DNA of 64,000 nt from assembly GCA_016748015.1 (NCBI GenBank), contig JAAOMT010000193.1, positions 386,858 to 450,857 of the forward strand, written 5' to 3'. The DNA comes from Geosiphon pyriformis. Taxonomy: Eukaryota > Glomeromycota > Glomeromycetes > Archaeosporales > Geosiphonaceae. The position numbers and the translations under genes were made by a program. Position 1 is the stretch's first letter. The number at the start of each line of letters is the position of its first letter. Shown here in pieces: positions 1 to 64,000 of this stretch. Below the pieces are notes generated by a model. It saw only the letters and a list, made by a program, of their open reading frames with translations, did no database searches and had not been told where the DNA came from.

Positions 1-1195
1 GTTTTTTTGTATAGTTTTTATTAATATAATATATATGATTTAAATAATTTTTGTTTGATTTATAAAAGTCTATATATAATAAGTAAAATTATTATTAATA
101 TATATATTAATAGTTTTCTTAAAATTTTAAGTATTTTTAAAATATTTAGTAAAACTTTTGTATTTTTTGTCAATTTAAATTTAAATATAAAAGTAGTAAT
201 AAATAGTTTGGTTTTTTCCATGTTAATAAAATTGTAAATTATTATTTAGTATTAAAATATATTTTATTTTTTAATAAAGTTTTAATATATTTAATATATT
301 TAATAATTTTGGTAATATTATTAAAACTATTAAAGTTTATAAAATAACAATTAAAAAAACAAATTATAGCAAACTTATAAACATAATAATTGAAAAATTA
401 AGCATAATAATTGGAAAAAATTGAAAAAAATTAACAATTATTATTGTAAAAATAGAAAAAATTTGATACAAGATTAAAAAACCAGTAAAAAAATAATTAA
501 TTTTATATTATTTAACAAGTTTTTTTATTTTATGATATTATTTATATTTATTACAATCTTAACACCAAACACACTTTTAACTAAATTATTATGAATTATT
601 TATTTAATATTATTTAGTAATTTTATTCAATTTTACAATATTAAAAACTAGTTTAGCAAAATCAATTTACATCACAAAATTATTTTTAATTAGCTTATTC
701 AAAAAATCATAGTTATAATTAATTAATTTGCAAAAATAACAGACGACAACTTCCAAATTAATTTACTATTTAACCAAAATACTTAATAATACCAAAAAAA
801 CACATATTTTAATAACTGCATTTTAAAAGATAAAGTTATAGCACAACATTAAAACTTTTTAACCAACATTATAATCTTACCAACAATACAACAACATTTA
901 AAAAAAAAACCATTACAGCAATGTATTTTAAAGCAACAATAGAAAGAAAAACTATTAAACTAAAATATTGACAAACCAATCCAAACTGTTATTGTATAGC
1001 AAAGATTATAAAAAAAAACTCCGGAAGAAATTAATAAATTCTTTTTTTGAAATTAATAATTAAAGTTCTTATTATAAAAACTCAAAAACTAAAAATTCTA
1101 AATTCATGACAATTTATTAAAGTACCAACCACTTGTGGTACTTTTAATAAACATTCAGAAAAAGCTCAGTGTTTAAATTTGAGAAGAAAAAAGAG
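1..1195. other. AT-rich region, no gene recognised
   Basis: Extremely AT-rich sequence with only short chance ORFs rich in I, K, N and L. I see no protein similarity, repeat family or RNA gene that I can support. Confidence 0.6.
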
Positions 1196-2790
1196 AAAAA
1201 CATTTATAGCACTAATTTGTTTAAAATAGTACAACTTTAATTTTTGAAGTTCTGATTAAATTGACGAAATCAGTAAGCACTTACTTAAATTCTTTGAATA
1301 TTTTAAACTAAGAAATTTTTGTAGGCAAAACACTGTTAATGTCGAACGTGAATTAGAACACGCTAAGACCGATAGGAGATGCGTGAAGCTAGAACCTTAG
1401 AGGAAAAAAGTGGACGAACATTGATGAAAAGGAGGCATGGATAGAAGAGAAGGAAGAGCTGGAAGAAGCAAAGGATTTAAAAAAGAGTAAAAATAGATGG
1501 GAGTTGCAGATGCAGAAACTCCAAAATAGTTGACAGAAAAACAGACAGATGACTTGAGCATTGGGGAAATGGAGTAGAGTAAAAACTATGTATCCATTTT
1601 ATTACTACTATGTTTCATTCATTTGACTAACTTGTGCTTATTCACGTCTGCCTCTTGCTTCCAAAATTCCTTTGCATTTTGGGACATAGAGTAATGTGTA
1701 CATGGCATAGAGTAGACATCATAATATGGTTTTCTTGCATTATGAATTTGTTGGTACAATAGACGAATCAATAACCCTCTCGACCGTCCTTGTAAACGCA
1801 TCCTGGATGTCTTGGTTGCTATCGGCGATTATTGAAGGTACGCCTGTCACATTCCCTGCCACTCTCGGATTGGATGACCTGCAGATGAATTTAATATAGT
1901 GAACACGTTTCTTCTCAAAAGTTCCAATCATGACCTTCCTATTACTATCACGAGTCGATGGCAGTTTGCCGTTCCACTCGTGTCCCCTTACCTGCTTCGG
2001 TAATCAATCCTGACCGCTTGAGCTTTGTCGAGATATCCCACTGGACAGAGTCTTACTCATCCAAAAAAAAAGGTTGACTGGAGGTCGATTTCGTGGAAGG
2101 AAACTGAGCTCATCATCGGTTGGTCGCCAGCCGTATTTTTGATCGCAGATCAGCAACTCGAAGAGACGAGATAACGAAGCAATTGAGACGGCTCACCATA
2201 ACAGAGCGGCGATGGTTCCGAACGAGTAACAATGTACGTCAAACAAGGCCAGGATGTCCACCAGTTGAACTAAAAACTGCCTTCTGGGATAGTAATGGGA
2301 AGGCCATGATTGGAACTTTTGAGAAGAAACGTGTTCACCATTATATTAAATTCATCCGCAGGTGGCATAGAATGTGATAGGCGTACCTTCAATAATCGCC
2401 GATAGCAAACAAGATATCCAGGATGCGATTACAAGAACGGTCGAGAGCCATTTCCTCAATGTCCGAGTCACGAAGTACCTGCCTATTTTTCTGTCAACGC
2501 AATTTGTAGTTTCTGCATCTGCAACCCCCACCTATTTTTACTCTTCTTTAGATCCTTCACTTCTTTTCCCATCTTTTCCTTCTCTTCTATCACCAATTCT
2601 TTTCTCTCAAATTCTTCTTCCTATACTCGGTCTTAGTGTAATAGTGTTTGTAACACACATAACTTTCTTTTCTTGTACAACTAAATTGTAATATATTAAA
2701 TCACTAATGACACGTGACCAACCACACGAATTTACATCTATTTTGCTTATAAAGTAATTTAAAGTTGTACTATTTTAAACAAATTCACTG
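1196..2790. repeat. 1.6-kb imperfect inverted repeat (foldback-like)
   Basis: The left arm (about 1196-1948) is the diverged reverse complement of the right arm (about 2288-2790), around a 340-bp centre (1949-2287). Matching blocks are AGTACAACTTTAA near 1228 against TTAAAGTTGTACT near 2760, the GAAACTCC/TGCAGATGCAG block near 1510 against 2510, and a stretch near 1780-1945 against 2290-2450. The last block encodes the same peptide start, MIGTFEKKRVH, on the minus strand at left and the plus strand at right, followed by GVPSIIADS. The left arm has about 195 bp (1577-1770) with no partner. GC is clearly above the flanks. It may be a foldback transposon, or an inverted duplication of a decayed gene. 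I do not recognise the peptide. Confidence 0.7.
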
Positions 2791-3754
2791 ATATTTATTT
2801 CATTTAGCATTTAAAAAATACATTCTTTTTGAACTTTAATAAAATTTTTAATTTAACAAAATTATTAATAATTTTATTTAATTAATAATCTAATTTATAT
2901 AATAAACAAATATAATTAAATTTACAAAAGGCTTAAGTATTCTTAATTTACAAAAAACAAATCTAAATGTAAGGTTTTTTGCAATCTTGTGATTCAAAAA
3001 ACTGTTTTAAATAAGCAGTTGGTTTATTTAATAATAGTAGTTTTGGTTTTGATTGTCTATTATTATACATAATTTAGTTTTATAATTAATAAATTTTTAA
3101 TAAAATAAAATAATTTAGTTTATAGATGTTTTAAGTTAAAATTAACTTACTTAGAAATTTTTTAATTGTTTTTTGGTAAGTATAATAAAATTATTTAAAA
3201 AGTTTAAGATTATTATAAATAATATTAAAAGTAATTTATTTTTTACAACTTAAATAATAAGATATATAATATATTATTATTTATTTTAATTAAAACTATA
3301 ATAATTGTTTTAGTTTTAAAATATATTTTTGTATAATAATTATATAATATTTTTATAAATAGTTTTATTATAATTAATATTTAATATTTTAACAAATTTA
3401 ATATGTTTAATTTTAAAATAATTATTAAAAAAAATATAAAATAAATAATATTATTTAATATAAAATATTTTTTATAAATTTAATTAAAATTAAAATATAT
3501 TTTAATATTTTAAACAATAAAATAATAAATTATATAATTAATATAACTTGTTTTTTAAATTATATTTTACTTTATAAAATTTTATATTGTTTTTTTATAA
3601 GCACTATAATATAATTACTTTTAATAATATTTGATATTTTGTGTAAAATTTATGTAAAATTTTTAATTATATTAAATAAAAAATTAAATTTGTTAAAAAT
3701 ATTTTAAATAAAAATTTGGTTTTTTTATTATTAATATTTTACAAATGAAATTCA
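2791..3754. other. AT-rich region, no gene recognised
   Basis: Almost pure A/T with homopolymer runs. No coding or repeat structure that I can support. Confidence 0.6.
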
Positions 3755-4140
3755 ACTGCTATCTAATATATAAAACCAAATTAAGTGACTTAAATAAATA
3801 CAGTTTATGCTTTTACTATATATAGTCAATTACTTAGACCAGATAAAATAACACTAAATATCTATATTAATATATGTAACTCCACTTAAACCAGAAAAAA
3901 AAAGCACAGTTTATATCTATTAAAACTAATTACAAAAGATTTACTATATCAAGGAATTAAACTATCTTATTTGATAATATAAATACTATACTACAAAATA
4001 AATTTGAAATTAAATTACTATTTTTGACCAATTTAGCTTTTTCTATATTTACTTTATATTTAAATTTCATAAGTCATATCTTAATACAATACAATTTTAC
4101 TAAATGTTCTACATATTCAACAATAATAGAAACAGCTTTT
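3755..4140 (-). pseudogene. Probable LINE C-terminal fragment
   Basis: Read on the minus strand, this stretch gives a broken frame with segments such as AVSIIVEYVEHLVKL and KVNIEKAKLV, followed by SNLISNLFCSIVF. The pattern resembles the region after RNase H in LINE polyproteins of AM fungi as I remember them. In-frame stops are frequent. The fragment has no visible RT motif, so the call rests on a faint resemblance. Confidence 0.35.
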
Positions 4141-4249
4141 ATCTTTTTATTAAAAATTATGACAGTATTTTTATACTAGTTTTTTAACACAAATCTTTTG
4201 TAAATTGCCATATATAACTTTATATTTAATAAATATTAAGATAGAAATA

Positions 4250-5013
4250 TTGTTGTAATACTATAAAATAAATCAGAAAAAACATATATTATTGAACTCA
4301 ATAAAAAGATAATACAGATAATATTTCTATTTTTGATTAAAATAGTTCAATTAATATTAATAAAAACAAAAAAAAATTAAAAATAATAATATGAAGAATA
4401 AATAGGTTTAAATTAACAAAAAAAATAGAGTTAATAATTAATATAGCAAAAAAAAATCATTAATCAGGAATAAATTATCTCTATCTATTAATTGATTTTT
4501 ATTCTATTTTATAACTAATATATATTAACTATATATAAAAAAGTAAAAAATCAACTCCAATTGTTTAAAGTAGAACCTATTATTTGCAAATCAGAAAAAA
4601 TTGCAATTATTAATCTGTATCTGCCAGCCAAAAACCATAAACATATTAGGATTTTAATTTACAATATTATCAAAGATCTAATAAAATTACTAATTAGAAT
4701 TATTATTAAATACTTAAATATTAAAGTTGAAAATCAACTAATCACTATTTTAGATTTTTTACAACTTTGTAAATATGTAAACATTATATTACAGATCATT
4801 TATAAACAAGAAAAATACTATTTGTTATAATCAAAACAATTGAAGCAAATAAACTTAGAAAATTTAGATTCACTATAACATATGCAAATTAAGTTGCTAT
4901 TTAACAATTTTATTAATATTTTTACAAGTAAAAATAAATTTGGCAAAACTGATATTATCTAATACCAGATTAAAATTAAAGATACAATACTAATTAAACA
5001 AAAACCATACTGA
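4250..5013 (+). pseudogene. Element E, piece 1: dUTPase C-terminus and second barrel relic
   Basis: From about 4255 the sequence follows element B 28565 onward: a decayed 'LQNxSEKxYIIE' dUTPase segment, then at 4561-4830 a readable frame containing EKIAIINLYLPAKNHKHIRI. The matching region of B reads EKIGLINLYIPAKSLKHIKI. The piece ends exactly where the B LTR begins. Confidence 0.7.
5010..5013. repeat. Target site duplication of element B (left copy)
   Basis: CTGA directly before the B 5' LTR, against TTGA at 33465-33468 directly after the B 3' LTR. The single difference is a C/T change. Confidence 0.6.
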
Positions 5014-5841
5014 TGTTACTCATAAATAAAACATATAAAAGAAAATAGTAAAAAAACAGATAGACCAATAGAAAAGTAGTTAATATGTAAGCACATTGCT
5101 CAGCAATGTAGAGAAATATCAAAAATTATAATATATTGATTAACAATATAGAGCAATATTAGAAAATTAAGACATATTGCTCAAAAAATTATAACATATT
5201 ACTTGGCAATATAAACAATCTTATAAAACCTAAATTATGTATATATAGCAAAAGCATTAAAAGCAGAAAAAAGAGAAAAATTACCAATACTTCTTTATTG
5301 CCACATCTCTATTAGAATTATCAATATCAATAAATAATTATTCACTATTTAAATCACTTTCTTCACTATTAGCACTTCATGTTGATAGTATTGAATACTT
5401 GAACACACTGAAACAATAGCTCTTGATCATGACTATTAACAAGATACTAACTTTATTGTCTTAACTTATATTTTATTTTCTTTAAATTTTTTTTTGTATT
5501 TTATTTTTTGTTGTTTACTAATTGATTAAGGATTAAGCATTGAGTTATTGATATCAAAAATTGCTTGGTAAAAGACTTCTGCAAGAGAGTAGATACTTGA
5601 ATTTAAGGATTACTTATCAGAAAATTACTGGCCACTATGCTGAAAAAGAAATTTGATGGAATTACAATTCTGAAAAACTACTGATAAAACAATCATTAAA
5701 TCTCTGTTTATTATACAAAGAACTCTAACCCAAAACCTTCAGATAACCAAAACCTTTATATATTATCAACCATATTAGTTATTGAATACCAAGTAATGGA
5801 TTTGTTATTTAATTTAAGACTCCAAATAATCACTTGTAATA
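5014..5841 (+). repeat. Element B 5' LTR
   Basis: Starts TGTTACTCATAAATA and ends TTGTAATA (from TAACA). It is alignable over its length with 32677-33464. The U3 part (about 5090-5225) holds near-tandem units containing ACATTGCTCAGCAATGTAG. A TATATATAGC box lies near 5240. The end matches the LTR ends of A. Confidence 0.85.
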
Positions 5842-5843
5842 TT

Positions 5844-5858
5844 TGGTGCTTTTTGTGA
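5844..5858 (+). promoter_or_regulatory. Primer-binding site of element B
   Basis: TGGTGCTTTTTGTGA begins two bases after the LTR. The same site in A reads TGGTGCTTCCTGTGA, which would pair with a tRNA whose 3' end is GGAAGCACCA. I did not identify the tRNA. Confidence 0.5.
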
Positions 5859-5899
5859 GATATAATCTTACAGAAAACTAGCATCAATAACAATTATTC

Positions 5900-8000
5900 A
5901 AAAGTAACAGAATTAGAAAAAAGAAGAACAAACCATCTAAGATTCACCAAATTTTTATTTCAACATTACTGTCAACACTTAGGATTAACTAACAACCAAC
6001 TATTAGCAAAATCAGCCTTTAATTTCTATGTCAATGAGAAAATTTTATATTTGCTAAGAGTACCAGTAGAAACTGACTTAGGAAGAGAAAATTTCTACAA
6101 TAAAATAATTCAAAATACCAGCCTATTAGTAAATTATAATTTCAAGGCAATTTTTATTGAAATCAATAGAAAAATTGAAAATCACACTTAGCAAAAATAC
6201 CCAATCACCTATGTAAACATAGACAAAAGAAAACTACAAACACCAGCAGTAATATTTTAAAGAATACAACCACTTACTTGAAAGAAAACAAAAGTAGAAT
6301 TACCAACCAACTTATTATATTACTATATACTTGGAAGCACTATCAACATTTTATCACCAGATACATTCACTTCAAATGCAAAACCACAATTAGTCTAACT
6401 CTTATTTCAAAGTAAACAAAAGAAAGCAGAGTTATTAGGAATCTATAGCAATTATTTTGAAAGATTTAAATCACAATTACTGACACCATCAGAATTTTGA
6501 TCCTTACCACCTTAACCAGATTTCAGAATCACCAGTTCTTGAAAAAGAACCAATTCAGAAGAAAAGGAGGAGGAAAATCAAGAATTTAATTACCAAGACC
6601 CAATCTCAGAAAACCTGGAAAATCAAACTCTAATTGATCAAACTCAACAAAATCAAAACAATCCAAACCCTGACATTGTTAATCAGCAAAACTTACTTCT
6701 AGAACTTGTAATAGATCTATCACCAGTTGCTGCATCACTACAACAGCCAATACAATACCAGCAACAATTACAACAGCCATCCCAACAACTATTAATTGTA
6801 CCAATAGCATTTGCTCTAATTGTCAAACTTGAGAAATTTACTGGCAAAGAGAACAATGCTCAAATATGGCTTAACAATATAAGAAAAATCATTGCAATTA
6901 ATGAATAAAACAATACTAGAGCCCTTCAAGCCATTCCATATTTCTTACAGGATACTACCAATTCCTGGTATTAGAGTTTAGTTTAGAAATCTCAAACTTT
7001 TAATGCATTCAAATAAGAATTCCTAAGATATTTTAGCAACAATAATAGTATCAACTGCCTAACCAATACATTTATCATTATTAAACAAGGAGATACCAAA
7101 GCAATCACTACTTACTTGGGAGGCTTTCACAAGAATCTACACCAAATTCAGATAATACAAGTTGATTATTTTACAGTGCCACAAATCTTGAATCAATTTA
7201 TCAAAGGCCTACACAGTAGTATCCTCTAATATATATGTTTATTGCATCCAGCAAATCTTTAAGCCACAGTTACAAACACCTGAGATTTTGAGACAGCTAA
7301 ATTAGAAGCCAATTATGCCCAAGCTGTAAATTTAGTAATGAATGGATTATCTGACTTGAATTCTAAACTAAAACAATTCAGTAATTCAATCAATCAAAAA
7401 CTTAAAGGATACTTAGCTAACAATCCAGCAATTTATCAATTTTCACAACAACAAAATAATCAAGAAAATACAAATTACTCCCAAAATCAGATGTGTTCAG
7501 TATTATCAAGTGATCAATTATGGCAACAAAATATGCATGTTTACTACAATTGTGGTAAACAAAGTCATATCTGGACTAACTGCTAAGTTTATAATAATAA
7601 TTCACAATCAGGAAATCAGTATTAAAATTCTAATTGTCTGTTTTTAATTCCAAAATATCAATCAAACTTAGAATTATACCAACTGAATTACTTACTAATA
7701 ACACAACAGCCAATATACACACCTCTAATTTATCATCCATCAAATCCCATAATTTATTAACCACTGTAGCCATAAATAATTTATTAAAACTCATTAATTC
7801 AAACACCATTATTAAACTCAGCTCATTTGACATCAAAAAATCAAATACCAAAAGTCACTTATTCTCAACAAAACTGGAGATTAGTGATAGTTATGCATCA
7901 ACTAATCTCCAGTTTATTAAACCAACCATCAGGATCTTGTCAGTAGAGCTCGGGAATTGAGTACACCCAAAACCTGAATTTTCAGAACTATTTAAGTCTA
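5900..8000 (+). pseudogene. Element B Gag (decayed)
   Basis: Structural Gag protein of a gypsy element, forming the particle in which reverse transcription occurs. The capsid part (about 6830-7330) contains IWLNNIRKIIAIN and FLRYFSNNNSINCL, matching A on its minus strand near 16500 and D near 39780. The zinc knuckle near 7540-7585 reads VYYNCGKQSHIWTNC, so the first cysteine of CX2CX4HX4C is now tyrosine (G to A). Interdomain segment 7634-7960 (start SVFNSKISIKLR) is homologous to 15899-15477 of A. Several in-frame TAG/TAA stops break the frame. Confidence 0.75.
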
Positions 8001-8169
8001 CTGGTTACCCCAAAAGACACCTTATTCAACAATCTAGAATGCATTCTAAAACAAATAATTAACAGCAATATATTTCTAGTCACTATTACCAATGACAAAT
8101 TATTAGCAGCAATTTTTTTCTTTGAAATTGAGGAACCAACTGAAGTACCTCTTTTTAATAAAGCTGCCC

Positions 8170-8527
8170 TTAATATAAAACTCATTACCATAATGTACAC
8201 TAATGCCAAAGCTAATGGTCAGTCTATCAAGCTGATTCTTGATAGTGGATCAGCAAGCAACATAATTACATGACAACTCATAGAGCAATTAGGTCACTGA
8301 GTTGATCATACTGCCAGTGCCCAAATTATTATAGCTGATGGAGCAACCAAAACTTTTATTGGTGAAATTAATGACTTTCCTTTTGAAGTTAATGGCATAA
8401 TTATACCTATTAAAGTCTTAATTATGGAAGCCATTCAATACCAAACTCTTATTGGTAATAACTGGCTGACTAAAGCAAATGCTGTACTTAATTGAACCAC
8501 CCAAAAATTGCAATTCAGCCAGAATAG
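8170..8527 (+). pseudogene. Element B retropepsin, first part
   Basis: Aspartic protease that would cut the Gag-Pol polyprotein. The frame contains SIKLILDSGSASNIIT followed by a TGA, then ADGATKTFIGEINDFPFEV and TLIGNNWLTKANAVLN. The catalytic DSG is intact. It breaks at 8527 where element A is inserted and resumes at 18568, matching D 41100-41240 on both sides. Confidence 0.8.
8524..8527. repeat. Target site duplication of element A (left copy)
   Basis: ATAG before the A LTR, against ATAA at 18568-18571 after the other LTR. One mismatch of the G-to-A type. Confidence 0.45.
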
Positions 8528-9404
8528 TGTTACAGATGATTATTTGGGATTTCAAAGCAAATAACAAACCTATAATTTGGTACTCAATTGATATACTGAT
8601 GGTGGTTTTTGAAGATTGTTTGTATTTGAAGGTTTCCATGATCTGAAGATTTTGGTTGAGTCTTTTGTATAATGGATAAAGATCCAAGTGTTGTTTTATC
8701 TGTCATTTCTTGGAATCACAATTCCATCAAATTTCTTTTTCAGCATAATGGCTGGTAATCTTTCTGGTAAGCTATTCTTAAATTTATGAGTTCTCTACCC
8801 TTATTTTACAGGTTTTTTACCAGTCCCTATAATGTCTATAACTCAGCATTTTTTAATCCTTAGTCAATTAGTAAAACAAAAAGAAATATCAAAAGAAAAT
8901 AAAAAAAAATAAAAATAAAAAAAAATAAAAAAATAAGCCAAGACAATAGATGTTAGTATTCCATCAATAGTCACAATCAAGAGCTATTGTTCCAGTGTGA
9001 TTAAGTATCAGTTACTATTAATATGAAGCATTAATAGTGGAGAATAGATTGAGATAGTGAATAATTATTTATTGATATTTGTGAATGAAAAAGTTGCTTA
9101 GATCAAATCTAAACTGAAAGGTCTGTCTTTTCTACTTTTAACACTACTGCTATATATACATAATTGAGATTTCTCAATTCCTCAATTTTTCACACCAGGA
9201 ATCCTAAAATTTCTGGAATTCTGCAATTCTTTTTGAGAGAAATCTTGAAATTTTGGAATCTTGTGATTCCTTGTATAAGAATTCTGAAATTTCTGGAATC
9301 TTGCAATTCTCTTTAAGAGGAATTTTGAAATTCCATATTTACTACAGCTACTTCTGTTTGGCTAATTTATATGCTAATATACTTCCTATATTTTATAAAT
9401 AACA
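8528..9404 (-). repeat. Element A 3' LTR
   Basis: Bounded by TGTTACAG at 8528 and AATAACA at 9404 on the plus strand, and aligned with 17698-18567. Its U3 (about 9180-9340) has repeated units of the type GGAATTCTGAAATTTC and CTTGCAATTC. An A-rich tract lies at 8878-8935. On the minus strand a purine-rich run ending GGGAATAA precedes the LTR. Confidence 0.88.
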
Positions 9405-9409
9405 TTATT

Positions 9410-10110
9410 CCCTTCTTTTTAATATTGAGCTTTGTTGAGATTTCTTAATTCTAATTCTCCATTTTTGAGTATTTTTTGAACTTTTTTTTCGAAAATTACT
9501 TGTGTTATCTTGTTCTGTAATTCTTTAAATTGGGCATTGATTATTTTTTCTATTTGGTTAACAGTAATAAAATTCATTGCTAGATTAAGTAAAATTTCAG
9601 GTTGGTCTTGGAATCCAATTTGTAATTAATAGATGACTTATGCTTGTGTGGCTAGATTGTTCTTCTTCACAAATTGTTCAAGTTGTTGTAATATCTTTGG
9701 ATCAAATAATTGTTTTGTCTTATTCATATATAAGTTTCGAATATTTAAATGTTGTTCCAAGTAGAAATAACAAAAGTTTCTTAGAAATTATTGTATTTAC
9801 CACTTCCAAGTTTCTTTAGTCACTTTTTGATATGAAGTGACACTTGTTGGCTCTTCTATTGCTAATTTTACTTTTAGAATTATTTTGTCAATGGTGCTTT
9901 CTGGTTTTTTCTGTACTTTGTATTGGCATATTTTTCTGGTATTTTAGTATTGAATGGTTTGTTGATTGATAGTAATTTCTATATTCTGTTGTTAAATCGG
10001 TTGGAAGAGTTGTTGTGTCAGTATGTGTATGTTGTCAGTAATTTCCATTTTTTTTTGTTGTCTTTGTTGGATATATCATGTTTTTTTATACTCTTTTGGT
10101 TATTTAATTT
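9410..10110 (-). pseudogene. Element A 3' ORF after integrase
   Basis: On the minus strand, after the integrase, a frame with stops contains LEQHLNIRNLYMNK, then LFDPKILQQLEQFVKKNN and NAQFKELQNKITQ. The 3' ORF of element D (45562-46230) reads LEKHLNIQILYSKN, VFDKTTIQLLEPFIRKTN and NSQFQELQQQINN in the same order. I see no signal peptide or membrane segment, and no known family comes to mind. It occupies the position of env in retroviruses. Confidence 0.6.
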
Positions 10111-10159
10111 GATGTGTTTGGTTTGATGATTATGATTGGTTCCAAATCTCATGGAATTT

Positions 10160-11260
10160 TATCTGGTTGGACTAGTATTCTTTGTACTTCTAATTGTGGA
10201 ATATGACTGGTAGATGATAACACTATATGGTAATATAGTTTTAATTAATTACTATGTGCTACTTTGGTTAAGATTTTGTTGTTCAACTTTAATTTATAAG
10301 CTCTATTTCCTAGAATTTTTTCTATGTAAAATGGTCCATTCTATTTGAGATCAAATTTTTCATTCCATTGTTTTTTCACTTTGGTATAATATAAAAGTAC
10401 TTTGTTTTCAATCTTGAATTCAACTGGTTTATTTGGTAGTTGGTTATTGTGTCTTTCTTTTTGTTTTTTTTGTGACTTTTGGATGTTATCAGCTGCTTTT
10501 TACTATTTGTTTTCTAGTGTTTCTATTAAGTCATATGTTTTTTTTAACAATGTTTTTTGGAAATTCTCTTCTGTTATTGGTTCTGTTAAATATGTTTTGA
10601 CTTTTATCTTAACTGGTAATATTGCTGTTCTACTATATACTAATTTAAATAGTGTTGCTTGTGTAATGTCTTGCTTCATTGTCCTGTAAGCAAATAATAT
10701 TAATGATATGAACAAATCTCATTTGTTCTGGTTTTTTTGGCTGATCTTGGCAATTGCTTTACACAATGTTCTGTTAAATTTTTCAACTAACCCATTTGTT
10801 TGTGGATAGTATGGTAATGATAATAGTCTTTTTATCCCAAATCTTTGACTTAATTCTGTCAATGTTCTATTTACAAAGTGAGTTTCTTGATTTGATAATA
10901 GTTCTTTTGGACATCTGTATTAACAGATCAAATCTTAATAAATAAATTTGGCAACAAATTCTGCATCTGCTCTTTGAATGGCTTTTGCTTCTAACCATTT
11001 TGTGAGATAATTCATGACTATTGCAATATATCTGTTGCTTCTGTTGGTGATTGTTAATGGTTTGATTAAGTCAATTCCAATGTGATTGAATGGTTGTCTT
11101 ATTTTGATTGGTCTTAATAATTCATTGGGTTTTGTTCCTTCTCTCCTTTGACAAGCATTACAATTTTTAATATATTGGATGATATCTGGATATATTGATG
11201 GCTAATAGTATTTTTTTCTAATTTTTTCTATGGTTGCTTCTTTATGAAAATGTTCTGCTG
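10160..11260 (-). pseudogene. Element A integrase (decayed)
   Basis: The minus strand reads PDIIQYIKNCNACQRREG (end of the HHCC zinc domain), then FNHIGIDLIKPLTI with the first catalytic Asp, KELLSNQETHFVN where the second Asp is now Asn, and PYYPQTNGLVEKFNRTL with the catalytic Glu. The C-terminal GPF/Y-type segment near 10330-10280 contains NGPFYIEKILGNRAYKL. It would insert the cDNA into the genome. The D-to-N change and several stops make it inactive as written. Confidence 0.8.
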
Positions 11261-11499
11261 TTGGATTTGAATACATGTTGAATAATATTGTCTCTTTTTC
11301 TGATTCTGTAATTACTCTTGTTGATTGATCTGGATTTTTTTTGTTTTTTTGATAAAGCATATTTTAATAGTTAATAAAATATTTTGATTGTTGTTTTATG
11401 TTGTTTTGTTTTTTTTGAGATAATTTCTCCTTAAACAATTGAGTATTTATATAATGTTAGAGTTGTTAGTATTTTTGTATATTCATCTTTTTGTTATAT

Positions 11500-13010
11500 T
11501 TTTGGGTTGAAATGTTTTTAGATTTGTCTTATTCGCAACAAACCATCAGCATTTCTGTTTTTTTTTCCTTTTTTGTAATGTACTGTATAATTAAATAGTA
11601 AAAGTTTTATTTTCTATCTAGCATGATGATCATCTCCAAATTTTTGCTTCTGAATTAAAGTCAATTCTTTGTGATCAGTATATATATTAAACTTTTGACT
11701 CAAATATTCTTTCTATTTGATGACAGCCCAATAAATAGCTAAGTATTCTAGTGCTAAAATTCCATAGTTTTTTTCAGCTGGACTTAAGCTTCTGCTGGCA
11801 TAAGCTATTAGGTGTTCTTATCTATTCAGTTTTTTCTGAGATAGTACTACTTCCAATGCTTGACCTAACACATCTGTTGTAATTATGAATGGTTTGTTGT
11901 GATCTGGATAAATTAATACTGAGACTTGAATAAGCTTTTTTCTCAGTGTTTTGAAAGCTTTTTGTTAAGTTTCAGTTCATTCATATTCGGTGTTCTTTGT
12001 TTGGAGTTGGTGTAATAGTTGAGCTATTTTGGAAAAGTCTTTGATAAAATGGCAGTAATATCTTACAAATCCCAAAATGCTTATAATTCAGTCAAGTTGA
12101 TGAGTACTGGAAAGTTCTTGACTATTTCAATTTTGTCTGAATCTGTTTTGATTCCATTTTTGCTTACAACATATCCCAAGAATTTTAATTTTGTTTTGCC
12201 AAAGAAGCATTTGTTGGCATTTAACTTTAGTTCTGCTCTTCTTAGTCTTTCAAATACTTGTTAAAGATGATGCAAATGATCATCAAATGTCTTAGAGAAC
12301 ACATTGGTGTTATCTAAATACATGACAACTGATTTCTATAGCAGTCTGATATAAACAATTTCCATAAGTCATTGAAATATAGCAAAAACATTTATCAAAC
12401 CAAATGGCATAACTTCAAATTTGAAATTTTCTTCTTGAGTTGTAAAAGCCATTTTTTTTTATCTTCTGGTTTTATGACTACTTACCAGTAACCACTATCT
12501 AAGTCTAATGTTAAGAACTATTTGTTTCCTCCAAAAGCATCAAACAGTTTTTGGATCTTTGGAGTCGGGTAGCTATCTCTTTTTGTTACTCCATTTAGCT
12601 TTTGGTAATCCACACAAAAGTGAATTTTCTCATTTTTCTTACAGACTAATATCACTAATAATGACTATAGACTTATTGATAACTGAATTAGCCCATTGTC
12701 AAACATCCAATTGATTTCTTGACAAATGATTTTATGGCTGACTGGTGGTATTTGGTATGCTCTTTGTTTGATTGGCATCATATCTCCAGTTTTTATCTTA
12801 TGCTGGATTATGTTGGCTCTGCCAAATTTGTTTTTACTGGCAAAGATGTTATTGAAATTGTTGAGTAACATTTTAAGCTACATATGTTATAGTAAGTTTA
12901 TATTTCCCAAATTCATCTGTTCTAATTGTTTTGGTTGGAGCAGATAACATTCTTCTTATCTGTATATTGTTTAAGATGTAATATCTACATATCTACACAA
13001 TTGTGGAAAG
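11500..13010 (-). pseudogene. Element A reverse transcriptase-RNase H (decayed)
   Basis: The minus strand encodes the gypsy RT. The N-terminal part near 12870-12665 has MLLNNFNNIFASKNKFG. The palm motif near 12340-12318 reads VVMYLDNTNVF, with Asn in place of the second Asp of YxDD. The RNase H part follows near 11900-11640. Stops and frame breaks occur along the length. Confidence 0.8.
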
Positions 13011-13139
13011 TCTGGAATAATGTTTGGCAGTTGGTCTTTAATTTCAGTGGTTAAATATCCAAGATGATTCCTTCTGGTATCTTGATGATGTTTTTTGTGT
13101 TGTTATAAATAGAAATTTTAATGTAACTATAGTTCTTGG

Positions 13140-13740
13140 CTGGTATGTGTAGATTAACTAATCTGATTTTTCCTGATTCACAAAGTGTTGCTTCTGCCTT
13201 AAAAATTTGGACCTAATCCTTTACTTTTCTTTCTATGATTACCATGTATTGGTTATATGGTGAAATAGAAATTAATTAATGAGTGGAAATAATTTCTCCT
13301 TTGTTAACAATTTTTTTCTCTGCCATATTAATTAGTATATCTATTTTACTTATGGATCCAAAACCCTGTATTTCTTTAGCTGTAATTCCTAATTTTTCTC
13401 TGTTTCCTACTGATACTAATTGAGCTATTTTGATCAGAGGCAGAAATATTGCCTGTGCTATCTTTTTATTTGGTTCTATAATGTATGCTTTTTCTAAGTC
13501 ATTTTGTAGCATTGCAATAATATTTCCTACATATTCTGCATCAATTATTCCTCCTCTGATGTTGATTCTATTTTTTGCTAAACTACTTTTGAATGCTAAT
13601 TAAACTATTGTTGTTGTTGAGATTTCTAATACTACTTTGAGATCAATGCAGGTGCATAAATGTGGCTTTTATTTAATGGCATTTTTTTCTAAATATCTCA
13701 GATCAAATCTTATATCAGTATCATGTGCACGTTTTGGCAT
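13140..13740 (-). pseudogene. Element A dUTPase domain
   Basis: dUTPase hydrolyses dUTP and keeps uracil out of DNA. The minus strand shows MLQNDLEKAYIIEPNKKIAQ (motif 4 region with the AQ pair) followed by VSVGNREKLGITAKEIQGFG, the glycine-rich motif 5, intact up to GFGS. The upstream RSS-type motif lies near 13580. A second barrel-like segment follows downstream towards 13100. Confidence 0.75.
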
Positions 13741-13860
13741 AATATTTTCATCATTATCACTGAATCATTTTAGTTTCTGCTCCTTGAAGAGATCAGAAAG
13801 CACAATATATGTTTTGGGATTTGCATTGGAGTCCAAATCATTGTTATTTTTGTTGCCATA

Positions 13861-15420
13861 TTAAGCAGAACTGGAATCATTGTTTTCATTGTCATCATTG
13901 TCGGAGTTTAAATTGGGATTAAAAGTTGATTCTAATTCTGATGTGCAGCTGTTGATTGGTTTCTTTTTCTCTAGGATCATGTAGATCATGCATAGTAGTG
14001 AATTGTAAATAAGGTTACACTCATTACAATATTGGAAGTTACAGAGAATCAAACAATAGTCACATAGTTGTGTGTTTATTTCTTCCAACCATTGCTTTTG
14101 TTCTTCTTAAGTGAATGCTAATTCTTGGTAATGCTCATAAAATTGTTCTAGGTCTATAGGCTTTAGGATAGTATCTGAGTTTGGGCTCTAGTCAAGTTTT
14201 ATGAATTCTGGTAAGTTGTTTTTGATCATCCTTATTTCTTCTGCTAACACTTCTTTGATTTTGGCAAGTGCTATTAATCAGATTTTGTCATTGTTGTATA
14301 GACAACTGTCCAGATGTTTTACTGCTCTTTTCCAGACAGCTTCTATGAAAGTCCTTTTTCTTATCCAGTTATTGATTAGAATTGTGTATTGGCACAATTT
14401 GTCACAAGTTTTTTCTTATCCAGGAATGTTATTCCATATTTCTTTGTCTAATAGAGTTTCTTCACAAGTAAGACAAGATTTGTTGTTCCATTTTCCTTGC
14501 TGTTTTGGTTGTTCAAAGCATTCTAGAATGCAGAAGCAGCAGTAAAATTTGGTTGCTGTAGAGTATTCCTTATTATCACTACAGCATACATCTATTGATA
14601 ATATTTTCTTATCACAATCAATGCATACCAGTTTTGGTTAGGGATAGTTAGATAGTTGTGATGGAGTATAGATGTATAGAATATAAGTGGTAATAGTGAT
14701 TAGTATTGGCTCTTCTTTTTTTTTCCCTTTTTCTTTGTTATTTTCTTCTCACTTCCAAGTTGGTGTCAGTTCAGTACTATCACCATCAATCCATCATGTT
14801 TGGTTGGTATTTTCAGTAAGTTCCTCTTTTTGCTTTTCCTTTCTATTGTTATTCTAGGATAGTATTAGTGATAGTTCATTGTGATCATTGTCAACCCAGA
14901 AAATTTGATAGATTTCTCAAGTAGGTTTTTTTTTTGTTGTCAAACTTGATAAGGGGTGCTGATGGCATGATGATAGGTTTGAAGTGACTACACATGGCTG
15001 GTACACATGTGTGTTGATTATTCTGGTTAAGTTAAAGCTTTTGTGTATTCCAATTGAGTGTTATGTTAGTTTTGAACAACCAGTTGTTGTCAATGAGTGC
15101 TTGGTACTAAGTGGCTTTCATGACTAATATCTTGATTAGTATAATGATGCTGTTAACTTCTATGGGGAGGTTATCAATCTTGCCAATTGGAGTTTTGGTC
15201 GCTTCATTGGCTATTATGATTTAGGCGCTGACAGTGCAATCAACTCGGTAATCTAATTGGTCCATGAGTTGTCATGTGATAATGCTGTCTGCTGACCCAC
15301 TATCTAATATGAGTTTGATAGAGTGACTATCAACTTTAGCATCAGTATATATAGTGGTAATTGGTTTTTCTTTGAGCATGGCTTTACTGAACAAGGGCAT
15401 AGATGACAGTTCCTCGAGTT
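13861..15420 (-). pseudogene. Element A retropepsin and Cys-rich cassette
   Basis: Minus strand near 15330-15290 reads SIKLILDSGSADSIIT, an intact retropepsin active site, followed by a stop. Downstream to about 14560 is the Cys-rich cassette seen in D, and at 14088-13861 a segment with CDYCLILCNFQYCNECNL and an acidic Asn/Asp/Ser stretch. The same segment precedes the dUTPase in B and D. Confidence 0.7.
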
Positions 15421-15476
15421 CGAACAGGAAGATTGCTATTAGTGATTCATTATTGGTGATGGTGGTTGAAAATATA

Positions 15477-17000
15477 TTATTGATGAGTGGTTGTGTTTGG
15501 TTGGTTTTTATGTAATTGGGTAAGACATTTTCTGTGGTAATCAGGAGACTTAAATAGTTCTAAAAACTCATGTTTTGAGTATATCTGGTTTTTGAACTTC
15601 ACTAATGTGATTCTAATGGCTGGTTGGATAAACTGGGAATCAGTTGGTGGACAACTATTGCTGATCTTCAGTTTTGAGTGACTCTTGATCTGAGATTTCC
15701 TGATGTCATCTGAGCTGAGTTTGGTGGTAGTATAAAAATTTGTTGGGGTTGATATATTATTTGTGGCTGTAGTTGATAAATAACTGGTGCTGGAGTCTGA
15801 TAAATGAGTGGTTAATAAATTGGCAACTGTATCACTAGTATGTAATTTGATTAACATATTTCTGAGTTGGGTTGATATCTTGAAGTTTGAAACTGGCAAT
15901 TGGAATTTTGATATTGATTTTCCAATTGTTGGTTATTTATTCTTAATCTGCAGTAAATTTTCAAATGTTCTTGTTTACTACAGTAGTGGTAAACATATGT
16001 CTTCTATTGCTACTGTTGATTGGTTAAGAATAATAAACATGACTGATTCTGGAAACAATTTGCATTTTCTTGAGTATTGTATCATTGTGAAAGTTAATAA
16101 ATTGTCTGATTGTTAGCTAAATATCTCTCTAATTTTTGATTAATGGAATTACTGAATTGTTTCAACTTAGAATTCAATTCAGATAATCCATTCATTACTA
16201 AATTGACAGCTTAAGCATGGTTAGCTTCGAGTTTGGCAGATTCAAAATTCTGTGCATTGGTAACTGTATCTTGGAAAGTTTGTAAGTGCATTGAGCATAT
16301 GCATTGAAAAATACTACTGCACAGTTCATAAATGAACTGGTTTAGAATCTGTGGTGCTGTAAAGTAATTTGCATTAATTGCTTGTATTTGGTGCAAGTTT
16401 TTATAGAAGTGTTCTAAGTAAGTAGTAACTGCTTCAGTTTTTCCTTGCTTGATAGTAGTAAAAATATTGGCTAAGCAATTAATACTGTTATTATTGCTAA
16501 AATATCTCAAGAACTCAAGCTTAAATGTATTGAAATTTTGTGGTTTGTTGACCAAGCTCTAATATCACAAGTTGGCAGTATTCTAAAGGAAGTATAAAAT
16601 GGTTTGCATGACTCTTGTATCATTCCATCTGTTGGCTGCAATGGTTTTTTCCATATCGTTCAATCACACTTGGGCATTATTTTTTTTACTGGTGAATTTT
16701 TCAAGTTTTATTATTAGGGCATAGGCTATTAGTTGTTGTGGTAATTGAAGTGGTAATTGCTAAGATAGTATTGGCAGCTGTTGAAGTTGTTTAGCAATCA
16801 GACCAATTGGTTGTTGATTAATAACAATTTTTGAAGATAAGTTTTGCTGATTAATTAACTTGGAGTTTGGATTGTTCTAAGTTTGTTGGGTTTAAATATT
16901 CAGAGTTTCAACTTCCAGATTTTTTGCAATCAGATTTTGGTAATTAAATTCTTGATTCTCTTCTTTTTTTTTTTTTTCTTCTGATGCCATTATCTTTCAA
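15477..17000 (-). pseudogene. Element A Gag (decayed)
   Basis: The capsid segment at 16555-16211 (minus) reads FLRYFSNNNSINCLANIF and AVTTYLEHFYKNLHQIQ, with ILNQFIYELCSSIFQCI after it. The same blocks occur in B and D. At 15899-15477 is the linker beginning MPVSNFKISTQLRNM, which leads to the protease. Stops separate the blocks. The zinc knuckle region near 15990-15950 is altered (CYYSSG-like). Confidence 0.75.
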
Positions 17001-17680
17001 GAACTTGTGGTTTTGAAATCTGGTGAAGATAGTGGTAATCAAAATTCTGATGGCATTGGCAATCATAATTTAAATCCTTCAAAGTAATTGCTATAGGTTT
17101 CTAATAATTCTGCTTTTTTTTGTTTACTTTAAAATAAAAGTCATCCAAATGTTGATGTCACATTTAATGTAGATGTGTTTGCTGATACAATATTGATGGT
17201 ACTTCCAGGTGTATAATAATATAATAGATATAGTAGAAATTCAATTTTTTGCTTTTTCCATGTTGGTAATTGTATTTTTTTTGGAGTTACTGCTGGTGTT
17301 TATAGCTTTTTTTTACCCTTATCTGTGTAGGTAATAGAGAATTGTTGTTAAGTGTATCTTTTAATTTCTTGATTAATTTCTCTAATAATTAGTGCAAAAC
17401 TATAATTTTATGGTAAGCTGGTATATTGGATTAATTTTGTATAGAAATTTTCTTTTGCTGATTTGATGTTAACTGGTTTTTTAAGAAAATCTGTGATTCA
17501 TTTGTTGACATAAAAGTTGAAGGCTGATTTCACTAAATAATAGTTGTTGGTTAAGTCTAATTGTTGACTGTACTATTAAAACAAAGATTTAGCAAATTCT
17601 AAATGGTTTGTTTTTATTATTTCTGATTCTGCCACTTTTGAATAATTGTTGTTGGTGCTGGTTTTCTGTAGGATTATATT

Positions 17681-17695
17681 TCACAGGAAGCACCA
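17681..17695 (-). promoter_or_regulatory. Primer-binding site of element A
   Basis: On the minus strand TGGTGCTTCCTGTGA starts two bases inside the 5' LTR end. It is complementary to a tRNA 3' end TCACAGGAAGCACCA. Confidence 0.6.
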
Positions 17696-17697
17696 AA

Positions 17698-18567
17698 TGT
17701 TACAGGTGATTATTTGAAGTCCCAAAGCAAATAACAAACCCATAACTTGGTGCTTAATTGATATACTGATGGTGGTTTCTGAAGATTGTTTGTATTTGAA
17801 AGTTTTTGTGATCTGAAAGTTTTGGTTAAGTCTTTTATATAATGGACAGAAATCTAAGTGTTGTTTTATCTGTCACTTCCTGGAATCACAATTCCATCAA
17901 ATTTCTTTCTTAGTATGATGACTGGTAATTCTTCTGGTAAGCTATCCTCAAATTTATGAGTTCTCTACCCTTGTTTTACAGGTTTTTTACCAGTTCCTAT
18001 AATGTCTATAACTCAGTGCTTTTTAATCCTTAGTCAATTAGTAAAACAAAAAGAAATATCAAAAGAAAATATAAAAATAAAAAAATAAAAAAAAATAAAG
18101 AAATAAGCCAAGACAATAAATATTAGTATTCTATCAATAGCTGTGATTAAAAGCCATTGTTCCAATGTGATTAAGTATTAACATGAAGCATTGATAGTGG
18201 AGAATAGATTGAGATAGTGAATAATTATTTATTGATATTTGTGAATAAAAAGATTGCTTAGATCAAATCTAAACTGGGAGGTCTGTTTTTTCTACTTTTA
18301 ATACTACTGCTATATATACATAATTGAGATTTCTCAATTCTTTAATTTTTCACACCAGGAATCCTGGAATTCTTGGAATCCTGCAATTTCTTTTGAGAAA
18401 AATCTTGGAATTCTGGAATCTTGCAATTCTTTATATGAGAATTCTGAAATTTCTGAAATCTTGCAATTCCTTTTGAGAGGAATTCTGGAATTTCACATTT
18501 ACTACAGCTACTTCTGATTGGCTAATTTATATGCTAATATACTTTCTATATTTTATGAGTAATAACA
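17698..18567 (-). repeat. Element A 5' LTR
   Basis: Plus-strand ends TGTTACAGG and AATAACA. Very similar to 8528-9404 along its length, with a 3-bp insertion near the outer end (TGTTATTACTC on the minus strand against TGTTACTC in relatives). Confidence 0.88.
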
Positions 18568-19107
18568 ATAAATACACACAAGTACTAGCTATCTGTGGTC
18601 ATTTTAAATCTAGCACCAACACAACAGCACCACTCATCAAATTTAACAACAAAAAAAAAAATCTATCTGAGAAGCCTACTAAGTTTCCTGGGCCAACACC
18701 AAACACAATAAGTTATCACTAATACTTTTTTGAGATGACAAAGGAAAGAGAAAAAAAAAAGACACACCAAAAGAAGACACCATTAACAAAGAAATAACTA
18801 GTGGCTAAGGAAGTTCATACTCTGTGCACAAGCCACTAAAGCAACCACCATATATTCCACTCAAATGCCAAAATTATGACAAGAAACTTTCTTCTATGAG
18901 AGCTTGGATAGTGCCCAATAAAGACTACTGGACACGAACTCATTATTATTGCAAATTGTGCTACAGAGAATAGTATGACTATCCAAAATGACAAGGCAAG
19001 TAAAACAATAAATTATGTCTTGCTTGTAGAGAACAGTTATTCAATGAAGAAATGTGGAATAACATTTCTAGTTAAGAAGAAACATATGACACTTTGTGCC
19101 AATACAT
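18568..19107 (+). pseudogene. Element B, continuation: protease C-terminus and Cys-rich cassette
   Basis: Resumes element B after A. The first bases match D 41150-41240 (CTGTGGTCATTTTAAA against CTGTGGCCACTTTCAAA). Then comes a run with YYCKLCYRE-like and CLACREQL-like pairs of cysteines and a final TLCQYIVT-like end, matching D up to CQYTIL. It stops at 19107 inside 'ccaatacat', where C is inserted. B resumes at 27687 with 'aatcctcat', exactly as D reads at 41633-41648. Confidence 0.75.
19104..19107. repeat. Target site duplication of element C (left copy)
   Basis: ACAT, identical to 27687-27690. The unoccupied paralogous site in D (near 41640) carries a single ACAC there, which confirms a 4-bp duplication. 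Confidence 0.85.
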
Positions 19108-20640
19108 TGTTACAGTTGAAACTTATACTTCTTATTAATTATTACATGTATTAGCCACTAATATTATATAAATTAGCCACTCTATTTTTAGTAAGTGATC
19201 ATTGACCTGATTATTGACCTAGTCGTTGACCTAATCATTGACCACTTTTGATAGCTATATAAGCAATAAATCTCTTAACTGTAGAAAAGCATGAAGAATC
19301 AAAAAAAATAAATAAATAAAATAACAACTTTCATCTCAATTATTCTCTTATTGCTAATTTCCTTTTCCCTACTTTCAAGTATCTGAACATCTTAAAGATA
19401 AAAAATTACTTATTGGTTATTTCTTATCTTTTTCTTGAAATGTATAATTGCAACATTTGGAGATTATTGAATAAAACATGACTGAAGAGCACATCTGATA
19501 TTTGATATTGAATTCTAAGAGCACTGACATAAGGCATAGAATTATACCAAGTGTGATCATTTGTTGACAGTATGGACTATCTCTCTACCTTCAGATTTTT
19601 TGGTTACTTTGAAAAGTATAGCAATGTTACTCATAGAATATAGAAAATATAGTATTATTAGTCAGTAGATATTAGCCAATCAGAGGTAGACGTAGTAAAT
19701 ATGAAATTCCAGAATTCCTCTTAAAAGAATTGCAAAATTCTAAGAATTTTAGGATTCCCTAATGAGGAATTGCAGGATTCCAGAATTCCAGGATTCCTCT
19801 CATCAGGAATCACAGAATTCTTGTCACAAAGAATTGAGGAATTGAGAAATCTCAATTATGTATATATAACAGTAAAATTAGAAGCTGAAAAGACAGATCT
19901 CTCAAGTTTAGATTTAATCTAAGCAACTCTCCAAATCACAACCATCTAATAAATAACTATTTGTTATCTTAAATTCACTTCCACTATCAACACTTCATGT
20001 TGATAGTAATCAACTCTTAACCACACTGGAACAATAGCTCTTGATCATGGCTATTGACAGAATACTAATTTGTAAATCACTTTGGCTTATTTTTTTTCTT
20101 TATATATTTTCTTTTCTTTTCTTTTCTTCATTTTTCTTGCTTTGAGTTTATTGTTGTTTACTAACTTTATTGAGGATTAATGCGCAGGGCACTGACATCA
20201 GAATAAACGTGACTGGTAAAAAACCCAGGAATAAGAGTAGAACACTCGATTGAGGATAGCTTACCAGGAAGAATACCAGCCATCAAGCTGAGAAAAAAAT
20301 TGATGAAACTGTGGTTTCAGAAAGCTACAGATAAAACTTTTACCATTGAATCTCTGTTCATTATACAAAAAACTCAATTAGAAAACCTTCAGATAAAATA
20401 CCTTCAGATTATCATCATCACCAATCATCTTGAGCACCAAGTTACAGGTTTGTTATTTTATCAACACTCCAAATAATCACTTGTAACAGTAACTAAGATA
20501 TTTTATAAGACTAATCTCACACATTGAATCTTTATTCATTCAATTCATTCTTTGAAGTTGAATTCTTTTTGATTCTTTTTATCACTCTATAATTCTGTTT
20601 TCCCTTGCTATCTATTAGCTTATTACTCTAACCCATAACA
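19108..20640 (+). repeat. Element C 5' LTR, split by a solo LTR
   Basis: Starts TGTTACAGTTGAAACTT and ends ACCCATAACA. It corresponds to 26962-27686 once 19625-20488 is removed. A 12-bp minisatellite (ATTGACCTGATC type) occurs at about 19199-19242, with roughly four units. Confidence 0.85.
19625..20488 (+). mobile_element. Solo LTR (A/B family) inside the C 5' LTR
   Basis: Starts TGTTACTCATAGAATATAG and ends CACTTGTAACA, with U3 repeats of the GGAATTCCAG type at about 19705-19855 like those of A. Flanked by GCAA (19621-19624) and GTAA (20489-20492). The uninterrupted C 3' LTR reads ATATAGTGACTGAGATA here, so the empty site is visible. No internal sequence remains, as expected after LTR-LTR recombination. 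Confidence 0.9.
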
Positions 20641-20693
20641 TAAAAGTGGTGCTCTCTATGAGGTTGTCAAAATCCACTTTGTTTCTTATTTGT

Positions 20694-22260
20694 ATGGGTG
20701 ATTATTCATACCTGCCACAACAATCAAAAGAATACTTTAAAGCATACAACAAAAACAATCTAGATTTTATTGAACTTAATCTTTTGCCCTTCTGCTTGAT
20801 TTGCTTTCTCATTGAAGAACAATCCAGCAGACAATTCCAAGACTTTTAGAACTGGTTTCTGAATGAGCATTCAGCTGAAACCTACACAATTTATACAACT
20901 TATTACTTTGACTAAGCTTATTTTGAAGATAACTTTGATGAAAGAAACAACAATATCAATCAGCTCTTATATTCTACAATCTTTAAACAACAGCCCCCTA
21001 ATTTCGAATATCTGAATCATCAAATCCACATTTGGATTGCTGCCCATCAATTAACAGAAACTCCTCTTAAAACAGAAGAAAAAAGCTATTAAACCACTCC
21101 TGTTTTTGATCTCTTTTTAAGTGAATCAGAACACTCCACACAAACAGTTACATCTAAACCAATGGTTCAAGACCCTCTACAACAAAACATTCTAATCACC
21201 CTCCAAGATATACAAACTGCTTTAGGGTGAAGAAACAACACCCCATTACCATTATTCAGAGGTAATGCCCAAGATTCAATCAAATGGCTGGATGATTTTG
21301 AGAGAGCTATTACAGCAAACCAATATAATAATAAATACAAGTTCCAAATTGTTGGTGGCTACCTCCAAGGCTCTTTTGCTACTTGGTTCTCACAAGAAAC
21401 CAATACCAATGCTCAGCAAAAAATCATTAGATGGGCACTGGCAAATGCTGAAGAAGACAACACCTCTTTTACTATCCAGTTTGAAACTAAATTTAGAACT
21501 CCCATCTTAATTTCAAAATGGCATATGGAATTAGAAAAAAAAACTCAAGGCCCTGGTGAGGTTGTAATAGAATATGCCAAAACAATAAGAAAACTCATTA
21601 AACGAGTAGACTTTGGAAGAAATTGGACAGAAGAACAGAAAATACATTTCTTTACAAAAGGACTGAAAACTGATCTATCATATGCTCTTTGGTCCCTTCT
21701 GGTCTTGAAAAATAATCCCACAACAGACATGGCCATTGAACTTGCTCAGAGAATAGAAAACAATTAAAGAATGCACCTAGGATCCACACTTCCAGTTTTT
21801 GCTTCTGCTCCTGTTATGGCTCTTGCTCCCCAAATGGCTGCTACCTCTTTTGCTGCCCAAACTCAAGACTTAAATGAACAGTTAATAGATAGACTTACAG
21901 CTAATCTTGTCTGGCTATTAGAACCATTGGCCCAAGCAGTTAGAGAGAATTAACAATCCCAAAGACCCAGATTTGAATCCTGTTTTAATCAGTCCCAACA
22001 ACCACCATATCAAAGACAGCAAAATTGTGGCCCATCTGTGTACTATTATTGTGGACTAACTGGACACTTTTCAAAAGACTGCAACAATCTTCTATTGCCC
22101 TTTTCAGCTCCTAGAAACAATGACAATTAAAACAACAGAACCATTAACAATAATATTCCCAACCAAAGAACCAATCATGCCAACATCAATTTCTTTGAAG
22201 AAAATCCTCTAGTTAAAGCCACTGTTTATCAGCCTTTAAACTGGTAGATGCACCTCCAAA
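20694..22260 (+). pseudogene. Element C Gag (decayed)
   Basis: One frame from ATG 20694 (MGDYSYLPQQSKEYFKAYN) runs to about 22260 with several stops. The capsid part has SIKWLDDFERAITANQYNN, then SFATWFSQETNTNAQQK and FTKGLKTDLSYALWSLL. The zinc knuckle near 22035-22085 reads VYYYCGLTGHFSKDC, so the first Cys of CX2CX4HX4C is Tyr. The start is chosen because it follows the primer-binding region and keeps the frame of the capsid. Confidence 0.75.
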
Positions 22261-22399
22261 GAGTGAGAGTGCAAGCCAACCAGAAAAAAACCCTTTTTAT
22301 GCTTTTAACCTAACTGATAATGATCATAATATAGATAAACTAGCAATCAACACCTCTGAATCAACCAGAAAGAAGAAAAAAACCAAGATTGATTTTGTC

Positions 22400-23053
22400 T
22401 TGGATCCAAACAAAGCATCCAAATCATTTGCTGATAACAATGAGCCATCAAAGACTAAGGTTTTTAAAAATTCTCCAAAGTTGGAACCCCCAGAAATTGT
22501 ACAAAAATCTGGACCCTATTCTGTTGTTAAAGATCTCATAGAAACCCCAGCACACATTACATTTGGCCAACTGATGACCCATCCACAATTTAGAAAAGAT
22601 CTTCACAAATTATTGATACCAAAAAAAAAGACACCAAAGATCAACAAACACTCTCGCCAAGCTGGACTTGTTGATAACAGCAATATTACCCCTCTGATTT
22701 ATAAAGCCCAAGTGGCTGGTTACTTCATTGATCTGATTCTAAACAGTAGATCATCTGTTAGTGTAATTGCCAAACATTTTCTTGAAGCAATTGGCAGAAA
22801 GATTGATAAGTCTTCTACAAGATCAATGACTAATGTACATGATGACAAGAAAAAAGGCCTAGGCATAGCCAAAGCTATTCCTGTTTACATCAATAGTATC
22901 AGCATTAAAACAGATATAAAAGTATCTAAAGCAAAAGAGTACACCATCATTGTTGGTAATGAATGGCTTAAGAAAGCCAAAGCACTACTTGACTATAAAC
23001 TTTGTGAACAAACTATCAGATGTGGTGAGAAACTCATTGTGGTTAAATGCTGA
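22400..23053 (+). pseudogene. Element C retropepsin (active site mutated)
   Basis: A 217-residue open frame whose second half is a retroviral-type protease: GYFIDLILNSRSSVSVIAK, then AIPVYINSISIKTDI and YTIIVGNEWLKKAKALLDY. The catalytic triad should read DSG or DTG, but here it is NSR. Both changes are G to A, so the enzyme would be dead. A Cys-rich stretch near 23340-23430 (CAWCWCNKLL and CKFCLIYY) follows before the RT. Confidence 0.8.
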
Positions 23054-23429
23054 CATTGGACAACCCCTCCAGTATTCAAGCAGAACCAATAAGAAGAACA
23101 ATCAAATGAATCAGATAACGATAAGAGTGATGATAAAAAAGATTAAGAAGAACCAGAAGAAACTGCTGAACTTGTTTATACTATCTTTACCAGCAATGGC
23201 AAGCCACTGGACAATATTAAAGCTAACAAAAAAAAAATCATATTAAATGGCAAGCTAATCTGCTAGCCCTACTATAATATCCTCAGAAGAACCTTTGACA
23301 GAAAACTTAGCAAGAAAGCAAAATACAGTTATTGGTGGCATGGCCCTTGTGCATGGTGCTGGTGTAATAAACTTTTGTATTCACCAAGTAATGAATGCAA
23401 ATTCTGTCTAATCTACTACAAAGATTGGA

Positions 23430-24900
23430 AACCAATTAGCTTAATATTTCAAGAAGAACTTAAAGAAATACAAAAGTTCTTTGAGAATGAACCACCTGAA
23501 ATCCAATCACTAGTTGTAAAACAAAGAGAATCTTCTTTTAAAGAAAGAAAAATGGACATTAAAAATCTGTTGGTTAGAAATAGCCCAGTTATCTCAAAAG
23601 AAAGTGATGTTCCTGGATGAACTCATGTGATACAACACACCATCACCACCAAAGAAACTCACCCCATCCATTTGAAGCCTTATTAATTCAATTAACACAA
23701 TGATGAGTTTATCAAGAAAGAGATAAACTGAATGAAAAATCTTGGATTCATATAAGAAACCAAGAGTGAATGGGCTTTCCCAGTTGTAGTGGTATTCAAA
23801 AAAGGTGGAACTCTATGCTTCTGTGTTAACTACCATCAATTAAATGCCATCACTATAAGAGACATGTACTCACTTCTCAAAATTAATACAATGTTAAATA
23901 AATTCAATGGTGCTGCTTTCTTTTCAACCATTGATTTAACTGCTAGATTTTGGCAAGTAGAGATGGATCCAAAAAGCAGAAAGAAAACTGCCTTTATCAT
24001 CAAGTATGGCACCTATGAATTCACAGTTATGCCTTTTGGTCTTACCAATGCTTCTCCCACTTTTCAATGTCTAATGGATAAAGTGTTTGAATCAGTAAAA
24101 GAAAAATTTGTTCTGGTTTACTTGGATGACATAATGGTATATTCAAAAACCTGGAATGAACATCTTGAACATTTACAAAAGGTTTTTAATCTGCTCAGAA
24201 ATGCTGGCCTTAAGATCAACCCAATCAAATCTTTCTTTGGATGCCAATTCACCTAATTTTTTGGTCATCTTGTTACAAAAGATGAAATCTTTCCTGATCC
24301 AGCTAAAGTTAAAAAAGTTCAAAACATTAGACACCCAATAAATGTTCCTAAACTATGCTCTTTTCTTGGTTTGGCCTCTTACTATTACAAATTTATCAAG
24401 GATTTCTCCAAAATTGCTTTTCTTTTCAATCAGCTACTCAAGAAAAATGTCAATTATCACTAGAGCACTTATCAACAAAAAGCTTTTGAATTTTTGAAGG
24501 AAAAACTTCTTACTAAATCAATTCTCAAACAACCTGATCTGGACCAACCTTTTATCCTCCACATTAATGCATCTGGCTATGAACTTGGTGCTGTCCTTTC
24601 ACAGAAAGATAAAAATGGCAGAGAACATGCTATAGCATATGTCAGTAGATCTCTCACACCATCAGAAAAAAACTATTCAGTTACTGAACAAGAATGTCTA
24701 GCAGTAGTTTGGGCTACCAACTACTGGGATTAATATTTTCTTGGTGCAAAATTCTTAGTGGTAACAGATTATCAAGCCTTGGTTTGGCTGGGCAAGAAAA
24801 AGAAACTGGAACACAAAAAATAACTCACTGGATACTCCACTTGGATGAATTCGACTATAATATTTAACACTGCAAAGGAGCAAATCATCAAAATACTGAC
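23430..24900 (+). pseudogene. Element C reverse transcriptase-RNase H
   Basis: RT at 23789-24256 shows FFSTIDLTARFWQVEMDP, then MPFGLTNASPTFQ and LVYLDDIMVYSKTWNEHL, so the YLDD active site is intact. The connection and RNase H follow (24290-24800) with CSFLGLASYYYKFI, ILHINASGYELGAVLSQK (first RNase H Asp changed to Asn), AYVSRSLTPSEKNY and VVTDYQALVWL. Stops fall at about 24254, 24463 and 24731. It resembles ordinary Ty3/gypsy pol. Confidence 0.85.
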
Positions 24901-25069
24901 ACTCTATTTAGACTTACCATCCAGTGACAGTACAATCTCTTAAACCAAACCAACTTAATTATTAGTAATTCCTTCATAAACAAACACGATAATGGACTTG
25001 GACAACTACTCTGTCTTAATGAAATTTTTGGATAAAAAACAATACTCATCTGAATACACTTGACAGCAA

Positions 25070-26230
25070 AAAGAATATTTGCACAAACAATCAAATTTTT
25101 ATTTGATCTGCCAGAACCAATTATACAAAAGAAACAGAAAAGATTCTGACTGCTTCCAGAGAGTCATCAGATTTGAAAAAAGAGAAATTGTAATATACAA
25201 CATGCACACAGACCCATTAGCTGGACACTTTGGAAAAACAAAGACAATTCAGAAAACTTTAGCTTGCTATTATTGGCCTATTTTGGGAAAAAACATTGCT
25301 GAATACATCAAAATCTGTGACATCTGCCAAAGAAAAGACAAACCCAATCACAAAGAAGATATCCATCCAATCTCTGTTGATCAACCATTTGACAGAATTG
25401 GTATAAATGTTGTTGGATCTTTAACAATTATTTCTGATGGCAACAGATATATTATCACAGCTACCAACTATCTTACAAAGTGAGTAGAAGCAAGAGCCAC
25501 CCCAGACCAAACAGCAGTCTTAATAGCCAATTTCATTTATGAAAATATCATCTGCTGTCATGGCTGCCCCAAAGAACTTTTATCTGATAGAGGAAGAGCT
25601 TTTCTCAGTACACTGGTTGAAGAACTTTATAGAAAAATGGGAATATGTCATAAACTTTTCTTCTCTTATCACTCCCAAACAAATGGCCTAGTAGAACATT
25701 TCAATAAAACATTATGTGAAACTCTAGCCAAAACCAATAAAGAAACAAACTTATAGGACAAAGTACTGCCTTCAGCTTTGTTTGCTTATAGAATTGTAAA
25801 TTATGACACAACAAGTTATGAATCTTTTTATCAGCTCTATGGATGCATGGCAATGCTACCAATAGAAACTAATATTGAAACAATATCCTTTGAAGAGATC
25901 ACAATAGGGAATTACAAAGACATTTTGCAAAAAAGACTTAGTACCATTCTTGACTCCTTGGTAGAAGCACGAATAATTGCTTTTGAAAAGATAAAACAGT
26001 TCCAAGAAAAGCTTAAAAAAAAGAAAACCTATAAAACACTTTCTTTAAGTGTTGGTGACTTGGTATTGGAATATTGTTTAGACAGAGACAATGTCTATAG
26101 TAATAAATTTTTTAGCCAGTGAAAAGGACCTTTTATAATCAACAAAGTTTTGAACAATGGTTCTTATATTCTTCAAGATCAATCTGAAACAATCTTCAAT
26201 AATCGTTCTGTTTACAGTACATGACTTAAG
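25070..26230 (+). pseudogene. Element C integrase
   Basis: Zinc domain with MHTDPLAGHFGKTKTIQKT and YIKICDICQRKDKPN (HHCC). Core: FDRIGINVVGSLTI has Asn where the first catalytic Asp is expected (G to A). KELLSDRGRAFLS keeps the second Asp, and HSQTNGLVEHFNKTL keeps the Glu. The C-terminal part has KGPFIINKVLNNGSYIL, a GPF/Y module. Three stops interrupt the frame. Confidence 0.85.
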
Positions 26231-26433
26231 AAATATCATAAACGACCTGATTGGCTGTCTGTTGTGATAATATCGACTCAAATGATCAGCAAAAATCAAG
26301 GATAAATAAATACATCATTCCCAAAACAGAAGTATTTTTAATCAACATAAACAATTATTTTCTGGATTAAAACATTCAAAACGCTTTCTATACTCTTCAT
26401 GAGTATTGGATTAAAAACTATCCAAATGCTACT

Positions 26434-26844
26434 TTGACCATTGGAAAACAAACTACTATAACTGATAACAGTAGAACACATACTGTTATTAAACCAAAGA
26501 AAACCACTACCAGAAGAGAAAAAATTGGTAGTAAAATAGATAAATATCTGTTGGAAAGTATAACAGCAGCTATATTCTTACCTTCCAACACAATTGGAAA
26601 AACACTTCAAGAAATCTTACCCATAGACAAAAACTTGTCATATGGAAGACAATTAGAACTCTATAGTTGCTTTGGTAAAATCATAGAGGATATGAAACTC
26701 ATAAAGAAAACAACTTCAGAGATACAGACAGAAATTTTGAGCATTATATGGTTAGATATCTCAAGAGTTTTAACTATTGCTAAAAAGGCCAAAACTCTAA
26801 TACAAAGATTTGGTCTCCTAGATACAAAACTCATTTCGCCTTAA
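26434..26844 (+). CDS. Element C 3' ORF of unknown function
   Basis: An open frame of about 136 residues lies between integrase and the 3' LTR (start codon not ATG in this reading, so the true start is uncertain). It is charged, with KPKKTTTRREKIGSKIDKYL early and ITAAIFLPSNTIGKTLQEIL in the middle. I see no membrane segment or known motif. It does not resemble the 3' ORF of A and D. Confidence 0.4.
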   Translation: MTIGKQTTITDNSRTHTVIKPKKTTTRREKIGSKIDKYLLESITAAIFLPSNTIGKTLQEILPIDKNLSYGRQLELYSCFGKIIEDMKLIKKTTSEIQTEILSIIWLDISRVLTIAKKAKTLIQRFGLLDTKLISP

Positions 26845-26961
26845 GTATTATATACTTTATTGACAAAAGACTTTAACAAACTAGTTAGATAAAACTCTTC
26901 CAATAGATTACACCATAAATAGCTTAATTTTGCCAAAGCTCAATCTCTTTGGAGAGGATAA

Positions 26962-27686
26962 TATTATAGTTGAAACTTATACTTCTTATTAATTATTACA
27001 TGTATTAGCCACTGATGTCATATAAATTAGCCATTCTATTTTTAGTAAGTGATTATTGACCTGATTAATGACCTAACTGTTGACTTAATCATTGACCTGA
27101 TCATTGACCTGATTATTGATCTAATCATTGACCTAGTCATTGACTTGATCATTGATCACTTTTGATAGCTATATAAACAATGAATTTTTTAACTGTAAAA
27201 AAGCATAAAGAATCAAAAAAAAGAAATAAATAAAATAACAACTTTCATCTCAATTATTTTCTTATTGCTAATTTTCCTTTCCCTACTTTTAAGTATCTGA
27301 ACATCTTAAAGATAAAAAATTACTTGTTGGTTATTCCTTACTCTTTTCCTGAAACATGTAATTGCAACATTTAGAGATTATTGAATAAAATATGACTGAA
27401 AAGCACATTTGATACTTGATATTGAATTCTAAGAGTGCCAATGTGAAGCATAAAATTATACCAAGTGTGATCATTTGTTGACAGTACGGACTATCTCTCT
27501 ACCTTCAAATTCTCTGGTTATTTTGAAAAATATAGTGACTGAGATATTTTATAAGACTGATCTCACACATTGAATCCTTACTTATTCAATTTGCTCTTTG
27601 AAGTTGAATTCTTTTTGATTCTTTTTATCACCCTACAATCCTGTTCTCCCTTGCTATCCGTTAGCTTGTTACTCCAACCCATAACA
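26962..27686 (+). repeat. Element C 3' LTR
   Basis: Starts TATTATAGTTGAAACTT (from TGTTACAG) after the purine run GGAGAGGATAA and ends ACCCATAACA. It has about nine units of the 12-bp ATTGACCTGATC repeat at 27050-27160, against four in the 5' LTR. This accounts for its extra 60 bp or so. Confidence 0.88.
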
Positions 27687-27690
27687 ACAT
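27687..27690. repeat. Target site duplication of element C (right copy)
   Basis: ACAT, identical to 19104-19107. Confidence 0.85.
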
Positions 27691-27799
27691 AATCCTCATA
27701 AGCAATTGGGTGAGTCATGAAACACTCATTAATATAGCATAGCATTGAGCAATCTCTTGCTTAGATGGTTACTTACACAACAAAGATGAAATTTAGAAA

Positions 27800-29080
27800 A
27801 TGGCAAATGCCAAAGTCAAAAGCATATTATCCAATAAAATTCTGAAAATCAAGAACAATCTGTCAGAACCAGTAGAAACAATTTGCATTCTCAATTCTGA
27901 TGCTTTTCTGGATGTTGAAACTGGTCCAGAAGAATTCCATGACTATTACCAAAACTTGGCACTGACAAGAGAAGAGCAGGAACAGTGTTTAAAACAACTA
28001 AACACCCAATTATGTGACCATTGTTTGATTTTATGTAACTTTCAATATTGTAATAAGTGTGATATTATTTACAATTTACCACCATACATAATCTACACAA
28101 TCTTAGAGAAAGAAAAACCAATCAGCAGCTGTGTATCAGAATTAGAATCAACATTCTATCCTGATTCAAACTCCAACAATAATGATAATAAAAACAATGA
28201 TTCCAGCTCTATTCAAAATAACAATAACAATAACAACAGTTTAAACTCCAATTCAAACCCAGAACAATATATTGTATTTTTTAACCTCACCAAGAAACAG
28301 AAACTTAAATAGTTTAGCAATAATAATGAAGATATTATGTCAGAATGCACACATAATACTGATACAGAGTTTAATCTGAGATATCTGAGAAAAGAAGTCA
28401 TCAAATTGAAACCACATTCATGCACCTGTATTAATCTCAAAGTAATATTGGAAATTTCAGCAACAATGATGATTCAATTAGCATCCAGGAATAGTTTAAC
28501 AAAAAGAAGAATCAATATAAGAGAAGAAATAATTGACACAGAATATATAAAAAATATCATTACAATGCTACAAAATGACTCAGAAAAGACCTATATCATA
28601 GAGCCAAACAAAAAAATAGCATAGGCAATATTTCTGCTTCTGGTTAAAATAGCTCAATTAGTATCAGTAAAAAACAGAAAAAAATTAGAAATTACAGCTA
28701 GAGAAATTAGTAAATTCGGATCTATGGGTAGAATAGATATATCAGTCAATATAACAGAAAAAAAAGTTATTAATAAGGAAGAAATTATCTCAATCCATCA
28801 ATCAATTTTCATTTTGCCATATAACCAATATATATTAGTCATAAAAAGAAAAGTAAAGAATCAGGCTCAAATATTTGAAGCAGAAGCTGCAATTTGTGAA
28901 TTAGAAAAAATTGGACTCATCAATCTTTACATACCAGCCAAAAGCCTTAAACACATCAAAATTTCTATCTACAACACAACAGAAGATGTTGTTAAACTAC
29001 CAAAAAGAACCACCATCAGATATTTAAGCACTGAAGTTGAAAAACAACCACCAAACCCTATTTCAGACTTTTTATAACTG
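27800..29080 (+). pseudogene. Element B dUTPase region with second barrel-like segment
   Basis: In order: a linker with CDHCLILCNFQYCNKCDI and an Asn-rich acidic stretch (to 28312); a dUTPase with LKPHSCTCINLKVILEIS, MMIQLASRNSLTKRRINI (motif 2, normally RSSL), REEIIDTEYIKNIITML (motif 3) and MLQNDSEKTYIIEPNKKIA followed by a stop (motif 4); and SKFGSMGR (motif 5). A second segment at 28724-29077 contains GLINLYIPAKSLKHIKISIY and LPKRTTIRYLSTEVE, which could be another beta-barrel. Motif 3 has Thr-Glu-Tyr where GYxG-type sequence is usual, so activity is doubtful. The domain lies between protease and RT. Confidence 0.8.
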
Positions 29081-29159
29081 TGTAGATATGTGGATATTAT
29101 ATTACAAACAATATACAGACAAGAATAATGTTATTTGCTCTAATTAAAACAATTAGAAC

Positions 29160-30570
29160 AAATGAACTTGGGAAATTTAAATCCACTACAATATATGCAG
29201 TTAAAGATGTTACTCAACAACTTTAATGACATTTTTGCCAGTAAAAATAAATTTGGCAAAACTGACATAATCCAACATCAGATCAAGATTAATGATACAA
29301 TGCTAATTAAACGAAAAACATACCAAGTACTACTAACAAGCCATGAAATTATCTGACAGAAAATCAATTGAATGCTAGGCAATGAATTAATTCAACCATT
29401 AATAAGTTCATAGTTTTTACCAATTGTATTAGTTTGGAAAAAAAATGAGAAAATTTGGTTTTGCATAGATTACCAAAAAATTAATGAAGTAACAAAAGGA
29501 GATAGCTATTCAACTTCAAAGATCTAAGAACTTTTTGATGCATTTGGAGGAAAAAAATGATTCTTAATACTAGACTTGGATAGCAGTTATTGACAAGTAG
29601 CCATAAATCTAGCTGATAAAGAGAAGACCACATTCACAATAAGAGAGAGAAATTTTGAGTTTGAAGTAATGCTATTTGGCTTAATAAATGCTCTAGCAAT
29701 ATTCTAACAACTTATGGAAATTGTTTATATTAGACTACTATGGAAATCAGTAATTGTATATTTGGATAATACTAATGTGTTCTCAAAGATATTTGATGAT
29801 TATTTTTATTATCTACAGCAAGTATTTGAAAGATTAAAAAAAGCAAGACTAAAGTTAAATGCCAACAAATGTTTCTTTGGAAAAACAGAGTTGAAGTTTT
29901 TGAGACATGTCATGAGCAAAAACAGCATCAAAACAAATTCAGACAAAATTGAGAGAGTTAAAAACTTTTCAGTATTTACCAACTTGACCAAATTATGAGC
30001 ATTCTTGGGATTTGTGAATTACTACTGCTGCTTTATCAAAAAATTTTTCAAACTGGCTTAGCCATTACACCAGCTTCAAACAAAAAACACCAAATATGAA
30101 TAGACAGAAAACTAGCAAGAAGCTTTTGATACATTAAAAAAAAAGCTTATTTAAGATCTAGTATTAATCTATTCAGATTATAGCAAGCCATTCATAATCA
30201 CAACTAATGCATCAGGTCAAGCATTAGGAGCTGTACTATCTCAGAAAAAACCAGATGGAAGAGAACACTCAGTAGCATATGCTAGTCACAGCTTAAATTT
30301 AGCTGAAAAAAGCTATAAAACTTCAGCACTAAAACACTTAGCAATTTATTGGACAATCATGAAATGAAAAAAATACTTAAACCAGAAATTTGATATATAT
30401 ACTGACCATAAAAGATTGATTTTAATTTAGAAGCAAGAATTTGGAAATAATTGCTATGTTAGATAAAAAATAAAACTTTTACTATTTAATTATATAGTAC
30501 ATTACAAAAAAAGAAAAAAAAATGGAAATGCTAATAGTTTGTCACAGATAAGACAAATCTAAAAACATTC
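29160..30570 (+). pseudogene. Element B reverse transcriptase-RNase H (decayed)
   Basis: Begins MNLGNLNPLQYMQLKMLL and NDIFASKNKFGKTDIIQHQI. The palm reads SVIVYLDNTNVFSKIFDD near 29755, with Asn in the second Asp position. RNase H near 30190-30420 has ITTNASGQALGAVLSQKKPD with TDAS changed to TNAS, and IYTDHKRLIL. Many stops from TGG and CAG codons. Confidence 0.85.
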
Positions 30571-30749
30571 TAATCCAAAAATATAACAAAAGATGAATAC
30601 ACAAAAATATTAACAACTTTAATATTTTATAAATACTCAATAGTTCAAGAAGAAATTATCTCAAAAGGAACAAAACCATATCAAACAACAGTCCAAATAT
30701 TTTATTACTTACCAAGATATACTTTATTAGAAAAACAGAAAAAATTCAG

Positions 30750-31900
30750 ATCAACTAACCAGAGTAATCACAGAATTAGAGAAAGAAACAATATTATTTA
30801 ACATACATTCCAATCTAACAGCAGGACATTTTTACAAAAAAACAACCATGAAAAGAACCAGAAAAAAATACTATTGGCTATCAATATATCCAGACATCAT
30901 CTAATATGTTCAAAATTGTGATGTTTGTCAGAAAAAAGAAAGAACAAGACCCAATAAGCCTTTGAGACCAATTAAAGTAGAACAATCATTCAATTACATT
31001 AAAATCAACTTAGTCGGACCATTAACAATAACCAGCAAAAGAAACAAATATATAGCAGTAGCCATGAATTATCTTACTAAGTGACCAAAAGCAAAAGCCA
31101 TTCAAGAGCAAATACAGATTTTTTTGCCAAATTCATTTATCAAGATTTGATTTGTTAACATGGATGCTTAAAAAAATTATTATCTGACCAAAGAACTTAC
31201 TTTGTAAATAGAATATTAATAGAATTAAGTCAAAAATTTGGAATAAAAAGACCATTATTATTACCATATCATCCATAAACCAATGACTTAGTTGAAAGAT
31301 TCAATAAAACATTGTGTGAAGCAATTGCCAAAATCAGCCAAAAAAATCAAAACAAATGAGATTTGTTTATATCATCAGTATTATTTATTTATCAGACAAT
31401 AAAGCAAGACATTACACAAGCAATATCATTTGAATTAGTATATAGTAAAACAGCAACAGTACCAATGGAGATAGAAGTTAACACATATCTAACTGAACTA
31501 ATAACAAAAGACAATTTCCAAAAAACATTGTTGAAAAAAACATATGACTTAATGAAAACACTAGAAAACAAACAGCAAAGAGCAGCTGATAATATTCAAA
31601 AGTTACAAAAAAAACAAAAAAAAGACACAATAACTAACTACTAGATAAACCAGTTGAATTCAAGATTGAAGACAAAGTACTTTTACATTATATCAAAGTA
31701 GAAAAACAATGAAGTAGAAAATTCAATTCCAAATGGGATAGACTATTTCACATAGAAGAAATTTTAAGAAATAGAGCTTATAAATTAAAATAGAACAACA
31801 AAATTTTAACCAAAACAGTACATAGTAATCAACTGAAACCATATCACCATATAGTATCATCATCTACCAATAATATTTCACAACTGGGAGTACAACAAAT
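30750..31900 (+). pseudogene. Element B integrase (decayed)
   Basis: Zinc domain near 30800-30950 with NIHSNLTAGHFYKKTTMK and VQNCDVCQKKERTRPNK. The core has FNYIKINLVGPLTITSK with Asn for the first Asp, KLLSDQRTYFVN with the second Asp, and LVERFNKTLCEAIAKI with the Glu. The segment at 31363-31644 is the C-terminal part, colinear with A 10715-10503. It is followed by a PFHIEEILRNRAYKLK module. Confidence 0.8.
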
Positions 31901-32676
31901 ATTAGTCCAACCAAATAAGATTTCACAAGATCTGAAACTAATCATAATCATTGAACCAAACACATTAAATTGAACAACCAAAAGAGTATATAAAGACATG
32001 GTATACACAACAAAAGCAACAAAGAAAATAGAAATACCAAATTATATTTACACCTTAGCTCAACAATTGTTTCAGGCCTTAAGTTAACAACAATTAAACA
32101 TGAAAATTGTCATCAATTACTAAACAATCTGTTATCAAAACACTAAACAAAAAGAAAAAAGTACATCTACCAACAACCACAAAAACAATCAAGAAACTGG
32201 TCAGATAAAATAGTAGAGAAAGTAAAAAACACTTTTGGGAAAATACCTATTATGGTTCTAACAGAAGAATTTTCAAAAGATAATTAGAAATAATGAACAA
32301 AACAACTTCTAATACTATACTGTTACTATTAGTTAGAACAAAAGTTGAATATTTAGAAATTATATCTTGATAAAGCCAAAAGAATATTCAACCAAAAAAT
32401 AATACAAAATATTGAAAATATTATCAGAAAAAAGACAAATCTATTACTGCACATTAGAACAATCTATTAACTACACACAATATTTCAAAATTACTCAGAA
32501 ATATTGTTACATTCCAACATGGAAACAATTACCATTAACCAATAGAGAATAATAAACAACACACAAATTGAAAATATAAGAAACAAAATTGAACAAACAG
32601 TATTAAAAAAAGAAGTATTAGACTTAATTCAAAGTGAAAATTTCGACAGAGCTTAATATTAAAAAGAAGAAGATAA
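31900..32676 (+). pseudogene. Element B 3' ORF relic and polypurine tract
   Basis: Colinear with the extra 3' ORF of A and D, but full of stops. A segment near 32480-32550 reads KYCYIPTWKQLPLTNRE. A purine run AAAAAGAAGAAGATAA immediately precedes the 3' LTR and would prime plus-strand DNA. Confidence 0.55.
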
Positions 32677-33464
32677 TGTTATTCATAAAGAAAATGTATA
32701 AAAAAAAATAGTAGGAAAACAGATAGACCAATAGAAGAGTAGTTAGCATGTAAGCATATTGCTCAGCAATGTGAAGCAATATTAGAAAATTAGGGCATAT
32801 TGCTCAAAAAATTATAGCACATTGCTTAGCAATATAAATGATTTCATAGAACCTAAATTATGTATATATAGCAAAAACATTAGAAGCAGAAAAGAGAAAA
32901 AAATTACCAATATCTTTCTATTGCCATATCTCTATTAGAATTATTAATATTAATAAATAATTATTCACTATCTAAATCATTTTCTCCACTATTAATACTT
33001 CATGTTGATAATATCGAATACTTGATCATGCTAGAACAATAGCTCTTAATTATGGCTATTGACAGAATATTAACTTTATTACTTTGGCTTACATTTTATT
33101 TTCTTTAAATTTTCTTTTGTATTTTATTTTTTGTTGTTTACTAATTGATTAAGGATTAAGTGCTGAGTTATTGACATTAAGCATTGTCTGATAAAAGACT
33201 CTTGTGAAAGGGTAGATACTTGAATTTAAGGATTACTTACTAGAGAATTACTGGTCACCATGCTGAAAAAAAAATTTAACAGAATTGCAATTCTGGAAGA
33301 CTACTAATAAAACAACTATTGAATCTCTGTCTATTATACAAAAAACTTCAACCCAAAACTTTTAAATAATCAAAACTTTTAGATATTATTAATTATATTA
33401 ATTAATAAACACCAAGTTATGGGTTTATTATTTGATTTAAGACCCCAAATAATCACTTATAACA
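32677..33464 (+). repeat. Element B 3' LTR
   Basis: Starts TGTTATTCATAAAG and ends CACTTATAACA. Aligned with 5014-5841. It has the same AGCAATGTGAAGCAATAT type U3 units and TATATATAGC box, with one unit fewer. Confidence 0.85.
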
Positions 33465-33736
33465 TTGAATATCACCTGTTAACCATAAAATAATTTGACA
33501 AAAAATTAACCAAATGTTAAATAATAAGTTAATTTAATTATTAATAAGTCTAAAGTTATTATTAATAGTACTTATATGAAAAAAAAATAAAAAAATTCAC
33601 TTTTGTGTAAACTATAAAAAGCTTAACAATATTATTTATGAAAATAATTATTTCACTTCACAAATTCAGAAATTATTTAACACTTTTAGTAAAAAAAAAA
33701 GGTTTTTTATACTAAACTTAAATAATAGTTATTAAT
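33465..33736 (+). pseudogene. Element E, piece 2: start of RT
   Basis: Colinear with B 29320-29600 once substitutions are allowed (ATAATTTGACAAAAAATTAA against AAATTATCTGACAGAAAATC, then TGTGTAAACTATAAAAAG against TTGCATAGATTACCAAAA). It ends at TTAA where element F is inserted. Confidence 0.7.
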
Positions 33737-34398
33737 GTTACAGATAATTATTTGGAATATTAAAACAAATAACAAATCCATAATTTGGTATTCAATAGTT
33801 GAGAATATTAGTAATTTTTGAAAATTTTGGAGTCTAAAAGTTTTGATTGAGTTTTTTGTATAATAAATAGAGATTCAATTAATAGTTTTCTTCTGTGAAT
33901 TTTTTTTTTGGCATAATGGCCAGCTTATTTTGGCAGTTATGTTCTTCTGATAAATTATTTTTAAATTTTTACTCTTGTTTTTGGGTTTTTTATTAAACTA
34001 TTCTTAATATTAATTATTTAATGCTTAATTTCTTTAATTAATTAGTAAACAACAAAGAAAATAAAATAAAATAAATAAAATATTAGTATTTCATCAATAG
34101 CTATAATTAAAAGCTATTGGTTTAATATAGTTAAATATCAAATTTTATTAATATTTCATATTAATAGTGTAAAATAAATTAATATTTCTTTAATTAAGTA
34201 ATGATAACATAGATGAAAATAATAATAAATGTTTTATTAATATAAGTATAATTCCACTTCAAATTATAAAAAACTATTTTTTGAAAGAAGAGGTATTGTT
34301 ATTTTAAATTAAATTATCTTGAATTTTTTTTTGTTTCTAATATTTTTGTTATATATACATAATTTGTATTATATAAAATTTTTTAAAATTTTTTAGTT
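33737..34398 (-). repeat. Element F 3' LTR, truncated
   Basis: TGTTACAGATAATTATTTGG start. Aligned with 8528 onward, but it stops near 34398 where TTTTAATATTGAGCTTTG of the internal region begins. About 190 bp of U3 present in the other LTR (48030-48224) is gone. Confidence 0.75.
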
Positions 34399-37300
34399 CT
34401 TTTAATATTGAGCTTTGTTAAAATTTTCCAAATCTCTTAACTCTTTTAAATCTATACTAGTATGTAAGTAAAGTTCTAATCTGATGTCAGTTTTTCTAGA
34501 ATATCTGAAATCAAACTCTACATTGGTATTATGCATATGTTTTAATATAATATCTTTATTATTATTATTAAATTATTTAAGTTTTTGTTTTTTTAAAAGA
34601 TTTAAAAGTGCAATATATTGTTTAAAGTTATAATCAGAGTTTAAATTATTATTATTATTGTTGCTATTATAAATGAAGTTAGAATTATTGTTGTTATTAT
34701 TGTCAAAGTCTAAATTATGATTGAATTTGATTCTAATTCCAAAATGTATTTGCTAATTGGTTTTTTTTCTTCAAAAATTGAATAAATTATGTATGATAAT
34801 AGATTGTAAATAAAATCACAATTTTTACAATATTTGAAGTCACTAAAAATTAGGCAATATTTATAGAATTTAGCAATTAATTATTCTAAACACTGTTTTT
34901 GTTTTTTTTAAATGGGTATTAAATTTTGATAATATTCATAGAATTGTTTTGAATTGCTTAGAATGTTAATAAATACATTTAAATTGGAAATAAAAATAGT
35001 TTCAACAGATTTTGGTGAATTATTTTTAATTATCAATATTTTGCTAAGTAAAATGCTTTCAACTTTGGCACTTGTTATTTGCCAAATCTTGTCTTTGTTG
35101 TGTAAGTAATCATCCAAACATAAGAGTATTTAATTTCATATAGTGTTAAAAAGTGTTTTTTTGCTTATTTAATTGCTAATAAGAATCATGTTTCTTCTTA
35201 ATCAGAAATGTTATTTCATATTTTTTTATTAAATAGCATTTCTCTGTAAGCAAAACACAGTTTATTTTTCTACTTTTCTTGTTTTTTTGGATACTCAAAA
35301 TGTTTTCTGTAATATGGTTTGCAATAGTAACAAATATGTATCTAGTAGTTCTTTTTTGGTGAGATCCAAGCTTTTATGAATAAAAGCTTTTTCTTATAGT
35401 TAATATATCTAAATAGAATATAGAACAGTTTTTTTTTGGTTTTAATGAGTAGAGTATATGTTAGCTATTGGCTGATTTTTTTGTAACAGTAGTAGTTTGT
35501 GGCTTGTTTTTTTTTTTTTTTTTTTTTTTGTTTTAGCTAAATATTGGTAGTAGCTTATTGTAATTATTGTTAATTCACAAAACTTGGTAGGTTTTTCAGA
35601 TAAGTTTGTTTGTTTTTTTCTTAAATTTTATTAATGGTTAGAATAAAGTTGTTTTGAAGTAATTATAAATAGTTGGTATTTGAGTATATTAACTATTTTA
35701 ACTAAGCTGTAGCTTCTAAATATTTCAGTTAAGCATAATATTGGTCTTAAACAGCCAGTTATTAGTAATAAAAGCTTGATACTGTATGACTTTTATTATA
35801 AAAACTTTAATAGATGTAATAATACTGTTAATTTTTAAAAAAAAGTTGTTAATTTTACCAATAAAAATTTTGGTGGCTCTATAAGTAGTAATAATTTTGG
35901 CATTAGCAGCACAATTAACTTAACAACCTAATTGATTTATAAGTTGTCATGTGATAATGTTGTCTGTTGAACTATTATCAAAAATTAGTTTAATAAAGTG
36001 GCCATTAACTTTGGTATTAGTATACATAATGATAATTAGTTTGGTATTAAAAACAGTTCTATTAAATAATAAGATTTCTGATTAGTGTTTCAACTCAAAT
36101 AAAAAAATAATGACTAATAATTTGTTTTCTGTAATAATTATTAATAAGATATTGTTAGTAAGTGGTATTGGTTTGATTTTTAGCAATTTAAGTGTTGTGA
36201 TTTTTGAAATTATTAAAAAACTTAAATAATTCTAGAAATTTGGGTTTTAGATATACTTATTTTTCAAACTTTACTAATATAATCTTGATAATTGGTTCAA
36301 TAAACTAGAAATTGGTTGGTGTATTAATATTATTAATTTCTAGTTTTGTTGAATGTATATAATCTTTAGTCTTTGGTTTCTGGTTAATATTTGCACAGTA
36401 TATTAGAGTGGTGTTTGAATTTGTTAAAATTGATAAATTACTTATGATTGTAGCTAATAGATTACTAGTATTGAAATTTGATATATTAAAAGTATATATA
36501 TAGATTGTTATGTCATTAGTGCATAATAGAATTGATATAATTTCAATAATAAATTGTTGGTATAGTCCTAAGTTTAAAACCTGCAATTGGGATTTTTATA
36601 TTGGTTTTCCAATTGTGAATTATTAAACCTAAAGTAATAATCTGTTTTTAGATGGTTTTGTTTACTACAGTAGTAGCAATTAAATATTTTTTGTTGTCAC
36701 AATTGATTTGATAATAACAATAATAAACACAGTTTATTTTGGAATTGATTTAAACTTTCTGAATTGTTACAATATTAAGAATACTAATAAATTGCTTAAT
36801 TGTTAGCTAAGTATCTTTTTAATTTTTGGTTAATTAAATCATTGAATTGTTTTAGCTTAAAATCCAATTAAAATGATTTATTTATAACTAAATTTACAGC
36901 TTGCATGTGATTGGCTTTAAATTCAATCAATTCAAAATTTCTGGTGTGTATAATTGTATCTTGGAAAGTATTTGGGTGTATTGGGCATATTTATTGTAAC
37001 AAGCTGTTATATAATTTATGAATAAATTAATTCAAAATTTGTAGTGTTGTAAAGTAGTCAATATTAATTGCTTGAATTTGACACAGATTTTTGTAGAAGC
37101 ATTTAGAGTAAGTAGTAACTGCTTTTGTATCATCTTGTTTAATAGTAATAAAGCTAGTTAACAAGCAATTTATACTATTATTATTGCTAAAATACTATAG
37201 AAATACAGTTTTGAACACATTAAAATCTTGAAATTTGTTGACAAAATTCTGGTACCATAAATTAGCTGTGTTTTATAAGAAATAAAAAATAGCTTGAAGA

Positions 37301-37730
37301 ACTCTGGTGTCATCTCATCTATTAGCTGCAATAGTTTTTGCTACATTGTTTAGTCATGTTTAAGTATTGTTCTCTTTTTTAGTAAATTTCTCAAGTTTTG
37401 TAATTGGTATATAAGTTATTTGTGTAAGTAGTTATTGTTGTAGTTGTTGCTAAGCAGCAATTAGTGCTACTAGTTATAAATTAATTAGAATAATTAGAGG
37501 TAAGTTTTTTGGAAAAATAGAAGCTAAATTTAAATTGTTTAGATTTGGCTGGATTTTAACAATCAAAATTATAATTTTTGAATTAATTAAGATCAGATTT
37601 TAATTATTATTTCCTTGATTACTGTTTTTTTTTTCTAAATCAGTGTTTTTCTAATGACTGTAATTCTAAATTTTTTAATTTATCTCTGTAATTAGTAAAA
37701 CAAACAAATAATTTTGTAAAAGTATAGTGT
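34399..37730 (-). pseudogene. Element F internal region: dUTPase N-part, Cys cassette, protease, Gag
   Basis: On the minus strand, colinear with A: dUTPase N-terminal part near 34480-34560, Asn-rich linker 34580-34740, segment 35117-34908 with VESILLSKILIIKNNSPKSV (B has VKSILSNKILKIKNN), Cys cassette near 35330-35200, protease near 35980-35930 and linker 36586-36305. The Gag capsid block lies near 37270-36800. Heavily mutated, with no complete frame. Confidence 0.75.
37727..37730. repeat. Target site duplication of element D (left copy)
   Basis: GTGT, identical to 47118-47121 directly after the 3' LTR. Confidence 0.85.
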
Positions 37731-38604
37731 TGTTACAGTTTAAGAATTTAGCAAAAAAATCATAAAAATAATACAAACTATTCAATCATAATATAGCGTA
37801 GTAATAATCTTAGAAAGATAATGATTAACATAGTAGCAAACACCATTTCGCGATAGTAGCAAGCACTAGTTCACAATAGCAGCCAACACCAACTGGTAAT
37901 AGCAACAAACACCAAGTTGAAATATCAAAAAGAAAGTATTACAATGTGTTTTCTTGTAAAACTACAAACATGTATATATACAGTAGCTTTAATATTGAGA
38001 AAAAACAATCAAGTAATAAAAATCATAACTTATCAAGCAATAGATCCAATTTTATCCAACAAACTCCACTTTAAATCATACTTTCAAATTAAATATCCCA
38101 AGAAACCTTTAAATCAAAAAGAAATGAAAAAGAATATTTAAAACTGAATTATCACAACTCAAAGTATTAAGAAACTTACTTGTATTATTTATTGAATGAA
38201 ACTATCATTCATCAACTGAATCCCTTGAAAGAATAATCCTTGATTAAGATTATTCACGTTGTTACTAATTGATAAAAGCTTTATTGTAAGAATTAGAAAA
38301 AGCACTAAAGGCCATTAACATTCTGTGTTTTTAGATTAGAAAAACACATTAGGCAATTGCAAGAATAGTCTTAGAGAAGACCCCAGACAGTAGGTAGATT
38401 TCAGTTCAGCCTCTGAAAAAGAGTACATAAATACACACAACAATTAGGAATTGAAGAATAATTTACATCGCAACATTAAAAAGAAAGCCTTCAGTATAAC
38501 AGTGACATTATCACACAAATAGAATTGAGAAACTCACGAAAGACTGATTGCAATTAAAATGGGATATCAGCAATTAAATATAACAAGAAAACCATCCCAT
38601 AAAA
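37731..38604 (+). repeat. Element D 5' LTR
   Basis: Starts TGTTACAGTTTAAGAATT and ends CATCCCATAAAA (from CGTAACA in the 3' copy). Same length as 46244-47117 and closely similar, the differences being mainly C/T and G/A. A TATATATACAG box is at about 37975. Confidence 0.9.
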
Positions 38605-38606
38605 TT

Positions 38607-38622
38607 TGGTAAACCCTACGAG
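38607..38622 (+). promoter_or_regulatory. Primer-binding site of element D
   Basis: TGGTAAACCCTACGAG starts two bases after the LTR. It differs after TGG from the site of A and B, so a different tRNA primer is implied. Confidence 0.6.
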
Positions 38623-38689
38623 AAAAGAAAATCAAAAAAGAAATAATAATTAGCAATAATTCATTGCTAAAAAGGAAGAGACAAAAGTG

Positions 38690-40492
38690 GTGACAAAAAC
38701 TCCTAATCTTACTGTTCTTGAATTCTGCCATGCTATTTACACACAAAATTAAAGTGATCTTGGATTACCAAAAGGGTGTTGTCCAACAGAATCTGCCCTC
38801 ACTTATTATATTAACACCAGAATAAATTATCATATAGGAAAGGAAGAAGAACCACATGATGCAAAACTTGGATTGTATAGAGAATTATCACAATAGACTA
38901 CAAAAAAAGTAGCAATAATAGCTGCAACTATTGTCAAAATCCATTGAGAAATTGAGCAATACACCAATAAAAATTTTCCAATATCCACAGGAAACACTAG
39001 AGAATGCACCAACAAAACCAAAGAAAATTTAGAAACTAATCAGGAAAGTAACCAGCAAAAACTAGGAACACCTGCTCAAACACCAAAAAAAACTGTCACT
39101 CAATTAATAAAGAAACAACGTATTTATTCACCAGAAGATAAATCATACCATTTTTCACCAGAAAATAAGATACAAATTCTATTAGGAGCTGCATCATCAT
39201 CAATATCAACTCCACAAACACCAAGAACTCCTAGTTATACTGATAAAATTAAACAACGTAACTGGGGAGACATACCAATTACAGGAGGATATTCATCACT
39301 ATTTCAAAATCCTCTTTTTCAGCCAAAATTTAAAACAGGGTTTGAAAACCATGAAGAAGAGTCTGAATTGGAATCCGAAAAAGAAACCAGTGAAAAAACA
39401 ATCACAAGACCAGTCACTGGAACAAGCAGCCAGTCCAAAAACCAAGAAACTCGTGATCAAGAAAAAGAACCGGATATAAGAGAAGCCACCTTTAGGAATG
39501 CTTAAGAAAATATCATCCCACCTCCTCTTAGACCAATAAGCTCACCAGCAGAAAATGGCAATGAAATGACCACACCATACATTGCAAGACTAACAGATTT
39601 CTCAGGAGAGGAAGAAGAAACGGACATGCACACATGGCTCAGAGAAGCACAAAAAGCCATCCAGGCAAATAACTAGAATGACCAAAAAACAATTTAAACA
39701 TTACCTTTCTTCCTGAAAGACACAGCCAACTCGTGGTATCAAAGCCTGAAAACAAAATCCACAAGCTTCGTCGAATTTAAAAATGCACTCCTGGAGTATT
39801 TTAGCAACCCAAATACCATAATCCAACTACAGAACAAATTCAATACTATCAAGCAAAATACCAGTGAAACTGTCACCCAATATCTTGCTCGATTCAATCG
39901 AATTTGCCGTCAGATTAAAGCGATTAAACAAGGATACTACACTGATTCTCAGGTTTTAAATCAGTTTATTAGAGGATTAAAAAGCAGCATTTTAGGAAGA
40001 GTACACCCTGCTCACCTTAATTCTTTATCAGAAGCCATTACACTTGCCAGAGCCCTTGAATTGGCTGAGAAAAAAGCTAACCATAGTCAAATGGTTAACA
40101 TGGTAATGGAGGAAAATAAGACAGAAACATTAGAGAAAAGAGTAACGCAATTAGGGAAGGAACTCTCTAAGAAAATAGAAAGTTACCTCATCCTGGATCC
40201 AAGAAGAAATACATACCAACCATCCCAAAGACGCAGCCAGAAAGTTAGCAACAGTCAAAATAATCACCAGGAATTCAGAACAGAAATGCATGCCTGCCAT
40301 TTTTGCAAATGCATAGGATATTTGGTTAGTCAATGTCAAATGCGAATGATGCAGGAAGCATGCAAAAATAATTACTACATGCCACCCCAAATGCCCAGAA
40401 ACCAGTACATGCCAATACCATGCCAATATCCCACCACATATCAAAATCAAGGAGCTTACCAGCAACAGCCCATAATAGCCAATCTGAATTGA
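38690..40492 (+). pseudogene. Element D Gag
   Basis: One frame from about 38690 to the TGA at 40490-40492. It contains TPNLTVLEFCHAIYTQN at the start, an acidic, Ser/Thr-rich middle (39130-39500), and a capsid with TDMHTWLREAQKAIQANN, ANSWYQSLKTKSTSFVEFK and TQYLARFNRICRQIKAI. The zinc knuckle at about 40285-40335 reads CHFCKCIGYLVSQC, where the His of CX2CX4HX4C is Tyr (C to T). A Met/Pro/Gln-rich tail follows. In-frame stops at 38753, 38899, 38944, 39504, 39674 and 39696 can each be restored by one C/T or G/A change. No ATG is seen at the start; GTG at 38690 may be a mutated ATG. Confidence 0.75.
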
Positions 40493-40531
40493 CATTTCAA
40501 GACCCAAAATCAGCCCATGTGGAACTAGAAC

Positions 40532-41659
40532 GTGTTGGTCCAGAGAAATTCAAACCATGCCAAAACTAATCAACAAACCAATCCAAACTACCAAAATTAT
40601 CAACAAACTTACCTTAATATACTGGAAAATCTAATCATCAGAAACAATAACAGTAGAAACATAAACAGAACCAAAAATTCCTCCAACAAATTGAACCAGA
40701 CTATACCACCAGCAGTTGCCACCGAAGATAGCAGCCTCGCAGCTATTTTTCCTTTTGAATTAAAGGAAAACAAGACTATGTTCAGTGGAGCAGCATTGGA
40801 CGAAAAACGCCCAATCACTGCTATGTATATGGAAGCCACTGTAAACAATACCCCAATCAAACTTATCTTAGACAGCGGATCTGCTGGAAGCATCATAATG
40901 CTTCAATTAGTAAACCAACTGGGTTTCAAAGTTGATTGTGCTGTGACGTCCCAAATCATAACAGCTGATAGAAGTACAAAGCTGCCTCATGGCGAAATCA
41001 ACTCATTCCCTTTCGAAATCAATGGCATAGTAATACCTACAAAAGTATTAGTAATGGACGCTACACAATATCAAGCATTAGTAGGGAATAACTGGCTAAT
41101 AAAAGCCAATGCCACCCTAGACTGGATCACCCAAGAGCTTCTGATCAATTATAATGGCCATCAGGCCAAAATTCCAGCCACCTGTGGCCACTTTCAAAAA
41201 CCCAGCGCCAACCAAAGATTTACCTTCAAATTTGAAAAAAATCCAGCACTATCAGCCATTAAAACCTATCAGCTTTCTTGGGCTGATGACCAAAAAACAG
41301 GACTACCAGCCATACCAATGTGGACCAGCAAAGAAAAATCCGAATGGAACCAAGTAAGTTTACAAAAAAACCACCAGCGATGCAGACCAAAGCTAGAATG
41401 CTCAGTTTGCAAGAAGAAACTCTCATCTATGACTGTGTGCAGTGCACCAGACAAAGACCCAAGAAATCTCATTTACTACTATTGTAACCATTGTAACAAA
41501 GAAAAATACGGTTACCCAGAAAGACATAGAAAATGGGACGAGAAACCATGTTTTGTTTGTGGAGAATTATTACTAAGAGGGTGCGACTGGAACAACATAC
41601 CAGGCAGAGGAGGAACGTGTGATACAACTTGCCAATACACAATCCTCATCTGTGACTAG
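40532..41659 (+). CDS. Element D retropepsin and Cys-rich cassette
   Basis: Open for 375 residues in the Gag frame. Residues 1-75 are an Asn-rich linker. Residues about 100-215 are a retroviral aspartic protease with IKLILDSGSAGSIIMLQL (catalytic DSG intact) and QALVGNNWLIKANATLDW. The final 90 residues form a Cys/His-rich cassette: CSVCKKK, YYYCNHCNKEKYGYPERHRK, KPCFVCGELLLRGCDW and CDTTCQY, perhaps binding zinc. The same cassette is present but decayed in A, B and F. I know no named family for it. It would be part of Gag-Pol and is bounded by a TAG that is probably a mutation. Confidence 0.8.
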   Translation: MLVQRNSNHAKTNQQTNPNYQNYQQTYLNILENLIIRNNNSRNINRTKNSSNKLNQTIPPAVATEDSSLAAIFPFELKENKTMFSGAALDEKRPITAMYMEATVNNTPIKLILDSGSAGSIIMLQLVNQLGFKVDCAVTSQIITADRSTKLPHGEINSFPFEINGIVIPTKVLVMDATQYQALVGNNWLIKANATLDWITQELLINYNGHQAKIPATCGHFQKPSANQRFTFKFEKNPALSAIKTYQLSWADDQKTGLPAIPMWTSKEKSEWNQVSLQKNHQRCRPKLECSVCKKKLSSMTVCSAPDKDPRNLIYYYCNHCNKEKYGYPERHRKWDEKPCFVCGELLLRGCDWNNIPGRGGTCDTTCQYTILICD

Positions 41660-42880
41660 ATAAGAGGAGGAATGTCATTTGAAGCAGTGTTCAACAAAGT
41701 GTTAAAAAGACTACAGCACTACCCACACGATAAAAACAAGTTGTACAACACCACACAAGCCAAAGTAAGAGGAGGAACCACTGAAAAAATATGATGTTAG
41801 AAAAAGTCAGCCAAAGTAGCCGACAAAGTCGCCAGCTACAACATGTTTGACCCAGTAGACAAATTCCAGGACTACTACCAACAACTATGCCCCACTTGAC
41901 AAGAGCAAGAACAATACCTTGCCCAAATCAACACTTACCTCTGCGAAAACTGTCTTATCCCATGCCAAAATCAGTGCTGTGAAGAGTGTCAAGACAAAAG
42001 GGACTTAGAAAAAAAAATGGAAATTGAGAATCATCAGTCTCAAAATCAATCAATAAATCAACAAGACTCATCTGATGGTCCTGAGTCAGAAAAATTTATA
42101 GTCTATACCAACCTAGAACAAGTAACCGACATCCAATACTTTGACAATGGGCACTTAGGAATAATACTTGAAAGAGCCCATCCAACCAATGCTGAATTTG
42201 ATCTACGTTATCCAGAAGACCAATCCACAATGTTACCACCCAGGAGCATCACCAAAATCGACCTAAAAATAGCAGTTGAAATTCTGCCAAGAATAATGGT
42301 TCAAATAGCATCATGATCAAGCCTCACGAAAAAAGGAATAAGTGTTCAAGGAAGAGTAATTGACTCTGGATACACTGGAAATTTGATGGTTTTGCTACAA
42401 AACAATTCAGAAAAGCCTTATATTATTGAATTTAAAGAAAAGATTACACAAGCAATTTTCTTACTATTGGTAAAAATTGGGAAATTCATGCCAGTGGAAA
42501 ATTGTGAGGAATTATCACAAACAACGAAAGGAACTTTTGGTTTCGGATCGACAAAAAAAGGAATTAAAGCAAATTTTGCTGAAACAATAGAGGAAAAAGA
42601 CAAAGTAATTAAAAATGAACGGTCCATCATGCTCCTACCATATGGAAAATCAGAAATAAGAATAAAAAGGACAATTAAAGAAAAAGACCTAATATTTAAG
42701 CCCTATCCAGAAACTTGCCAACAGTTTTTCATAGGACTTACTAACCTTTTTATTCCAGCTGATAAAGCTCAATGGATAAAAATTCTTATCACAAACACCA
42801 CAGAAGAACCCGTCTATATTCCGGAAGATACCATCATTGAATACCTCAGAATGAAGCTAGAAAATGCATCAACACCATAA
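41660..42880 (+). pseudogene. Element D dUTPase region and second barrel-like segment
   Basis: Continues the same frame. The linker has YLCENCLIPCQNQCCEECQ near 41940. dUTPase starts near 42190: FDLRYPEDQSTMLPPRSITK, IMVQIAS then TGA (42314-42316) then SSLTKKGISVQG (RSSL with Arg CGA to TGA), RVIDSGYTGNLMVLLQNN (motif 3 with the Asp and Tyr present), KPYIIEFKEKITQAIFLL (motif 4) and FGFGSTKKGIK (motif 5). The second segment (about 42560-42880) has FIGLTNLFIPADKAQWIKI and IPEDTIIEYLRMKLE. The known dUTPase motifs are mostly kept, and one stop breaks it. Confidence 0.85.
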
Positions 42881-42964
42881 AAAATTTTAAATTTCCCAGA
42901 AATCGCTCTTTACTGTGAACTCACTTCAATAAATTGACAACAACTGTTAGAATGCTATCAATTT

Positions 42965-44389
42965 ATGCCAGAAGAATTGGCCAAATTAAACATTAGAACA
43001 ATGGATTCTGACCAACAGCAACAATTAAAAGCATTAATTTTAAAATACTCTGATATATTTTCACAAAATAGTGAATTTGGAAGAACCAACTTGGTTCAAC
43101 ACCAAATTCTCACTGAAGACACCAGACCTGAAAAACAACGTGCTTATTGTGTTCCACCAATGGAGCATAATTTTATCAGAGAAGAAGTCCAAAGCATGTT
43201 GGAAAAAGGAATAATACAACCATCAATGAGCCCATGGTTCTCACCAGTTGTTTTAGTAAGGAAAAAGAATGGAAAAATTAGATTTTGCATCAACTATTGC
43301 AAACTAAACAGCAAAACAACCAAAAACTCATATCCAATACCATTAATTGACGAAATCTTCAACATTTTTGGAGAAACAAAATGGTTTTCTACACTGGACT
43401 TGACCAGTGAGTACTGGCAAGTGGAAATGGACCCAAAGGACAGGCATAAAACAGCATTCACAACACAAAATGGCAATTATGAGTTCAATGTAATGCCATT
43501 TAGATTAACAAATGCTCCTGTGACATTCCAAAGACTAATGAACATAATTTACTCCAGAATCCTGTGGCAATCTGTTGTTGTCTACTTGGATAATACAAAT
43601 GTTTTCTCGTCAAAATTCACAGATCATCTCCAACATTTACAACAAGTTTTTGAGAAATTGAGACACACTGGACTTAAACTAAATCTAGAAAAATGTTTCT
43701 TTGGGAAAAATGAGCTAGCATTTTTAGGACATATAATTGGAAAAGATGGAATAAAACCAGATCCATCAAAAATAGACAAAGTGAAAAAATTTTTAGTACT
43801 TCGAAATGTTTTAGAAGTTAAAAGCTTTTTAGGACTCGTATCTTACTACTGCTGCTTTGTAGAAAACTTTTCAAACATCGCCAAACTCCTTAATTACCTA
43901 CTATCCAAAAATGTGAAGTTTGAATGGACTGAAGCACAACAAAAAGCTTTTGAGTACCTTAGACAAAAGCTCATTAAATCACCAATAATGATCTATCCAA
44001 ATTTCAACAAGAAATTCATTTTGGCCACAGATGCCTCTGAAACTAGACTTGGAGCTATTCTGTCACAAAAAGATGATAATGGAAGAGAACGTGTAATTGC
44101 TTATGCCAACAGAAGTCTCAGTACGGCAGAACAAAACTATGCAGCACATGAACTTGAATGCTTAGCAGTAGTCTGGAGTTGTGTTCACTTTAACATATAT
44201 TTACAGTACCAACCCTTTGAGATTACCACAGATCATAGAGGTCTGGTCTGGTTAAATAACAAGAAAGCACTAAAAGGAAAATACACCAGATGGTCACAAA
44301 CGTTAGCACCATACAATTATATTATAAAATACAAAGAAGGTACCAAAAATGCTAATGCTGACTGTTTGTCAAGAATGAAACATATATAA
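42965..44389 (+). CDS. Element D reverse transcriptase-RNase H
   Basis: Open for 474 residues. RT: IIQPSMSPWFSPVVLVRKKN, KIRFCINYCKLNSKTTKNSY, FSTLDLTSEYWQVEMDPKD (first catalytic Asp), MPFRLTNAPVTFQRLMN and VVVYLDNTNVFSSKF, where the second Asp of YxDD is Asn. Connection: FLGLVSYYCCFVENF. RNase H from about residue 350: ILATDASETRLGAILSQ, AAHELECLAVVW and EITTDHRGLVWL, so its acidic residues are kept. ADCLSRM ends the domain. Length fits a normal gypsy RT-RH unit. The start is a processing site within the polyprotein, not an initiation codon. Confidence 0.9.
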   Translation: MPEELAKLNIRTMDSDQQQQLKALILKYSDIFSQNSEFGRTNLVQHQILTEDTRPEKQRAYCVPPMEHNFIREEVQSMLEKGIIQPSMSPWFSPVVLVRKKNGKIRFCINYCKLNSKTTKNSYPIPLIDEIFNIFGETKWFSTLDLTSEYWQVEMDPKDRHKTAFTTQNGNYEFNVMPFRLTNAPVTFQRLMNIIYSRILWQSVVVYLDNTNVFSSKFTDHLQHLQQVFEKLRHTGLKLNLEKCFFGKNELAFLGHIIGKDGIKPDPSKIDKVKKFLVLRNVLEVKSFLGLVSYYCCFVENFSNIAKLLNYLLSKNVKFEWTEAQQKAFEYLRQKLIKSPIMIYPNFNKKFILATDASETRLGAILSQKDDNGRERVIAYANRSLSTAEQNYAAHELECLAVVWSCVHFNIYLQYQPFEITTDHRGLVWLNNKKALKGKYTRWSQTLAPYNYIIKYKEGTKNANADCLSRMKHI

Positions 44390-44598
44390 AAATCACCAAC
44401 CCACCCGCCATAACAACAATGAACAACCACCTTTACAAAAACCTTAGCCAATACTTGGAAACACTACAAATAGACAAAGAAATGCTAGTAAAAGAGCTAA
44501 TTAAGCTCCAAAAATTAGCAAAACACTATTTTATCTAAAATCACATACTTTATTACTGAAATTGACAAAATTCAGATAATCCATTAAGAGTTATAACC

Positions 44599-44730
44599 AT
44601 GGATGAAAAAGAAACTATTTTATTTAACATGCATTCAGATATTCATTCAGGCCACTTTGGAAAAACAGCAACCATCCAATGTGCAACTAGCCATTACTAT
44701 TGGCCAAAAATAAGTTCAGACATAATCCAA
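44599..44730 (+). pseudogene. Element D integrase, zinc domain before the gap
   Basis: Reads ETILFNMHSDIHSGHFGKTA and SHYYWPKISSDIIQ, the HH half of the HHCC zinc domain, in a different frame from the RT. The CC half and the catalytic core are lost in the run of N. Confidence 0.8.
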
Positions 44731-45441
44731 NNNNNNNNNNNNNNNNNNNNNNNNNNNNNNNNNNNNNNNNNNNNNNNNNNNNNNNNNNNNNNNNNNNNNN
44801 NNNNNNNNNNNNNNNNNNNNNNNNNNNNNNNNNNNNNNNNNNNNNNNNNNNNNNNNNNNNNNNNNNNNNNNNNNNNNNNNNNNNNNNNNNNNNNNNNNNN
44901 NNNNNNNNNNNNNNNNNNNNNNNNNNNNNNNNNNNNNNNNNNNNNNNNNNNNNNNNNNNNNNNNNNNNNNNNNNNNNNNNNNNNNNNNNNNNNNNNNNNN
45001 NNNNNNNNNNNNNNNNNNNNNNNNNNNNNNNNNNNNNNNNNNNNNNNNNNNNNNNNNNNNNNNNNNNNNNNNNNNNNNNNNNNNNNNNNNNNNNNNNNNN
45101 NNNNNNNNNNNNNNNNNNNNNNNNNNNNNNNNNNNNNNNNNNNNNNNNNNNNNNNNNNNNNNNNNNNNNNNNNNNNNNNNNNNNNNNNNNNNNNNNNNNN
45201 NNNNNNNNNNNNNNNNNNNNNNNNNNNNNNNNNNNNNNNNNNNNNNNNNNNNNNNNNNNNNNNNNNNNNNNNNNNNNNNNNNNNNNNNNNNNNNNNNNNN
45301 NNNNNNNNNNNNNNNNNNNNNNNNNNNNNNNNNNNNNNNNNNNNNNNNNNNNNNNNNNNNNNNNNNNNNNNNNNNNNNNNNNNNNNNNNNNNNNNNNNNN
45401 NNNNNNNNNNNNNNNNNNNNNNNNNNNNNNNNNNNNNNNNN
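44731..45441. other. Assembly gap (711 N)
   Basis: A run of 711 undetermined bases inside the integrase of element D. The colinear part of element B (about 30895-31900) is near 1 kb, so the gap size may be too small. Confidence 0.95.
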
Positions 45442-45561
45442 CCAATAGTTTTAATTGAACATTATTCAAAAAGATAATTAATCTTAGATCACAGCAAAAA
45501 TGATTTAACAACCATAAAAACACATGCAAAAGATTCCAAAATAGCAGTCAAAATTAAAACA

Positions 45562-46230
45562 ATGATACTTATTCCAGAAAACATCAACAATATAATTCAA
45601 CAATTAGTTGAAAGCTTACAACAATTAAAATTCGATCTGGAAATCACAGTTAATAGCTCCAAAATAACATACATAAAAAAAACAATAGAAAATCCAAAAA
45701 CAAGAAAAGAACATAATTTTGAATCATATAATATTGCCAAATATAACAACAAATTTATCAACAAAGTTATTGAAAAATTAGAGATAGCATTGGGCAATAT
45801 ATTAATAATAAAAGAAATAGAAATAAGTAAATTAATACCAGACACATTTAGCAACTTGAAAACGAAATTTCCAATTAATTACTGTTATTATCAACTAGAA
45901 AAGCACTTGAACATACAAATATTATACTCAAAAAACTCAACTAGAGTGTTTGACAAAACAACTATTCAATTATTAGAACCTTTCATTAGAAAAACCAACA
46001 CTACATTCCATTTAAAAACAGTTTACAGAATTTTCAAAGCATTTGAAAACTGTCACAAATTATTGTTGGACCCAACCATAAACATAATAACAACCAACAG
46101 TATTGGACGACTTACCAACTCGCAATTTCAAGAATTACAACAACAAATTAATAACACAGTATTAAACCACTATAGTAACTTAGAATTTAATGAAGAAATT
46201 AACTTTGATTTCAGTGGAGCTCAATCTTGA
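45562..46230 (+). CDS. Element D 3' ORF of unknown function
   Basis: Open for 222 residues between integrase and the 3' LTR. It has IQQLVESLQQLKFDLEITVN, INYCYYQLEKHLNIQILYSK, VFDKTTIQLLEPFIRKTN and LTNSQFQELQQQINN. Element A carries the same blocks in order (minus strand, about 9860-9480), so the protein is conserved within the group. No signal peptide, membrane helix or known motif is visible, so it does not look like an envelope protein. A helical, Gln-rich C-terminal part is likely. It ends just before the polypurine tract AAAGGAGGGGATAA. Confidence 0.6.
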   Translation: MILIPENINNIIQQLVESLQQLKFDLEITVNSSKITYIKKTIENPKTRKEHNFESYNIAKYNNKFINKVIEKLEIALGNILIIKEIEISKLIPDTFSNLKTKFPINYCYYQLEKHLNIQILYSKNSTRVFDKTTIQLLEPFIRKTNTTFHLKTVYRIFKAFENCHKLLLDPTINIITTNSIGRLTNSQFQELQQQINNTVLNHYSNLEFNEEINFDFSGAQS

Positions 46231-46243
46231 AAGGAGGGGATAA

Positions 46244-47117
46244 TGTTATGGTTTAAGAATTTAGCAAAAGAATCATAAAAATAATACAAACTATTCAATC
46301 ATAATATAGCATAGTAATAATCTTAGAAAGATAATGATTAACATAGTAGCAAACATCATCTTGCAATAGTGGCAAGCACTAGTTCACAATAGCAGCCAAC
46401 ACCAACTGGTAATAGCAGCAAACACCAGGTTGAAATATTAAAAAGAAAGTATTACAATGTGTTTTCTCATAGAACTACAAATATGTATATATATAGTAGC
46501 TTTAATATTGAGAAAAAACAATCAAGTAATAAAAATCATAACTTATTAAGCAATAAATCTAATTTTATCCAACAAACTCCACTTTAAATTATACTTTCAA
46601 ATTAAATATTCCAAGAAACCTTTAAATCAAAAAGAAATGAAAAAAAATATTTAAAACTGAATTATCACAATCCAAAGTATTAAGAAACTTACTTGTATTA
46701 TTTATTGAATGAAACTATCATTCATCAACTGAATCTCTTGGAAAAATAATCCTTGATCAAGATTATTCACATTGTTACTAATTGATAAAAGCTTTATTGT
46801 AAGAATTAGAAAAAGTGCTAAAGGCTATTAACATTTTGTGTTTCTAGATTAGAGAAACACATCAAACAATTGCAAGGATAGCCTCAGAGAAGACCTCAAA
46901 CAGTGGGTAGATTTCAGTTCAGCCTCTGAGAAGGAGTACATAAACACACACAATAATCAAGAATTGAAGAATAACTTACATTGCAACATTAAAAAGAAAG
47001 CCTTCAGTATAACATTGACATTATCACACAAATAGAATTGAGGAACTCACGAAAGACTGATTGCAATTAAAACGGAATATCAGCAATTAAATATAACAAG
47101 AAAACCATCCCGTAACA
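46244..47117 (+). repeat. Element D 3' LTR
   Basis: Starts TGTTATGGTTTAAGAATT after AAGGAGGGGATAA and ends CATCCCGTAACA. 874 bp, as in the 5' copy. Confidence 0.92.
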
Positions 47118-47391
47118 GTGTTTTAAAATAATTTACTATAGAAATTTTTAAGAATGGTTTCTAGATTTTTTTGGTTTCCAAATAAAATTTAATTTTTTTA
47201 TTAACATAAAAATTAAAAACTGATTTTGTTGGCCAATAGTTGTTAATTTAAGATAAATTTGGTAATATTAAAATAAAAATTTGCCAAATCTTAAATAGTT
47301 TGCTCTTATTACTTTTAATTTTGTCACTTTTTTAGATAATTAATATTGGTGCTGGTTTTCTGTTAGATTATATTTTACAGAGAGCACTAAA
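47118..47391 (-). pseudogene. Element F, leader and Gag start after element D
   Basis: Resumes F after D with the GTGT duplication. Colinear with A 17440-17697, including TTGGTGCTGGTTTTCTGT next to the primer-binding region. Confidence 0.7.
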
Positions 47392-48224
47392 TATTACAGA
47401 TAATTATTTGTAATGTTAAAACAAATAACAAATCTGTAACTTAATGCTTAATAGCTAAGAATGTTGAAAATTTTGAAGTCTAAAAATTTTGGTTAAATTT
47501 TTTATATAATAGACAGAAATTTAATTAATGGTTTTTTTCTATAAATTTTTTTTCAGCATAGTGGCTAGTTTATTTTAACAGTTATGTCTTTCTGGTAAGT
47601 TATCTTTAAATTTTTATTTTTGTTCACAGATTTTTTACTAAGCTATTCTTAATGTTAATTAATTAGTAAACAACAAAAAAAATAAAAATAAAAAAAAAAT
47701 AAAAAATAAAAAAAATAAAAAATAAAAAATAAGAAATTAGTATTTTATTAATAGCCATGATCAAAAGCTATTGGTTCAGTATAATTAAGTATTAAATTTT
47801 ATTAACATAAAGTATTGATAGTATGAAATAGATTAATATTTTTTTAATTAAGTAATGATAATATAAATGTAAATAATAATAGATGTTTTATTAATATAAG
47901 TATAATTTTATTTCAAGTTATAGAAAACTATTTTTTAAAAAAAGAGATATTATTATTCTAAACTGAATTGTTTTAAATTTTTTTTTGCTTCTAATACTCT
48001 TGCTATATATATATTATTTATGTTATACAAGATTTTTGAAAGTTTTTAATTTTTTTAAAAGAAATTCTGGAATTCTGAAAACTTGTAATTCTTTGAAAAA
48101 AATTTTGGAATTCTAGAATTCTACAATTTTTTAAAAGAAATTTTGAAATGCTTCTTTTTACTATGTATATTTCTAATTAGTTATTTTATTTATTTATTAT
48201 AATTCTTAATTTTTATGAGTAATA
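47392..48224 (-). repeat. Element F 5' LTR
   Basis: Starts TATTACAGATAATTATTTG (from TGTTACAG) and ends TTTTATGAGTAATA (from TAACA). U3 repeats of the GAATTCTGGAATTC type lie at about 48060-48140, as in A. Confidence 0.85.
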
Positions 48225-48853
48225 CTAACAAGTAGCCATAAATTTAGTTAACAAAAAAATATGGCATTTACTACTAAAAAAAAAAACTTTGAATTTGAAA
48301 TAATGTCTTTTGGTTTAACCAATACTCCAGCCACTTTTCAATAACTAATGAAAATCATTTATACTGAATTAATATGAAAATCAGTAATAGTTTACTTAAA
48401 TAACACTAATATGTTCTTTAAAATATTTGATGATCATTTCTATTATTTCTAACAAGTATTTAAAAGATTAAAAAGAGCAAAATTAAAATTGAATGCCACA
48501 AAATACTTTTTTGGAAAAACAAAACTCAAGTTTTTGGAATATGTTGTAAGCAAAATGACATAAAAACACATTCAAACAAGATTAAAATAGTTAAAAACTT
48601 TTTAGTACCAACAAATTTAACTAAATTAAAAGCATTTTTAAGATTTACTAAATACTACTGCCATTTTATTCAAAAATTTTCTAAACTGGTTCAATTACTT
48701 TACTAGCTTTAAGCCAAAAATACCAAGTATAAATAGACTAAAAAACAATAAAAAGTTTTTAATATATTAAGACAAAAGCTTATTTAAGCTTTAGTGTTAA
48801 TATATTTAAACTATAACAAATTACTTATTATTATAATTAATACATCAAACCAA
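48225..48853 (+). pseudogene. Element E, piece 3: RT to RNase H
   Basis: Colinear with B 29595-30215. Reads MSFGLTNTPATFQ, SVIVYLNNTNMFFKIFDDHF (YxDD position YLNN) and KYFFGKTKLKFLEYVV. It ends in ITTNAS-type RNase H sequence where G is inserted. Confidence 0.75.
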
Positions 48854-49862
48854 TGTTACTGGAGGTTTTTGGTCTCTTTTCTTAAATGTTGTTAATGTTT
48901 GTTTGTTGTAAATTCACGTTTTCTAGAAGTAGTTGGACCTCCAGTAACTGAATTTATCTTCAAATTATATCTTATAATTTGAACTGCTGGGCTTATAAGT
49001 GGAATGGCCAATTCCGTACCAGTTACTTTATGTAGTTATGTTGTAGTAAACATCAACTCTTTCCCAGGAATTGCTTGTCTGGAAGCTCACTAAAATGTGT
49101 AGTTACTTTGTGGTGAAAGTCAACTCTTCTACAGGAATCTTATCTGTAGACTACCCTAATGATTGTAATAAGAAAATACAAGAAAATAAAAGAAATGTAA
49201 AAGAAATAGAATTCTGTCAAGGAAAACGTTTTCTATCCAGGCCTGGAGTCACTAACAGTTTACTGAAATTGGTAGCTAATCAATTTCAAAATGTTAGTTG
49301 GGTTTTGGGAGTTTTCCAAGTGCAATAATTAAAAAATTTGGTTTTTCAAATTATTTGATATTTATTTTTTTTTGTGTGTATAAGAATGGTTCTAAGTGAT
49401 AAATCTAAAGTAAGATACATTTTCTTGAAGAAAAAAGCTCTTCTTTTATACAACTTGTTGTAGTACTAGTCTATGAACTTGCACTTTTTCTCTTTGCTCA
49501 AATTTTGGCAAACTAAAGATACATTTTGATGAACTACAAGTTATTTTGCTGAATTATTGATTAATTTGGGTAAACTATTCATAATTTTGGCAAATTTCTA
49601 TAAATTTCGGCGACTTTCATATAAATTTCGGCAAATTTCTGTAAATTTCGGCAAATTTTAGAATGTTACAAAGTTCAGGGTATTGTGTAATTTGATCATC
49701 TTATTTTTTGTTGTACTAATTGAATTATTAATTGAATCGTAATATGTGATAAATTGATTAAATAATAAGTGATAATTTGAATTGATATTAACATGTTAAT
49801 TAATGATAGGAATTATAAGGATAATTTTATGCTAATTAATAGTTAAAATTCTACTGGTAACA
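48854..49862. mobile_element. Insertion G: LTR-like sequence of another family
   Basis: Runs from TGTTACTGGAGG to CTACTGGTAACA, the TGTTA/TAACA ends shared by all LTRs here, but its body is unlike the others. An internal palindrome pairs GTTACTGGAGGT (48856) with ACCTCCAGTAAC (near 48940). Two 45-bp units (about 49030 and 49097) repeat GTAGTTA-CAACTCTT-CAGGAAT. A short array of AAATTTCGGC lies at about 49600-49660. The open frame at 49071-49328 shows no recognisable protein. Flanks are CCAA and CTAT, so there is no target duplication. It may be a solo LTR. Confidence 0.6.
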
Positions 49863-50309
49863 CTATCAAAGACAACAATATTATATAGTAAATTAATTAA
49901 AAAGAATTAGAAATAGTAAATACAACAATTTTCTAAAAACTTTTGTTATTATTACTTAAAACAAAAGTTAAATATTCAGAATTTGTATACAAATAAAACA
50001 AAATAAATATTTAATACCATAATATTATAACAAATATAACAATTTGTAAAGAAAAACAATTTATTTATACAGATAAAAGCAATATATTAGTTACAAGCAG
50101 GATTTCAAGACTGTTCAATAATATTGTTATATCTAATAATGAATATTATAACTATTAACTAATTAAAAAAGCTTATTAATATTCAATTCAAAAAATTACA
50201 AACCAAAATTACCCAAGTAATTTTGAAAAAAAAGTAATAAAATTAATTCAAGAAAGAAAATTGGAAATTATAAAAAATTTTAATAAAGCTTAATATTAAA
50301 AAAAATATA
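49863..50309 (+). pseudogene. Element E, piece 4: 3' ORF relic
   Basis: Colinear with B 32240-32676 (CTTTTGTTATTATTACTTAAAAC against ACTGTTACTATTAGTTAGAAC, ending TAATAAAGCTTAATATTAAA against ACAGAGCTTAATATTAAA). RNase H C-terminus and integrase of E are missing between pieces 3 and 4. Confidence 0.7.
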
Positions 50310-50780
50310 TATTGCTTATAAAAAATAAGAATTATTATAGTTAAAAAAAATAGCCAATAACAAATAGGCATATAGAAAAAGAAATCCCAGAATTTTTTTC
50401 AAAAAATTAAAAAATTTCAAAGAATTTTATATAATAAAAATTATGTATATATAGCAGTAGTATCAAAAACAAGGAAAGTTAAATCAGAGAAATAGTAAAT
50501 ATTTTTTTCTTTAAAAGTTAGTTTTCTATATCTTAAAATAAAATCATCATTTTATTATCTGATTCATGTTATTTATATTATTGAATTAAAATTACTATTT
50601 TTTAACTTTATTAGTAACTCATGTTAATAATATCTATTATTTAACCACATTAAACCAATAGTTTTTGATCATGATTATTGACAGAATATTAATTTTTTAT
50701 CTCTTTTTTTATTTTTTTTTATTTTATTTTTTTTGTTGTTTACTAATTAATTAAGGAATTAAGTATTAAAATATTGATAT
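50310..50780 (+). repeat. Element E 3' LTR, partial
   Basis: Starts TATTGCTTATAAA (relatives TGTTATTCATAAA). Contains TTATGTATATATAGCAGTAG and TTGTTGTTTACTAATTAA as in other family LTRs. It stops where H begins. Confidence 0.7.
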
Positions 50781-51365
50781 TGTTACTCATAAAAAAAGTA
50801 CAAAGAAAGAAAGTAAAAAAAACAAATAGAAAAATAGATCAATAGAAGAATAGTATTTAGCAAGTAAATACAATATTAGAAAATTATAACATATTCTTAG
50901 CAATGTGCATATTGTTAGTAAATTATGGCATACTGTTTAGCAATAAATACATTGTCAAAAAATCATGACATATTGCTTAGTAATAAGCACATTGTTAAAA
51001 AAAATAGAATATATTGCTCAAAAAATATGAGATCTTGTATAATAAGAATTATGTATATATTATAAGAATATTAAAAGCAGAAAAAACAGAATCAATATCA
51101 ACAATCAGCTAAAATTCATTAATTATTTAATACCTCTCTCTTTAAAAAATAGTTTTCTACAACTTGAAGTAAAATTAAATCACATATTAATAAAATATCA
51201 ATTATTACCTAAATCTATGATATCATTATTTAATTAAAAAATATTAATTATTTCCATTCTATCAACACTTTATGTTAATAAAATCTAATATTTAATTACA
51301 TTAAACTAATAGCTCTTAATTATGACTATTAACAGAATATTAATTTTTTATTTTTTTTATTTTTT
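50781..51365 (+). repeat. Partial LTR H of the A/B family
   Basis: Starts TGTTACTCATAAAAAA inside the E 3' LTR. U3 has three or four units of about 42 bp around ATTGCTTAGTAATAAGCACA. It continues past the TATATAT box to GACAGAATATTAATTTTTTA and then stops, about 400 bp into the B-type consensus, where LINE sequence begins. Confidence 0.7.
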
Positions 51366-53100
51366 TTGGAACAATATTTGAGTATAATTGGTTTGTTAAA
51401 AATATTTGGTATTATTTTTGCAAATCAACTTCTGAACTGTTGTAGTATGTGTTTTATGTAAAGTAATTTTCACAGATAAAAAAAACTGGATCCCAGAAGA
51501 CTAATTCCTAGTTGGTTTAATTTGTTAATCAAGTTCATTAAGAATGGTGGTTTGATTAATAATTGTGTTTTGGCTTCTTATCTATTCTTGGTTATTGCTT
51601 AAGTAACTTTGGTTTTATTGGTAAGCATTTTTTTAAAAATGAGTCAAACAATATAGTTGTTTATATAAATAGTTTAGTTAAGGATTTGAAGTCTGTAAAT
51701 ATTCATGGTAATACTATTGTCTACTTTCTGAATATTAACAAAAATATAAAAATTAGGATGTGTGATCTGTTTTCTTTAACTTTAACAAAACTACAGATTA
51801 TTATTTTTGCTTTGGAATGTGTTCCAATATCTAGTTTAGTTGTTTTGTTTATGAATAGTCAAGTGTTATTGGATATGAGTATCTTGTTTAGGAAAAATAC
51901 AAGTTCTGATTTTTGCAATAAATATTAGACAAAAAGAAAACATATTTGCTGGTTTATTACATTAAAAAATTTATCAGTTAATTGAAATAAGATTAAAAGT
52001 TATTTTAGGGTTGTTGACAATAAGCATGTTAATTTTTTTACTAATATTGTCATCATGTTTGATTTTATACTATCTGTAAATATGTCTTGTTACTTTTTAG
52101 CTATTAAAGACAGATTTGTTTCTGAAAATGTCCATTATTTTATTAAATGTTTTTTTGAAGCCATTAGTTTTATTGATTGGAATTTCAAATATGCTAATAA
52201 TGCTGTAAATAATACTCTGTGTAACATGTTTAATATGAATAAAACATTTAATATATAACATTCTAATGGTCAAGTTTAATCTTGTTTTACCAGTTTTGCT
52301 TTTGTAATACTTTGATCTTACTTTATAAAAGCTTTATATCACTAATTACTAATAGTTAAAAAAAATTATATATTTGGATTATCTCAGTATGTTGTGTATT
52401 TGATATAGATTGATTGAAGGCTTTAACCACACGTTTTTTTGTATTTATGATGCTGGCATTAGAAAAAATTTGATTTTAAAAACTTTTGAAACATGAACTG
52501 GTTTGCTAAATACTTATACTGCTAACAATATAGTAATCTGATTCCTGTATAAGACTAAGTTTTCAAATTATTTGTATATGTTATTAGTCAAAGACTTTGT
52601 AATAAAAGAGTAGATGACTGAAATAATATATTTATTGGGTAATGGTTTTAATGATGTATTTTTGGTCATTAATTTGGTCTAAGATTTTACCAAAAACCAC
52701 AGATCTACTATGTAATTGTTAATTCTAAGTTAAGAGTGTATTATAAAAAATGTGATCTTCTGTTATATAATAAATTTATGATATTAATTATATTTGGTTT
52801 AGCATTATTGTGTTTTTTTAGTATGATTTATAATTTTGGTATTAGGTTGGGTATTCATGTTTGTTTTGATTTATATTTTTATCTGTCTAGTATATATTTC
52901 AGTTTTTTGTATAACTTTCCTTTTGTAAATAGTTTAGGTGCTTAATGTTGTCTTAATTGGTTTAAGTGACTAATCACATATAAAAAATACATAAGTCATA
53001 CTTAATATAAGAGCTTATATAGTTCTATAATTTTAAGTAGTAATTGGACTGTATTCATAAAATGTATAATAATAAAAAAATATATAAAATAAATTTTTTA
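51366..53100 (+). pseudogene. LINE (non-LTR retrotransposon) 3' part with RNase H domain
   Basis: One frame with stops covers 51563-52945. RNase H signatures: VYINSLVKDLKSVNIHG (DGSL position), LTKLQIIIFALECVPISS (normally AELqAI..ALECVP), VVLFMNSQVLLDM (SDSQ position) and WNKIKSYFRVVDNKHVNFF (KGHSGVvDNehAD position). Most catalytic residues are replaced in a C-to-T or G-to-A manner. The C-terminal block near 52736-52945 has FGIRLGIHVCFDLYFYLSS and ends NSLGA. The 5' end is truncated inside LTR H, as usual for LINE insertions. Confidence 0.7.
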
Positions 53101-53102
53101 GT

Positions 53103-53148
<46 letters not shown>

Positions 53149-53150
53149 GT
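53100..53150. repeat. TAA trinucleotide microsatellite
   Basis: About fifteen consecutive ATA/TAA units shortly after the LINE. It may derive from the LINE tail. Confidence 0.9.
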
Positions 53151-55440
53151 CATAATTAAAATATATATTGTTTTTGTTAAAATTTTAAAATATTAATTGT
53201 TTTTTGTAAAATTTTTAAAATTTATGTATTATTATAGTTTTAAAAAATAGTTGTGTTTTGTTATTTATAATTATATTAAGTTTTTTGTTATATTTAATAT
53301 TGTTTTTATATTAAATTTTTTAAAAAAATAAAAATAAAAATAAAAAAAAATTAAAAGTTATTTGTTTATATTATTAAGTTTTGTATTTTAAAATCAATTA
53401 TTATTTAGCCAAAAAAATAAAAATTACTTGATATTAAAATAAAACAATTTTTATTTTTGCTATTATTATTAAAAAAACAATAATCAAAATTTTTTTTAGT
53501 AATAAAACAATTAAAAAATATATTTTAAAAGTGTTTTTCTTAAATAAACGGATTTAAAACAATTTTTGGTTGTTATTAAAGCTTTTTTATTGGCTTTTTT
53601 TTAAAATGATTTTTTTAATATTGTTTTTATTATATAAAATTTTTAAATACAAATAATATTAAATTAACAACCAAATTTTTTTACCAAAAAAATTGATAAT
53701 AGCAATAATTATTTTAAATAACAAAAAATTCCAAAAGTGTTATTTTTATTAAGAATAACAATTTAATTTTTCGTTATTTTTGGTTTATTAAAAAGTAAAA
53801 GTTTAGTGTTTTTTAAGCCAGTTTTTTTATTTAAAATTACAGTTTTAATTTGATTTTTTAAATTTAGTTTTTTACCAGTTTTATATTAATATATAATAAT
53901 AAAAACAATTAAGTTTAATTTAAACAACAACAATAATAATAATACATCTATTAAAATAAACACAAAAAATATTTAATTATATTATTTAATATAATTGTTT
54001 TTGGTCAAATATTATTTTGTTTTAAAACTAAAAATTTAATCATTTAAAAATAAAAATTCGTAAAATTAGCATAAATTAAAAAATATCAAAAAAATTAACT
54101 GAAATTAAACTTTTTAACAAAATTATTTAAATAGTTTAAATTAATTATAATCTTTTTTTAAAGAAATAGTTTAAAAAAAAATTAAAAGTTGATTAATATT
54201 AAATAAGAATTTGCTAATATAATATAATAATAAGTCTATAAATAATATTAATAATATTATAAACAACTTTTTGAAAAATTCACATATGACAACAAATTAA
54301 AAACAAAAATACAAAATTAATTTTTTTTAATAATATTAATTTTTTTTATTTTTTTATTAACGTTTATTAAAATAATTACAAATCAATTTTAAAATTGATT
54401 AATTATTAATTTTACAAAAATTAATTAACTTTAAATATATTGAATTTTAAATTTTTTTAAATGTATTTATTAATAATTAATTACAAATTGATTTTTATTT
54501 TTGTAAAAAATATTTATTAAAAAAAGCCTAAATTAATTTAAAAATTTAAAAAACAAAACTTGTTAATATATTACAACAAATTTAAAAAAGTCTTTAAAAA
54601 TTTTTTTAATGCATAAGAATAAAAATAAAAATAAAGATAATAATAATAAATTAAAAAACAGAATTAATATTTTTATTAAGAATATTTTAAAATTAGAAAA
54701 CAGAATTAACTTTTAGCTATTAATTAATAACAAATATTGTTAATAATAATAATAATAATAATAATAAAATTTAAATCAATAAATTAAAATTTTAAAATAG
54801 CATCAAGCATTAAAATAAAAATCACTTATTTAAATTTTTAATAACTTTTAATTATTAAAATATTGTTGAAAAATACAAGAATATTTTAAAAAATTTCAAA
54901 ACTTTTGATAATAATTGTAACAATATCAAAATTATTTTTGAAAAAAAATTTGATTAAAAAAAATTTCAATTAAAAAAAAGTGGTTTAATAACAATTAAAG
55001 ATTGTATTATTTAAAAAAAACACTTTGAAAATGTTTTGTTTAACTGTTTTTACTATAAAAAAAAACTTTTTTGTTTGTTACTTCTTAATTATAATAGTAA
55101 AAATTGTGGTTGCTTCTTTCTTATTTTTTTGTTTTAGTTGTGAACAAATTTAAAAAGTAAAAAATTGTTTAATTTAATTTAAACAAGTTTATATAATATA
55201 TAATACAATTTTTATTAATTAATTAATGTAATATTTATGTTTTAAAACCATTTTTGTTGTAATCATTAAATTAAAAATTAATACATTAATTTTATTTTTT
55301 TGTTTTTATCTTGAATTTTTTATGCATTGATAATTGTGTTGCACTTTTGAACTCAAATAATTGTATTGTAATCAAAATAATTTTTAACCCCAAAAAAACA
55401 TTATCTAATGTTCCCAACACTGAACCTTGTTTAATTGACA
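53151..55440. other. AT-rich region, no gene recognised
   Basis: Nearly pure A/T with homopolymers and a second short TAA run at about 54738-54765. No coding or element similarity that I can support. Confidence 0.6.
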
Positions 55441-56283
55441 GTTAGCGCCGGAAAAATATTGAGATTCCATTTCGGAAATTCTCTAGATATCGCCCCTTTT
55501 CGAGTCTGGCAACTGTATTAACTCAGGATCAGATGATCTTAAGCTTATGGTCAAGCTTTTTTTTAAAGTTTATATTTACCCACGGAAAAAGTGGCTGTTA
55601 GATTGCAGGTAGGTAAACCTTTCAGCCAACCATTTTCCCGAAATGATCCATACATCAAATGAGCTAGTAGCTAGCAATTCTAATACCGGTTAGTCAAGGA
55701 GTTCCGATAGAAGGGCACACTAATTATTCGAGTTTCGAGATATGAGGTAAGAAAAGTTGGGCAATTCTCAGGAAACTCTTACCCTTTGAAGCTTATAAAA
55801 CACTGCATTTTTCAAAATATTGTAACAATAAAGTCGCTGAGAAATGGAACGAGGAAGTCTCACGAAATTTCTTGTTGATTCCAATATCTTCTAATGCAAG
55901 TTTCGGAAAATTAGAGTATCACCCTTTTACTTTCCGATAGTTTCCGCCGGATTCTTCTAATATCCGATTCTTAGCATTATCGTCAGGCACTTTTTTCCCA
56001 CTCTGTTTCCATCCCCTTCCGGTAAAGATTCCATCCAATATTACTTAGAGTAGCGATTAAAACGTCATTGGTTTGCTGATTGATGGCCAGTTGATGAACA
56101 ACTCAGAAGATAAATCAACACGGTAACACTCCGAACGGTTTTTTCCACATCTGCTGCTGGCTTGCCAACTTGCCCTTCCATGCTTTCAGAAAAGAATAAC
56201 GTTGAACTTTCTTATTCAATCCCAATCTATTAACTTTGTAAAAAAAAACCTATTTATAAAATTCCATTGTTGTGACTATTCTA
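55441..56283. other. Normal-GC intergenic and probable 5' region of the next gene
   Basis: Base composition rises abruptly to a normal level near 55440. No open frame of note. A TATTTATAAA element at about 56250-56259 lies some 30 bp before the ATG at 56284 and could be a TATA-like box or part of the leader. Confidence 0.4.
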
Positions 56284-57652
56284 ATGCCAGTCTGCACATC
56301 TTGCCACCAAACAAAAAATGACGAAGCTTTTTTCCATAAAAACAAAAAGTGGAAGACTTGTCAAACATGTATTGAACAACGTGCTGCTAAAAAAGCAAAG
56401 ACAAAAAGAAAAAGAGAAGAAGAAACTACAGCTATAACCCCTGTGGAGGAAGAAACACCACGTGTGGCTTTGCGCTCAGTGGGTTTGATGGAACTGTCGC
56501 AACTGGTATATAATGAGATTAGGGAATTGGCCAATACCCCAGTACCCCTAAACCCGGACGGCTCTCAAACCTTACCTATGAACTTGAGAGTCTCGATTAA
56601 CTTGACAGGTTTGATTACAGGAAGTGAGAACCCAAAAGAAGTCGCTCGTTGGATTGTGGAGGAAATCGAACGTGCAGACGAGTTTAATTGGACGTAAGTT
56701 TCTCAATATCAAAGCAATTTGTAAGGAATTCTACTGACCGTTTGAAAAACCAAAGTCTTGTCTGATTTAGGCATTTCTCAACTTGAACCATTTTCTTCTA
56801 TTTACTGTTCCTTATCCTGCCTCGAACAGTTACAACTGCATGAATACCTCCATGCGGCATAAAGACGTTGCAAAATTTTACTATGTCTGCAGTCAGTCGA
56901 TGGTGGCTATGAAGGAATATAAAGAAGGTTCGAATAGAAAACGAATGGAACGTTTTCCTTGTCAAGGGAAGATGCAAATGAAGATTGATATACCGGCTGG
57001 AGAGGCTATGTTAGAAATTCATCATGGTTTGCTACATAATCGACCACTTGTCACATCTGAACTGAATGATGAATGTCGACGAGAAATTGAGGATAATCTT
57101 ACATTACCTCCCATTCAACTGAGATCTTACCTTCGTGCCAAAGGTGTATTAAAAAACTATACACCAAAACAAATTCATTCTTATTGGGAACGTATGGCTG
57201 CTATAAAAAACCCTACATTGCTTGCTCAATACAACGCTGGTCATGCACCAACTCTTCCTGGTGATTACTCGATCATGACCGCCGCCATGAATACCTACAA
57301 TGGAGGGGCTTTAGATAACTTGAGTCCTTTGCCACCTCTTAATGTTTCCAATGCGACACCCGTTTGTGTTGTACCGTTGACTGGAAGTTCAGCTAGACAT
57401 GAAACATCAGAAAACGCCCAAAGCAGTCAAAAGTCAAAGTTTGACCATGATGAATATGTAGAGTATGCTAGGAAGATGGAGCAATTTTCGAAACGTGTAA
57501 AGGATCAATTGGAACGGGGAAATTATATTTGGTTGGATACAGTAAAAGTCATGACGGCTGGTGTGATTGAAATGGAAAACGATATTCAAGAATTGGAAAG
57601 ACAACGCGCAAGCGAAAGAGGCACCAAACCCTGGAAGATCCATTACAAATGA
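56284..57652 (+). CDS. Zinc-binding protein with CCHH DNA-binding-like domain (two exons)
   Basis: Model: exons 56284-56693 and 56830-57652, a 136-bp intron with GTAAGT donor and AACAG acceptor, 410 residues. The acceptor is fixed by frame; the nearer TTTAG at 56770 would break it. Residues 4-29 hold two CxxC pairs (VCTSC and KTCQTC), a small zinc ribbon, followed by the basic KKAKTKRKREEE. Residues about 140-210 carry FYYVCSQ, a KRMERFPCQGKMQMKIDI block and IHHGLLHNRP. This CCHH pattern (C157, C181, H201/202, H206) resembles WRKY-GCM1/FLYWCH-type domains at the N-terminus of MULE-like transposases. QLRSYLRAKGVLKNYTPKQI may be a helix-turn-helix. No DDE catalytic domain follows, so this is perhaps a domesticated, DNA-binding remnant acting in the nucleus. 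Function otherwise unknown. It is convergent with the next gene. Confidence 0.75.
56694..56829 (+). other. Spliceosomal intron
   Basis: GTAAGT donor, CAG acceptor after a pyrimidine-rich stretch, phase 2. Splicing joins FNW-T to YNCMNTSM. Confidence 0.75.
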
Positions 57653-57960
57653 GCCTCGCTATTTTTTTCTTTCTAATGTTATTATGTATTCTTTAAATAG
57701 CTCATGTATAGGATATGGGTCTCGAGCTAACATCATTCTCGTTAAAATGTTTAAGCATTTTCTCGCTATTATCGCATATTACTTAAAATTTACTAGAATA
57801 TCTTCGAGTTTCAAACTTTTATCTCATGATTTGAGACGCGAGAATATATCAATTATTGGGAAGATTTTTGATATGACATCTGAAATTTATTTCCTCATCT
57901 ATTTCAAGTTAATTGAGTTGGACCTCACTCTTGATTTTCCCAAGATTTAATAGATTTCAT

Positions 57961-59254
57961 TCAAGACAGCACACTCAAAATTTTCATCGCCCTTTGCCCT
58001 TTTATTTCATTTTGTTTTTTCTCCGTGGTTGAATGGGTAGAAACCTTCCCATCATTTTGTCCTATCAACTTTTTTGTCCTTAAATCCTTCCCATTTTCAT
58101 CTTGTGGTTTTTCATCCTGTGACACTTGGTTTAGAAATTTATCGCCGCTATCTACGATCTCTTGTGCCTCTTTGAATGTTTTTTGACGTGCTTTTCCGGT
58201 CAGGTTTGTAATATATTCGATAAATATTTTAAAAAATTCTTTAGGAACCTGAGATTTTACATGGAAAAAGTTTTAACATTAAATCTCTCATATGTGAATG
58301 GTCATCAAAAGGACAATATTACCATTGTCGGATCATACACGTGCTGCAGCAACCAGATCTGCCGTACTTTCTGGAACTTCCATGTAGACATGCGATTCAT
58401 ACGCCACTGGATTAAATATTGCAGAGCTGATTTTGACATTTTGAATAATACAATTGCATGTAAAAACAAGTTTTTCATTATAGGAAACTGCGATGGATGC
58501 TAGTACCCAAAAGATTCACATATTTTAATGCACCTGCTTTTGTCGAATCATTGGCCGTCTCTGGGATCTTTTCTAATAACGAAGGATCCATGGAAGTTTG
58601 ATCACTTCCTGCGTCCTTTACTTGCCTATCGTCATGCTCTAATTCTATAGCAGGTTTTCCTTCTACCGCAGCTTTCCTTTTCTTTTTTTTATGGGTGATT
58701 TTCGGATTATTTTTTTCTGTTTTATTGTGATTAGTGCTTTTTTCCGGTTTTTGATTATCCACATCAGGATCCCCAGTCAAATGCCGGTGTATTCTTGATT
58801 TTGGTACTTTAGCCTTGAGGGAGCTAGATTCCGTTAAATTCTTATCTTCCCCATGATCCGATAGTCTCCTTTTCTTATTATTTCTTTGTAGAAGTTCTTG
58901 ACCACTATCGAGGGAAGCGTCATCGGTCTTAGTTTCGTTTCTCTTTTTATTTGAAGTTTCAGTGTCAGGATTCACCGAACTTTGTTTTTTGACTTGGCCT
59001 ACATCTTTTTTAGTTTTGGGTGAACTGTTAACTTCGGGGTTATTCTGGGAACTAGTATTAGAAACATTGCTATTGTAGTTTGCTAAGCTTAAAAACTTTT
59101 TCCAGTTTGGCACGTGGGTTTGACTCTCCTGTGATTCGCTCGCACGTTTCTGGAGAACGGTAGAGGGGGTTGGTTCACGATCTTCAATTGAAGAAGCGGT
59201 GATTTGTTCTCTGGTTGAAAGGTTTCGCTTTTCGTCTATTCTCCTATATGTCAT
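57961..59254 (-). CDS. WKF-domain protein, C7orf50 family (three exons)
   Basis: Model on the minus strand: exon 1 59254-58534, exon 2 58426-58323, exon 3 58248-57961, with introns of 107 and 74 bp, 370 residues. ATG 59254 opens MTYRRIDEKRN. Residues 1-235 are disordered, Ser/Lys-rich, with basic clusters NKKRRL and HKKKKRKAA that look like nuclear or nucleolar signals. Exon 2 encodes the family core: ALQYLIQWRMNRMSTWKFQK then VRQIWLLQHVYD, and exon 3 continues VPKEFFKIFIEYITNLTGKA. This matches the WKF domain (C7orf50 relatives, a conserved eukaryotic family linked to the nucleolus). Frame closure through both introns supports the model. The first donor (GTGCAT) is weak but is the only one keeping the domain in frame. 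Confidence 0.8.
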
Positions 59255-60835
59255 GTTTGATGGTATGAAGGTGAGTTCCCAATTTGAACATGTAAATCCT
59301 AGTTTTTGATTATTTGCGGTTTTGAAAAGTATATTTATAGTTCATGCTGTATTACATTGTGGAGACCGGCAAGTTGATAAAAATTATTGCTACCTATTAT
59401 TTTATTATGAAAAATATAATTTAATAATCAAAATAATTTACAATAAAAAAATTAAATAAAATAGCTAAAAAACAGAAACTTATATCACTTAATATTAGAT
59501 TTAAAATTAATTAATTTAATTTAATTATTTATGCTTCCATTGAAGAATTTTTAATTATATTATATTATATTTTATATGTTGTGCCCCAAATCACAATCGG
59601 GAAAGATAGCACAACATATATAAATAAACAATATATTTTAACATTAATAATAAAAATTTGATATATATGTTTTAATATATATTAATTTGTAAAATGGTTT
59701 ACTTAAAACACATATTAATAAAAGCATAATAAAGTTAAAAAAAAACAATATTGTAAAATTAAAATATCCAAAATTTAATTATAATTTTCACTTTTTTGTT
59801 TTTTTATAAACTCAAAAAAAAAAATTTAGATTATTTTAGCAAAAATATTAAAAAATAAATATATCTAAAATGTTGAAACCAAAATATAATATTGTAATTT
59901 TAATTTGCTTACTTTTAAATTTTCTTTAAAAATTATATAATTTTTTAATTTCGAACATGATATCAAAAATAATGTCCATTAAAACTTTAAAATAGATATT
60001 TTTTTGAATAAAAATATAGAAGCTTATATTTTTGAATCAATTTCCTTATGAATTATAATTATTTGCTTACGCAATAATATAAAAAATAAGCCTGTGTATT
60101 TTTGAGATCTTTAAATACTACGATAATCTTAAAAATCAAAGTAGAATTATTGGTTTTAAACATTCATCATTCAATAAATCATCACGAGATATTTTGCAAA
60201 TGATATGAACTAGATTATACTCTGATTGGCTGAAGATATTAACATACTGGCCTGCAGGAAGTTACACACTGAGTTGTTTGTGTACCCATTGTTGAACACT
60301 GTACCCAAGTAAAAGTAATATAAAAAGTCCTCACTCTACTTTTTCCACTATCTCAACTCCCTCTCTCTCACCTTCCTCGGTGTTTGGCCCATTTGCATTA
60401 CTGTATGTAGTCAAAGGAACGTTTGTGTAAACCACGTAAATGATTTTGTGATTTTCTATTTTCTAGTGAGAGATTTACTCAGAGTCATAAGTGTGTCAGT
60501 GAGTTGTGAATTTTGATGACTGCTGCGTTCTCTATTGCTACTAGCTCTAAGGTTTTATAGATTTTTAATACACACAACTAACATGTTGGGCTTTGCTAAT
60601 TTGGATGCTATTAATATGAAAGGCTAATAAGTTTGTCAAAACAAAGCTCTCTTTCCTTCGATTAAGTCGGTGCTGAGAAATTCCTTTCTCTGCTATCTTT
60701 TTTACTTGGGTTTACCCTTCTCCCCTTTTTTTCCTCTTGGATGATTTTATCATTCAATAGCAAAAAATTTTCCCTCCTTCCGAAACGTTTGAAACAACTG
60801 GTTGTTCCCGAGTGTATCAAACCACCTGCCACAGC
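59255..60835. other. Divergent intergenic region between two genes
   Basis: 59390-60120 is very AT-rich with no gene. From about 60200 composition returns to normal and the sequence probably holds promoter and 5' leader of the gene starting at 60836. A pyrimidine-rich stretch occurs at 60340-60390. I cannot place a transcription start. Confidence 0.4.
59573..59620. repeat. Perfect 12-bp stem hairpin
   Basis: TATATGTTGTGC (59573-59584) and GCACAACATATA (59609-59620) are exact reverse complements around a 24-base loop. Confidence 0.75.
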
Positions 60836-62839
60836 ATGGCAGAAGAAGAGTCACAAGTAAGCGTAGTTCCGTCAATCCTGGATGTCCCATTAAGGGATGG
60901 AACAAATGCGACAAATGCTTCATTCAGGAGGGTTCCGCATTCCCGATCATCTTCTACTTCCTCTGCAGCTTCAATTCATGGCTTAGAGGATTCGTTTGAA
61001 TTTATTGGGTCTGACTCTCGAGACTTAAATAACATAGATTTGCACATCAATGGAAATTCACAAGGTAAATATATATATTCTCTGAATACTGCTAGTCACA
61101 TAATCAAAATAATTTCTTTTTACTGACACTTCTCGATATGAAAAGAAGGTGAATATGCTGATGCATATAGTTCGTCTCCTTCAGAAAATGAAGAAGATGG
61201 TCAAAATTTTCCCGACGAAGAAGATGTCATAAATCCATCCCAAAGACTGGCAAAGCTTCGCAATACCAAACGTCAGCCATTTTCCACCCCTACCAATTTT
61301 CGTGTACTGTATGTTGGTTCGCCCCCAAATGAGCAGTTGAAACAGACGCTGTTTCACAAATTTGCCGAAGCCCTTTCTAGCATTTTTTGGGAAGAGGCTA
61401 ACAGCAATCTTCAAAGCAGTGACATTGGTCCGGAAAAAAAGAGCAATCTCTTACCTATAAGTAATTATCAAGAAGCTAGACTTGAATATTACCATGATTC
61501 TGGGGTCGCCATTAGCGAAGCAGATTTTACTAATCGCCCTTACGAGGAAGTTCTGACCTATCTTCAAAATCAATTCCAGAAAAAAGAGAACGACGATGAT
61601 CTGATTGACTTATGCATTTTTTTTATTCCCACCGACATCATAATTTTAAGCCGTGACATTCTACCTTTCATGAAAAAGTTACAAGGAAAAGTTACCCTTT
61701 TCCCGCTAATCGCATCAATAAATGACCTAAATGTTTCTGGAATTTACTTCAGAAATGAATGTGAAGAACAACGGCGTTCTATTGCTAAATTTTTTGAAGA
61801 TAACGGAATAGATATCTTCATCTGGAAAGAAGACGGTTTAGTTCACGACCGCAATGCAAAAGGGGAACAGATATCTGGCTGGGTTGAAACAATGTATACT
61901 AAAAAGATTCTAGCTGTTGAAGAATTTGCCAGCTGGGAAGCATCAAAAATATTTGAAGATATGCAACTATTGCGAGAACGCTCTTTAGAAATCAGGAAGG
62001 ATCGGCAGCATGATGAAATGGTGAAGAAGAGAGCCCAGAACTTCGAAAGATTTGTTGAGATTCTCAGGACAATAACCATAATGTTAACCATTTTATATAC
62101 TTTCTATCTGGTTGTATTTGGAGTATGGAGTTACGCTGAGTGGTCAGTGATTCCTTCAGACTTGAGGGAGTCGTTAGAAGTTGTATCCAGTGCTACCTCC
62201 AGGATGCAGGCACAAAATATACCCTTTGATACGGCTAATTATGATGATGCAGTGCGATTTGAAGTTACCCAATTATCACCGCGACGTTTCGTTATTGACA
62301 CATATCCGAAACGTCGCAGTGAGTCATATGAGGTCATTGTAAAACATAATCCTCAGATTTTGCGCCAATACGAAGCTAAAGATATGGGAAATGGTATCTA
62401 TGAATTTGAAATTGACCCTACTGGGGCCCAAGGGGATGTTATAGTTGAAATCAGAGATAAACTTGGGGAGATGATAAAGACTATCCAATGGTCTCCAAAT
62501 AATATTGGGCATGTCGCCAAAAAAGGTGCCGAAAATCCGGCTATAAAACAAGAGGCCGAGCAGGGCAAAGAGTTTAGAGGTTATTCTACAATCGCCGTTC
62601 ACAATATTAAATTTTGGGCTTCACTTTTGGTGAACAAAGTTGAATCATTTTTTGAAGCGGTTGGTGAAAATCTTAGTTTTGTCGCCCATAAAGCAGCTTC
62701 ATGGGCCAGCTCTACCAAAGAAGAAATTCAAGCGGGAATCCCTATTTTTTGGAACAAGGTAAAAGGTTGGGCAAAATACTTGAAAGATCGCATTAATGAT
62801 GGTCGTCAAAATATAGTTGCTTATTTTGAAGAAGATTGA
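60836..62839 (+). CDS. Membrane protein with divergent septin-like GTPase fold (two exons)
   Basis: Model: exons 60836-61064 and 61146-62839, 81-bp intron (GTAAAT donor; AAAAG acceptor, or AAG three bases later, both in frame), 640 residues. The ATG lies in CAGCATGGCA. Residues 1-125 are acidic and Ser-rich. From about 130: RVLYVGSPPNEQLKQTLFHK (P-loop position but no GxxxxGKS/T), DLCIFFIPTDIIILSRDILP and FMKKLQGKVTLFPLIASIND, then IAKFFEDNGIDIFIWKED. The last three resemble the septin order (Walker B region, FMKRL..VNIIPVIAKAD, EENGIKIY), so this is probably a nucleotide-binding-deficient relative. One membrane helix at about residues 384-407 (IMLTILYTFYLVVFGVWSYA). The C-terminal half has amphipathic segments such as VESFFEAVGENLSFVAHKAA. 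Likely membrane anchored; role unknown. Confidence 0.75.
61065..61145 (+). other. Spliceosomal intron
   Basis: GTAAAT donor and AAAAG acceptor, phase 1. The acceptor is a NAGNAG-like choice (61145 or 61148), which would add or drop one residue. Confidence 0.65.
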
Positions 62840-63285
62840 AGGGTTTTATGAGCATTTACAAGAGTAATTTTTTTACTTCTTAAATCATTAGTTTCCCCAT
62901 GTTTTAGAATGTGTCTTGTTATTTGTTGCATATTTAAATTGTAAAAGTTTAACTAGTAATATGAGTAAAGCCAGTTCATAATATTATCAATGCTTTGCTG
63001 AAAACATCGTATAAAGATTGCCTGTATGCATCTAAGTTTTCAATGCTTCAAATCGTGAATGTGCCAAGTTATTGGAGACAGGAGCTTTAAAGTTGTGACC
63101 GCGTCAAATTTAAAGTTTCCCAGTTTGAAATTTTCGAGAAATTGAGAAATGAACTTTTTTCAGGCTTACCAAGATTTGCTTAATAATGCCTATAAATAAA
63201 AATAGTGATCGCAAAAATAAATACTCCACCTTTTTCTCTTCCTACCTCCCTCTTTCCTGAGCTAACTTCAAAAAAGACTGATAAC
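62840..63285. other. Intergenic, no gene recognised
   Basis: 3' flank of the previous gene, then the left part of the IS607-like element. I could not find its terminal end or a MerR-type helix-turn-helix before the recombinase. Confidence 0.4.
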
Positions 63286-63687
63286 ACCGTCACCATCACC
63301 CCTGCTACCAAGAAAGGCTACCTCTACGGGCGTGTCTCTAGTACAAAGCAAAAAGAGGATCTCGAGCGACAAAAGTAACTCCCCTTTCGATTTTCAACCT
63401 AGGAACTCAGCGATATCGGGTCAGTTTTCAATTTCAAACGATCGGGACTTGAGACCCTATTGGAACGAAAAAGCGGAAGGGTATCAGAAATTGTGGCCAC
63501 CTAGCGTGATAGACTTTGGGAATTTGCCTTCGACCTCTTTCAATATACATTCTTCCTCCTTTCTGCAAGACTCAGGGTTCTCTTCGACAATACGACCTCC
63601 GACGAGCATGAACTCTCACAAGACATTCTTCCCATCAACACAGTCTTTATCTGCCGCATGCAGAGAAGGAGAGCTGCCTGTTTTTGA
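63286..63687 (+). pseudogene. tnpA: IS607-type serine recombinase TnpA, broken
   Basis: One frame reads KKGYLYGRVSSTKQKEDLER, the catalytic-serine block of IS607 TnpA (xRVSSxxQKxDLERQ). After a diverged stretch come DIGSVFNFKRSGLETLLERK, SGRVSEIVAT, RDRLWEFAFDLFQ, then LRVLFDN, ELSQDILPINTVFICRMQRR and a TGA at 63685-63687. These follow the family in order (DIGSGLNFKR, LLERA, AHRDRLCRF, EELxEDLLAIVTVF). Stops at 63376, 63400 and 63502 break the frame, and the third falls just before RDRL. The N-terminal DNA-binding domain is not visible. The enzyme would have cut and pasted the element. Its 3' end overlaps the next gene, as in bacterial IS607 elements. The open frame 63332-63607 over it is a shadow. 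Confidence 0.8.
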
Positions 63688-64000
63688 TGAGAGCGCCAGA
63701 ATAGGCGAAAAGCGCAAAGGAAAAGCGGGAGCAGCTCGTCCCAAACGTCGGAAGAGGCAGGACACTCTCAACTGTACACTATTAATCAAGGTGTATCCGG
63801 GCCATTCTCAAAGGCAGCTCTTGAAGTGGTGGATAGGCTTGAGTTGACATCGCGACTTTCATACCAAAAATTTCTATATTGGTCAATCAAAACAGGTCTC
63901 AATCTACCAAAGATAAACTTAAACTTTACACATATCTTTGGGCAGGAAAGGATGCTAATGAATACGAAGACAAGAAACTCCAAAAAGCCGCCACATGGGC
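63608..64000 (+). pseudogene. Fanzor/TnpB-type RNA-guided nuclease, N-terminal part, frame-shifted
   Basis: ATG 63608 opens a frame that overlaps the end of tnpA. A very basic stretch, KRKGKAGAARPKRRKRQ, could be a nuclear localisation signal. Then comes NCTLLIKVYPGHSQRQLLKW, matching the start of the TnpB/Fanzor fold (KIRLYPTxEQKxxLxxW), followed by WIGLS. The usual next block (GxxRxxYNxA) appears one frame over as TSRLSYQKF (63847 onward), and the continuation LVNQNRSQSTKDKLKLYTYL is in the third frame (63879-64000). So there are two frameshifts or unrecognised introns. The catalytic RuvC and zinc-ribbon parts lie beyond the window. Association with IS607 TnpA suggests the Fanzor2 type. A bacterial contaminant is unlikely because eukaryotic intron-bearing genes adjoin. 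Confidence 0.7.

Follow-up and report, generated by a model that had tools for sequence, protein, structure and literature searches.

The last 832 bases of the stretch of DNA analysed here (the window, 64,000 nucleotides in length) contain the left part of a decayed IS607-type transposon that carries a gene of the Fanzor lineage, and this identification is genuine and lies well outside chance. The host, which a sequence-only reading of the same DNA had taken to be a fungus, is indeed one, Geosiphon pyriformis (Glomeromycota, Archaeosporales), and the element belongs to an already known kind of transposon that is unusual for a fungus. We consider it very probable, with the mechanism proposed below included, that this is a dead IS607-type copy carrying a gene of the Fanzor2 lineage, and that elements of this kind have long resided in the Glomeromycota. 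On its own the window copy is of modest interest, being one decayed member; the interest lies in the family, which is numerous, has defined ends, is widespread in the Glomeromycota and includes a derivative that keeps Fanzor without the front of the transposase.

The window copy and its two genes

The window corresponds to C310:386858-450857 in an assembly of 124.7 Mb and 406 contigs, and its right end is the end of that contig. The first part of another contig (C397:1-3288) is an exact duplicate of the window's final 3,288 bases, and the two contigs, with these identical end bases, seem to adjoin each other without having been merged by the assembly. We read the rest of the element on C397, where the window coordinate equals the C397 coordinate + 60712. 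The transposon copy, about 1.9 kb in total and on the forward strand, occupies 63169..64000 of the window, with borders common to other copies, and a further 1,081 bases at C397:3289-4369; its true start lies about 117 bases to the left of 63286, where it had been placed from the sequence alone. A 565-amino-acid open frame from the list of open reading frames (61142..62839, forward strand), likely a host gene outside the element, ends 329 bases to the left of it, and its match to Septin was sub-threshold (20.6 bits, cut-off 26.2). In the public Geosiphon annotation, G9A89_011489, a 208-amino-acid "hypothetical protein", is a spliced model of the decayed window copy (63169-64000). Elsewhere in the window, retrotransposon-like stretches with gag-, protease- and reverse-transcriptase-like frames were recognised by eye at 21231-24256 and 38948-46230, and about 0.7 kb (44.7-45.4 kb) consists of N.

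The tnpA remnant (63244..63687, forward strand) encodes the catalytic domain of an IS607 serine recombinase in a single frame. The NCBIfam IS607 transposase model NF033518 matched the window in two pieces lying in one frame, at 63196-63375 (model 50-74, E 3e-5) and 63505-63684 (model 127-184, E 1.2e-7), both of which fell under its 110-bit cut-off because they are fragments. The three stops previously noted within the gene are there (TAA 63376, TAG 63400 and TAG 63502), and with stops read through PF00239 (Resolvase) scored 31.8 bits against a cut-off of 23.3, the first piece alone scoring 14.4 bits. Residues 43-206 of the relative P0024 aligned to the window tnpA with 66% identity (E 3e-51), in an alignment spanning five stops, the three inside tnpA together with the frame-closing TGA 63685 and 63688. 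The codon at 63337-63339 encodes a serine, kept in the window copy, which from the family motif we presume to be the nucleophile. P0024 itself reached 149.7 bits with NF033518 (curated cut-off 110), has an intact PF00376 domain, and aligned with the solved chains 3ilx, 3lhf, 6dgc and 6dgb, which are IS607-type catalytic domains. PF00376, a MerR-type helix-turn-helix, was precomputed in front of the recombinase in 6 of the best 12 metagenomic TnpA relatives (155-242 amino acids), and the helix-turn-helix was also visible in the sequences of others. The assignment of this gene to the IS607 TnpA type, made earlier without database searches, is borne out by these matches.

Two further readings of the tnpA region were considered and rejected. 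Dual coding was hinted at by the +1 frame, which in the window copy runs for 193 codons free of stops and, judged by eye, looks like the N-termini of P0016, P0019, P0020 and P0022. Stops numbered 46 in the tnpA frame, 63 in +1 and 113 in +2 (2,850 codons from 26 copies, some of the matched pieces overlapping), but stops in the Fanzor part rank likewise by frame (162, 247 and 408 of 6,060), so composition suffices to explain this order. Likewise discarded was a 3' splice site in the stretch to the left of the catalytic domain that is rich in pyrimidines and contains CTAAC: in alignments it corresponds to the SIFPELTS segment of intact TnpA relatives, and what is missing was removed by deletion.

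The Fanzor gene begins within tnpA, at an ATG at 63608, with the tnpA stop at 63685, and the overlap of the two frames that had been described is thus confirmed. Its first frame (63608..63847, forward strand, stop at 63845) was matched in 27 other copies, and the corresponding region of copy L047 scored 29.6 bits with PF12323 (HTH_OrfB_IS605, cut-off 21). A basic, NLS-like stretch, KRKGKAGAARPKRRKRQ, is present in the translation of 63710..63760, before the first Fanzor strand, as had been noticed before; its role in localisation is putative. The continuation in the next frame (63843..64000, forward strand) stays open to C397:3394 and was matched in that frame in 16 other copies, and at the joint at 63843 some residues are missing by eye relative to P0001. 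Two frame changes had been proposed at the start of this gene; the one at 63845 is clear, whereas the second comes down to a 19-residue piece in the third frame that recurs in one other copy.

None of the pieces within the window (from 63266, 63691 and 63843) gave a match to Pfam or NCBIfam models at E 1, so the Fanzor identity could not have been decided from the window by itself. Extension past 64000 supplied it: P0001 matched C397:3185-3616 (56% identity, E 1e-34), the left part of this match lying within the window, and C397:3792-4313 (E 8e-44), so that the claim of an N-terminal Fanzor part behind tnpA holds. The gene extends in shifted frames to about C397:4328, and its full reading needed seven joints. 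The RuvC region, identified by the P0001 match and conserved motifs, and the zinc-ribbon region are both present downstream on C397, frameshifted. By eye, RuvC-I of the window copy reads GPA where its relatives have DPG, the RuvC-III part is frameshifted, and EVCTYKTCSQC still holds both the displaced glutamate and the first CxxC. Among the 41 relatives tested, DPG was present in all and E-x6-CxxC in 30; one of the 11 without the latter, P0011, ends before the motif position. The combination of DPG and displaced glutamate is described as a Fanzor signature by Yoon et al. (PMC10711439). PF07282 was found in copies L047 and L040 and in relatives, which likewise carry PF12323, and 81 places in the genome matched the zinc ribbon at E 0.01. 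The profile check proposed earlier for both partners thus confirmed IS607 TnpA outright, and was answered on the Fanzor side by way of PF12323, PF07282 and the presence of both motifs in 30 of 41 relatives. The nearest solved chain for the relative P0058 was the TnpB-like protein L79 (E 3e-24), and a structure-database query with the RuvC piece of L036 gave no meaningful match.

The Geosiphon family, its ends and a deletion subfamily

A DNA search with the window part of the element gave 55 matches, among which the window copy was counted twice. Protein searches gave 152 genome matches for a TnpA relative (150 used) and 116 for a Fanzor relative, and these 266 matches, clustered at 4 kb, formed 151 loci, of which 39 kept both genes, 75 tnpA only and 37 Fanzor only. 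As one copy sits on both C310 and C397 the number of loci is one lower; otherwise it is a lower bound, since the searches score the best candidates only. Most of the listed matches contain stops, while some partial stretches are stop-free, one of them across most of the TnpA catalytic domain; the search for intact paralogues that had been proposed found paralogues at about 150 loci, but no whole stop-free gene was among the matches listed. Across 209 pairs among 32 copies (best aligned piece of at least 400 bases) identity was 64-82%, with a median of 71.6%, and with no pair above 82% the family looks extinct in Geosiphon. A second Fanzor group, L035 (C354:385.6k), L037 (C114:445.9k), L038 (C250:405.8k) and L050 (C354:315.3k), has a Fanzor gene and, by eye, a tnpA piece; the right end of L037, ACTCAATCCATCCG, is like that of the first group. 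This second group is probably younger than that of the window, because its aligned pieces are 77-93% identical. Fanzor pieces also occur alongside unrelated Pfam domains in the further Geosiphon gene models P0002, P0015 and P0018.

The left terminus of the window copy (63169..63210, forward strand) reads CC followed directly by AAGATTTGC. In four copies (L017, L021, L033 and L046) the left border reads CCGATGAAAAGATTT, with CCGATGAA visible in each, and in the window copy, L027 and L044 AAGATTTGC stands behind altered bases; the remaining displayed rows stop short of the left border. Allowing up to three mismatches, the left-end pattern occurred at 16 places genome-wide and the right-end pattern at 71 (7 exact, the window copy included), and each reversed control at 0. 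The commonest border triplet was CCG, exact at 49 of the 71 right ends and at only 6 of the 16 left ends; among the 19 right ends displayed it was exact in 10 and one or two bases off in 8, L042 being unaligned there. CCG was less conserved than the remainder of either end, with 29 mismatches in 213 cells against 113 in 1,491 for the rest of the right end, and 11 in 48 against 17 in 400 for the rest of the left. This weaker conservation could reflect CpG decay, or the triplet could be partly flank and the target looser. Three of the exact right ends (C210:449266, C303:48176 and C370:1049004) lie away from every tnpA or Fanzor match listed, and are possibly short non-autonomous copies or copies decayed past the reach of the protein searches.

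We found no inverted repeat between the tips of L046 or between those of the window copy, where scores as high arose in 249 and 410 of 500 shuffles, respectively. Repeats of the GCCTAT(C/T)A type were seen by eye in both ends, and a repeat finder applied to one end of each side reported none in either. No duplicated flank was seen by eye in the two copies with both flanks displayed. Comparison of flanks longer than 60 bases, from at most 18 right and 7 left borders, with the retrieved loci and the window revealed no empty insertion site; three weak matches (72-75% identity over 85-102 bases) lay away from the border, and 100% matches were excluded as overlapping loci. According to PMC6188088, insertion of IS607 takes place at a dinucleotide and duplicates nothing, its repeats are subterminal, and the recombination core of IS607 itself is GG. 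By analogy, the ends of the Geosiphon element fit IS607 recombination at a short identical core. Less firmly, the CCG border may correspond to a target motif, as 5'-CCG is the motif measured for NlovFz2 (PMC10432273).

A guide RNA at the right end, which the sequence-only reading had also suggested, is predicted here from the anatomy of the element. The commonest arms near the right end, AATAATAGGC and GCCTATTATT, could pair; both arms are letter-perfect in no copy, and in L020 and L022 they pair fully when G-U is counted. Six single right-end folds were mixed (z -2.7 to +0.5), RNAalifold gave a consensus of 0 pairs over 15 right ends, among which covariation would be unlikely in neutrally decayed copies, and there was no match to Rfam.

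In the window copy a deletion junction (63211..63257, forward strand), defined in an alignment of seven copies, replaces the TnpA start codon and helix-turn-helix. Relative to copies that bear the helix-turn-helix the deletion is roughly 120-130 bases in size, and approximately residues 1-42 of TnpA are absent. All seven aligned copies (the window copy and six others) lacked the TnpA start and helix-turn-helix, and six of them had the same joining sequence, part of which is missing in L021. Decayed helix-turn-helix sequence is retained at the place of the deletion in L055 and L056, and L057 has remnants of another TnpA type. The junction pattern gave 8 matches at 7 loci (the window copy lying on two contigs) and 0 in the control. 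Matches to P0024 started at residue 35-52 at 19 loci and at or before residue 25 at 6, the others starting later and being uninformative. Because the subfamily lost the TnpA DNA-binding domain and start codon and yet multiplied, these alignments suggest that a deletion derivative was most simply mobilised in trans by full-length TnpA. We also entertain, tentatively and as an unlikely extension of this, that retention guided by Fanzor, which would cut emptied sites and so have copies restored while TnpA was supplied in trans, made the transposase-dependent subfamily, with its Fanzor gene and ends kept, the commoner form. If true, this would be natural eukaryotic evidence of a nuclease, rather than a transposase, driving the spread of an element.

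The alternative, that TnpA without its DNA-binding domain was active alone and the subfamily autonomous, appears unlikely. It would agree with the shortened TnpA being more common wherever matches extend that far (the 19 loci against 6), and such a protein may have used an unusual start. However, the start codon was deleted as well, and in the window copy the tnpA frame, from the stop before it up to the catalytic domain, contains no ATG; a match start at residue 35-52 can also reflect decay, through which the ancestor is only indirectly readable. Moreover, TnpA of the IS607 family is described as carrying its DNA-binding domain N-terminally (PMC6188088).

Relatives and origin

A profile search scored 7,995 candidates, of which 735 reached E 1e-10 or better, and the best 120 of these 735 include proteins of Diversispora epigaea, Gigaspora rosea, Cetraspora pellucida, Rhizophagus irregularis and Glomus cerebriforme, of the chytrid Borealophlyctis, and of the bacteria Magnetococcus, Uabimicrobium and Moorena. 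Relatives of 469-493 amino acids were recovered, and apparently undamaged ones occur in metagenomes, P0058 and P0059 among them; P0001 is missing its start and one zinc cysteine. The Cetraspora gene models P0073 and P0101 fuse TnpA and Fanzor parts, P0101 with a helix-turn-helix. In a tree of 42 rows, built solely from relatives found by the search, the window copy, on a long branch, grouped with Diversispora, Gigaspora and Cetraspora in a branch of 17 rows (96/97), and six named bacterial rows, among 18 rows, lay across a 100/99 branch from its side. The lineage looks long resident in the Glomeromycota, with descent or transfer among them, and these sequences do not point to the cyanobacterial partner as the source. 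In the mostly open-access literature searched we found no report of a Fanzor from Glomeromycota or of IS607 from mycorrhizal fungi, one paper that mentions both Fanzor and Rhizophagus dealing with them separately, and large Fanzor surveys may already include these fungi. In viral and genome contigs, 45 and 73 stretches matched narrow peptide patterns (two each), none of which was confirmed as a close relative.

It seems improbable that the gene is a Fanzor1 residing in an ordinary DNA transposon of eukaryotes and not a Fanzor2 in IS607. Rhizopus, Phycomyces and Mucor have Fanzor1 only in the 2013 table of PMC3627910, some of it in MuDR-like elements. However, the Geosiphon gene shares its element with an IS607 TnpA, the tips are without inverted repeats, and the relatives, at the lengths given above, have as their best solved match L79, a mimivirus protein; the tree that places them is made up of relatives found by the search.

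We regard as very improbable that the locus results from bacterial contamination or a recent insertion, that is, from an ordinary IS607 with TnpB from, for example, the cyanobacterial partner or endobacteria. IS607 is a bacterial family, Geosiphon houses Nostoc, and the cyanobacterium Moorena is among the named bacterial proteins in the best 120 of 735. However, the copy stands on a 451-kb contig, close to the long open frame on its left; about 151 loci are spread across the assembly, and recent transfer is contradicted by the divergence of the copies; relatives have been annotated in a chytrid and in no fewer than four further genera of Glomeromycota; and the bacterial rows split off at 100/99. 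Finally, the possibility of a TnpA-only IS607 remnant with a chance frame over-read as Fanzor, to which the failure of the second-gene pieces inside the window to reach a family model lends itself, can be dismissed, as both P0001 matches fall on the continuation, RuvC and zinc-ribbon regions are encoded there, and other copies show the zinc ribbon and conserved Fanzor frames.

Proposed mechanism and comparison with known systems

Starting from the gene identities, borders, family size and decay observed in Geosiphon, and from the loss of the TnpA DNA-binding domain common to the subfamily, we propose, by analogy with known systems, the following cycle for intact elements. Full-length TnpA, with its N-terminal MerR-type DNA-binding domain and its catalytic domain, would bind subterminal sequences and recombine both ends at a short core, which would be CC or CG inside CCG, and the element would be excised as a circle and inserted elsewhere without target duplication. 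Fanzor, predicted to be capable of RNA-guided DNA cleavage, would act with the right-end RNA, whose guide would be the flank just right of the terminal CCG, and would recognise CCG plus flank, which is what excision leaves, and cut there; repair from another copy would then restore the element. The deletion subfamily would have been moved in trans by full-length TnpA.

According to PMC10432273, what Fanzors, the RNA-guided nucleases of eukaryotes, do for their transposons is still an open question. The roughly 150 decayed loci, the relatives in at least four more glomeromycote genera, the apparently undamaged ones in metagenomes, and the defined ends provide a natural record in which to explore that role, by asking which gene was kept once the other was lost. 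In addition, the border triplet offers a guess, CCG, as the target motif of intact relatives.

Among known systems, the Fanzor2-IS607 elements of Acanthamoeba and giant viruses (ACa-1, ACa-2, ISvMimi_1 and others) likewise combine an IS607-like serine recombinase with Fanzor2, and as described by Bao and Jurka (2013, PMC3627910) they have neither terminal inverted repeats nor target duplication, traits that the Geosiphon element may share. In Geosiphon, too, an IS607-type element carries the Fanzor gene, and both genes are kept at 39 of about 151 loci. The fungi with Fanzor2 in that account are four yeasts, with one family each. The Geosiphon element differs from those elements in its glomeromycote host, in its many decayed copies and in a subfamily without the TnpA DNA-binding domain, which is missing from the window copy and its subfamily and present in the wider family (P0024, P0101). 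With the IS607 TnpB or pro-Fanzor proteins of bacteria, including cyanobacteria, as presented by Yoon et al. (2023, PMC10711439), it shares the IS607 partner, and pro-Fanzors there have the RuvC-I DPG and a glutamate six residues before the first CxxC, as in the relatives of the Geosiphon gene. The named bacterial rows of our tree differ, lying on the other side of the 100/99 branch, and four Moorena rows are without E-x6-CxxC. The solved structure of L79 (PDB 9b0l) was the best match both of P0058 and of the zinc-ribbon piece of L047, although only 195 of 487 residues of P0058 align with it. For NlovFz2 the target motif is reported to be CCG (Saito et al. 2023, PMC10432273), which is also the triplet most often found at the borders of the Geosiphon family; the activity of NlovFz2 was measured, whereas here the borders of dead copies alone are likened to it, by their triplet rather than by sequence kinship.
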